The notes beneath the pieces were generated by a model. It had not been told where the DNA came from. It saw nothing but the letters and a program-made list of their open reading frames with translations, and did no database searches. Made by a program: the position numbers and the translations under genes. From Candidatus Nitrosotenuis sp. (GTDB lineage Archaea > Thermoproteota > Nitrososphaeria > Nitrososphaerales > Nitrosopumilaceae): a stretch of DNA of 46,796 bases. Below, one piece after another: positions 1 to 46,796 of the stretch. The stretch lies in NCBI GenBank assembly GCA_016844685.1, contig JAENJF010000003.1, positions 1 to 46,796 of the forward strand, given 5' to 3'. The stretch's first letter is position 1; each line of letters starts with the position of its first letter.

Positions 1-403
1 GTAAGACTGGCATCTTTGCTTTATTGATTACATAGTTTGCAACACTACCAAGAAACATTTCTGCAATCGGATGCGGGCCCCTTGATCCAATGATTACCAA
101 ATTAAACTTGTAATCATGTGCAAATTTTACAATTGTATTTCCTATGTACCCATTGTATTGAATTTTATCCACAAATCGAACACCATGCTGTTTTGTGTGT
201 TTTAAAGCCACTCCCATGATGTTCTGGGCATTTTTTATGTACTGCTTTCGTATTTCCTTGCTGAACATAACAGGAAAACGAATCACATGGAATCCGGTAA
301 TGATAACATCTTGATTCTTAAAAAGCAAAATTGCTGTATCCAACGCTCTAAGTGAATTCTTTGAGCCATCCAAAGGTACAAGAATTTTGATTTGTTTTTT
401 CAC
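1..403 (-). CDS. Universal stress protein (UspA family), truncated by left window edge
   Basis: Reverse-strand reading gives KKQIKILVPLDGSKNSLRALD..., with the GSRGPHPIAEMFLGSVANYV-type C-terminal ATP-binding motif; GTG start near 403; no stop inside window. Confidence 0.85.
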   Translation of the reverse strand, partial: MKKQIKILVPLDGSKNSLRALDTAILLFKNQDVIITGFHVIRFPVMFSKEIRKQYIKNAQNIMGVALKHTKQHGVRFVDKIQYNGYIGNTIVKFAHDYKFNLVIIGSRGPHPIAEMFLGSVANYVINKAKMPVL

Positions 404-498
404 AATTTAGAGTTTATAAAAGATGATTAAATATGACTTGGCAAAAATCACTTTTGATAATTACTGAATATGTAAAATGCCACCATCCATTCAATATG

Positions 499-2040
499 TC
501 ATTGCAATTAAAAATTGACATCTTGGGTATTGAATCTGGCGGAAAATCAGTGGTTTTTCTAAACAAGGCAGATGCTGATGAAATTGGCGTTACTGCTTCT
601 GGAAGAGTGATATTAAAATCAAAAAAGGGAATTACTGCCATAGTAAACGTAGCCACGAAATCCGTCAAAAAAGGCCACATTGGAATAACTGAAGAAATAA
701 GATTACTACTCGGATCTGTCCCAAGCACCATTGATGTTGAAATTTCCGCATTCCCAAAATCGTTGCAATTTATTCGAGCCAAGTTAGACGGAAAAAAGCT
801 TTTGCGTAATGAAATTTTTGAAATTGTCAGAGGAGTCGTTACCGGGAACCTGAACGAAAGCGAAATTGCATCGTTTGTTACTGCATTACACATTCATGGA
901 ATAGATCTTGACGAGGCTACAAGTCTCTCCCTAGCAATGGTGGAAACTGGAAAGCAGCTAAAACTTGGAAACAGGATCATAGTAGACAAGCATAGTATTG
1001 GGGGAGTGCCAGGAGACAAGACAACACTTTTGGTTGTTCCTATTGTTGCAGCTGCAGGCTTGGTGATTCCAAAAACTTCGTCAAGGGCAATAACCTCTGC
1101 TGCTGGAACGGCAGATAGAGGAGAAGTTTTGATGCCAGTAAGCATGACGTATGACGAAATGAAAAAAGTAGTTAGAAAATGTAATGGTTGTTTGGTATGG
1201 GGTGGTGCACTGGATCTGGCGCCAGCAGATGACATTTTTATCAAAACAGAGTATCCCCTGTATATCGACCCATTGCTGTTGCCGTCCATAATGAGTAAAA
1301 AAAAGGCAGTTGGTGCAACCCATCTTGTAATTGACATACCTACTGGGAGAGGGTCTAAAGTGAAAACAATAAGTGAAGCAGATTATCTTGCAAAGGATCT
1401 AATTGAGATCGGAAAGAGATTGGACATACACACGCATTGTGTGGTTACATATGGGGAGCAGCCTGTTGGATATACAGTCGGCCCTGCACTTGAAGCAAAA
1501 GAGGCATTAGAAGTTTTGATGAATGAGTCCAACGTTCCAGACTTGATAGACAAGGCATGTAGTATTGCCGGTGCCATCTTTGAGATTACTGGAAAAAAGA
1601 ACGGTTATGCCTTGGCAAAAGACATCATAAAAACAGGAAAGGCAGAGGCAAAGCTCAGAGAGATAATCAGTGCGCAGGGAGGCAATTCTTCCATAAAACC
1701 AGATGACATTCCAATTGGTAGTGAAACATTCAAAGTTAAGGCAAAAAGTGAGGGACAGATGTTGTGGATTAGCAATAGCGCAATTGTTGAAATAGCGCGT
1801 AGTGCCGGAGCACCAAAAGACAAGGGGGCGGGAATAATTTTTAACAAAAAAATCGGTGATCCTGTATCAAGGGATGACATTCTGTTTACAGTTTACGCTG
1901 AAAAATCTCGCAAGCTGAGCAGGGCGCATGATCTGTTAAAAGAGCTAGAACCAATAGGAGTTGGAAAGAGAGCAGACATGATGATAAGAACAATAAAAGA
2001 AATTCCTACAGTAAAGCGAAGCTTTGTGTTGGAGAGATAG
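499..2040 (+). CDS. AMP phosphorylase (archaeal thymidine phosphorylase-like)
   Basis: ORF 433..2040; homologous part begins MSLQLKIDILGIESGGKSVVFL at 499; KHSIGGVPGDKTT and TSSRAITSAAGTADRGEV motifs of archaeal AMP/thymidine phosphorylases. Confidence 0.9.
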   Translation, partial: SLQLKIDILGIESGGKSVVFLNKADADEIGVTASGRVILKSKKGITAIVNVATKSVKKGHIGITEEIRLLLGSVPSTIDVEISAFPKSLQFIRAKLDGKKLLRNEIFEIVRGVVTGNLNESEIASFVTALHIHGIDLDEATSLSLAMVETGKQLKLGNRIIVDKHSIGGVPGDKTTLLVVPIVAAAGLVIPKTSSRAITSAAGTADRGEVLMPVSMTYDEMKKVVRKCNGCLVWGGALDLAPADDIFIKTEYPLYIDPLLLPSIMSKKKAVGATHLVIDIPTGRGSKVKTISEADYLAKDLIEIGKRLDIHTHCVVTYGEQPVGYTVGPALEAKEALEVLMNESNVPDLIDKACSIAGAIFEITGKKNGYALAKDIIKTGKAEAKLREIISAQGGNSSIKPDDIPIGSETFKVKAKSEGQMLWISNSAIVEIARSAGAPKDKGAGIIFNKKIGDPVSRDDILFTVYAEKSRKLSRAHDLLKELEPIGVGKRADMMIRTIKEIPTVKRSFVLER

Positions 2041-2056
2041 ACGGTAAATGTTTTGA

Positions 2057-2932
2057 TCATATGGACTCTGCCAATATATCTGAAACATCGATTGCGTTTG
2101 TTTTCCCGGGAATAGTGTTTGTGCTGATTATTTTCAAGACGCCAGCGTTTCTGATCTTTTTTTCTGCGTCACCAACCAACAAGGCATGTGTACATGCAGC
2201 ATAGATACGCCCGCAATTTCGTCGTTTAAGATATTCTGCTGCCTTGACAATGCTCCCTCCGGTGCTTATCATGTCGTCAACCAAAATGATATCCCTACCT
2301 TCAAAATTCCTTTTTTGAGATTGTTTGATTTCTAGTTCTCCGGTTTTTCTGTTTCTCTGTTTGTTTAGGGCAATAGATTCAGTATCCAGAATTTTTGCAA
2401 ATTGCTTGGCCTGAGGTGCCCAAAAAAGATCTGGTGCAACTACGAATGGGTTTTTGAGTTTCATTTTTTTGAAAAATGAGGCCAATTTTGGCGTGGCACT
2501 AACGTTTCTTATCGGTATGTCAAAGTATTTGATTGCCAATGTACTGTGTATGTCCACAACCACTATCTTGCTTGCTCCTACGGCCTTGAGCATTTTTGCG
2601 ATTACGGCGCTTGTGACAACCTCTCCTGTAAGAAACTCCTTATCTTGCCTCATGTAACACAAATACGGGATTACTGCAATAACTTGTGATGATGTTTCTC
2701 TTGCTTTTGACACCAGTGATAGCGCTTGAATGAAATTGGAGTCAACCGGAGGATGTGTGGATTGTACGACGATTGTTTTGCCTGTTGGCTTATCCCCAAC
2801 GGTAACTTTGCTTTCTCCATCCGGGAAGATTTGTACATTAGCCTTGATGTAATTGGCATCCAACTTATTTGCCAAGTTTTTTGCAAGAGCCTGTGATGCA
2901 GGTCCACCAATTACTGTAAAATTTGTCAACAC
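2057..2932 (-). CDS. prs: Ribose-phosphate pyrophosphokinase
   Basis: PRPP-binding loop DIILVDDMISTGGSIVKAAEYL; VVVDIHS; QSTHPPVDSNFIQAL; GTG start. Confidence 0.93.
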   Translation of the reverse strand: MLTNFTVIGGPASQALAKNLANKLDANYIKANVQIFPDGESKVTVGDKPTGKTIVVQSTHPPVDSNFIQALSLVSKARETSSQVIAVIPYLCYMRQDKEFLTGEVVTSAVIAKMLKAVGASKIVVVDIHSTLAIKYFDIPIRNVSATPKLASFFKKMKLKNPFVVAPDLFWAPQAKQFAKILDTESIALNKQRNRKTGELEIKQSQKRNFEGRDIILVDDMISTGGSIVKAAEYLKRRNCGRIYAACTHALLVGDAEKKIRNAGVLKIISTNTIPGKTNAIDVSDILAESI

Positions 2933-3027
2933 TATAATGATTCAACGAGATTTGAAAAGTTCCTTGCTTATTTTCAGTGATGATAATCATAAGTCGGTTA
3001 AATTGGTTGTACTTTCTTATGGTGGTC

Positions 3028-3543
3028 ATGTCGTTTTTTGATTTAGTTTCTTCACGGCACTCAGTGCGTGCATTTAAGGAACAAAAAATGTCAGATGACA
3101 CCATTAAAAAAATTCTTACTGTTGCGACAAAGGCATCTTCTGCTGGAAACTTGCAGTCATATCAGATTTTTATCATTGCCAAAAAAGAGGACAAAAAAAG
3201 ACTAGCTGCAGCTGCGCATGCACAAAATTTTATAGAAAACGCATCAGTGGTTTTTGTCTTTTGTGCAGATCCAGCTGCTTCTGCAAGAGAATATGGGAAA
3301 AGAGGAGAAGATCTTTATTGTATCCAAGATGCCACAATTGCCTGCTCATATGCACAGCTTGCTGCTCATTCTTTGGGATTTTCCTCTGTCTGGATAGGCT
3401 CTTTTGATGAGGATCAAGTTGCCAGAATTCTAAATTTACCTTCTGGCCTAAGGGCGGTTGCTATGCTAGTTGTTGGCATGCCGGCTGAAAAACCAGAGAT
3501 TACCCCAAGAAGACCCCTAAGTGAGATTATTCGCACATTATGA
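3028..3543 (+). CDS. Nitroreductase family protein
   Basis: SSRHSVRAFKEQKMSDDTIKKIL...ATKASSAGNLQSYQIFI; typical flavin nitroreductase N-terminus; start taken at MSFFDLVSSRHS. Confidence 0.88.
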   Translation: MSFFDLVSSRHSVRAFKEQKMSDDTIKKILTVATKASSAGNLQSYQIFIIAKKEDKKRLAAAAHAQNFIENASVVFVFCADPAASAREYGKRGEDLYCIQDATIACSYAQLAAHSLGFSSVWIGSFDEDQVARILNLPSGLRAVAMLVVGMPAEKPEITPRRPLSEIIRTL

Positions 3544-3570
3544 CTTGATTCAAGGCTTTGTTTTTAGGAT

Positions 3571-5016
3571 ATGGAAGTTACTAAGATAGGAAGTCTGGAA
3601 TACAAAGTTGAAGTAGATCCTTCTGTTGGAATGAGGGTTCCTGTCAGAATATTTGCAAATGAAGAACTATTTGGAAAGATGATGTTAGATAGAACAATTC
3701 AGCAGGCAGTCAACGTATCTACATTGCCTGGAGTTCAGAAAAATGTCGTAGTGTTGCCAGACGGTCATCAGGGATATGGTTTTCCAGTGGGTGGAGTAGC
3801 AATAATGGATGCAGAAAAGGGAGTGATCAGTCCAGGGAGTGTGGGATATGATATTAACTGCGGAGTACGCTTGATCAGAACCAATCTGACAGAAAATGAC
3901 GTAAGACCAAAACTACAGGAATTGATAACTGATCTTTTTGAGTCAATTCCTGTTGGAATGAGCAAGCGTGAGGGCTGCATACATTTGAGCAGATCAGAGC
4001 TTGATGAGGTTCTGGTACATGGAATTGAATGGCTGATCAATCATGGTTACGCAACCAAAGAAGATGCGGAAATGTGTGAGGAGGGTGGATGTATAATTGG
4101 AGCAGATCCTAGTAAAGTTTCAGAAGAGGCCCATAGAAGAGGGGCACCACAGCTTGGAAGTCTTGGGTCTGGAAACCATTTTCTTGAAGTACAAAAAGTG
4201 GACAAAATATTTGATAAAGAAGCTGCAGAAACAATGGGAATACCAAACGAGGGAGACATTACCATTCTAATTCACTGTGGCTCAAGAGGTCTTGGTCACC
4301 AAATATGTACAGATTATTTGAAGGTGTGTGAGCAAAGCTATCAAAAATATGGAATAGAATTGCCGGATAGGCAGCTTGCTTGCGTTCCTAATGTTTCTGA
4401 GGAAGGAGAATCTTACAAAAAGGCAATGAAATGTGCCTTTAATTACGCATGGAGTAACAGGCAGACAATCACTCATTGGACAAGAAAGTCATTTGAGCGT
4501 GTCTTTAACCAGTCAGAATCGGATCTTGACATGAAACTAGTGTATGATATTGCCCACAACAGTGCTAAAGTAGAAAAACACGTAGTAGATGGAAAAGAAA
4601 AATCGGTTGTAGTCCATAGAAAAGGAGCAACAAGGGCGTTTCCAGCAGGAAGTAGTGAAATTCCTCAAAAATACAGACAAATTGGCCAGCCGACATTCAT
4701 CCCAGGCTCTATGGGTTCTGCAAGTTGGATACTTTTGGGAAAGCCAAATTCACTTGAGCTTACCTTTGGTTCAACAGTACACGGTGCAGGACGGCTCATG
4801 TCAAGAACTGCCGCTCATAAAAACTACAACTACAAACAAGTAATAGAACAGCTGCAGCAAAAAGGAATTTTCATAAAATCAATGACAAGATACGATGTAG
4901 TAGAAGAAGCCCCCCAAGTTTACAAAGATGTGGATGTTGTTGCAACCATTTCGCATGATCTTGGGATTGCAACCAAAGTAGCAAGACTAGTTCCATTAGG
5001 AGTCATAAAAGGATGA
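3571..5016 (+). CDS. rtcB: RNA-splicing ligase RtcB
   Basis: LPDGHQGYGFPVGGVAIMD, GSVGYDINCGVRLIRTNL, LGSGNHFLEVQ, HCGSRGLGHQI, GSMGSASWILLG: RtcB hallmarks; no intein. Confidence 0.97.
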   Translation: MEVTKIGSLEYKVEVDPSVGMRVPVRIFANEELFGKMMLDRTIQQAVNVSTLPGVQKNVVVLPDGHQGYGFPVGGVAIMDAEKGVISPGSVGYDINCGVRLIRTNLTENDVRPKLQELITDLFESIPVGMSKREGCIHLSRSELDEVLVHGIEWLINHGYATKEDAEMCEEGGCIIGADPSKVSEEAHRRGAPQLGSLGSGNHFLEVQKVDKIFDKEAAETMGIPNEGDITILIHCGSRGLGHQICTDYLKVCEQSYQKYGIELPDRQLACVPNVSEEGESYKKAMKCAFNYAWSNRQTITHWTRKSFERVFNQSESDLDMKLVYDIAHNSAKVEKHVVDGKEKSVVVHRKGATRAFPAGSSEIPQKYRQIGQPTFIPGSMGSASWILLGKPNSLELTFGSTVHGAGRLMSRTAAHKNYNYKQVIEQLQQKGIFIKSMTRYDVVEEAPQVYKDVDVVATISHDLGIATKVARLVPLGVIKG

Positions 5017-5017
5017 A

Positions 5018-6223
5018 TCATGCAATTTCTATTTGTTCTGATAATAGTTTCTTGCAAAACTCTTCCATTTTTTCAAGATTACTACTGACTATTTCATTTA
5101 TCTGATTTGTCTGCGATGGGTTGAGCTCTGAATTATTTTTTGTGATTGGTTGAACAACAACAGCCTTTGGATCATTTACAGGCATTCCAATTATGTTATA
5201 CATCCAAACAAAGACTTCATCAAACCCTAAAACGTTTTTGTATATTTCATCTGCAATTTTAAATGATAATGCGTTGTAGATTTTTCCAATGTGACTTACG
5301 GGATTTTTTCCAGCAATTGCTTCTGCCCCAGCAGGTCTATTTGGGGAAATAACACGATTTGCCTTGTTTCCCCGTCCAACTTCGCCTGAATCTGCATTAT
5401 CAGCTGATGTTCCAAGTACTGTTAGATACATTCCTTCAATTCCCTTGTTTTGATCATCAAGGCAGTTAATTGCAGCATGAATTTTGAGTGTGGTTTTTTT
5501 CCTTGCAAATTCAGTTATAGCCTCAAGCATTTGGTGTTTTTTCTTAAAATAGTCTTTTTGTGAGTCCACAAATGAATCAACAAAGGCAATTGCCACGGTA
5601 AGATCAAGCCATTCTCCGTTTCTGAATCCCAATACTTTGACATCCTCGCCAGAGACGGGAAATTCCGCCTTAAATTTTTTTGAGTTGATGTATTGTTCCA
5701 TACCGAGAACTGTCGACTCCGTTTCTGTGTATGGTGCATACCCTACCAGTACTGAGGTGTCGTTTGCCGCAAATGATTTTGGGTTTTTGAAAATAGAACG
5801 CAGTTCTGCTGACGATGCGCCTATTTCCAATTGGTAACTTACATGTTCGTCTTTTACATATCTAAGATTTTTCTCAAACCAAGACCTTACGGTTGTGATT
5901 GCTAAATCTCCAATCGGTAATTGGCGACCATCAACACTTGTTGTTGCCCGATCACCCATGACAAGCTTCATCGGTTTTAGGACTTTGCCACCACCAAACT
6001 TGTTTTCGGTTTGGCCCGCAACAAGCATTGTTTTGTCCATGTTGTGATGCTGGATTACGCCAGTTTCTTTTAGGTATAATTTTGATAATTCGATTGAAAC
6101 TTTGTTCATTACCAAATCACAAATTGTGTCTGGATGCCCCACTCCCTTTCTCTCTACAAACTCAAATCTTTTTTTAAAAGTGGGGGTTGAAGGTACAGTT
6201 TCAACAAAAATTTTACCAGACAT
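5018..6223 (-). CDS. mat: S-adenosylmethionine synthetase, archaeal type
   Basis: FEFVERKGVGHPDTICDLVMNKVS, QHHNMDKTMLVAGQTENKFGGGKV, GRGNKANRVISPNRPAGAEAIAGKNPVSHIGK. Confidence 0.96.
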   Translation of the reverse strand: MSGKIFVETVPSTPTFKKRFEFVERKGVGHPDTICDLVMNKVSIELSKLYLKETGVIQHHNMDKTMLVAGQTENKFGGGKVLKPMKLVMGDRATTSVDGRQLPIGDLAITTVRSWFEKNLRYVKDEHVSYQLEIGASSAELRSIFKNPKSFAANDTSVLVGYAPYTETESTVLGMEQYINSKKFKAEFPVSGEDVKVLGFRNGEWLDLTVAIAFVDSFVDSQKDYFKKKHQMLEAITEFARKKTTLKIHAAINCLDDQNKGIEGMYLTVLGTSADNADSGEVGRGNKANRVISPNRPAGAEAIAGKNPVSHIGKIYNALSFKIADEIYKNVLGFDEVFVWMYNIIGMPVNDPKAVVVQPITKNNSELNPSQTNQINEIVSSNLEKMEEFCKKLLSEQIEIA

Positions 6224-6324
6224 TTGAAAAATGAATCATTTTGTCATAAATTAGCCCAGAACATAATTTCCAAGGTTGATAATTGTTTTCCGAATTAATA
6301 TCATACAAAAAACAAAACATTCTG

Positions 6325-7383
6325 ATGCAAAAAGAAGCTATCCTTTATGAAAGACTCCCAAATCACAAGGTGAGATGTCTGGCGTGTGCAAGATATTGTG
6401 AAATTGGTGAAGGGCAGATTGGTTTATGTGGAATCAGAGGCAATAAGGATGGAAAACTTGTCCTGTATGTGCATGGCAAGGTTGCTGCGGTGCATATAGA
6501 TCCAATTGAGAAAAAACCCGTAACTCACTACAGGCCAGGAACAAATATTTTCTCAATAGGGACGACAGGTTGTAATTGGCTTTGCAAATATTGTATTAAT
6601 TTTGATCTCAGCCAACGAAGAAAAATAGAAGGCGCTGATCATACGCCGGAAGAGCTTGTCAATATGGCACTAAATTACGGATGCCATGGAATGGCATATA
6701 CTTACAATGAGCCAAGCATTTTCATCGAATTTGCAAGAGACTGTGGTATACTAGCAAGGGAGAGGGGGCTTTTCAACATTTTTGTCTCAAATGGCTATTC
6801 TACACCAGAAGCAATTGGAATGATGAAGGAATTTCTTGATTGCATAACTGTTGATTTCAAGGGAAATGGTGAGCAAAATTTTGTGAGAAAATACGTAGGA
6901 ATTCCAAGTTCCCAGCCAGTATTTGACACGGTGATGCAATTGCAAAGCTTGACTAACATACATGTAGAGATTACCGATTTAGTTGTACCTGGAGTCGGAG
7001 ACGATTTGGAGCATGCGAAAAAACTTTGTAAGTTTGTGTATGACACATGTGGGCCTGAGATGCCGATTCATTTTTTGCAGTTTCATCCCTCATACAAAAT
7101 GATGGAATTTGAGCCAACGCCGATTAAAACACTAGAGAATCATTATGACGTGGCAAAAAAGGAAGGTTTGAAGTACGTATATGTTGGAAATGTTCCAGGT
7201 CACAAGTACGAACATACCTATTGTTCCGAATGTAATAAAGTGGTTGTCAGAAGGTACAACTTTGAGATTCTAAAATGGGATCTGGATGACGATAACAAGT
7301 GCAAGTTTTGTGGGAACAAGATTCCGATTGTGGGAAAACTAGACAAAAATTACAAAGAAAGAAGATTTGAATTCGTTTTCTAG
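6325..7383 (+). CDS. amrS: AmmeMemoRadiSam-type radical SAM enzyme (AmrS)
   Basis: CX3CX2C in GTTGCNWLCKYCINF; VRCLACARYCEIGEGQIGLCGIRGN N-terminus; C-terminal CxxC zinc ribbon. Start at MQKEAILYERL preferred over the track start 6283. Confidence 0.88.
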   Translation: MQKEAILYERLPNHKVRCLACARYCEIGEGQIGLCGIRGNKDGKLVLYVHGKVAAVHIDPIEKKPVTHYRPGTNIFSIGTTGCNWLCKYCINFDLSQRRKIEGADHTPEELVNMALNYGCHGMAYTYNEPSIFIEFARDCGILARERGLFNIFVSNGYSTPEAIGMMKEFLDCITVDFKGNGEQNFVRKYVGIPSSQPVFDTVMQLQSLTNIHVEITDLVVPGVGDDLEHAKKLCKFVYDTCGPEMPIHFLQFHPSYKMMEFEPTPIKTLENHYDVAKKEGLKYVYVGNVPGHKYEHTYCSECNKVVVRRYNFEILKWDLDDDNKCKFCGNKIPIVGKLDKNYKERRFEFVF

Positions 7384-7485
7384 CAAGAAATAGTTTTTTC
7401 TACGAGCTATTTTAAATGAAAAGTTTTTTTGAATACAAACCCAACCGGGACCGCTTTTTTCATATTATTTTATAGAAAAATCAAC

Positions 7486-8019
7486 TTAGCTTACTGTAAC
7501 TACACCTACTCGCCATGGATGAATAGTACAAAAGTAATGGTATGCTCCATCATCATTAAACTTGTGTGCAAATCTCTCCCCCGTCCTTAACAGGTCACTG
7601 TTGAATAGAGAGATTAGATTTCCCTTCTCATCTTGGCTTTGTACTGTATGTTCTATGTTGTCGTCGTTTATCCATACAACAGTAGTTCCTTTTTCAATTT
7701 CTAGATTTAACGGAATGTAAAATCCAACATTTCCAACCTTAGAGTTACCGTTTGGAATTATGATGTTTTCAAATGTTGGGCTTGTTTTACTTTCGGTCTT
7801 TTTCTGGTCAAGTTCCAAAACTATAATGTTATTTTCAATTAGATACTTTATTGCGTTTACAAACTCTACCTCTGAGGTTTTTCCCTCACCATACCATTTT
7901 GCCGTATTTTTGACCCACTCAGGCACAAATTCTGCTGTGGCATGTTGCAAAGTCACTCCTGCTAAAAATGAAAATGCGATAAATGCAGCTGCGGAATAGA
8001 GAATTTTGGTGCGGTTCAA
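7486..8019 (-). CDS. Secreted cupredoxin (plastocyanin-like) with N-terminal EFVPEWVKNTAKWY module
   Basis: Signal/TM segment; WINDDNIEHTVQS and GAYHYFCTIHPW copper-site motifs. Confidence 0.85.
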   Translation of the reverse strand: MNRTKILYSAAAFIAFSFLAGVTLQHATAEFVPEWVKNTAKWYGEGKTSEVEFVNAIKYLIENNIIVLELDQKKTESKTSPTFENIIIPNGNSKVGNVGFYIPLNLEIEKGTTVVWINDDNIEHTVQSQDEKGNLISLFNSDLLRTGERFAHKFNDDGAYHYFCTIHPWRVGVVTVS

Positions 8020-8140
8020 TATTTACTGAATGTATACAATAGTTATAATATTAAAGCAAAAATTCAATGTTGAAAATTACAGATATGCTATTAAATCAAA
8101 ACGGACTGGTATCATACATGCAAAAAAGAAATTGAGTTTA

Positions 8141-8902
8141 CTATCCTTCTGCTGCAGATTTGCCACCATCAATGTTTAGGATAGTTCCAGTTATCCATTT
8201 TGCTTCGTCTGATGCCAGAAATATTGCTGCGCTTGATACATCATTTGGTTCGCCAATTCTCTTGAGTGGTTGTCTTTCCTCCAAAACTTTTCTTGCTTGA
8301 GGATCTTCAAGATATGGCTTTATCATTCCAGCATTAATTATTCCGAGGTTCAGGCAATTGCATCTGATATTTCTTCTTGCATATTCGACTGCAATTGATT
8401 TTGTAAACATGCTGAGCGCTGCTTTTGTTGCAGAATAGACAGCAAGGTGTACTTTTGGGATTGCGCGCTCACTTGAAATTGAACCGATATTTATGATACA
8501 GCCATCGTTGTTATCAAGCATTTTTGCGATTATGGCTTTTGTGATCCTAAATGTTCCCAAGATATTCGTGTTGATCAAATCCACAATATCAGAATCTTTC
8601 ATTTCGTGAAAATGAACGGCATCGTTGATTTTTGCGGCATTATTTACAAGAATGTCGATTTTGCCATACTTGCCTACAACCTGTTCTATTACACTTAACA
8701 CTTGGGATTCATCGGTAATATCACATGCCATTGAAACTGCCGAATCCTTATTTTTTAATGCCAGGCGTGCCTTTTCAAGGGATTTGATGTTTCTCCCAAG
8801 CATTATTACTGTGGCTCCCTCATCGGCAAATCTTTTGGACATGTCTGATCCAATGTCGCTTGATGCGCCAGTTATTATTGCAATCTTGTTTTGTAGCCGC
8901 AT
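8141..8902 (-). CDS. SDR family oxidoreductase
   Basis: IAIITGASSDIGSDMSKRFADEG; NNAAKINDAV; YSATKAAL; C-terminal NIDGG. Confidence 0.9.
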   Translation of the reverse strand: MRLQNKIAIITGASSDIGSDMSKRFADEGATVIMLGRNIKSLEKARLALKNKDSAVSMACDITDESQVLSVIEQVVGKYGKIDILVNNAAKINDAVHFHEMKDSDIVDLINTNILGTFRITKAIIAKMLDNNDGCIINIGSISSERAIPKVHLAVYSATKAALSMFTKSIAVEYARRNIRCNCLNLGIINAGMIKPYLEDPQARKVLEERQPLKRIGEPNDVSSAAIFLASDEAKWITGTILNIDGGKSAAEG

Positions 8903-8971
8903 ATTTCACCTACCATGGAATGTCTTAAATCAATTGTGTTTTTGGTTTAGTTTTAATTTTTTCATGTGTGG

Positions 8972-9406
8972 CTATTTTACTACGGTAACAGGTACAGGAG
9001 ACTTGTGCAAGACATAGTTTGAAGTGCTACCAAGAAAGATTTCTTTTATTGCTCCCCTTCCTCGCGAGCCTATAACGACCAAATCAATTTTGTTGGCCTT
9101 GTTCTTTACATATTTGACTATATTATATCCCGCGTTTCCAAAATTGATTATTTGGGAAAATTCAATGTTGTTTTGTTTTGCAAGGTCCTTTGCCTTTTCT
9201 AAAACCTTTCTTGCGTATTTTTCATCTTCAACTTGAAATTGAATTGGTGCAGCCATTTGAGCTTCGGTTATAGGAATAATTACAATAGAATAAAGGCAAA
9301 TTATTTTTGCATTACATCTTTTTGCAAGAAAAATTGCAGCATCCAATGCTCTAAAGGAGTTATCTGATCCATCCAATGGAATGAGAATCGTGTTAACTTT
9401 GTACAA
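8972..9406 (-). CDS. Universal stress protein
   Basis: TILIPLDGSDNSFRALDAAIFLAK ... VIGSRGRGAIKEIFLGSTSNYVLHKSPVPVTVVK. Confidence 0.92.
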   Translation of the reverse strand: MYKVNTILIPLDGSDNSFRALDAAIFLAKRCNAKIICLYSIVIIPITEAQMAAPIQFQVEDEKYARKVLEKAKDLAKQNNIEFSQIINFGNAGYNIVKYVKNKANKIDLVVIGSRGRGAIKEIFLGSTSNYVLHKSPVPVTVVK

Positions 9407-9516
9407 TAATGAGATTCAATTATCAGACTAGATAAATAAAGGTGAAATTATCAGATTTGGGTTTCAGGCATGAGAATTAACCGCTAAATCCATAATGTGA
9501 TGTTTTGTTGTAGTGT

Positions 9517-9948
9517 ATGATGAGAAAAGAAATAACATACGACTGTAAAAGCTGGGAAAATATTGAAGCATGTACTGCTGTATTGATCAAGAAGATTTTA
9601 GACAAAGGGCTTTCATTCAATAGTATTTCAACTGTAAGCAGAGGAGGTTTGGTGCCTGCACGTCTAGTAGCAGACAGACTTGGAATAAAACAGATTTTGG
9701 TAGATGAGACGGTAATATCTGCGGATTCCTTGTTTGTAGACGACATTTATGACACAGGAGAAACATTTAGGAGAATTATTGAAAGGGCAGACGATCAAGA
9801 AAGTTTAGTTTATGCAACTCTTTTTGCAAGAAGAAATGAACAATATCCAAGGCAGTTAGTTTATGCAGAATTGACAAAGGGTGACGAGTATATTGTTTAT
9901 CCGTGGGATAGATTCGAGCATAGTGTATCAATAAAATCTCAAACATGA
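9517..9948 (+). CDS. Phosphoribosyltransferase family protein
   Basis: STVSRGGLVPARLVADRLG...LFVDDIYDTGETFRRI PRPP loop. Confidence 0.88.
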   Translation: MMRKEITYDCKSWENIEACTAVLIKKILDKGLSFNSISTVSRGGLVPARLVADRLGIKQILVDETVISADSLFVDDIYDTGETFRRIIERADDQESLVYATLFARRNEQYPRQLVYAELTKGDEYIVYPWDRFEHSVSIKSQT

Positions 9949-10151
9949 AAAAATTTGAATAATTGTTTTCTTTCAATTATTGCCACAGAAATCAATATAG
10001 AAAAGCCAATCATTAGGCTTATTTCAGAGGAGAATGCCTTTTGTGACAGCTCCCAAATTCCTCTCCAAAATAAAATAATTCCAACTCCAGTTATCAATAA
10101 TGAAATTGTATGACGTTTCCTTTCAGAAGTTGAGTTTTCACGCATGCCCAT
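9939..10151 (-). CDS. Small two-TM membrane protein, unknown
   Basis: ISLLITGVGIILFWRGIWEL and EISLMIGFSILISVAIIE hydrophobic stretches; tail-to-tail overlap with 9517..9948. Confidence 0.55.
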   Translation of the reverse strand: MGMRENSTSERKRHTISLLITGVGIILFWRGIWELSQKAFSSEISLMIGFSILISVAIIERKQLFKFFHV

Positions 10152-10181
10152 TTTTGGTCATCAATGCTCTTTTGGCTTACA

Positions 10182-10622
10182 TTATTCTTTTGGTTTCATT
10201 CGCAAAAGAATTTGCTCTGTGATTCTATTCATCTCATCATCTGAGCCCACACTACAGAGTTTAACAACGTCAGAAGTAGTTACCATTCCAACAAGCCTGC
10301 TATCTTTGACTGCAGGAACTCTATGAATTCTACGTGTTTTCATTAATTGCGCAAGCTCCCACACAGTATCATCAGGGTTGATTACAATGAGTGGAGAGGA
10401 CATTGCCGCTTTTACATTTGTTGATAGAGGCTTTTCTTTGGCAATTATTCGTCTAACAAGATCACGCTCAGTGATTATGCCAATTGCAATGCCGTTTTCA
10501 AGCACGACTATTGCACCAATTGAGGCGTCATCCATCATTTTTGCAGCATCATTGACTGTCATGGAGGAATCAATTGATATGACGTTTTTTTTCATTATAT
10601 CACGAACAAGCGTCGCACACAT
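10182..10622 (-). CDS. CBS domain pair protein
   Basis: VRDIMKKNVISIDSSMTVNDAAKMMDDASIGAIVVLENGIAIGIITERDLVRRI ... RRIHRVPAVKDSRLVGMVTTSDVVK. Confidence 0.93.
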   Translation of the reverse strand: MCATLVRDIMKKNVISIDSSMTVNDAAKMMDDASIGAIVVLENGIAIGIITERDLVRRIIAKEKPLSTNVKAAMSSPLIVINPDDTVWELAQLMKTRRIHRVPAVKDSRLVGMVTTSDVVKLCSVGSDDEMNRITEQILLRMKPKE

Positions 10623-10740
10623 AATAAAACAGATTCTGTTGTTGTTTAAAAGGTTAAAACATGATTATCAAAGGTAATATCGGGTTTTATTGAGAATCAG
10701 GGTTGAGTTTCGCATTAAATATTAAATATCATAATTATTT

Positions 10741-11121
10741 TTGCAGCATATGGGAATATTAGAAAAACTTGAAGGGTTTGAACCGAAAAAGGCAAAAGAA
10801 TCACTTGAGCTATTACTTGAAACAAGGCAAAATGAATTCAAGGAATTAGCTAAAGGAATGGGAATTCCTACAATTGCCAAAGATTGGGAGCACATAATTT
10901 TGCAATTTTGTCTAGAGTTTAACGAATGTTTCCACATGTTGACAATAGTTGATGGGCCAAATGACTCAACTGAGGACAGTCACAACAGAATACACCAGTG
11001 TATGACATTACTAAGACAAATTGCTAGGGGAAAGACAAGCATGATTGAAATAACTCATTTACAAAATTTGGCATATACAATTGCAGAGGAATTCAAGACA
11101 GTTTACAAACGATTACACTGA
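10741..11121 (+). CDS. Conserved hypothetical, predicted all-helical
   Basis: Complete ORF with coding-like composition; ATG alternative at 10750 (MGILEKLEGFEP). Confidence 0.7.
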   Translation: MQHMGILEKLEGFEPKKAKESLELLLETRQNEFKELAKGMGIPTIAKDWEHIILQFCLEFNECFHMLTIVDGPNDSTEDSHNRIHQCMTLLRQIARGKTSMIEITHLQNLAYTIAEEFKTVYKRLH

Positions 11122-11400
11122 TCATGGGTAGACCGCAATCTGAGATTCTATGAGATTGTGATACGCCCAAAGATACAATTCCCTTTTTGTATGAGTCCAA
11201 CGTATGTGTGATGCATATGCAGCTTTATCTTTGATTAGCTTTGGGTATGCACCCAGCGGGCATTTCTCAAAATGTTCCACGACATACTGAATAATTGCTT
11301 CCCTATGTGTGGAAAGATGGATGAGCCACTGAGTTTTATCGGCATAAATCGATTTTGGGTGTTCACAAAACATACACAACGCTCGATTATGCATGCTCAT
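11122..11400 (-). CDS. Small protein with one C2H2-like zinc finger
   Basis: CMFCEHPKSIYADKTQWLIHLSTH fits C-x2-C...H-x4-H; a second HIRWTH segment lacks a full Cys pair. Confidence 0.6.
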   Translation of the reverse strand: MSMHNRALCMFCEHPKSIYADKTQWLIHLSTHREAIIQYVVEHFEKCPLGAYPKLIKDKAAYASHIRWTHTKRELYLWAYHNLIESQIAVYP

Positions 11401-11409
11401 GTTGATTTT

Positions 11410-11892
11410 TTACCACTGCATATTTGCAGCTTTTAGGGATTCATTGTTCGCGCCCAATTCCAAGGGGGAGTCGGCAAGCTCATTTGGATTTAGGGAATAA
11501 ATTATTTGTGCTATAAACTTTATGACGTTAGGTATTTTTTTATTTGTATGTTTTAGAATTCTTTGCTTGTGCAATCTTGTAAGCTTGTCAATTATCTTGA
11601 TGGCTATTTCTTGTTTGATTTTTTTATCAGATACAAGATTTATTTTTCCCTTTAGCTGATAGCCAGTTAACTTTTTTTTGTCAAACACAGCTATGCTACA
11701 CCAAGGATTTTCTTGAAAATTCCTAAAAGTCTTGTGTTTGAAAAGCTCAAGCCAGTAAATTGATCCATCCTGATCCAGATAAAAGCTTGTCCTTGGAGAC
11801 ACGTTTGATAATCCCGATTTATCTGCGGAGCCAACAATGATTATTTGCTGTCTTTGGATCATCTGTTTTACTTTATTTGGAATTGCTACCAC
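11410..11892 (-). CDS. Pyridoxamine 5'-phosphate oxidase family (FMN-binding split barrel)
   Basis: IVGSADKSGLSNVSPRTSFYLDQDGSIYWLELFKHKTFRNFQENPWCSIAVFD. Confidence 0.75.
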   Translation of the reverse strand: MVAIPNKVKQMIQRQQIIIVGSADKSGLSNVSPRTSFYLDQDGSIYWLELFKHKTFRNFQENPWCSIAVFDKKKLTGYQLKGKINLVSDKKIKQEIAIKIIDKLTRLHKQRILKHTNKKIPNVIKFIAQIIYSLNPNELADSPLELGANNESLKAANMQW

Positions 11893-11949
11893 AAAATCAC
11901 TTACTTTTTATTTTTAATAAAGCAAGACATGATTATCAAGTTTGAGACA

Positions 11950-12402
11950 TCATTTCACAATTAGAACGGAACAGAGAGCATGATTTGCGATTTTTGATGA
12001 AACACTGCCAAGGAAAAACTGTAACACCGCTCCAAGTCCTTTACTTCCAACTATTATGAGGTCTGTTTTTGCCTCTTTTGAAAACTTGATTATTTCATTT
12101 GCCACATTTCCTTCCTTTGTAACTATTTTTGGCTCAAAACCCTCTTCGTTTGTTATTTTTTTGGCTTTTTCAAGCGTAGATTTTGCGTATTTTCTTAGAA
12201 TTTGGGCATATTCGCTTCCGGCAAAGACGTCAGATTTTCGCGTCCTATCAACTACATGAATTAATGTCAATTCAGAATGGTATTTTTTTGCCATAGTGCA
12301 AGCTTTTCTGATCGCATTTTCGGAATATTTTGATCCATCTATTGGCACAAGTATTTTTGAAAAATCGCCCTTCAATTTAATTCGAATATCAAAGTATGAC
12401 AT
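11950..12402 (-). CDS. Universal stress protein
   Basis: KILVPIDGSKYSENAIRKACTMAKKY ... IVGSKGLGAVLQFFLGSVSSKIANHALCSVLIVK. Confidence 0.92.
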   Translation of the reverse strand: MSYFDIRIKLKGDFSKILVPIDGSKYSENAIRKACTMAKKYHSELTLIHVVDRTRKSDVFAGSEYAQILRKYAKSTLEKAKKITNEEGFEPKIVTKEGNVANEIIKFSKEAKTDLIIVGSKGLGAVLQFFLGSVSSKIANHALCSVLIVK

Positions 12403-12653
12403 TTAACAGTAATGAAGATTTCTGAGATTGAAAAAGACGAGAATGCTAAGACACGTCATACCGTAGTACGCTGCGTTGGGTTATCACACCCTGCATTCCC
12501 GTCCACACGCACAAGATTGCTCTTGTACGGAATAACATACACATTGATCATAGTTAAAGGCATGGTACGATTCTCAGAGATGGGAATTTTCAGATTATTA
12601 GCTATGATAATCTTAGCAAGATGTTTAAATTAAAATAAGAAAAACTCTACATC

Positions 12654-13082
12654 ATGATTCAAAATAAAATTAAAAAAATACTTGTGCCAATAGACGGGTC
12701 CAAAACCTCCTTTGATGCCTTGGATAACGCAATTGAGATAGCTCGGGCGTGTCATGCTACTATTTTGGGGGTTCATGCAATTTCATTTCTCCCCACTGGC
12801 TTTATGCCATCTGTTGTACCATATGAAATCTATCAGAAAAAGGAAGCAGGAAAATTCATGGAAGATGCAAAGCTTCGTGCGGCAAAAAAAGGGATCATAT
12901 TCAAGTATATGATAACTTTTGGAAGTCCGGTGGAACAAATCATAAACATTTCAAAATCCAAAAAATTTGATTTGATAATAATCGGTGCACATGGAAAAGG
13001 AAGAGTAAAGGAGTTATTCCTAGGAAGTGTATCAAATGCAGTTCTCCACAAGTCGCAAATTCCTGTAATGATAGTAAAATAG
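12654..13082 (+). CDS. Universal stress protein
   Basis: KILVPIDGSKTSFDALDNAIEIAR ... IIGAHGKGRVKELFLGSVSNAVLHKSQIPVMIVK. Confidence 0.93.
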   Translation: MIQNKIKKILVPIDGSKTSFDALDNAIEIARACHATILGVHAISFLPTGFMPSVVPYEIYQKKEAGKFMEDAKLRAAKKGIIFKYMITFGSPVEQIINISKSKKFDLIIIGAHGKGRVKELFLGSVSNAVLHKSQIPVMIVK

Positions 13083-13090
13083 GCACAAAT

Positions 13091-13558
13091 ATGCTATATG
13101 AAAGAATACTTGTTCCATTTGATGGTTCAAAATTTGCAAAAAAAGCACTAGATGAGGCAATAAAAATTGCCCAGAATACAGACGGCATACTCTATTTATG
13201 CACAATAGTAACTGTCAGTAATTTGATTCCCCCCGGCTCGCTGCTGGGACTCACCAAGAATGTATCAGCAAAAGAATTCCGTTCCAGATTAATCAAGTCA
13301 GCAAAAGCAGAGGCAGAAAGAACATTAAACTATCAAGCTTCTGTTTATTGCAAATCAAAAGGAGTGAAAGCTTACTACAAGATAATAATTAACGGAAATA
13401 TAGCTGAAGAAATACTCAAAATTGCAAAACAAAAATTAGTGGACATAATAGTAATTGGGAGCCAGGGCTTACATGGAATAAGTAGAATCAAAACTTTGGG
13501 CAGTGTTAGCAGAAAGGTTTCAGAATTAGCAGACTGTGCTGTTTTGATTGTAAGATGA
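13091..13558 (+). CDS. Universal stress protein, downstream of previous in likely operon
   Basis: RILVPFDGSKFAKKALDEAIKIAQ ... VIGSQGLHGISRIKTLGSVSRKVSELADCAVLIVR. Confidence 0.92.
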   Translation: MLYERILVPFDGSKFAKKALDEAIKIAQNTDGILYLCTIVTVSNLIPPGSLLGLTKNVSAKEFRSRLIKSAKAEAERTLNYQASVYCKSKGVKAYYKIIINGNIAEEILKIAKQKLVDIIVIGSQGLHGISRIKTLGSVSRKVSELADCAVLIVR

Positions 13559-13566
13559 TATCAAAT

Positions 13567-14196
13567 TTATTTTGATTTATATTTTTCCAGTATACTTACA
13601 ACTATTTGATCAGGCACTTGATCAAACTTTCTATAAAATTGACCAACTGAAGAAAAATCCATTGGAGTTTCTAGTGCAATTATTTGGATTCCAAATTGTT
13701 TGATTATTTCCTGGGTAACAAATGGAATTACGGGCGCTGCCAAAATTATTTCCTTAACTTGTTTTTGTAATAGCCATTGTAGTATAGCACAGACAGTAGC
13801 ACCTGTTGCTATTCCATCATCTACTAAAATTATTGTCTTGTCATCAAAATTGTAATCTGTATTTCCACGATATGCCTCAATTTGCCTTTTGACTTCCATT
13901 TTCTTTTTGTTTATTTCAGCTTCAAATCTAGAATCATTTGAATATCGCTCCCATTCATGCCCATAATACAATACTCCGTCATAGGTTATTGCGCCTATTG
14001 CATATTCTGGATAATCGGGAGGAGTAATTTTTTTAGAAATTATTACATCTAGGGGGAAACCAAGTTTTCGGGCAATTTCGTCACCTACTATTACGCCTCC
14101 CCGCGGTATGGCAAGAATAAGGCATCTTTTGCCCCTGACAATTGGGAGTAGTTTTTCTGCAAGAAGCCGTCCTGCGTGTAGCCTATCGTGCATCAT
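13567..14196 (-). CDS. Phosphoribosyltransferase family protein
   Basis: LAIPRGGVIVGDEIARKLGFPLDVIISKKI ... KTIILVDDGIATGATVCAIL. Confidence 0.9.
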   Translation of the reverse strand: MMHDRLHAGRLLAEKLLPIVRGKRCLILAIPRGGVIVGDEIARKLGFPLDVIISKKITPPDYPEYAIGAITYDGVLYYGHEWERYSNDSRFEAEINKKKMEVKRQIEAYRGNTDYNFDDKTIILVDDGIATGATVCAILQWLLQKQVKEIILAAPVIPFVTQEIIKQFGIQIIALETPMDFSSVGQFYRKFDQVPDQIVVSILEKYKSK

Positions 14197-14233
14197 TGTA
14201 TGTGATCAGTTGTAATGTAGACTCTCTGAAATG

Positions 14234-15097
14234 TCAAGCTTCTTCTGCCAGCGCAAATACAATGTCAGATTTTGTGACGATTCCCACAAGCTTGGATTGT
14301 CTTACTACAGGAATACCGCTTATGTCATACCTATACATGATGAGTGCTGCCATGGAAACATCGTCAGAGCCTTCTATTGTTGCTGGATTTTTGGTCATGA
14401 TGTCCTCCGCTCTGAATGTCAAGACATAACCTAGTTGATTTATGTTGAATTGGTTTGGGTGTGGGCTATACCACATGTCCCTTAGCTCACTTGGATCTGT
14501 ATACGTTCCAAGCCTATTTGGTATTCTTGCTGGAATGAAATCTCTGTAGGTAATAATTCCTACAGGTTTTTGGTTTTGTACAACTACGACTCTGGAAATT
14601 TTGTTGTTTATCAGTATGCTTTCAACCAAAAATAAAGAATCCTTTGGTGAAACAGTAACAACTTTTGTTGTCATGATTTTTGATACTTTGAGTGGAGTGG
14701 ATTCCTGGTTTAGAAAATTAAAAACAAGATCAGTCTTTGTTAAAATTCCATCTAGACTACCATCATGCAGCACAATTACTGAGCTTATGTTGTTGTCTTT
14801 CATTATTTTGGCACATTTATACACAGAATCTTTTTTTGTTACAGTAATCAGATTTTTTGACATTAAATCTCCCACTTGAATTGAGCCAATCGGTTTGTTG
14901 TCCAGCGGATATAGTGATTTGAGCATATCTTTTTCTGTTATAATTCCAACAGGCTTTCTGGTCCTATCTATGACCACGAGTCTTCCAATTTTGTATTTTT
15001 GGATTACCTCGATTGCATCAAGTATGCCTGTTTGTGGTGTAATTGTTATTGCTTTTTTTATCAATGCGCTACGAAGGCCTGGGTTTTTTATGAGCAT
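14234..15097 (-). CDS. Quadruple CBS-domain protein
   Basis: Four repeats ending in PVGIITEKDML / LDGILTKTDLV / PVGIITYRDFI / LVGIVTKSDIV. Confidence 0.92.
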   Translation of the reverse strand: MLIKNPGLRSALIKKAITITPQTGILDAIEVIQKYKIGRLVVIDRTRKPVGIITEKDMLKSLYPLDNKPIGSIQVGDLMSKNLITVTKKDSVYKCAKIMKDNNISSVIVLHDGSLDGILTKTDLVFNFLNQESTPLKVSKIMTTKVVTVSPKDSLFLVESILINNKISRVVVVQNQKPVGIITYRDFIPARIPNRLGTYTDPSELRDMWYSPHPNQFNINQLGYVLTFRAEDIMTKNPATIEGSDDVSMAALIMYRYDISGIPVVRQSKLVGIVTKSDIVFALAEEA

Positions 15098-15161
15098 ACT
15101 ATTGGTGTCAATTTTTGATGATTAAATACAGCAAACAAGAATATCATGCTTGAGAATCATT

Positions 15162-15590
15162 CTATTTTACAACAAGAACTGGAATTGGCGATTTGTGGAC
15201 CACATAGTGTGATACACTGCCAAGAAAGAGTTCTTTGATGTTGCTGCCTCCACGAGATCCTATGACTATCATGTCAATATTGTTACCTTTTGTATAAGAG
15301 ACAATCTTGTATCCTTCATTTCCATTCACCACCTTATCATAGAATAAAACTCCGTTTTGAGCAGCTTTTACCTTTGCTTTTTCGAGTGTTTTCTTTCCGT
15401 TTTCCAAAAACATTTTTGCAAGAGATGATGATGGTTTCTGGTAGTTAATTGAAAATAGCGGTATTACATAAAGTCCAAAAAGTGTCGCCTTACATTCTCT
15501 TGCAAGATAAATTGCTTCATCCAGCGCTTTTGAAGATCCTTTTGAATCATCTAGTGCAACAAGTATTCTTTTGATTTTCGAGTTTGCCAA
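15162..15590 (-). CDS. Universal stress protein
   Basis: RILVALDDSKGSSKALDEAIYLAREC ... VIGSRGGSNIKELFLGSVSHYVVHKSPIPVLVVK; TTG start. Confidence 0.92.
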   Translation of the reverse strand: MANSKIKRILVALDDSKGSSKALDEAIYLARECKATLFGLYVIPLFSINYQKPSSSLAKMFLENGKKTLEKAKVKAAQNGVLFYDKVVNGNEGYKIVSYTKGNNIDMIVIGSRGGSNIKELFLGSVSHYVVHKSPIPVLVVK

Positions 15591-15706
15591 TCTTAATACC
15601 TTTTATTTTTTTCTAGAATTAAAAACACGCATTGATTATCTAGATTGATTTTCAGCATTGATAATTCTCATATGATCTCATATATCAAACATTTATCACC
15701 TAATTA

Positions 15707-16183
15707 ATGGCACAAACTCCCCAAACAGTTCTTGTAAAAGATATAATGACACGAGCGATAATTTCAGTTGATTCTTCAGTTACCGTAAATGAGGCTGCAA
15801 AGACGATGGAAAAAGCAGGAGTTGGTGCTGTTCTAATAATGGAAAAAAACACTCCACTTGGAATCATGACAGATCGGGATTTTGCAATAAAGATTGCTGC
15901 GCATGCGTATCCAATACAGACAAAGGTAAGGCAAGTAATGTCATCCCCTCTTATTCATGTCAGTCCAGATGACGAAGCGTGGGTTGCTGCAGATTTGATG
16001 TATTCAAGAAAGGTGCGCAAGCTTCCAGTTATAGATGGAGATCAGCTACTCGGGATTGTTACTGCGTCTGATATTGTCAAGCTGTTTACTGTTTGCAATA
16101 AAGAAGACATGAGAAATATGTACTATAGGGCACTTTCTAAAATATTTGATAATAATAATGAAGAGGCAGTGGCAAATTACTAA
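15707..16183 (+). CDS. CBS domain pair protein
   Basis: VKDIMTRAIISVDSSVTVNEAAKTMEKAGVGAVLIMEKNTPLGIMTDRDFAIK ... VRKLPVIDGDQLLGIVTASDIVK. Confidence 0.93.
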   Translation: MAQTPQTVLVKDIMTRAIISVDSSVTVNEAAKTMEKAGVGAVLIMEKNTPLGIMTDRDFAIKIAAHAYPIQTKVRQVMSSPLIHVSPDDEAWVAADLMYSRKVRKLPVIDGDQLLGIVTASDIVKLFTVCNKEDMRNMYYRALSKIFDNNNEEAVANY

Positions 16184-16903
16184 TTATTTTATAAAGTAGC
16201 TCAACAGATAGCCAACTACATAAGCCACAGTTGCAGCAATCCCACCAACCATTAGTGTAGTTAGACCAGAACGAAAGAGCGACTTTTTAACAATTTTTCC
16301 TTTGATTATTCCAATTAGGAAAAATGCGCCACATGTGAAAATAACAGAATACAAAAAGCTGTCAGAGACTGAAACTGACCATCCTGCAGTATAGAGAAAA
16401 ACAAACGGAATTAACGGAATAAGCCCAATTATGTTAAATCCAAAAAATGTGCTTAGTGCAGTATCAACTGGTTTTCTACCGTCTTCAATTAGACCGAGCT
16501 CTTCTTTCATCATTTCTTCAATTAGACCAAGCTCTTCTTTCATCATTGTATCAATCCAAATTTTTTTTCTTGCAGTGATCACTCTGACAATTTCTTCCAA
16601 GAGATCACTTGTAAATCCTTTTTTTGTATAAATGTCACGTATTTCCTGCTTTTCAGATTCCCCCATGTTTTCAATTTCCCATTCTTCTCTTTTTCTTTCT
16701 TTTTGGATGAATTCTATTCGAGTCTTTGATGCCTGATAATTTCCAATTGCCATTGAAAATCCATCCGCAAACAAATTGGCAAAACCAAGAATCAGTATAA
16801 CCATTGGGGACAATGATGCGCCAATTGCTCCTGCAACTATGGCAAAAGTTGTTACAGAGCCATCAATAGAGCCATAAACAAAGTCCTCAAAATGCCATTT
16901 CAT
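16184..16903 (-). CDS. VIT1/CCC1 family iron/manganese transporter
   Basis: DFVYGSIDGSVTTFAIVAGAIGASLS...LGFANLFADGFSMAIGNYQASKT; charged cytosolic loop then C-terminal TMs. Confidence 0.9.
   Translation of the reverse strand: MKWHFEDFVYGSIDGSVTTFAIVAGAIGASLSPMVILILGFANLFADGFSMAIGNYQASKTRIEFIQKERKREEWEIENMGESEKQEIRDIYTKKGFTSDLLEEIVRVITARKKIWIDTMMKEELGLIEEMMKEELGLIEDGRKPVDTALSTFFGFNIIGLIPLIPFVFLYTAGWSVSVSDSFLYSVIFTCGAFFLIGIIKGKIVKKSLFRSGLTTLMVGGIAATVAYVVGYLLSYFIK
16482..16547 (-). repeat. 33-bp in-frame tandem duplication inside the VIT1-like gene
   Basis: tcttcaattagacc(g/a)agctcttctttcatcatt at 16482..16514 and 16515..16547, one mismatch; encodes MMKEELGLIE(E/D) twice. Confidence 0.95.
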
Positions 16904-16972
16904 TGTTTGTCAAAACACATCACGAGATTAAAAACAAATAAGAAAAATCAAGTTTGATAATAAAAAAGAAGG

Positions 16973-17866
16973 TTATTTGAATAAGGATTTTACCTTTTCC
17001 AGCTCATCCTTGATCGAATCAATTTTGTCGTCAACATCGGTTTGTGGCGATTCGTTCTTTATCAAATTCCTCAAGTCGACTCTTAGCATTAATTCGATTT
17101 TTTCCATTAGTAGTCTGTCTTTGGATGCAATTGTTCCCTCAATGTACTCATAATTTTCCAAGTATGCGGTACTAGCAAGCGAAAATGCCGTATCCTTGTC
17201 TCCACTCTTGTACTTTGAGGATACCTGATCAAGCAAACTTTCAATGTTTTTGATAGTATCTATAACATCATTGTTTTTGGTAATCGGTTTGCCCATCATC
17301 ATATTGTGACTCATCATATCTGAACTCATCATTCCTTGATTCATCATGTTTGAACCCATCATGTCACGCCAGTTAGTGCTGTTATTCATCCATGGTCCCA
17401 TCCAATCTTGTTGGAATTGTGAATTTGTCATCATGCCTTGCATAAATTGCTGGTTTTGCATCATTGTACCCATCATTTGTTGCTGCATTTGTGGATCGTT
17501 CATCATCATGCCCATCATGTCTGGGCCCATCATTTGCATCATGGTTTGCATGTGTTGAGGATTTTGCGTCATCATGTCATGCATTTGTTGCATGTGAGTA
17601 GGATCGTTCATCATCATGTCATGCATTTGTTGCATTGCTTGCGGATTTGACATCATTGTATTCATCCAGTCATTCATCATCTGTGGATTTTGCATCCATT
17701 GGCTCATCATTTGTTGTCTTTGGGATGAATCTTGCATCATTTGTTGCATGTTCTGTGCCATCAAATTAGAACTACCTGTGCTTTGAAAAACAACATAGCC
17801 TATCCCTAGTCCAGCAAAAAATACACCAATCACAATACCTATCAAAACAGACTGACTTACCATCAC
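16973..17866 (-). CDS. Membrane-anchored Met/Gln-rich protein
   Basis: N-terminal TM (VLIGIVIGVFFAGLGIGYVVF) followed by a long MMQ/MMN/MMG-rich tract and an acidic/basic helical C-terminus. Confidence 0.85.
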   Translation of the reverse strand: MMVSQSVLIGIVIGVFFAGLGIGYVVFQSTGSSNLMAQNMQQMMQDSSQRQQMMSQWMQNPQMMNDWMNTMMSNPQAMQQMHDMMMNDPTHMQQMHDMMTQNPQHMQTMMQMMGPDMMGMMMNDPQMQQQMMGTMMQNQQFMQGMMTNSQFQQDWMGPWMNNSTNWRDMMGSNMMNQGMMSSDMMSHNMMMGKPITKNNDVIDTIKNIESLLDQVSSKYKSGDKDTAFSLASTAYLENYEYIEGTIASKDRLLMEKIELMLRVDLRNLIKNESPQTDVDDKIDSIKDELEKVKSLFK

Positions 17867-17985
17867 ACAAAATTATGATTTCCAACATATAAATCGGATG
17901 ATTTTCAAGGATGGGAATGATCTGATGTTCTCAAGATTGGAATTTGTCATGACTCCATAAATACAAATTATTTTACTTTTTATGC

Positions 17986-19629
17986 ATGTCTACATTACAA
18001 ACAACCTCAGATGGAATTCCAGTCATAGTTCTAAGAGAAGGATCAAAGCAATCAAGGGGAAAAGATGCTCTGAAAAATAACATTAATGCTGCAAAATTGA
18101 TTGCGGAAATTATCAGTTCTAGCCTTGGTCCAAGAGGAATGGACAAGATGCTTGTTGATTCTTTAGGCGATATTACCATAACAAACGATGGCGCTACAAT
18201 TCTTAAAGAGATAGATGTCCAACATCCAGCGGCAAAGATGATGGTAGAGGTTGCAAAGGCAACAGACAGTGAGGTTGGAGATGGCACCTCTTCTGCAGTA
18301 ATAATCGCAGGCGCATTATTAGAAAAAGCAGAATCACTAATTGAGAATGAAATTCATCCTATCGTAATAGCAGATGGTTACAAGAAAGCGGCAAACAAAG
18401 CAATTTCATTACTTACAGAAATTGCAAAAAAAATTGATATCAACGACAAAGATACGCTAGAAAAGATAGCAAGAACGTCAATGCTCACAAAATTAGTTGC
18501 AGTTGAAGCTGCTGATCTTGCAAAAATGGTAGTTGAAGGAGTCTTGTCAAAAATGGAAAAAAAAGATGAAGGCTTCAAAGTATCAATAAACAACATCAAA
18601 GTTGAAAAAAAGGCAGGTGGCTCTATATCTGATAGTCATATAATTAATGGAATTGTTCTTGATAAAGAAGTTGTAAATAACAACATGCCAAAAAAAATTC
18701 AAAATGCAAAAATCGCACTAATCAGTGCACCGCTTGAGATAGAGAAAACAGAGTTTGAAGCAAAAATAAACATCTCAGCACCGAATCAAATCAAGTCGTT
18801 TATGGATGAAGAAAATCAAATTCTAAAAGAAATGGTTGATAAAATCAAATCAACTGGAGCAAATGTTGTACTGTGCCAGAAAGGAATCGATGATATAGTA
18901 CAGCATTATCTCGCAAAGGCAGGAATTTTGGCAGTAAGAAGAATCAAGGAAAGCGACATGGATAAGCTTACAAAAGCTACTGGCGGAAGAGTAGTTGGGA
19001 ACATAACTGATCTTACAGAAAAAGATTTGGGTTTAGCTCAAAACGTTGAAGAAAAACAAATTGAGGAAGATAATTGGACTTATGTTGAAGGATGTAAAAA
19101 TCCAAAAGCTGTAACTTTCCTTATTCGTGGTGGCTCACAAAGAGTAATAGACGAAGTAGAAAGAGCGATCCACGATGCAATAATGGTAGTAAAGGATGTG
19201 ATTGAAAAACCTTATTTTGTACCAGGAGGAGGCGCTCCAGAAGAATATCTTGCAACAAAACTACGTGTCTGGGCACAGTCATTGTCTGGAAGAGAACAAT
19301 TGGTGGTTGAAAAGTTTGCAGAGGCATTAGAATCCATTCCAATTTCACTTGCACGGAATGCTGGAATGAATGCAATTGATTCAATAACCCAACTTAGATC
19401 AAAACAAAGTGCTGGCTACAAGTATACTGGTGTTGATGTGATAAACAGTGTAATTGGTGATATTGAAAAAATCGATATTTTAGAGCCAATCAAGGTAAAA
19501 GAGCAGATAATAAAATCGGCAACAGAAACTGCAAACATGATACTAAGAATTGACAATGTAGTTGCAGTCTCAAGAACATCATCAGCTCCCCCCAGTCAGA
19601 TGCAGGGTCAGACTCCTGGAATGTATTAA
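17986..19629 (+). CDS. Thermosome subunit (group II chaperonin)
   Basis: SSLGPRGMDKMLVDSLGDITITNDGATILKEIDVQHPAAKM; VGDGTSSAVIIAGALL; GGGAPEEYLATKL. Confidence 0.97.
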   Translation: MSTLQTTSDGIPVIVLREGSKQSRGKDALKNNINAAKLIAEIISSSLGPRGMDKMLVDSLGDITITNDGATILKEIDVQHPAAKMMVEVAKATDSEVGDGTSSAVIIAGALLEKAESLIENEIHPIVIADGYKKAANKAISLLTEIAKKIDINDKDTLEKIARTSMLTKLVAVEAADLAKMVVEGVLSKMEKKDEGFKVSINNIKVEKKAGGSISDSHIINGIVLDKEVVNNNMPKKIQNAKIALISAPLEIEKTEFEAKINISAPNQIKSFMDEENQILKEMVDKIKSTGANVVLCQKGIDDIVQHYLAKAGILAVRRIKESDMDKLTKATGGRVVGNITDLTEKDLGLAQNVEEKQIEEDNWTYVEGCKNPKAVTFLIRGGSQRVIDEVERAIHDAIMVVKDVIEKPYFVPGGGAPEEYLATKLRVWAQSLSGREQLVVEKFAEALESIPISLARNAGMNAIDSITQLRSKQSAGYKYTGVDVINSVIGDIEKIDILEPIKVKEQIIKSATETANMILRIDNVVAVSRTSSAPPSQMQGQTPGMY

Positions 19630-19634
19630 GACTT

Positions 19635-20453
19635 TTGAAAAAAATCATCATAATAAAGGCAAATGGTGAAAAGGCAAGATTCGATATTAAAAAAGTAGAA
19701 TCCACCTGTATTAGGGCAGGTGCAAGTCCAAGATCAGCTCAAAAGATAGCTAGGCAAATCTATCACCAAATACATCACGGAATGACTACAAGGCAAATCT
19801 ACAGTATGGTGCTCAAGCTTCTTTTGCAAACTGAAAGTCCAGCCATCAAGCAAAGATATCGCCTAAAAGAATCAATAATGATGATGGGTCCTGCAGGATT
19901 TTCATTTGAGACTTTTGTTGGACAGATTCTTGAGCAATATGGATACAGGACAAGATCAATAAATTCAGAAGTGCCTGGAAGATGCATCGTACACGAGGTG
20001 GATCTTGTAGTGGAATCAGAACAGGACAAAAGAAAGTGGCTCGTTGAATGCAAGTACCACAATCTACCTGGGAGGTACACTGGCCTCAAAGAATCATTAT
20101 ACACGCATGCGCGATTTTTGGACCTTGCCGACAAATTTGACAACGAAATGCTTGTCTGCAACACCAAGGTTTCGTCCGATGTGATAAAGTATGCAAATTG
20201 TGTTTCCCAGAAGGTATTATCATGGAGATACCCTCAGGATGCAGGATTGGAAAGAATGATCGAGGATAAAAAATTGTACCCCATTACGATATTAAGTCCA
20301 ACTAGAAAGGAATTGGAATCATTTTTTCAAAATAAAGTAATGATTGCAAAAGATCTGCTAGATATCGATATTGGGGAATTTGCACGTAGGACAAAGATTC
20401 CAATTAGGAGGATTCTATCATTGCAAAAACTGGTAAATCAGATTATCATCTAG
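19635..20453 (+). CDS. ATP-cone domain fused to PD-(D/E)XK (Mrr-like) nuclease domain
   Basis: IIIKANGEKARFDIKKVESTCIRAGAS..ARQIYHQIHHGMTTRQIY (ATP cone); FETFVGQILEQYGYRTRS...HEVDLVV...WLVECKYHN (restriction-endonuclease-like core); TTG start. Confidence 0.82.
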   Translation: MKKIIIIKANGEKARFDIKKVESTCIRAGASPRSAQKIARQIYHQIHHGMTTRQIYSMVLKLLLQTESPAIKQRYRLKESIMMMGPAGFSFETFVGQILEQYGYRTRSINSEVPGRCIVHEVDLVVESEQDKRKWLVECKYHNLPGRYTGLKESLYTHARFLDLADKFDNEMLVCNTKVSSDVIKYANCVSQKVLSWRYPQDAGLERMIEDKKLYPITILSPTRKELESFFQNKVMIAKDLLDIDIGEFARRTKIPIRRILSLQKLVNQIII

Positions 20454-21370
20454 TTTTTCAAAAATTCCAGTACTTTTGCGATGTTATTTTTTACAGTATC
20501 AGCTGACTTGGACAAAGATTCTTTTTCATTTTGGGTAATTTCGATCTGATGGATTTTAACTACACCATTTTTGTTGATTGTAAGTGGAACCCCAACACAA
20601 ACATCAGACAATCCATATTGTCCATCAAGTAGAACCGATGCAGGAACGTCTAATGTTTCATCTTTAATGATACTATTGATTATATCAAATGTGTTTTTTG
20701 CAATACCAAACGCCGAATGTCCCTTGTAGTCTCGCAAATATTTCCAATAGTTTCTAACATCCAGAGTAATTTTTGATATTTGTGCATCATCCAAGAGATC
20801 AGTTACAGGTTTTCCATCGTATTTTACTCGTGAAAATATTGGAACCATTGTATCATCATGTTCGCCCATTACTATTGCATCTTGAATTTTGGATTGGTTT
20901 GTTCCAAATTCTTGTGCTAAAAGGTACCTAAATCTGCTAGAATCAAGATTTGATGCAACGCCAATTACGTTTTTTGATGAAAAGGAGGCCTCTTTTTGTA
21001 TCACATAGACAAGAACGTCTACAGGATTTGTAATCATTAAGATTTTGGCATCTGGCGCATATTTTGCAATGTTTGAGGCTATTTTTTGAATCATTTTTGC
21101 CTGATCGTACATTATTTCAGTTCTGCTTTGTAGATGCACACCGCTACTTGCAGTAACTACAACTACTTTGGAGTCTTTTATTTTGGAATAATCACTTGTG
21201 CCAGTAATTGATATTGATGAAGATTCGGGAATTGCATTTGAGATATCGAGTGCTTCACCAATTGCTTTTTTTTCATACCTGTTAATCAGAACAATATTGT
21301 CAAGTGAAAAAGACCCACAGAGAAATCCAACTGCGGATCCCACTTTTCCACTACCAATTATTGAGATCAT
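20450..21370 (-). CDS. mdh: Malate/lactate dehydrogenase family
   Basis: ISIIGSGKVGSAVGFLCG; ITNPVDVLVYVIQKEA; MGEHDDTMVPIFS; GVPLTINKNGV. Confidence 0.93.
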   Translation of the reverse strand: MISIIGSGKVGSAVGFLCGSFSLDNIVLINRYEKKAIGEALDISNAIPESSSISITGTSDYSKIKDSKVVVVTASSGVHLQSRTEIMYDQAKMIQKIASNIAKYAPDAKILMITNPVDVLVYVIQKEASFSSKNVIGVASNLDSSRFRYLLAQEFGTNQSKIQDAIVMGEHDDTMVPIFSRVKYDGKPVTDLLDDAQISKITLDVRNYWKYLRDYKGHSAFGIAKNTFDIINSIIKDETLDVPASVLLDGQYGLSDVCVGVPLTINKNGVVKIHQIEITQNEKESLSKSADTVKNNIAKVLEFLKN

Positions 21371-21392
21371 GTATCCTCTATGGGTGTGTCAG

Positions 21393-21863
21393 CTACTTCT
21401 TATTTGCTTCTAGCCTATCAATGGGAATAACATGAACTACCTGAATTGTTCCAAGAAGTTTTTTTCCATCAGATACATCATAATAGTTAAACATTGTATC
21501 ATGTTTACTACGAATAATTATTTTGTCATCTTCTTCTGGTTGCAGTAATTTTGTTTTAATGTCAACACCATCTACGTACAACTGATGTGGAATTGTATCT
21601 TTGTTTTTTACTGTAAGAATATAGGAAAAGTCTCCAGTTCTCATGATCAGGGCTGGGTTCGTACCAGCATTCCCAACAGTTCCCACCACCACTGTTTCAC
21701 CACTTATATTTCGAAATTCTAGTGTTTGTCTTACTTCCTCTGGCCAAAAGATGTTAAACTGTCTTACATACCCCATACTCGCATAACCAAAAATTGCAGC
21801 AAGTGCAACAAAACCACCAACCATTCCAAAAATTAAAAATTTCTTATCGCTATTCATAGACAA
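21393..21863 (-). CDS. Membrane-anchored protein, possibly cupredoxin-like beta domain
   Basis: N-terminal TM; periplasmic domain with FSYILTVKNKDTIPHQLYVDGV and IRSKHDTMFNYYDV; no Cys ligand visible. Confidence 0.6.
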   Translation of the reverse strand: MSMNSDKKFLIFGMVGGFVALAAIFGYASMGYVRQFNIFWPEEVRQTLEFRNISGETVVVGTVGNAGTNPALIMRTGDFSYILTVKNKDTIPHQLYVDGVDIKTKLLQPEEDDKIIIRSKHDTMFNYYDVSDGKKLLGTIQVVHVIPIDRLEANKK

Positions 21864-22114
21864 AATTTCATTTTATTCTATATGTACAGAGGATATAATT
21901 TTCATAATTGAAATCATGTTATTAAAACTGGAAGAGAGTGTCAAGGATTAGTTGGGGAAACAGAATCAGCCACTCCCTCCAATTTAGATATACTGTCACA
22001 TTATCAGTATTTAATGAAAATTATGATTATCAATTCTGAAAATTAAGTATGAGTCTAGTTATCATCTTTGAATTCCATTAAACAGATAAAATAATTAGCA
22101 AACAACACAAAACC

Positions 22115-23413
22115 ATGGCAGAACTTAAGCGACACCTCGGTCTTTTTCACACCACAATGTATGGGGTAGGCCTCATACTTGGTGCTGGGATTTATGCACT
22201 TATTGGAGATGCGGCTGGGGCGGCAGGAAACTCGTTATGGCTTTCATTTATTTTGGCTGCAATAGCTTCCGTGTTTACAGGATTAAGCTATGCAGAGCTT
22301 TCCTCAATGTATCCAAAGGCTGCTGCAGAATATTCTTTTGTCAAAAATGCATTCAAAAATAATTTTGTTGCATTCATTGTTGGCTGGCTCACATTATTTG
22401 TTGCAATAATTTCAGCGGCAACCATTGCTTTGGGTTTTGGCGGATATTTTGCAAATTTGTTTGGTGTGCCAATTTTGATTTCTGCAATATTGGTAATTGT
22501 TGGATTGTCATTTGTTAATTTTTTTGGAATACGAGAATCGTCTTCGATGAATGTAATTTTTACTATAATTGAGGCAGTAGGTCTCGCACTTGTGATTTGG
22601 ATTGGATTTGCGTTATTTGGTAATGCGCAAATTGATTATTTTGATGTGCCTCACGGCCTAAGCGGCATATTTTCTGCATTTACGTTGGTGTTTTTTGCAT
22701 ATATTGGATTTGAGAACATTGCAAATATTGCAGAGGAAATACGTAATCCAAAAAAGGTACTTCCGAGGGCAATCATCCTTTCAATATCAATTACTGCGAT
22801 AGTCTACATTTTGGTTTCAATAACTGCAATTCGAGTTCTTAGCTGGCAAGAACTGGATTCTTCAATTGCTCCACTTGCAGATGTTGTAAAAAAGGCACTT
22901 GGCCCACAGGCACAGATTATTCTTTCATTTATTGCATTATTTGCAACTACAAACACTGTCCTTATCATGCTAGTATCAGGATCAAGGATTCTTTATGGCA
23001 TATCAAAAGACAATGCACTTCCTGCAATTTTCGGTATTGTACACCAACAAAGAAAGACGCCGTGGCTTGCAGTAATTGTAATTGGATTTCTGTCCATAAT
23101 ATTCGTATTTGCAGGCGATATTACAACAATTGCAAATATTTCTGTATTTACAATAATCATGGTTTTCATTTTGGTGAATCTATCATTGATTTGGTTACGT
23201 TACAAAGAACCAAATTATGAAAGACCATTTAAATCGCCATTAAACGTAAAAAAATTTCCAATCCTTGCAGCATTTGGAATCATTACGCCAATTTTGGGCA
23301 TAATTCAGCTAAGCCCATATGTCGTATCCATGGGAATTGGTGTTGTTGCATCAGGTGCATTGTTTTATTTTTTGTATAATCGTTTATCGAAAAAATCTAA
23401 CTTGAAAAGCTAA
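22115..23413 (+). CDS. APC superfamily amino acid permease
   Basis: GLFHTTMYGVGLILGAGIYALIGDAAGAAGNSLWLSF; GFENIANIAEEIRNPKKVLPRAI; multiple TMs. Confidence 0.93.
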   Translation: MAELKRHLGLFHTTMYGVGLILGAGIYALIGDAAGAAGNSLWLSFILAAIASVFTGLSYAELSSMYPKAAAEYSFVKNAFKNNFVAFIVGWLTLFVAIISAATIALGFGGYFANLFGVPILISAILVIVGLSFVNFFGIRESSSMNVIFTIIEAVGLALVIWIGFALFGNAQIDYFDVPHGLSGIFSAFTLVFFAYIGFENIANIAEEIRNPKKVLPRAIILSISITAIVYILVSITAIRVLSWQELDSSIAPLADVVKKALGPQAQIILSFIALFATTNTVLIMLVSGSRILYGISKDNALPAIFGIVHQQRKTPWLAVIVIGFLSIIFVFAGDITTIANISVFTIIMVFILVNLSLIWLRYKEPNYERPFKSPLNVKKFPILAAFGIITPILGIIQLSPYVVSMGIGVVASGALFYFLYNRLSKKSNLKS

Positions 23414-23787
23414 TTCAGGCCAATTGTCTTGATTATTTTATTTGCGGTTTTGTCAATGTCGACATTTGGTTCTGCTGAAATCAACAATACAAAGGAATCA
23501 ATTGGGAAGCTCATTATTATTGCCTTTTCCCTTCGTGATGCAGAATATCTGACCTCGCCAAGACAATAGTCAAAGTCTTTTCTCATTGAAACTCTCAGGA
23601 CAAGCTCCATGTACATTTTTTGTCGCTCTGCTTCGTCTTCTGGCGAATCTATGCAAGACTTGAATCCACCTGCCACAAGCCTGCCCATGGAATTGATTAG
23701 TCCCACAAAGCGAATTTCATTTTCTTTGAGCAATGTATCACATTTTTGCTCAAGGGTTGACTGTTCTAGTGCGTATTTTGCTTTCAT
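23410..23787 (-). CDS. Small conserved thaumarchaeal-type protein, paralog of 25492..25854
   Basis: NEIRFVGLINSMGRLVAGGFKS...KMYMELVLRVSMRKDFD..LGEVRYSASRREKAIIMSFPIDSFVLLISAEPNVD aligns by eye with the 25492 product. Confidence 0.75.
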   Translation of the reverse strand: MKAKYALEQSTLEQKCDTLLKENEIRFVGLINSMGRLVAGGFKSCIDSPEDEAERQKMYMELVLRVSMRKDFDYCLGEVRYSASRREKAIIMSFPIDSFVLLISAEPNVDIDKTANKIIKTIGLN

Positions 23788-23969
23788 TAAATTGATTTTT
23801 GTGAATTTGCTAATAAGAGACGCGTAGCAATTATCAGTGAGTATGATGATCAGATAATAACGAGATGCTCACTTCACATACCAATATCGTTACTGAATTG
23901 ATGGTAAAGTTGTCTTCTGCAGTAATTGATGAAAAGTGAAACGATCTTGACCAAAAGTCAATAGAATAA

Positions 23970-25253
23970 TCATTTGAAAAAAAGAAACATTGCAAACATT
24001 ACAGCTACTGAAAGACTCATCAATGCAAATGTGAACCACCCCAAGATATTGGAGAGTTTTCCATTTGTTTTTTCGTGAAGAATTTTTTTGTTGTTTGCTA
24101 TTTTCATTATTACAAAAAGCATAGGAACTGTTACAATTCCATTAATCACAGCAGTGTAAATTAACGCAGTGATTGGATTGATATTGATAAAATTAATTCC
24201 TAGTCCAATTATTGTTGAAACCAAAATTGTGATATAGAATGCCTTTGCTTGCCTAAATTTTTTACTAAGGCCCTGTTTCCAGCCAAATCCATCTGACAGT
24301 GCATACGCAGAAGATCCTGCAAGTACCGGTATTGCAAGAAGTCCGGTTCCGATTATGCCTAATGCAAAGATGATTTTTGATGCTTCTCCAGAATGAGGAA
24401 ATGTTTTGACTAGTGGTTCTAGTGCTTTTGCTGCCTCTTCTGCAGTTGTGATATTAGTTATTCCGTTTAGATGAAGTGTTCCTGCTGCAGTCAGAATGAT
24501 AAACCACATTATCATCTGAGAAAAGCCCATTCCTATTATGACATCAAGTCGCATGGTCTTGATTTCACGTTTTGATATTTTTGGTGTACCAGTTCCCACA
24601 TCAGAGATTTTGTCTTTTGCAACATCATCTTCTGCTTCTTCTGATGCTTGCCAGAAGAAAAGATACGGTGAAATTGTTGTACCAAGCATTGCAACAGACA
24701 TCATTGCAAATGTAGAATTAAATTCTATATTTGGAATTATACCAGCTAAAACTATTTCATGAAGATTTTCGCCAATGATTATTGCAGTAAGAACATATGC
24801 AAATAGCGAAAGTGTAAGATACTTGAGTATTCTGACATATTTTTTATAAGGGATAAAAATTTCAGCGCAAATGATAAGTCCGGTAAAACACAATGCAAAT
24901 ACAAAGTTCGGGATTTGTGGAAAGATCAAATTTGTTGATGCGGCCATTGCGCCAATATCTACGCCAATGTTTATTGTATTTGCAATCAAAAGAAGAGATG
25001 TTATAGGAAAGACAACTTTGTTTGAGAATTGTTTTTTTAATGCATTACCTAAACCGGCACCTGTAACTAATCCTATTCGCGCACACATTTCCTGAATTGC
25101 AATCATTATCGGATATAGTACGAACCAAAGTGAATTGAATCCAAATTGTGCTCCTACTTGGGAATATGTTGCAATACCTGACGGATCGTCATCTGCTGCA
25201 CCCGTTACAACTCCAGGTCCTAAATTTTTAAAGAAATTTTTTATTGACGGCAA
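23970..25253 (-). CDS. Nramp family divalent metal transporter
   Basis: GPGVVTGAADDDPSGIATYSQVGAQFGFNSLW (canonical Nramp DPSG motif); AMLGTTISPYLFFWQASEE; TTG start. Confidence 0.94.
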   Translation of the reverse strand: MPSIKNFFKNLGPGVVTGAADDDPSGIATYSQVGAQFGFNSLWFVLYPIMIAIQEMCARIGLVTGAGLGNALKKQFSNKVVFPITSLLLIANTINIGVDIGAMAASTNLIFPQIPNFVFALCFTGLIICAEIFIPYKKYVRILKYLTLSLFAYVLTAIIIGENLHEIVLAGIIPNIEFNSTFAMMSVAMLGTTISPYLFFWQASEEAEDDVAKDKISDVGTGTPKISKREIKTMRLDVIIGMGFSQMIMWFIILTAAGTLHLNGITNITTAEEAAKALEPLVKTFPHSGEASKIIFALGIIGTGLLAIPVLAGSSAYALSDGFGWKQGLSKKFRQAKAFYITILVSTIIGLGINFININPITALIYTAVINGIVTVPMLFVIMKIANNKKILHEKTNGKLSNILGWFTFALMSLSVAVMFAMFLFFK

Positions 25254-25370
25254 TTAGATGAGAGATCTTTTTTAGATATTAATCACATAAGTAGATTATC
25301 AGCCTAAGAATTGATTACTTGTTCTTTAACTGTCAAAAGGCTTTTAAAAAGTATACAAAAACCCAGCTTG

Positions 25371-25481
25371 GTAGGCATACGATAATATTAAATTAGAACA
25401 TTTTCTGGCCCGCCCCTCGATGAGATCAACGACGGCACTTACAGTAGGCATACGATAATATTAAATTAGAACATTTTCTGG
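25371..25481 (+). repeat. Two identical 38-bp direct repeats, 73-bp period
   Basis: gtaggcatacgataatattaaattagaacattttctgg at 25371..25408 and 25444..25481. Confidence 0.98.
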
Positions 25482-25491
25482 AGCAATCGCT

Positions 25492-25854
25492 ATGAGTAAA
25501 CAGATTACTCCGCTTGATACCTGCAATGAAGTCTTGGCAGTAGATGATTCAATACGATTCGTTGGAAGAATCAAAAATAGAAAGCTGATTGCTTTTGCAA
25601 GACATCAAGGTAAGAAACCACTTCTTGATGCAGAGCTTGGAAATTTGGCACATTATTATGCATCAGTTAAGGCAAGCATGGAGGAAATGTTTGATGGGCC
25701 ACTAGGCAAGACAAATTGGATGATAACTGCCAAAGAATATGTAAAATTGATAACGCTTTTCCTAGATGACGGATTACTTATTTTTTCAATAGATGTGGAA
25801 GCAGACCACGACGAAATTATTAAAAAAATTCAAAACTTGAATATTAAACTTTAG
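25492..25854 (+). CDS. Small conserved thaumarchaeal-type protein, paralog of 23410..23787
   Basis: DDSIRFVGRIKNRKLIAFARHQGKKPLLDAELGNLAHYYASVKASMEEM...VKLITLFLDDGLLIFSIDVEADHDEI. Confidence 0.8.
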   Translation: MSKQITPLDTCNEVLAVDDSIRFVGRIKNRKLIAFARHQGKKPLLDAELGNLAHYYASVKASMEEMFDGPLGKTNWMITAKEYVKLITLFLDDGLLIFSIDVEADHDEIIKKIQNLNIKL

Positions 25855-25870
25855 AACTTGTCTAAAAGCG

Positions 25871-27199
25871 TCACAAATAGTCTTTAAGTGAGATTTTATT
25901 TTCTTTTGGAATCTTTGCTATTTCAAATCCCTCTGGTCGTTTTGACATAGGCCTTGTTGCATCAATTCCAAGCTTTGCAGTAAGCAGATTCTTTTGATCA
26001 CTTGATGGATCAAGGCTGGAACCACGGACTTTTTCAATTATTGTAAGTCCCTTGTCAGCTTGGAATCTTGTCGCCATTGCATATTCTACTTGGACTGGAT
26101 CGGATGGGTCTATGTCATCGTCAACTATTGTGACCATTTTCAGCGAGCGATGAGCGGCAAATGTCTTTTCAATTGCCTTTTTTCCATCGGTCTCTTTTTT
26201 CTTTGATATTTGCACAACTGCATGCAGCCAGTTGCATCCGCCGTTTGACATCACGACCTGCTTTGTTTGTGGAAATCCCTTTGCGACGTCACGATTCAGC
26301 TTTGCCTCAATTGGCATTCCCATCAAGAGTCGGTGTTCCCCATATCCAGACAGTATGTCATGAAATATCGCATTATTTCTAAAGTAAAGGTTTTCAAGCT
26401 CAAATACCGGCTGCTTTCTTGCAAAGTCATATGTTCGTAGCATCTCCACCATCCATTCCTTGTGAGTTCTGTCCGCAAGAATTCGCCCTTCCATCACAAT
26501 CTCCGTTCCGGACGGAACTGTCCTTCCAGAGTATGGGAGTTTTGTAAGGGCAAGCTTTCCTGCCAGAAGCGAGTTTGCTATTTCTAGTTCGTCCTCACCC
26601 CACTCTGCCTGGTATGCCCCTGCGATCGAAACCGCGGGATGTACGCCCACAGTTATTGCTACTTTGAGGTCTTCGCCGTGCTGCTTGGCATCCGTAAATG
26701 AGCGATGAAGGTGGCGGCCTTCCACCATTCTGACTGAAAAATGGGTTTTGTCAATTGGCATCAGCCTATGAAAAGAGGAGTTTTGGGTCTTTTTTTCTGG
26801 GTTTTGCGTGTAAATTATTGATGATGTGATGAATGGCCCTGACTCTTTTTCAAAGTGCGTAACAATTGGAAGTATGGTCAGGTCCTTTGACTTGTTCTCA
26901 AAAAACTTGGCATCAGTTATGATTTTTGGCTTTTTTGCATGCTCTATGGCTGAAATTATTTTTTGATGTATCGCTGATTCTTTTGCGCCTACTGCGGCCG
27001 CAAATCTGGCGCGAGTCCCAACTAGATTGGCAACCAGTCGAAGCTTGCTTTCCTTGATGTTTTCAAAGAGAACCGCATTTGCTCCGTCTACCTTTGCCGT
27101 AAGTACGGCAATTTCATATTTTGTAGAGACCTTCTTTTTTACAATCGATAATTGTCCTGTTTTTTTTATTTGATCAATGAAAACGCGGATGTCAGTCAT
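25871..27199 (-). CDS. UbiD family decarboxylase
   Basis: KPKIITDAKFFENKSKDLTILPIVTHFEKESGPFITSSIIYTQNPE; SFHRLMPIDKTHFSVRMVEGRHLHRSF; VDDDIDPSDPVQVEYAMATRFQAD. Confidence 0.92.
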   Translation of the reverse strand: MTDIRVFIDQIKKTGQLSIVKKKVSTKYEIAVLTAKVDGANAVLFENIKESKLRLVANLVGTRARFAAAVGAKESAIHQKIISAIEHAKKPKIITDAKFFENKSKDLTILPIVTHFEKESGPFITSSIIYTQNPEKKTQNSSFHRLMPIDKTHFSVRMVEGRHLHRSFTDAKQHGEDLKVAITVGVHPAVSIAGAYQAEWGEDELEIANSLLAGKLALTKLPYSGRTVPSGTEIVMEGRILADRTHKEWMVEMLRTYDFARKQPVFELENLYFRNNAIFHDILSGYGEHRLLMGMPIEAKLNRDVAKGFPQTKQVVMSNGGCNWLHAVVQISKKKETDGKKAIEKTFAAHRSLKMVTIVDDDIDPSDPVQVEYAMATRFQADKGLTIIEKVRGSSLDPSSDQKNLLTAKLGIDATRPMSKRPEGFEIAKIPKENKISLKDYL

Positions 27200-27531
27200 T
27201 CTCGAATTGCCTCAGTGATTTTCGCAATTAGAACCTTACCTGCATTTGCCCCAAGCTCCCTTTGTGTAAACAATGAAACAATACAAATTCCTTTTACATA
27301 TGATGCTAATTTTTGGGAGATCAGTTTTAGAAAAAGTGCGTCTGTCCTTGCAGGGATTATTGTTGATGTGCTAGGTGATGGATTTGTCCCTACTGATATC
27401 ATCATTGCGCCAAGCTTATTGACGCCTTCAGTAATAGAAATAAAAAAACCGTTGTCGTACTTTTCAATTTTGACATCGAATTTCCGATTTTCTGTTTCCA
27501 CAGTTATTTTACTGTAGTCAGAACTTGACAT
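27196..27531 (-). CDS. Conserved hypothetical in likely operon with UbiD
   Basis: Overlaps start of 25871..27199 (ATGA-type); complete ORF, no recognised family. Confidence 0.7.
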   Translation of the reverse strand: MSSSDYSKITVETENRKFDVKIEKYDNGFFISITEGVNKLGAMMISVGTNPSPSTSTIIPARTDALFLKLISQKLASYVKGICIVSLFTQRELGANAGKVLIAKITEAIRE

Positions 27532-27549
27532 TATTACTTGAATTGAGAT

Positions 27550-28017
27550 CTATGCCTTTATTGCTATCGCTTCTTGTGGGTCAGTTTCAACTTGAATTGC
27601 GGCTTTGGATTTTCTTGTTTTTGATTTTACTATTGATTCTTCGGTATCAGATTGAACTCCAATTGAGGCTTTAGCTTTTCTTGTTGTTTTAGCTTTTCTT
27701 GTTGTTTTAGCTTTTCTTGTTGTTTTAGCTTTTGCGACTATTGGCTCTTTTGTTTCCATAATTTCTTCTGCCGCATCAAAAGTTGACTTTATTCCTGTTG
27801 CTTCTTGAGCTTCGGCTTCTACTCTGGCACGCAATTTGGCTTTGTATTTGAGATTTCGTGGTTTTGTTCTCAATCTATAACCACAGCATGGGCACCAAAG
27901 GCCTTCCCATTTGATGAAGATTTCACAAATTTGACATCGTCTCTGTCCTGAAGCATAACGTCCAGTTCCTACTGGCTTTTGTGCCTTGTATCTAGTGCAG
28001 ATTCCTTTACATGTCAT
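27550..28017 (-). CDS. Zinc-ribbon-like basic protein with Lys-rich repetitive tail
   Basis: MTCKGICTRYKAQKP..RYASGQRRCQICEIFIKWEGLWCPCCGYRLRTKPRNLKYKAKLRARV; tail (TTRKAK)n. Confidence 0.82.
   Translation of the reverse strand: MTCKGICTRYKAQKPVGTGRYASGQRRCQICEIFIKWEGLWCPCCGYRLRTKPRNLKYKAKLRARVEAEAQEATGIKSTFDAAEEIMETKEPIVAKAKTTRKAKTTRKAKTTRKAKASIGVQSDTEESIVKSKTRKSKAAIQVETDPQEAIAIKA
27671..27733 (-). repeat. 18-bp tandem repeat (about 3.5 units) encoding TTRKAK
   Basis: ttagcttttcttgttgtt repeated at 27671, 27689, 27707 and partially at 27725. Confidence 0.95.
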
Positions 28018-28253
28018 ATTTTATTCACTTGTAATTTGATATAGGAATCGCAAATATTTAAGGATAGATCCATATTTTTTACACAATTTTCTCATAAATT
28101 GCATAAAAATTATAGTTAATCTTGGCAATTAGCTTGATCAATTTGACAAAAAATCGTCAAGTGTTATAAATATCTTACGATTTTTTTACGCACGGTATTT
28201 TACCAGTTTACGCACGAATTTTTTGTATTTTTTGAATTGATTTTTTAGCAAAA

Positions 28254-28916
28254 TTAGCCAGTTCTTGAAAGCGGCAAAACAAAACGTCTGTATCCTTCTC
28301 TTTGCGTGATGAATTTTGCAGACATCATATCGCGTTCACCACGCTTGTTGTAGTTTTTAATTTTTCTTGTAGTTTTGCGTTCATCTACTAATTCCAGTTC
28401 AAAGTGAGAGCAGAATCTCAGGTTAAGAAGAGTTGTGATCTGTTTTGTGACCTGCATGTTACCGTTTCCTATTTTGATTATTTTTCGTTCAGCCTTTAGT
28501 CCCCCAAGAATTTTTGCAACGTGGTTTGCAAGATCTTCTGGCGAATTATACAGTCCTCTTTCAATTTCTTTGCCAAAATACAGAACTGAAAGACCTATTC
28601 GCTGTCCAGGATCAATTCCAATTACAAGCTCGTGATCATTTAGTCCAGAATCTAGCATTTCAATTATTATTCCTTGGATTACAGTAGGATCTTCTTTCAA
28701 AATTTCTTCATACAGTATTGGCTGGCTTGCAGATTTTGGCGATTCCCCTGTTGTTGTAAATATCAGATTTCCCGAATAATTTTCAATTTCGTCTGGGAGT
28801 AAAGAATCATATTTTACGTTTAAGGTTTTGAGTGTTTTTACAAATTGAAAGTAGGATTTGCCATAGGTAGTAGCAACGCCGATACGACAGTTTTCTAATG
28901 CGCTGATGCTATACAA
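28254..28916 (-). CDS. Conserved archaeal protein with RuvC/YqgF-like RNase H fold signature
   Basis: ELVIGIDPGQRIGLSVLYFGKE; LELVDERKTTRKIKNYNKRGERDMMSAKFITQREGYRRF. Confidence 0.7.
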   Translation of the reverse strand: MYSISALENCRIGVATTYGKSYFQFVKTLKTLNVKYDSLLPDEIENYSGNLIFTTTGESPKSASQPILYEEILKEDPTVIQGIIIEMLDSGLNDHELVIGIDPGQRIGLSVLYFGKEIERGLYNSPEDLANHVAKILGGLKAERKIIKIGNGNMQVTKQITTLLNLRFCSHFELELVDERKTTRKIKNYNKRGERDMMSAKFITQREGYRRFVLPLSRTG

Positions 28917-28931
28917 AACGATCTTTTGGAT

Positions 28932-29282
28932 TTAAGGTTTTAGAATGGTTGAAACCACGCCGTCTACTGCCTCGTCAGATTTGGATTCAACGGTACTTTT
29001 GAGATTGGCTAGTTTTGCCTCTCCTTCTGCAGCAATCTTTTTTGATTGTTGTTCTGCCTTTGCTCTGGTTTCTGAGATTATGGATTCGGCCTCTTTAATT
29101 GCCATTTGAGTTACTTGGGATTTTAGTGCTTCAAGCTCAGTTTGTGTCTTGAAGGTTAGTGTTTTTTTAATGTCAGCTACCTTTTCGTTTAAGGAATCGA
29201 TGTTATTTTCAAGCTCAGATAATGACTTGATTATCTTGCTTACTTTGGAGTCTGCAACTGCGGTTTGTGCGGCTTCCTTCAT
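28932..29282 (-). CDS. Coiled-coil protein, V/A-type ATPase stalk (E/H-subunit)-like
   Basis: Heptad-rich EALKSQVTQMAIKEAESIISETRAKAEQQSKKIAAEGEAKLANLKSTVESKSDEAVDGVVSTIL. Confidence 0.6.
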   Translation of the reverse strand: MKEAAQTAVADSKVSKIIKSLSELENNIDSLNEKVADIKKTLTFKTQTELEALKSQVTQMAIKEAESIISETRAKAEQQSKKIAAEGEAKLANLKSTVESKSDEAVDGVVSTILKP

Positions 29283-29319
29283 ATAGCTAAAAACCCTCTG
29301 AACCCGTTAATTAAATTAT

Positions 29320-29664
29320 TCATTTCGTACTCAAAAGTAGGATTGCCCTTGCAAGATCGCCTTTTGTCTCAACTAGTGCGTTTTTTGCAGCCTCTGGTCC
29401 AACGTTTGCTTGTTGGCATACAAGCATAATGTCTTCTTCTGAGAATACTGGAACCTCTAGTTCTTTTTCCTCATAACTTGTCGCTATTACTTGGAAAATG
29501 GAATTGTCCTTGGCCTTCATCTCGGTAACGGAAGGCTTGGAAATTATGATTTCTTTTTTATCAGTCTTTATGATTACTTCTTGTACATTTGAGAGCTCTT
29601 TCATGTCTAGACCCATTTTGTCCATCATTCTTCGCATTTCGCGATTGCCGCCGCCTCGCATCAT
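29320..29664 (-). CDS. nac: Nascent polypeptide-associated complex protein (archaeal NAC)
   Basis: MDKMGLDMKELSNVQEVIIKTDKKEIIISKPSVTEM + C-terminal UBA (EDIMLVCQQANVGPEAAKNALVETKGDLARAILLL). Confidence 0.93.
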   Translation of the reverse strand: MMRGGGNREMRRMMDKMGLDMKELSNVQEVIIKTDKKEIIISKPSVTEMKAKDNSIFQVIATSYEEKELEVPVFSEEDIMLVCQQANVGPEAAKNALVETKGDLARAILLLSTK

Positions 29665-30146
29665 GATGTGTTTTCCTCCAGACTAGATTTTAAACTATCT
29701 CTGACTTTGATCGCAACTCCCCTTTTCAGAGTCCTCATCATTTCTGAATTTACAACTGCTCGCCCCACTGCAATTACTTTGTCTTTGTAAAGTACTGGAA
29801 CATCTGCGCCTATCATAATATTTTTCCCAGTTAAAACAACATGCTTGCAGAAAACAGATTTTCCGTCCTGCACAAAGGGTTTTGAGTCCTCATCTATTTC
29901 GATGCAGTTTTGGTGAAATTTTTTACTTTTCATCAATATCTGTGCAAAATATGGAGTTATTGCCAGACCTCCATCGATTCTTAATGTGCACAATAATCGC
30001 TTATTGTGATAAACCTCTCTAATTCTTCCAGTCTTTTTAGAAAACGTAATTTCAATTTCTTTTGGAAGATATTTTGAGACTCCATTCCCAAATAAAGCAT
30101 CAATAGTATGCTTTAGCTTCAAAACTTGATCCAATGTTAATTTCAT
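29661..30146 (-). CDS. PUA domain RNA-binding protein
   Basis: KPFVQDGKSVFCKHVVLTGKNIMIGADVPVLYKDKVIAVGRAVVNSEMMRTLKRGVAIKVRDSL. Confidence 0.85.
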   Translation of the reverse strand: MKLTLDQVLKLKHTIDALFGNGVSKYLPKEIEITFSKKTGRIREVYHNKRLLCTLRIDGGLAITPYFAQILMKSKKFHQNCIEIDEDSKPFVQDGKSVFCKHVVLTGKNIMIGADVPVLYKDKVIAVGRAVVNSEMMRTLKRGVAIKVRDSLKSSLEENTS

Positions 30147-30172
30147 ATAACTTGCAATATTAATACGTGTGA

Positions 30173-31888
30173 CTAGTTATTTTTTGGAAGTTTTATAGTA
30201 AAAGCAGTTGGATTGTTTTCTGCGGTGATTGTGCCACCATGTTGCTCTACAATATTTTTACAGCTTGCCAAACCAAGTCCGGTTCCTTTTTGTTTTGTTG
30301 TAAATAACGGTTCAAAGATTTTTTGTAGATCCTCTTCCGGTATTCCATGACCAGTGTCTTCAACGGAAATGATGTGATAATTTTGATCTTCAGATAATTT
30401 TATCAATATAATTCCATTATTTTCAACTGCATCAATTGCATTTCTTAGTAAATTGCCAAGAACGACTTCTATTTGTGCAGGATCACACTTTAAGGTAAGA
30501 TCTTTGTCAGGCTTGATAATCTTAACACGATTTGGAACTAACAAGTTGTTGAGAACATTAGTAATCATTTTTGAAAACTCGGCGGTTTGTTTTGTTACTG
30601 GCATACTTCTGACGAAATCCAACACTTCGTCAATTTGATGAGACATTCTAGCAATGGCGTTTTTTTGTTTCTCAAATGTTTCTTTTTCCTTTTCAGATAG
30701 ATCTTTGTTTTGCATTTGTAATATTTCCGAAGTTACCTTAATCACAGAGAGTGGATTCCTCAAGTCATGTGCGATTCTAGCTGCAAGTTCTCCTACTGCT
30801 GCAAGTTTGTCTGATTTTGATTTGTATTCTGCTATTTCCAGATTTTTTTTAATTTGGATAATTTCTGCCCCTTTTTTGAAAAGTTTGTCTCTGCTAAAGG
30901 CAAACAAGATGATACTCGCTACTAGGGCAGCTGCAAGGCTAATCAATACCAGCCTATTCGTTTGGAGTGCCGATTCTGCATCTGAATATAGTGATTTAGT
31001 ATGAGTCATGATTAAGGCAAAGTATTCGATTTTTTCATCTACCTTGACAGGAATTCCTGTAGAGAGAGTTTCGCCCAATTCTGTTTTAGTAATCAAGTAT
31101 TTTTCAGCCTTTCCATTCATCATGTTTTCAAAACTTTTGATCGTGTTTGGATCATGACGTAAGAACTGTTGAACATCACTATCATAGAATTTTTTGCCTA
31201 CAACATTGATTATGGAATTCTTTGGTGCAACAATAAATTGTGCATCGTTATCTATTACTACCAAGTATTCAGAATTAATATCAAATATGGTTCCATGTTT
31301 GCTGAAAAATTGATCTGGATCAAACGTAATTCCTATTATTCCTTGCAAGTCATTATTTTTGTCAATAACAGGATATGCTATAGTTATTTGAAAACTCCCA
31401 TCCAGACCAATAGCACCTGACGAAAAAGATGGTTTCATGGTTTGTTTAATTTCCTGGACATATGGTTGATTAGAAAGATCTAGGCCAATCGGTGAATTTT
31501 TATCTCCATTAATATTGTAAATTATTTTAAATTCCTTATCAGTTTGGAAAAATGTTTTAGTTGTAGTGATTTTGTCAATATTTTCAAATTTTTGTTGTGT
31601 AGTCATTTTAGCTTGTTCATTTATGAGATAATCATTAGTTTGATAATATTGTATGATTTCATACAGTTCATGAGCTATTGAATTGAGATCAGATTCCATG
31701 TTCATTGCTATTGCTTTGTTGGCGCCATATTGAAGTTCAATTTGGTTTTTCAAAAGAATTTCTTTGAGATTTTTTTCAGCCTGTTCGTAAGAATGCAGTA
31801 TTATGAAAAAAGATACAACTACGACAATAATTATGAGTACGTCAAGAATCCTTATTGATTTTAGCATGTGTAAATGCATGTAGAGCAC
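30173..31888 (-). CDS. Sensor histidine kinase with extracellular PDC/dCache-like sensor
   Basis: Two TMs; FSSGAIGLDGSFQITIAYPVIDKNNDLQGIIGITFD sensor; AARIAHDLRNPLSVIKVTSEIL H-box; ISVEDTGHGIPEEDLQKIFEPLFTTKQKGTGLGLASCKNIVEQHGGTI. Confidence 0.93.
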   Translation of the reverse strand: MLYMHLHMLKSIRILDVLIIIVVVVSFFIILHSYEQAEKNLKEILLKNQIELQYGANKAIAMNMESDLNSIAHELYEIIQYYQTNDYLINEQAKMTTQQKFENIDKITTTKTFFQTDKEFKIIYNINGDKNSPIGLDLSNQPYVQEIKQTMKPSFSSGAIGLDGSFQITIAYPVIDKNNDLQGIIGITFDPDQFFSKHGTIFDINSEYLVVIDNDAQFIVAPKNSIINVVGKKFYDSDVQQFLRHDPNTIKSFENMMNGKAEKYLITKTELGETLSTGIPVKVDEKIEYFALIMTHTKSLYSDAESALQTNRLVLISLAAALVASIILFAFSRDKLFKKGAEIIQIKKNLEIAEYKSKSDKLAAVGELAARIAHDLRNPLSVIKVTSEILQMQNKDLSEKEKETFEKQKNAIARMSHQIDEVLDFVRSMPVTKQTAEFSKMITNVLNNLLVPNRVKIIKPDKDLTLKCDPAQIEVVLGNLLRNAIDAVENNGIILIKLSEDQNYHIISVEDTGHGIPEEDLQKIFEPLFTTKQKGTGLGLASCKNIVEQHGGTITAENNPTAFTIKLPKNN

Positions 31889-31978
31889 GTTTATTATCTA
31901 ATGCGAAATTAGCGGACTTGATTCCATAAATTTTTAAGAATCACATATAATTATTATAAATCTATATAGATCAGCCAA

Positions 31979-33040
31979 TTGCATTTAGTTATGCAAGAAC
32001 GCGAAGAGACAAGGCGCTTACAATTTACCGGAAAATCATCCTACATAGTATCTTTGCCAAAACAATGGGTTACGGAGTTAGGCCTAAAGCAAGGAGACCA
32101 AATCACAATTACACGGCAAGGAAAATCAGGCCTCAAGATACTTCCTGCAAAAGATCAAACAAAAACCACACAATCAGAGGAAGCTGTTTTAGAAATTGCA
32201 AGAGATGATGAAAATTCTGCCATAATACGGAAGCTTGTGTCAGTGTACTTTCTTGGATACAAGACAATTCAGATAAAACCAAAAGCAGACAGACTGCAAC
32301 CGGGACAGAGAAATGCGATCAAATCAGCAGTTAAAGGAATGTTGATGGGTGCTGAAATTATTTCGGACTCTGTTGATGGAATAACAATTCAAGTTCTTGT
32401 AAATCTTTTAGAGCTGTCAGTTGATGGTGCATTCAAAAGAATGCTTCATCTGGCAAAATCAATGCTCAAGGATGCATTACTTGCAGTAAAGGAGGGAAAT
32501 ATTGAGCTTGCAAAAGAGGTAATTGACAGTGACGATGAGGTAGATAGATTTGGCTTTTACATTATACGCCAGTTAAAAATTGCAATTCAAAATGAATACA
32601 TGTTAAAAGACATGGGCTTTACCAATGCAAGACAGTGTCTAGGATATAGATTAATTGTAAAAAACATTGAAAGAACTGGAGATCATGCGGTTTTGATAAC
32701 AAAGGATCTTTTAGAATTCAAAAGACCAATCAAAAATAACATAATGGAAAAAATTGAAGACCTAAACGATTTTGCAGTATCGGTTTTGGACCAAGCGTGT
32801 CTTGCTTTATTCAAGGAGGACTTTAATCTGGCAGAATTAGCAATCAAAAGGGCATCCGATGTATCAAAATATGAAAAAAAGATGCTAGAATCAATAAAGT
32901 CAATAAAGGATGAAGAGGAAGCATATAGGATAAGAAGAATGTCGGAAAACATCATAAGAATTGCAGAATACGCAAGTGATATTGCGGAAATCGTACTTAA
33001 TATGAATATAGAAAAATTGCTAAAAAAGCCCAAGCTGTAA
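31979..33040 (+). CDS. AbrB/SpoVT-type DNA-binding domain + PhoU domain regulator
   Basis: [45 protein letters not shown]; PhoU-like [22 protein letters not shown] and [15 protein letters not shown]. Confidence 0.88.
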
Positions 33041-33053
33041 AATTTTTGCCATC

Positions 33054-34178
33054 ATGACACTAACTGCAATTTTAATCACATATGATAATGAAAACTCGAT
33101 CAGAGAGGCACTAGGTCTTTGTGAAGCAGCAGGATATAAGGTCGAAAAAATAATCAAACAAAAATTTCTCAACAGGAACAAATTCGGCATTGGGGAAGGA
33201 AAGGTTGCTGAAATAAAGGAGCTTACCAACAAAATAAGACCGGATGTGATAATCTATGACGAAATCCTAAAACCAAGTCAGAACTATAATCTCGCCTCAA
33301 CTCTAAAGATGAACATCATAGATAGGGAATCGCTGATTTTAGAAATTTTTGAGCGGAGATCGGCTAGTCATGAATCGCACCTTCAGATAAAATTGGCACA
33401 GCTCAGATATGAAATGTCGCGAGCAAAAGAAAAGATCAGACTTGCCAAGATGGGTGAGCAGCCAGGCTTTATGGGAATTGGAATGTTTGAGGCAGATGCA
33501 TATCAAAATGACATTCAAAACAGAATGAAAAGTACTAGAACAAAGCTAGCAAAGTCAGGAAAACAACGCGCATTGCACAGAGAGGCAAGAAGAAGAGTTG
33601 GTCTAAAGACCATCTCACTTGCAGGATATACCTCTGCTGGAAAGACTACCCTGTTTAACTTGTTGACTGGAGAAACCAAGGAAGAAAGCCCTGAATTGTT
33701 TACCACGCTTTCAACCACCACGAGAAGAATTCTAATTAATAAAAATCCGGTCCTTATTTCAGATACGGTAGGATTCATCAGCAAATTACCTGCATACATG
33801 GTAGAGGCCTTCAAATCAACACTTGAGGAGCTCAAATATGCAGAAGTAGTAATTGTAGTAATAGATGTGAGCAATACTTTGCTAGAATTAAGTAAAAAGT
33901 TCCGCAGCTCCCTTAAAACTCTAGCAGAATTAGATGTAGACCAGGACAAGATAATTTATGCACTAAACAAATGTGATCTTATCAGTCCAGAGGAAATTGT
34001 CGAAAGGGCAGAATATCTGGGCCTTGGAGAAAACAAAAAATGGATTCCAATTTCATCCGTAACAAAAGAAAATGTCCCAAAGATCTTAGAGTTGATAAAC
34101 AGAATGCTAACCGAAGTAAAACCACAGGTAAGGGAAATTCCAAAAAAACCAGATTATGCCAAATTCTATGAAGATTGA
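33054..34178 (+). CDS. hflX: GTPase HflX
   Basis: [83 protein letters not shown]. Confidence 0.94.
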
Positions 34179-34695
34179 AGTATTAAGAATAGGTCAAAGA
34201 CTTGTACGAGACGACAGAGTAACTACCCATGTTGCACTAGTAGCAAGGAGTTTTGGCGCTTCAAAAATATTTATGAATGAGGTAAATCCCGAAATCAAAG
34301 ACACATTAGACAAGGTAAACAAATCATGGGGCAGTGATTTTCAAATAGAATTCATTGAAGACTGGAGAAAATTACTCAGAGCAAAGAAGAAAAGCTCTGT
34401 TAAAATTGTACACCTTACAATGTATGGTGAAAACATAAACAAAATCCAAGACAAGATCAAAAAAGAAGATTATGTATTGATAGTTGTTGGAGCAGAAAAG
34501 GTCCCACGCGAAGTTTACGAACAAGCAGATTACAATGTGGCAGTTGGCAACCAGCCACATTCTGAGATCAGTGCACTTGCCATAGTTTTAGATAGAATTC
34601 AAAACGGAAAACAATTTGATATAAAATATGATGATGCGAGATTAGAGATAGTGCCAACTGAAAAGGGTAAAACAGTCATTACCAAAAACGATTGA
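34156..34695 (+). CDS. trm56: tRNA (cytidine(56)-2'-O)-methyltransferase
   Basis: [71 protein letters not shown]; start possibly 34168. Confidence 0.93.
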
Positions 34696-34725
34696 TTAAT
34701 TATAGACTAGAGAGGAATTTCACTA

Positions 34726-35241
34726 TTGGTTGAATCCTACGAAGACCCATTTGTAAGAATTTCTGCAATGATAGGAGGAGATGAATATCTCAAGGTTGCG
34801 CGTGCACTTTTGAAGGCAGAAGATGCAACAGATGAGGAAATTGCAAGCTCAACTGGCCTTAGAATAAACATGGTAAGAAAAGTGCTTTACGACCTTTTTG
34901 GCAAGGCACTAATTACAGGAATCAGAGTCAAGGACGAAAGAAAGGGCTGGTTTGTTTACAGATGGCGCTCAAGAAAGGACGAAGTTGAGAACTTTATTGA
35001 AAATCAGAAAAAAAAGATTTCAGAGCGATTACAGCAAAGACTAGATTATGAGAATTCTTCGCAGTTTTATCACTGTGGAAATGAGGATTGCCAAAGAATC
35101 ACATTTGAGACGGCACTCGAGATGTTTTTCAAGTGCCCAAGATGTGGTAGCGTTGTAAATCTAAAGAAAAATGACAAGTTGAAAAAAGCCCTAGAGTCAA
35201 AGATTACCGACATTAGAAGTGATATGAGGCGTCAGATATAG
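34726..35241 (+). CDS. tfe: Transcription factor E (TFE alpha)
   Basis: wHTH EEIASSTGLRINMVRKVLYDLFGKALITGIRVKDERKGWFVYRW + zinc ribbon HCGNEDCQRITFETALEMFFKCPRCGSV; TTG start. Confidence 0.93.
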   Translation: MVESYEDPFVRISAMIGGDEYLKVARALLKAEDATDEEIASSTGLRINMVRKVLYDLFGKALITGIRVKDERKGWFVYRWRSRKDEVENFIENQKKKISERLQQRLDYENSSQFYHCGNEDCQRITFETALEMFFKCPRCGSVVNLKKNDKLKKALESKITDIRSDMRRQI

Positions 35242-35903
35242 TAGTATAGTACAATTTCGTTTTTTTGTCTTGTTATACTTTGTAGTTTTAGTTTTTGGGA
35301 ATTTGCTATTTTAGAAAAACCATCTCCTTCAACTAGCGTTGTTGCATCTTTTCCACCTACAACATAAGGAGTGATTGTAACAATTAATTCATCGACGAGT
35401 CCTTTATGTATGAATTCCCAGTTTAATGTTCCTCCCCCTTCAAGAAGTATGGTCTTGATGTTTTGTTTTTGTAAAATTTTTAATAGTTTTTTGGCATCAA
35501 TTTTTCTTTGACCAGCTACAATTATTTTTAGTGGATATTTGCCAAGTTTTGCAAGATTTTTCTTTGATATTTTTTGTGATACTGCAATAATTGTCGGTAT
35601 TGCATGACATGTTTTAATGATTTTTGATTTTGGCGATATTACACCAGACGAATCCAGAATTACACGTATTGGGTTTTTTCCTTTTGTGTATCGTACAGTC
35701 AACAGTGGATCGTCAATTTTCACAGTATTGATTCCAACGAGTATTGCGTCCACTTTTGCACGCAGTTTGTGAAATCGTATTTTATCCTGTTTTGAAGAGA
35801 GCGTAGAATCCTTGTTTTTTGTGGCTATTTTGCCATCAAGTGATACTGCGGCACTCAAAATCACGCGTGGTCTAGATATTACCATGAATGATTCTGCCCC
35901 CAA
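35232..35903 (-). CDS. arfC: 2,5-diamino-6-ribosylamino-4(3H)-pyrimidinone 5'-phosphate reductase (RibD C-terminal-like)
   Basis: VILSAAVSLDGKIATKNKDS; LRAKVDAILVGINTVKIDDPLLTVR; ILLEGGGTLNWEFIHKGLVDELIVTITPYVVGGKDATTLVEG. Confidence 0.92.
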   Translation of the reverse strand: MGAESFMVISRPRVILSAAVSLDGKIATKNKDSTLSSKQDKIRFHKLRAKVDAILVGINTVKIDDPLLTVRYTKGKNPIRVILDSSGVISPKSKIIKTCHAIPTIIAVSQKISKKNLAKLGKYPLKIIVAGQRKIDAKKLLKILQKQNIKTILLEGGGTLNWEFIHKGLVDELIVTITPYVVGGKDATTLVEGDGFSKIANSQKLKLQSITRQKNEIVLYYYI

Positions 35904-37053
35904 TCATTACTGCTCTGATTGTCGATTCTGATGCTCGGTGAACTATTGAAGCGTATGGATCGTGCATTGGCTCTAAATCAAGTGCATGCTTGTCAATGAA
36001 TATTCCATCTGCCAAGTATTTTGGCTCAATTGAGCCGATCTTTCTTCCAAGTAAAAGCCCGCCGTTCACCGTTGCCATTTTGAGTATTTCTTTTGGATCA
36101 ATTCTTTTTTTGTGAATTCCCATTGTAACCTTCCAGAGATAATCCATTTCTCGGAACATGTCAGGCGAGTTTATCATTACATTGTCGGTTCCAATTGCAA
36201 CTTTGCATCCATTTTTTTCCATCAGGGTAAAATCAGGGATTCCTTCTGCAAGTGATGCGTTTGCCCTAGGGCAGATAACGATTCCCCTTGTCTTCTTTGC
36301 TGTATCATGCAAGTCATTTTGTTTGGCGTATGTCATGTGGACAAGAAAGTGTGGCTTTAACAATAATGCACGAAAGGTTTCAGATTTTCCAGTAATTTTT
36401 TTAGACTTTATTGAACTGTGTATTGTTTCAGCAGAGTGAATCGCCCTGATCTTTTCTGTTTTTGACATGTATTGTAACGCTGAGTTACTATTTTCGTTTG
36501 GTCCGCTGATGCCAAGTCCGTCACAAGATCTAAGAACTGATAAGAGTTTTTTTCTTTGTAAAATTGGAAGCGGTGTATTTTTTTGGATTTGGTTTTTGTC
36601 CTGATAATGTTCAATTCTTCCCAAGATTATAGCCCTGATTGGAATTTGTGAAATTGCTTTTTTTAGCAAAAGTATTCCAGCAAGCTCGCTTTCCCTAAAA
36701 TCAACAAACGTGGTTATTCCTTTTCTTAACATGGAAAGACATGAATTTCTCATAAAGCTAACAAGGTGTTCAGGCTCTGATTTTCTTAGGATTCGTGGTT
36801 TTGCGCCCATAATTGGATGAATTTTGTCGTCTACCGTACCACTTGTAGCAACATCCTTTGCTATTGAATCCCCAATGTGGGTATGTGCATTAACAAAGCC
36901 AGGAATAAGTAGTAGGCCTTCACAATCTATTGATTTTTCATTTTTTTGTATACTGTTGATTTTTTCAAAAAACTGATTTTTAATTTGCAGATTTGTAGAG
37001 TGTATGTACTCTAGATCTTTACCATACAGAACGCTGAGATTTTTTAAATGCAT
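35872..37053 (-). CDS. Amidohydrolase superfamily (cytosine/guanine deaminase-like) embedded in riboflavin operon
   Basis: LLIPGFVNAHTHIGDSIAKD; AIHSAETIHS; HMTYA; CPRANASLAEGIPDF; VAIGTDNVMINSPDMFREMD. Confidence 0.88.
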   Translation of the reverse strand: MHLKNLSVLYGKDLEYIHSTNLQIKNQFFEKINSIQKNEKSIDCEGLLLIPGFVNAHTHIGDSIAKDVATSGTVDDKIHPIMGAKPRILRKSEPEHLVSFMRNSCLSMLRKGITTFVDFRESELAGILLLKKAISQIPIRAIILGRIEHYQDKNQIQKNTPLPILQRKKLLSVLRSCDGLGISGPNENSNSALQYMSKTEKIRAIHSAETIHSSIKSKKITGKSETFRALLLKPHFLVHMTYAKQNDLHDTAKKTRGIVICPRANASLAEGIPDFTLMEKNGCKVAIGTDNVMINSPDMFREMDYLWKVTMGIHKKRIDPKEILKMATVNGGLLLGRKIGSIEPKYLADGIFIDKHALDLEPMHDPYASIVHRASESTIRAVMIGGRIIHGNI

Positions 37054-37799
37054 GACCGTTCATAGACTTCTGGTTTTTCTTTCCCAGATTTTCTGATCTC
37101 TCTTATTGTATCAAGCGATTTTGTTGCAAGATTTACTGCCTCTCTTACAGTTTTCGCTGTTCCAATTCCACAATTTAGTGTTATGTCAAATTCTTTTTGT
37201 GCTAAATCTAAAAACTCTTTTGCGTTTTCTTTAGAATTATCTGCCGATACTACCATAAAGTTGTCTCCCCCCATGAAGAAGGTCAGAGATTTTCTTTCCA
37301 AAAAGAACTTGGACATTTTTGCATACAAACTGAAAATAATTGAAGATATTTCATATGGCGATTTTATCTTGCGTCTTGATGTTAGATCTTCAACATCAAA
37401 GTGCATTATTGTGACTTTTTGATCAGATTTTCCGTCAATAAATCCATAGATGTTGTATTGCTTGTTCAAAACAACTGGTGTTTTCTTGCCCTCGTATGCT
37501 TTTAGGTTTGCATCAAATGGCGTATCTGCATATCCAATTGACATTGACAGTTTTAGTGCGGATAGTTTTTCCAGTTTTTTCTGAAATTCTATGTGATCAT
37601 CAAGTGTAAGGCCATTTGTAACTGCAAAAAACTCATCGAATCTATTGGAAAATACGAGTGAGTTTTTTTCAGAAAACATCTTTTGAACTTCCCTGTAAAG
37701 ATTGGCTTGAAGCATTTGTAATTCATGTTCCCTATCGCTTCCAAGGGATAGTGTCCATGGCCCATATTCTGTTATTTTGATTATAGTAAGCTGAATCAT
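37044..37799 (-). CDS. gch3: GTP cyclohydrolase III
   Basis: TEYGPWTLSLGSDREHELQMLQANLYREVQKMF; FFMGGDNFMVVSAD; LNCGIGTAKTVREAVNLATKSLDTIR. Confidence 0.94.
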   Translation of the reverse strand: MIQLTIIKITEYGPWTLSLGSDREHELQMLQANLYREVQKMFSEKNSLVFSNRFDEFFAVTNGLTLDDHIEFQKKLEKLSALKLSMSIGYADTPFDANLKAYEGKKTPVVLNKQYNIYGFIDGKSDQKVTIMHFDVEDLTSRRKIKSPYEISSIIFSLYAKMSKFFLERKSLTFFMGGDNFMVVSADNSKENAKEFLDLAQKEFDITLNCGIGTAKTVREAVNLATKSLDTIREIRKSGKEKPEVYERSCI

Positions 37800-38209
37800 T
37801 GTATTTTCTCTAGCTCTTTTGATATCTTTAGAATAGCCTCAACTGCTCGCTCTGCCACAGGCCTTATTCGTGCGTGGGCGTGGCGTTCCTGCATTCCTGG
37901 GCCTGAAATTCCAAGTGATACTGGCTTTTGGTATTTTAATGAGAGTTCTGTGAGAGATTTTGCTGTGGCGTTTGCTATTACTTCATCGTGCTTTGTTTGA
38001 CCCTTTATTATGGCACCCAAGGTAACTACGCCATCAACGTCTTTTTTCTGAAGTAGTAAATTTACAATTATTGGCATGTCATATACACCTGGAACTTTGC
38101 AGGAATACTTTACCTGTAATTTTAGAGACTTTGCCTTTTCCAGTGCAACGTCAAACATTCTTGATGTTATCTCCCCATTGAATTCCGCCGTAACTATTGC
38201 AATATTCAA
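37796..38209 (-). CDS. ribH: 6,7-dimethyl-8-ribityllumazine synthase
   Basis: IAIVTAEFNGEIT; VPGVYDMPIIVNLLLQKKDVDGVVTLGAIIKGQTKHDEVIANATAKSL. Confidence 0.94.
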   Translation of the reverse strand: MNIAIVTAEFNGEITSRMFDVALEKAKSLKLQVKYSCKVPGVYDMPIIVNLLLQKKDVDGVVTLGAIIKGQTKHDEVIANATAKSLTELSLKYQKPVSLGISGPGMQERHAHARIRPVAERAVEAILKISKELEKIQ

Positions 38210-38884
38210 CTAGTGCACCTTTGAGAATTCTAGTAATTCCTTGCCATCAATAAATGGAATGGCATTTTCTTTTGAAAATTTAATTGCCTTTTCGACTGAT
38301 AGTGCAGAATATGTTTGTGAGTCCATCATTTCACAGATTGCCGTAACAGGAGTTAGTTTTGCAAGTTCTGCTAGATAGACTGACATTTCTGTGTGGCCTT
38401 GTCTGCTTGCAAGCAATCCGCTAGATGCAAGTAACAATGGCACGTGACCCGGCGTTACAAATGATGATATGAATTCATTTTTTGGGTTGTTTGAGTGGTA
38501 GAGATTTGCCATTTCTTTTATTGTAAGTGCTCTATCCCTATCTGTAATTCCAGTGTATGTCTGTTTGTGGTTAACAGATATTGAAAATGTCGGATGATCG
38601 CCATATGGTGCAGTACCCATTATCATCTGCTTTGAATCAGTGTCTATATCAGCTGAACGGGACAATATACTATGCATGTATTGCAAATTAAGGGACTGTG
38701 CAAAAGAGTCTTTTAGTGCAATGCAAATAAGGCCTCCACCATGTTGACGCATTCTTGATATGTGCTCCGGTGTGACAAATTGGGCTGCAACAACCATGTC
38801 GACTTCGTTTTCTCGTTTACCAGAATCATATAGTAACGTAAATTCGCCTTGCTTAAGTGAGGTTATTGCTTCATCTAGTGTCAT
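38210..38884 (-). CDS. ribB: 3,4-dihydroxy-2-butanone 4-phosphate synthase
   Basis: LLYDSGKRENEVDMVVAAQFVTPEHISRMRQHGGGLICIAL; TPGHVPLLLASSGLLASRQGHTEMSVYLAELA. Confidence 0.94.
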   Translation of the reverse strand: MTLDEAITSLKQGEFTLLYDSGKRENEVDMVVAAQFVTPEHISRMRQHGGGLICIALKDSFAQSLNLQYMHSILSRSADIDTDSKQMIMGTAPYGDHPTFSISVNHKQTYTGITDRDRALTIKEMANLYHSNNPKNEFISSFVTPGHVPLLLASSGLLASRQGHTEMSVYLAELAKLTPVTAICEMMDSQTYSALSVEKAIKFSKENAIPFIDGKELLEFSKVH

Positions 38885-38929
38885 ATCTAAAACTCGCCTT
38901 TAGTATAATTATAAAGTTTACTAAGATTT

Positions 38930-38941
38930 TGGTAATTACCA
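38930..38941. promoter_or_regulatory. 12-bp perfect palindrome TGGTAATTACCA upstream of ribB
   Basis: Lies just upstream of a TATA-like ctttataattatac (minus strand) in the 79-bp ribC-ribB gap; second partial copy ttggtagtaa at 38947..38956. Confidence 0.5.
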
Positions 38942-38963
38942 CTATATTGGTAGTAATTTATTC

Positions 38964-39548
38964 CTACTTTAGGATATATTTTCCAAGAATGTCAGTTTCA
39001 ATATTAACCTTGTCGCCAATTTTTCTTGTCTGAAAGTTTGTCACATCGACAGTATGCGGTATCAAACAAACTGATGCAAGATTCTTTTGTACATCAACTA
39101 CTGTCAGGCTTATTCCGTCAATTGCAATTGATCCCTTCTGCACAACAAATTTTGTTAGGTTTTTTGGTATCTCTAACCATATTTTGATTTCTTTGGGTTT
39201 TTTCTCAATTTTTTTTATTATTCCTACACCATCTACATGACCAAGAACAAAGTGCCCCTCCATTCTGTCTCCAACCCTTAGGCTTCGCTCAATGTTGATG
39301 ACTCCCCCTTCCTTTAGATTTCCAAGGTCAGTTTTTTTTGTAGTCTCTTCTATCATTTCAAAATTACATTTTGAGTTTGAGATTCCAGTAACTGTAAGAC
39401 AAACTCCATTTAACGCGACACTTTGGCCTATTTTGAGTCCCTTTGCATGTTTACCAAGATCAACTGTCATTTTTACAGCACTCCTGTTGCCAGTCTTTTT
39501 TTCTATTTTGATTATTTTCCCAATGCCTTCAATAATTCCGGTAAACAA
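38964..39548 (-). CDS. ribC: Riboflavin synthase (lumazine-binding, two-repeat alpha type)
   Basis: MFTGIIEGIGKI; SVALNGVCLTVTGIS; EGHFVLGHVDGVGII; SIAIDGISLTVVDV; TTG start. Confidence 0.93.
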   Translation of the reverse strand: MFTGIIEGIGKIIKIEKKTGNRSAVKMTVDLGKHAKGLKIGQSVALNGVCLTVTGISNSKCNFEMIEETTKKTDLGNLKEGGVINIERSLRVGDRMEGHFVLGHVDGVGIIKKIEKKPKEIKIWLEIPKNLTKFVVQKGSIAIDGISLTVVDVQKNLASVCLIPHTVDVTNFQTRKIGDKVNIETDILGKYILK

Positions 39549-39674
39549 CTGTTGTTATCATATAACATGGATATAAAAGGCTCTGTAAACTTTTCGGGTA
39601 TTTTTTTCGTATAAATTGTTGGATATTAAACGTGCGCCGTGGATTAATTTTACCGCAATCTACTCGTTTAACTC

Positions 39675-39696
39675 TTTACCTGTCCAAATAGGTAAA
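39675..39696. promoter_or_regulatory. Inverted repeat TTTACCT-n8-AGGTAAA in ribC/prodh divergent region
   Basis: tttacctgtccaaataggtaaa; 7-bp perfect arms. Confidence 0.5.
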
Positions 39697-39766
39697 TTTT
39701 CGAACACCATTTAATATTTTGACTTTTTCCTAAAATTTTTACACGGGAAGAACAGTTCATTATTCA

Positions 39767-40642
39767 TTGGTATCAAGTACACAAATAATGGAAAAGATCC
39801 TCTTTGGTGTTGCAAAACAATGGATTGCTGGAAATACCATTGATGATGCGTTATCTGCAGCACAATTATCATACAAAAATGGCATGGGAGTGATAATTAA
39901 CAGACTGGGCGAATATCACACATCAAAACAAATCATAGAGAAAACCATTGATGAATACAAGACTATCATGTTATCATTTAAGAAATGGAAGGTAAATGGA
40001 GGCATATCTGTCAAACCAACACAGATTGGTCTTTCACGAAGTATGAAGGAATGTCTCCAAAACTTTGAGATTCTAATCAAAAGCGCAATATCTTCGCAGG
40101 CATTTGTCTGGATTGACATGGAATCATCAGATCACACAGATGAGACAATAGAAATCTACCAAAATTTGTTTTCAAGATATGAAAGGCTTGGGATAGCACT
40201 ACAAGCAAATCTCATGCGGACAGAGAACGACCTTGTCGATTTGATGACAATGGGTGCCAAAATACGCCTAGTAAAGGGAGCATATCGAGAAAACTCAAAA
40301 ATTTCATACAAATCAAAAGACGAAATCGACAAGAATTATTTGAAATTAATGGAATTGCTTTTCAGAAAGGCAAATGAGTTTGGCATAGCTACGCATGATT
40401 CTGTAATGATTGAAAATGCCACAAAATTATCAAAAAAATTCGAGAAAAAATTCGAGTTTCAGATGTTGCGTGGAATAAGAGACGAGCTAAAACCCAAGCT
40501 TGTAAAAATGGGGTTTAGTGTCTCTGAATATGTTCCGTATGGCACAAACTGGCTGTCATATTCTATTCGCAGGCTAAAGGAAAGAAAAAGAAACATACTA
40601 TTACTTGGAAGTTCGTTTATACAATCACATAAGCGTGTCTGA
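39767..40642 (+). CDS. Proline dehydrogenase family protein
   Basis: LVKGAYRENSKISYKSKDEIDKNYLKLMELLF; ATHDSVMIENA; FEFQMLRGIRDELKPKLVKMGFSVSEYVPYGTNWLSYSIRRL; real start may be 39788. Confidence 0.92.
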   Translation: MVSSTQIMEKILFGVAKQWIAGNTIDDALSAAQLSYKNGMGVIINRLGEYHTSKQIIEKTIDEYKTIMLSFKKWKVNGGISVKPTQIGLSRSMKECLQNFEILIKSAISSQAFVWIDMESSDHTDETIEIYQNLFSRYERLGIALQANLMRTENDLVDLMTMGAKIRLVKGAYRENSKISYKSKDEIDKNYLKLMELLFRKANEFGIATHDSVMIENATKLSKKFEKKFEFQMLRGIRDELKPKLVKMGFSVSEYVPYGTNWLSYSIRRLKERKRNILLLGSSFIQSHKRV

Positions 40643-40718
40643 GATTGACTCATTCCAAATTATTTTCTCAATAATTTTGTAATCAGATTATTTTTGTCAG
40701 TTCCTTTGCTTCAGATGT

Positions 40719-40850
40719 TTATATCTGATTTTTATCTCCATCTAACTTGAATTTTGAAATTGTCAGTGTGAGCTGTTCTGCAAGTTCTGCCATTTGTGTT
40801 ACGGCTATCAATATTTCTTGCGTTTGAGCAGTTTGTTCTTCTACAGCAGA
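40719..40850 (-). pseudogene. Remnant of methyl-accepting chemotaxis protein signalling-domain C-terminus
   Basis: Reverse strand reads SAVEEQTAQTQEILIAVTQMAELAEQLTLTISKFKLDGDKNQI*, immediately preceded by an in-frame TGA and no upstream continuation. Confidence 0.72.
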
Positions 40851-40893
40851 TCAGAATACTCAGATCAAAGAATTGTAAATGTAACGTGTAGAA

Positions 40894-41751
40894 TTAGTTT
40901 TTTGCCAAATCAAGCAGTGCTTTTGCGCGCTTGTAGTGAACTTCATCAATCATTTTTCCATCAACTACGGTAGCGCCCTTTCCTTTCCTTGTCGATTCCA
41001 GATATGTATCGCAGACCTTGCGGGCCCATTCAATTTCTGATTTGTTTGGCATGAATGCCTCATGAGTAATCGGTATTTGATCAGGATGTATGATGCTTTT
41101 TCCAACATAGCCAAGACTTTTTCCAATCATACAGTCTTCTTTGAGTCCTTTCTCATCCTTTAGGTCCTGCCATATTGCGTCAATTGCATGGATTCCCGCT
41201 GCCTTTGCATCAAGTGGAATTTTGGCTCGTGTATATTTTGCGCCTTCTGGTTGTTTTGTGTATTCTATTCCCATGTCATTTAGCAGATCAAATACGCCAA
41301 AGACCAATGCGGGAATCCTTTTGCTACATGATGCAATGTCATATGCATTTACAACTCCCTGCGAGGACTCTATTGACGGTATGAGGTAAACAGGTCCTAG
41401 TTTTCGCTTTTTTTCAAGGCTTGCGATTATTTTTTCAATTTTTAGCAGTTCTTTTGAATTGTTTACTTTGGGTATTACTATTCCATCAATTCCCCTTTGT
41501 ACGATTTGCTCAAGATCATCTGGAATTTTTCCTGATATGGGAGAGTTTGTCCTAACGTAGATATCAGGGGCATATTGTGAGCGTGACTTTAGTGCCTCTT
41601 TTATTAAATTACGGGCATTTACTTTTTCAGAGTCCGGAATAGAATCTTCAAGATCAAAGCAAACGATATCTGCCTGAATGGTTTTTGCCCTTTCTAAAAA
41701 ACGAGAATTGTTTCCTGGCACAAATAAAAGGCTGCGAAAAAGCCTCGTCAT
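40894..41751 (-). CDS. HpcH/HpaI aldolase / CitE-like CoA ester lyase
   Basis: RSLLFVPGNNSRFLERAKTIQADIVCFDLEDSIPDSEKVNAR; YLIPSIESSQGVVNAYDIA; GKSIIHPDQIPI. Confidence 0.93.
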   Translation of the reverse strand: MTRLFRSLLFVPGNNSRFLERAKTIQADIVCFDLEDSIPDSEKVNARNLIKEALKSRSQYAPDIYVRTNSPISGKIPDDLEQIVQRGIDGIVIPKVNNSKELLKIEKIIASLEKKRKLGPVYLIPSIESSQGVVNAYDIASCSKRIPALVFGVFDLLNDMGIEYTKQPEGAKYTRAKIPLDAKAAGIHAIDAIWQDLKDEKGLKEDCMIGKSLGYVGKSIIHPDQIPITHEAFMPNKSEIEWARKVCDTYLESTRKGKGATVVDGKMIDEVHYKRAKALLDLAKN

Positions 41752-41756
41752 AAAAT

Positions 41757-42833
41757 CTATGCTTCTGGTTTTATCAGGATTTTGCCAAAGAGGCCCTTAC
41801 CTGTAAGCATCTTTGTGTGAGCTTCTGCGGCATTCTCAAACGAGTATACGGAATCAACTACTGCCTTTATCTTTCCTTTGCCCATCCAGTAGAATCCATC
41901 TTCAAGCTCTGCTCGTGTACCTTGAGTTGAACCCAAAATGTTTGTTCCCTTGAAGAAGACGTGTCTTAGATCAGTTTTTGCATCATAGCCAGTTGTTGCA
42001 CCGCATGATACTAGGGTTGCACCGTATTTGAGCAAAGTTAGTTGTTGATTCCAATGTGTCTGACCAATGTGATCAAATGATACATCGATGCCAGGTACGC
42101 CGCCTGTTGATTTTGCGATTTCTTTTGAAATCTTGAATACTTCTTTATTCCAATCTTCTTTTCTGTGATCTACTGCAAAATCTGCACCAAGCTGCAAACA
42201 CTTGTCAAGCTTATCACCGCTTGCAGTAGCAATTACGGTACAACCATAAAGTTTGGCAATCTGTATACCAAATGAACCGACTCCAGAACCTCCGCCCATG
42301 ATAAGAACGGTTTGCCCTGGCTTTATCTTGGCTCGTCCAACTAACATGTGCCACGATGTTAAAAGTGTCATTGAAGCAGCTGCTGCGTCATCATAGCTTA
42401 CTCCCTCTGGAATTTTTACGACGTTTACTTCTGGAAGGTGAGTAATTTCTGAGAAAGCACCCCAGAGTGGTCCTGTCTGGAATCCCCAAATTGTTCTTTT
42501 AGTACAATCGTATTCCCGCCCATCAGTACAAGCCCTACAAACTCTACAAGACATGTTAGAATGAGAAACTACTCTATCGCCAACTTTGATGTTTGCTACT
42601 TCTTCACCAACTGCGATAACTTCGCCAGATGCATCCGAACCAGAGATGTGTGGTAATGGTACTGCGACAGGCTGTCCTCGCATTCCCCATAGATCATTAT
42701 AATTTAGAGCGGCCGCCTTTACCTTGAAAACTACCTCGTTTGGTTTTGGCTTTGGGTCGTCTACTTGCTTAACTTTGAGAATTTTCTCGTAATTATCATC
42801 AGGTGCATATTCTTCATAAACTACTGCCTTCAT
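41757..42833 (-). CDS. Zinc-binding alcohol dehydrogenase / enoyl reductase (MDR) family
   Basis: AALNYNDLWGMRGQ; HISGSDASGEVIAVGEEV; CRVCRACTDGREYDC; LIMGGGSGVGSFGIQIAKLYG. Confidence 0.93.
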   Translation of the reverse strand: MKAVVYEEYAPDDNYEKILKVKQVDDPKPKPNEVVFKVKAAALNYNDLWGMRGQPVAVPLPHISGSDASGEVIAVGEEVANIKVGDRVVSHSNMSCRVCRACTDGREYDCTKRTIWGFQTGPLWGAFSEITHLPEVNVVKIPEGVSYDDAAAASMTLLTSWHMLVGRAKIKPGQTVLIMGGGSGVGSFGIQIAKLYGCTVIATASGDKLDKCLQLGADFAVDHRKEDWNKEVFKISKEIAKSTGGVPGIDVSFDHIGQTHWNQQLTLLKYGATLVSCGATTGYDAKTDLRHVFFKGTNILGSTQGTRAELEDGFYWMGKGKIKAVVDSVYSFENAAEAHTKMLTGKGLFGKILIKPEA

Positions 42834-42875
42834 GATTTTGATCTTTTGTATCCCCTAATTATATTTTGTTTGGAT

Positions 42876-43148
42876 TTATCGTCGGTTGAACTTAAAGTCA
42901 CGTTTTGGTTGCTGGGTTGATAGGAGGATTTGTTTTAGCTGATCGTCAGTTATCTGGGCGTGTATTTTTCCTTGAGATGCCATGCCGATCAAATAGTTTT
43001 CAACAAGTGACGCAAGCTCTGGTTTTACCATTCTCACATTGTTTAATCGGAGTCTTGCGTCAGGGGATAGGATTTGTTTTAAAATCATTTCTTTTTGTGC
43101 TGTAATTTCCGCCTCGTTTGGAGTGTTTTCGTCTTGCGGGTAACTCAT
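42876..43148 (-). CDS. PDCD5-family DNA-binding protein
   Basis: QILSPDARLRLNNVRMVKPELASLVENYLIGMASQGKIHAQITDDQLKQILLSTQ. Confidence 0.92.
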   Translation of the reverse strand: MSYPQDENTPNEAEITAQKEMILKQILSPDARLRLNNVRMVKPELASLVENYLIGMASQGKIHAQITDDQLKQILLSTQQPKRDFKFNRR

Positions 43149-43157
43149 AGTGTTTCA

Positions 43158-43610
43158 CTATGAATAAATTTTCAACATTGGGTTTTTCACTGCAAGCTCA
43201 TCTAGGATGTCACTTGCAAGCCTGTCAAGCTTTTTCATTCCTTGGTGCGACACAACTCTTCCTTTTCCTGCAACTTTTTCAACATAACCTAGTTTTTCAA
43301 GCTCTTGTATAGCATGTCTTATGATGGAGCCGCCTGCATCTCTGTGATGGGCACCGCCATATCCTACTGATTTTGCACCGCCATACATGATACGTAAATC
43401 ATTGATTCCAACTGGTCCATGAAGGTACAGCTTTCTTAGAATTGATGCGCAACGTGTGTACCACCATTCTCTGTTTTGTGGAGGCCTGTCTGCGTGAGAT
43501 CCGGTCTTTACAAACATTGTCCATTCAGGCTTGCCAATATTCTCACTTTTGAGTATGTCAGCTAGTCGTGATAACAGAATATCTGCTGGTACATCATAGG
43601 CCTTTGCCAT
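43158..43610 (-). CDS. rps19e: 30S ribosomal protein S19e
   Basis: AYDVPADILLSRLADIL; PPQNREWWYTRCASILRKLYLHGPVGINDLRIMYGGAKSVGYGGAHHRDAGGSIIRHAIQELEKLGYVEK. Confidence 0.96.
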   Translation of the reverse strand: MAKAYDVPADILLSRLADILKSENIGKPEWTMFVKTGSHADRPPQNREWWYTRCASILRKLYLHGPVGINDLRIMYGGAKSVGYGGAHHRDAGGSIIRHAIQELEKLGYVEKVAGKGRVVSHQGMKKLDRLASDILDELAVKNPMLKIYS

Positions 43611-43641
43611 GAAGAGGAAAACTTGGAAGAGGTCTTATAAA

Positions 43642-43959
43642 TCATTTAGAAATAATCTTGCGGTACGTGTGATTGCAAAAGCCGCAAGTTATTCGTATTG
43701 ACTTGACTGGTGATCTGCCCAGTCGTATTCTTGAATTTACCCCAGGCGCAATGAAGCTTTTGCATTTTTTGCAAAAATTCATCTTAATTTCGTATGGCAT
43801 TCGTATTCTGTGCTTTGTGCTGATTTTTCTTGCAAGCAAAGCCTGTCTTTGAGCTAGTGTCGGGTTTTTTCTGGCATTTGAAATTGCCTCCCTAATCAGA
43901 ATTTGCATTCTTTCTTTTGCTATTTCTCTAAGATCTAGCTTCACAAAGTAAGAAAACAC
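43642..43959 (-). CDS. rnp4: Ribonuclease P protein component 4 (Rpr2/Rpp21)
   Basis: RYALLARKI-type helix (LAQRQALLARKISTKHRIRMPYEIKMNFCKKCKSFIAPGVNSRIRLG...ITCGFCNHTYRK). Confidence 0.9.
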   Translation of the reverse strand: MFSYFVKLDLREIAKERMQILIREAISNARKNPTLAQRQALLARKISTKHRIRMPYEIKMNFCKKCKSFIAPGVNSRIRLGRSPVKSIRITCGFCNHTYRKIISK

Positions 43960-44037
43960 GGTTCCCTTAAAAATTCAATCGTGGTTAAAGGCAAATTCGT
44001 TAATATGCAAAGTAATTCTCTTTTAAAATCAAGCAAA

Positions 44038-45075
44038 ATGCAAACACAAATTCTTAAAATCAATCAAGCAAAACCCCAAATTTCAATAATAAAACAAGCT
44101 GCGCGATTAATAAGAAAAGGAGAGATTGTGGCATTTCCTACAGAAACAGTTTACGGTCTTGGGGCAGACGCCCTAAATCCTTTCGCAGTAAAAAAGATTT
44201 TTGAGTCAAAGGGAAGACCTGCTGATAATCCACTAATAATTCACATACACGACAAAGAAGACCTCAAAAGACTTGCAAGAGACATACCGGAAATAACAGA
44301 GAAAATCATTGAAAAATTCTGGCCGGGTCCACTGACTATTGTTTTAAAAAAATCAAAGATTGTTCCAAAAATAACTACTGGTGGTCTTGATACCGTGGCA
44401 ATCAGAATGCCAAAAAATAAAATCGCCAATCTTTTGATAAAAGAGTCAGGCGTTCCACTGGCTGCCCCTTCTGCGAACTTTTTTGGCAGACCAAGTCCAA
44501 CTTTGGCAAAGCACGTGTCAGAGGACTTGTCTGGAAGAATAAGCATGATCCTTGATGGCGGCAAAACAAAGATTGGTATCGAGTCTACCGTAATTGATCT
44601 GACAAGGAAAACTCCGATGTTGTTGCGCCCAGGCAGCATAACACTGGAGCAGATACAGAAACTTCTCGGGACAATCAAGGTTCATCCCATGATCAAGGGA
44701 AAAAAATCAAAAATGATTCATCGCTCACCTGGCATGAAATACAAGCATTATTCTCCAAATGCCAAAGTAATCCTAATCGAAGGCTCGACTCAAAATGTGG
44801 ACAAGAAAATCTTACAGCTTGTCAACAAATTCAAAAAACAAAAAAAGCGTGTAGGCATAATGAGCACCCAAAAAAATCACACCTACAAGGCAGACATGAC
44901 AAGATTTGTCGGAAGTAGTCCAGATAAGATTGCTGCAAATTTGTTCAAAGTATTCAGAGAGTTTGATGAGGGAAAAATGGACGTCATTCTTGCCCATGGA
45001 ATCAGTAAAAAAGGACTCGGGCTCGGAGTCATGAACAGACTAGACAAGGCAGCACACAAGAAAATCAAGGTCTAA
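44038..45075 (+). CDS. L-threonylcarbamoyladenylate synthase (Sua5/YciO/YrdC)
   Basis: IVAFPTETVYGLGADALNPFAVKKIFESKGRPADNPLIIHI; LAAPSANFFGRPSPT; LLRPGSIT; C-terminal Sua5 domain; track start 43981 (GTG) also possible. Confidence 0.93.
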   Translation: MQTQILKINQAKPQISIIKQAARLIRKGEIVAFPTETVYGLGADALNPFAVKKIFESKGRPADNPLIIHIHDKEDLKRLARDIPEITEKIIEKFWPGPLTIVLKKSKIVPKITTGGLDTVAIRMPKNKIANLLIKESGVPLAAPSANFFGRPSPTLAKHVSEDLSGRISMILDGGKTKIGIESTVIDLTRKTPMLLRPGSITLEQIQKLLGTIKVHPMIKGKKSKMIHRSPGMKYKHYSPNAKVILIEGSTQNVDKKILQLVNKFKKQKKRVGIMSTQKNHTYKADMTRFVGSSPDKIAANLFKVFREFDEGKMDVILAHGISKKGLGLGVMNRLDKAAHKKIKV

Positions 45076-45207
45076 AATATGTTGAATTTACTAAAATCAG
45101 GCTTACTGAATTTAGTAATGTGGATGGTTTTCTGTGTGTGGGGAATATAGTTAGGGATTATGATCTTGCACTTTTCCTTTTAAAAAAGCCATGAGATGTT
45201 ATGTTTC

Positions 45208-45345
45208 TCAACTAGTGAATTCTGTAGGATTGCTTTCGAATTTTGATTTGCAGTGTGGACAGCAAAAATAGAAATCCTGACCATTGAACCTTGATTTTAC
45301 CGAACCTTTTTGTATTTCCGTTCCACATACAGGATCTTTTGGCAT
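45208..45345 (-). CDS. YHS-domain (TRASH-like) small metal-binding protein, absent from ORF track
   Basis: 45 codons: MPKDPVCGTEIQKGSVKSRFNGQDFYFCCPHCKSKFESNPTEFTS*; canonical DPVCG...F.G..YYFC...C...F...P pattern. Confidence 0.88.
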   Translation of the reverse strand: MPKDPVCGTEIQKGSVKSRFNGQDFYFCCPHCKSKFESNPTEFTS

Positions 45346-45382
45346 ATCGTGATATGACCAATACAGAAATTTAAGAACAGAT

Positions 45383-45398
45383 CTTTACAATTGTAAAG
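45383..45398. promoter_or_regulatory. 16-bp perfect palindrome CTTTACAATTGTAAAG (copy 1)
   Basis: Between divergent YHS gene and zinc-ribbon gene; contains TACAATTGTA. Confidence 0.75.
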
Positions 45399-45467
45399 TA
45401 CAGTCATTAAATAAATCAAAAACATACTATTCTGGTGGACAGCCAACACATAGAACAACCTGATCCG

Positions 45468-45596
45468 ATGAAACATTGCCAAGTAGATGAAATTAGAATC
45501 TGCACAAGATGTGGTTCAACTAATGTCAAAATAGACGGAGATACTATTACCTGTAATGACTGCAACGCAATTTTGTGTTTTAAACATAAAGAATAA
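45468..45596 (+). CDS. 42-aa zinc-ribbon protein, absent from ORF track
   Basis: MKHCQVDEIRICTRCGSTNVKIDGDTITCNDCNAILCFKHKE*; CxxC...CxxC; in-frame GTG alternative at 45435. Confidence 0.65.
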   Translation: MKHCQVDEIRICTRCGSTNVKIDGDTITCNDCNAILCFKHKE

Positions 45597-45607
45597 CTCA
45601 AATTATA

Positions 45608-45623
45608 CTTTACAATTGTAAAG
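45608..45623. promoter_or_regulatory. 16-bp perfect palindrome CTTTACAATTGTAAAG (copy 2)
   Basis: Identical to copy 1; 39 bp before the 45663 start codon. Confidence 0.75.
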
Positions 45624-45662
45624 ATATCATTTCATATATCCTATAATTTCAAGTGAATAATA

Positions 45663-46145
45663 ATGAAACAAATCTACAGTATATCGTTGTTTGTAATAAT
45701 TGGTTTGAGTATGACTTTACTTGCCTTTGCATTCACACAAAAAGCTGAGGCTCAATCCATGATGGGAATGTGCAGTATGATGAACAAAACACCAAAAGAC
45801 GTGACAATAAGAACAGCGTCACCACAACTAGTCAAAGCTGGTCAAGAGGCAACCATAACTTTGCTAATCAAAGACAAGACTACCAACAAGCCGCTCCTTG
45901 ATGCCCAAGTACAAGTCATGATAGAGCGTGGTCCCTCAATGTCCACAATGGATATGATGGGATCAATGATTTTAGCACAGGAAATTGGTTCTGGAAAATA
46001 CCAAGTCAAGTTTATGCCAGACAAAGAAGGCATCTATACCATTCACACGCATGTAATACCAGATGGCAAGTCAATGATGAGTATGATGAACAATCACATG
46101 GATGTGGGAATAATTGCAAAACAATCTGGTAAAATCTTCAAATAG
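45663..46145 (+). CDS. Secreted Met-rich protein with YtkA/FixH-like beta domain
   Basis: Signal peptide; SPQLVKAGQEATITLLIKDKTTNKPLLDAQVQVMIE...GSGKYQVKFMPDKEGIYTIHTHVIPDGKSMMSMMNNHM. Confidence 0.78.
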   Translation: MKQIYSISLFVIIGLSMTLLAFAFTQKAEAQSMMGMCSMMNKTPKDVTIRTASPQLVKAGQEATITLLIKDKTTNKPLLDAQVQVMIERGPSMSTMDMMGSMILAQEIGSGKYQVKFMPDKEGIYTIHTHVIPDGKSMMSMMNNHMDVGIIAKQSGKIFK

Positions 46146-46170
46146 ATTTTGAAAAAATGGAGTTTGTTTT

Positions 46171-46796
46171 ATGAAAGAAAATGAATCAAAATCAAAAGGC
46201 TCGAAGAAGACAAGGCTATTCATCATTGTTATTGCAGCTGCAATAGCAATAGGAATTGCATCTGCAGTTGTTTTAGCAAAAATTACCATTCAAAATCCTG
46301 AAGATGCTGATGATCCTAGAACGGTATTTTGGCGACATATACATGGCCTTGGAATTGATCCTTCCGACAGAAACATTCTGTACATAGCAACGCATGGCGA
46401 CTTTTACCAAAGTGTAAACGGCGGTCCACCAGTCAAAGTAGATGAGCAAAGAGCTGATTACATGGCATTTAATGCTCCGTATGCTCAAGGTGTGCCACTT
46501 TATGCAAGCGGGCATCCAGCAACTGGCGGAAACACCGGACTAATCAAAAGCACAGATGGTGGAAAAACTTGGCAACAGGTTGCAACAGTACTAGACCCAC
46601 CAGTCGATTTTCATGCAATGGGTGTAAGCAAGTCTGATCCAAATCTGATAATTGGGTTTGATAGTGCTGGAAGAGGTCTTTTCAAAACTATTGATGCGGG
46701 ACAAAACTGGCAGACATTACAATTTCCAGAATATGTTTCAGCACTTGCTATTTCTCCAAGTGATCCCAATGCGGTATTTGCTGGAACTGGAAAGGG
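46171..46796 (+). CDS. Membrane-anchored BNR/sialidase-like (F510_1955-type) beta-propeller protein, truncated at right edge
   Basis: TM RLFIIVIAAAIAIGIASAVVLAKI; HIHGLGIDPSDRNILYIATHGDFYQS; LIKSTDGGKTWQQVA; LFKTIDAGQNWQTLQ; no stop before 46796. Confidence 0.82.
   Translation, partial: MKENESKSKGSKKTRLFIIVIAAAIAIGIASAVVLAKITIQNPEDADDPRTVFWRHIHGLGIDPSDRNILYIATHGDFYQSVNGGPPVKVDEQRADYMAFNAPYAQGVPLYASGHPATGGNTGLIKSTDGGKTWQQVATVLDPPVDFHAMGVSKSDPNLIIGFDSAGRGLFKTIDAGQNWQTLQFPEYVSALAISPSDPNAVFAGTGK

Follow-up and report, generated by a model that had tools for sequence, protein, structure and literature searches.

The closest described systems are those of Pyrococcus furiosus CopR (PF0739) and Saccharolobus CopR-CopT (SSO2652), in which a regulator combining an AsnC-type HTH with a TRASH domain is encoded divergently from the P1B ATPase gene copA, and one motif, a weak semi-palindrome with TTnnCA half-sites and a 3-bp centre directly upstream of BRE/TATA, recurs at several copper genes. 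In P. furiosus, CopR binds TTNNCAWWWTGNNAA directly upstream of BRE, activates copA in the presence of copper and blocks TBP/TFB at its own promoter, thereby repressing itself (PMC7830388). The energy metabolism of ammonia-oxidizing archaea, microbes of global importance, is heavily copper-dependent. In one of them, Nitrososphaera viennensis, the motif TTCSGSMTTTGWACYANT was found in promoters of genes up-regulated under copper limitation, and what controls the cop genes was left unsettled in that study (PMC7785015).

The AsnC-type HTH joined to a TRASH domain, the divergent copA, the sharing of one motif by several copper genes and the position of TTnnCA half-sites directly upstream of BRE/TATA all recur in the Nitrosotenuis-like archaeon studied here. 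Unlike in Pyrococcus and Saccharolobus, the palindrome is strict, 14-16 bp long with a 2-bp centre (TTTACA-NN-TGTAAA), and its spacing to the TATA box is a constant 9 bp; the targets also differ (YHS, zinc-ribbon, YtkA-Met, F510_1955, DsbD and DoxX proteins), and the His-rich tail seen in that comparison is absent from the regulator. In the features that could be compared, the layout agrees with that of Pyrococcus CopR, though palindrome and spacing are stricter. The N. viennensis motif likewise marks copper-responsive promoters of an ammonia-oxidizing archaeon (copC/D, the dsbD operon), but it is a different sequence and an imperfect palindrome (PMC7785015). Judging by the openly available literature, the operator, the fixed geometry of its promoters and the breadth of the regulon are new for ammonia-oxidizing archaea.

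The window, i.e., the whole stretch of 46,796 nucleotides that was analysed, carries two identical copies of the 16-bp palindrome CTTTACAATTGTAAAG at 45383-45398 and 45608-45623, as the initial annotation of this DNA had reported. No other near-match with up to 2 mismatches occurs in the window, the chance expectation being 0.05, and 1 of 100 shuffles of the window reached two such matches. The spacings given in that annotation also held: 37 bp separate palindrome 1 from the ATG at 45345 of a gene for a 45-aa YHS-domain protein (45208..45345, minus strand; Pfam YHS 3.5e-12) with the TRASH-like cysteine spacing C7-X20-C28-X3-C32, and 39 bp separate palindrome 2 from the ATG of a gene for a 160-aa, Met-rich secreted YtkA-like protein (45663..46145, plus strand; PF13115 2.3e-7) with 17 Met among the 129 aa past the presumed signal peptide. 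To these we add that palindrome 1 lies 36 bp upstream of the GTG start of a gene for a 53-aa zinc-ribbon protein (45435..45596, plus strand), which matched no Pfam family above cut-off. As palindrome 1 faces the starts of both the YHS and the zinc-ribbon genes, it is a divergent promoter element. In all three promoters a TATA element starts 10 nt past the 14-mer TTTACAATTGTAAA (hereafter +10): the TATA-like TTAAATT of the YHS gene at 45368..45374 on the minus strand, TTAAATA of the zinc-ribbon gene at 45407..45413 and TCATATA of the ytkA-like gene at 45632..45638, the latter two on the plus strand. Operator 2 is one-way, with a TATA at +10 on its plus side only. Judged from this arrangement, palindrome 1 serves the YHS and zinc-ribbon genes and palindrome 2 the Met-rich YtkA-like gene. 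Behind the latter, across a gap of 25 bp, begins a gene for a beta-propeller protein of the F510_1955 family (46171..46796, plus strand; NCBIfam NF045728 8e-39), the match falling under the whole-protein cut-off of NF045728 because the gene is cut by the end of the window; it is probably co-transcribed with the ytkA-like gene, so that palindrome 2 probably serves it as well.

The draft genome (1.33 Mb, ~16% missing) holds five TTTACANNTGTAAA sites, four of them exact copies of the 14-mer and the fifth, TTTACAAATGTAAA, with a different centre, while the reversed palindrome used as a control had no exact match in it. Each of the five adjoins copper-handling genes. The three sites outside the window lie between copA and a divergent gene for a regulator of 146 aa that joins an AsnC-type HTH to an archaeal TRASH domain (contig C54), ahead of a cluster of dsbD - YHS - glutaredoxin-like genes in which a second TRASH-Lrp regulator and an F510_1955-like protein are encoded too (C5), and between a gene for a YHS-containing P1B ATPase and one for a small TRASH-like protein (C133). 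A regulon confined to the window is ruled out by these sites, and the cluster is not self-contained as first described: three further promoter regions belong with it, and the F510_1955 gene beyond 46145 is probably included. The initial proposal of a copper regulon under palindrome control, with the genes of the YHS, zinc-ribbon and Met-rich proteins among its members, is supported. That its regulator lies outside the window had been recognized, and the TRASH-HTH regulator with the palindrome in its own promoter, one of the alternatives that it had been suggested to look for, exists: the candidate is the C54 protein encoded beside copA.

The HTH of this protein is of the AsnC/Lrp type (PF13404 2e-13, PF13412 9e-13), its nearest solved structures are Lrp/AsnC proteins, and its C-terminal region is a TRASH domain (PF08394 1.1e-6). 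The TRASH cysteine motif is defined as C-X19-22-C-X3-C; in the regulator the cysteines C99-X20-C120-X3-C124 are invariant among 19 sequences, and so is the HTH. The CopA encoded divergently from it, an arrangement found in many relatives as well, carries HMA domains with CxxC and a CPC motif.

The window cluster was also compared with its counterparts in relatives. In G076 the order is YHS - site - zinc ribbon - site - F510_1955, so the layout around operator 1 is kept; a ytkA homologue was not detected in this genome, and F510_1955 stands directly behind the second operator. In G017 a single bidirectional site separates the zinc ribbon from ytkA-F510, and in G069 (whose zinc-ribbon protein is 70% identical) and G386 the zinc-ribbon gene is divergent from copA, the two sharing one operator. 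From its placement in these four genomes, where its orthologues are present, the still unnamed zinc-ribbon protein is a recurring component of the copper regulon. Fifteen further genomes in the family sample have orthologues of the ytkA-like gene, and 12 distinct orthologue promoters bear the site, with TATA at +10 in 10 of them.

Of 121 genomes of the family, 55 carry the 14-mer, with 117 copies in all compared to a single occurrence of the reversed control, and the regulator, counted from strong matches only, is present in 52. Site and regulator are found together in 43 genomes, the site only in 12, the regulator only in 9 and neither in 57 (Fisher p 3e-13, phylogenetically uncorrected). Several of the sites in the 12 site-bearing genomes without a detected regulator are matches in coding sequence, and at least 5 of the 9 regulator genomes without the exact 14-mer have TTTACANNTGTAAA with another centre. 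Among 79 regulator loci taken across the class from named genomes (Nitrosotenuis, Nitrosotalea, Nitrosarchaeum, Nitrosopumilus, Nitrosocosmicus and other Nitrososphaeraceae), 53 have an exact TTTACANNTGTAAA within the 130 bp upstream of the regulator (0.03% in shuffles), mostly 31-44 bp ahead of the start; some regulators of Nitrososphaera, Nitrosopumilus and Nitrosotalea in this set have no upstream site. A census of the genus, counted by hand, gave 51 sites (control total 8), 39 of which stand directly before the regulator or before a regulon gene with TATA at +10, and several of the non-fitting sites are in coding sequence.

The distance from operator to TATA box was then compared. At 100 of 114 target promoters (88%) the TATA starts exactly at +10, other offsets averaging 2%, and after thinning by similarity the count is 66 of 75. 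The element T.WW.TA at this position is conserved in its five fixed columns over the 114 promoters (T 93%, A 85%, W 100%, T 99%, A 95%, as aligned). These statistics use only loci fetched prior to the composite searches, those fetched by the composite being left out because of circularity. In the reading proposed here, each target promoter is a fixed composite of TTTACANNTGTAAA, 9 bp and a TATA box (TTAARTA), so that some two helical turns separate the centre of the palindrome from that of the TATA box downstream, the palindrome standing immediately above BRE. With 3 mismatches allowed, this composite gave 43 matches in its own genome and the reversed control 58 (both strands); as the two are indistinguishable, only hits with 0-2 mismatches were used. 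Among 300 genomes of the phylum, 25 carry the exact composite, at ~80 places compared to 2 for the control, and all 25 belong to two families of a single order. In genomes of the second family (f3) both geometries, that of the targets and that of the regulator, recur at the genes for the YHS protein, the YHS-ATPase and the regulator. In the own genome, a degenerate operator (TTGCCACTTGTAAAG...TTAAATA, TATA at +10; L006 1176-1205 = G000:C5:3825-3854) lies upstream of the second TRASH-Lrp regulator with 2 mismatches to the composite, and so the two paralogues may cross-regulate.

Regulator promoters are built otherwise: 10 of 65 have a TATA at +10, and in most a TATA-like element starts between about +3 and +6. 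This TATA is usually ~6 bp nearer, against the operator, and autorepression is therefore predicted; since the TATA in regulator promoters of the Nitrosopumilus type is found near +10, it would not be universal.

The sites, their conservation, their linkage to copper genes and their spacing are observed. We consider it very likely that both palindromes of the window are operators of a copper regulon bound by a dimeric regulator of the CopR/CopT type, with a winged HTH of the Lrp/AsnC family and a TRASH domain; binding by the C54 protein, copper as the signal and the direction of control are what we infer. By analogy to Pyrococcus, the regulator, encoded outside the window and divergently from copA, would when metal-loaded most likely activate the genes of the YHS, zinc-ribbon, Met-rich YtkA-like and F510_1955 proteins, its other likely activated targets being copA, the dsbD-YHS-glutaredoxin cluster and the cluster of the YHS-ATPase and the TRASH-like protein, and it would repress its own promoter. 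Target promoters with TATA at +10 and a closer TATA at the regulator fit such an activator of its targets that represses itself. That geometry alone would set the sign across ammonia-oxidizing archaea, TATA at +10 meaning copper activation and at about +4 to +6 autorepression of the regulator, on an operator core convergent with that of CopY, is a rule of our own proposing to which we would give an even chance. In N. viennensis copA2 rose under copper limitation and not excess (PMC7785015), which counts against a simple copper-excess model; given this response and a Nitrososphaera locus without a site, that lineage may differ.

The same regulator on the same operator could instead repress its targets and be released from DNA by copper. 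This mode has been proposed for the closely related CopR of Thermococcus onnurineus, and in gel shifts Pyrococcus CopR bound DNA less well with metal present (PMC7830388). Nevertheless, in 88% of targets the operator keeps a constant distance on the upstream side of BRE/TATA, which is the place of an activator; as a repressor would tolerate many positions, usually overlapping TATA or the start, the fixed spacing favours activation. Moreover, activation of copA was seen from knockouts in Saccharolobus, Halobacterium and Pyrococcus, and we regard target repression as unlikely, if worth keeping in mind. The question becomes testable with the geometry at hand, by shifting one element by six base pairs.

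In a further reading, the regulon would respond chiefly to a different soft metal or to thiol/disulfide stress, copper playing a secondary part. Pyrococcus CopR responded to silver too in gel shifts, and targets in relatives include DsbD, DsbA-like and DoxX proteins, a DegP-like protease, rhodanese and ferric-reductase-like proteins. Thiol-redox enzymes are, however, expected partners of copper stress, and the recurrent targets include CopA with its HMA CxxC and CPC motifs, a plastocyanin-like protein and a multicopper oxidase, which makes a different main signal rather improbable.

The initial annotation had drawn attention to the cop-box of CopY-type repressors, and its core TACANNTGTA is indeed identical to the CopY core. 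The resemblance to bacterial CopY/CopR (BlaI/MecI-type) systems goes further, the Lactococcus copB and yahC operators containing the identical 14-mer (PMC7253601), the one relevant paper, on CopY, that turned up when open-access papers were searched for the 14-mer and variants of it. Of the CopY operator consensus RNYKACANNYGTMRNY the core fits, and the flanks of the 16-bp palindrome mismatch R at position 1 and Y at position 16. Control by a CopY/BlaI-type repressor is not supported: the protein encoded next to the site combines an AsnC-type HTH with a TRASH domain and belongs to a family unrelated to CopY, the site position fits an activator, and PF03965 (Penicillinase_R/BlaI/CopY) at E <= 0.001 had no match in the draft genome (~16% missing) or in other sampled members of the genus, a PF03965 protein above cut-off being present in only 6 of 121 family genomes. 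We hold a CopY/BlaI-type repressor to be very improbable, and the 14-mer shared with the Lactococcus CopR operators probably reflects convergence between unrelated regulator families. Chance palindromes in AT-rich intergenic DNA, for which lone matches within coding frames could be cited, are a negligible explanation in view of the 117 occurrences versus 1 of the control, the linkage to copper genes and the fixed TATA spacing. Such lone matches are exemplified by the sites without a regulator in a small-genome marine genus (g19; L032-L036), which were rejected as chance, lying in coding frames with no TATA.

The palindrome, 9 bp and TATA, together with a candidate regulator, predict copper regulons directly from genomes, and the composite signature also picks up unnamed small proteins, e.g., the 53-aa zinc ribbon (window 45435-45596; L027, L243, L291), which may act as a copper chaperone or sensor. 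Genes fronted by the site in other genera include those for multicopper oxidase, plastocyanin-like, DsbA-like, DoxX, DegP-like and ferric-reductase-like proteins. In some relatives (L041, L050, L149 and others) the operator also precedes genes for DoxX, rhodanese, an MFS transporter and a universal stress protein, whose role in copper handling is not obvious. Genomes of one other genus (g12; G046, G059, G074 and G092, e.g., loci L044, L048, L049 and L050) have 6 to 11 exact 14-mers each, mostly packed within 15-25 kb, forming a dense copper island in which they front genes for multicopper oxidase, plastocyanin-like, DsbA/DsbD-like, DegP-like and Met-rich proteins.
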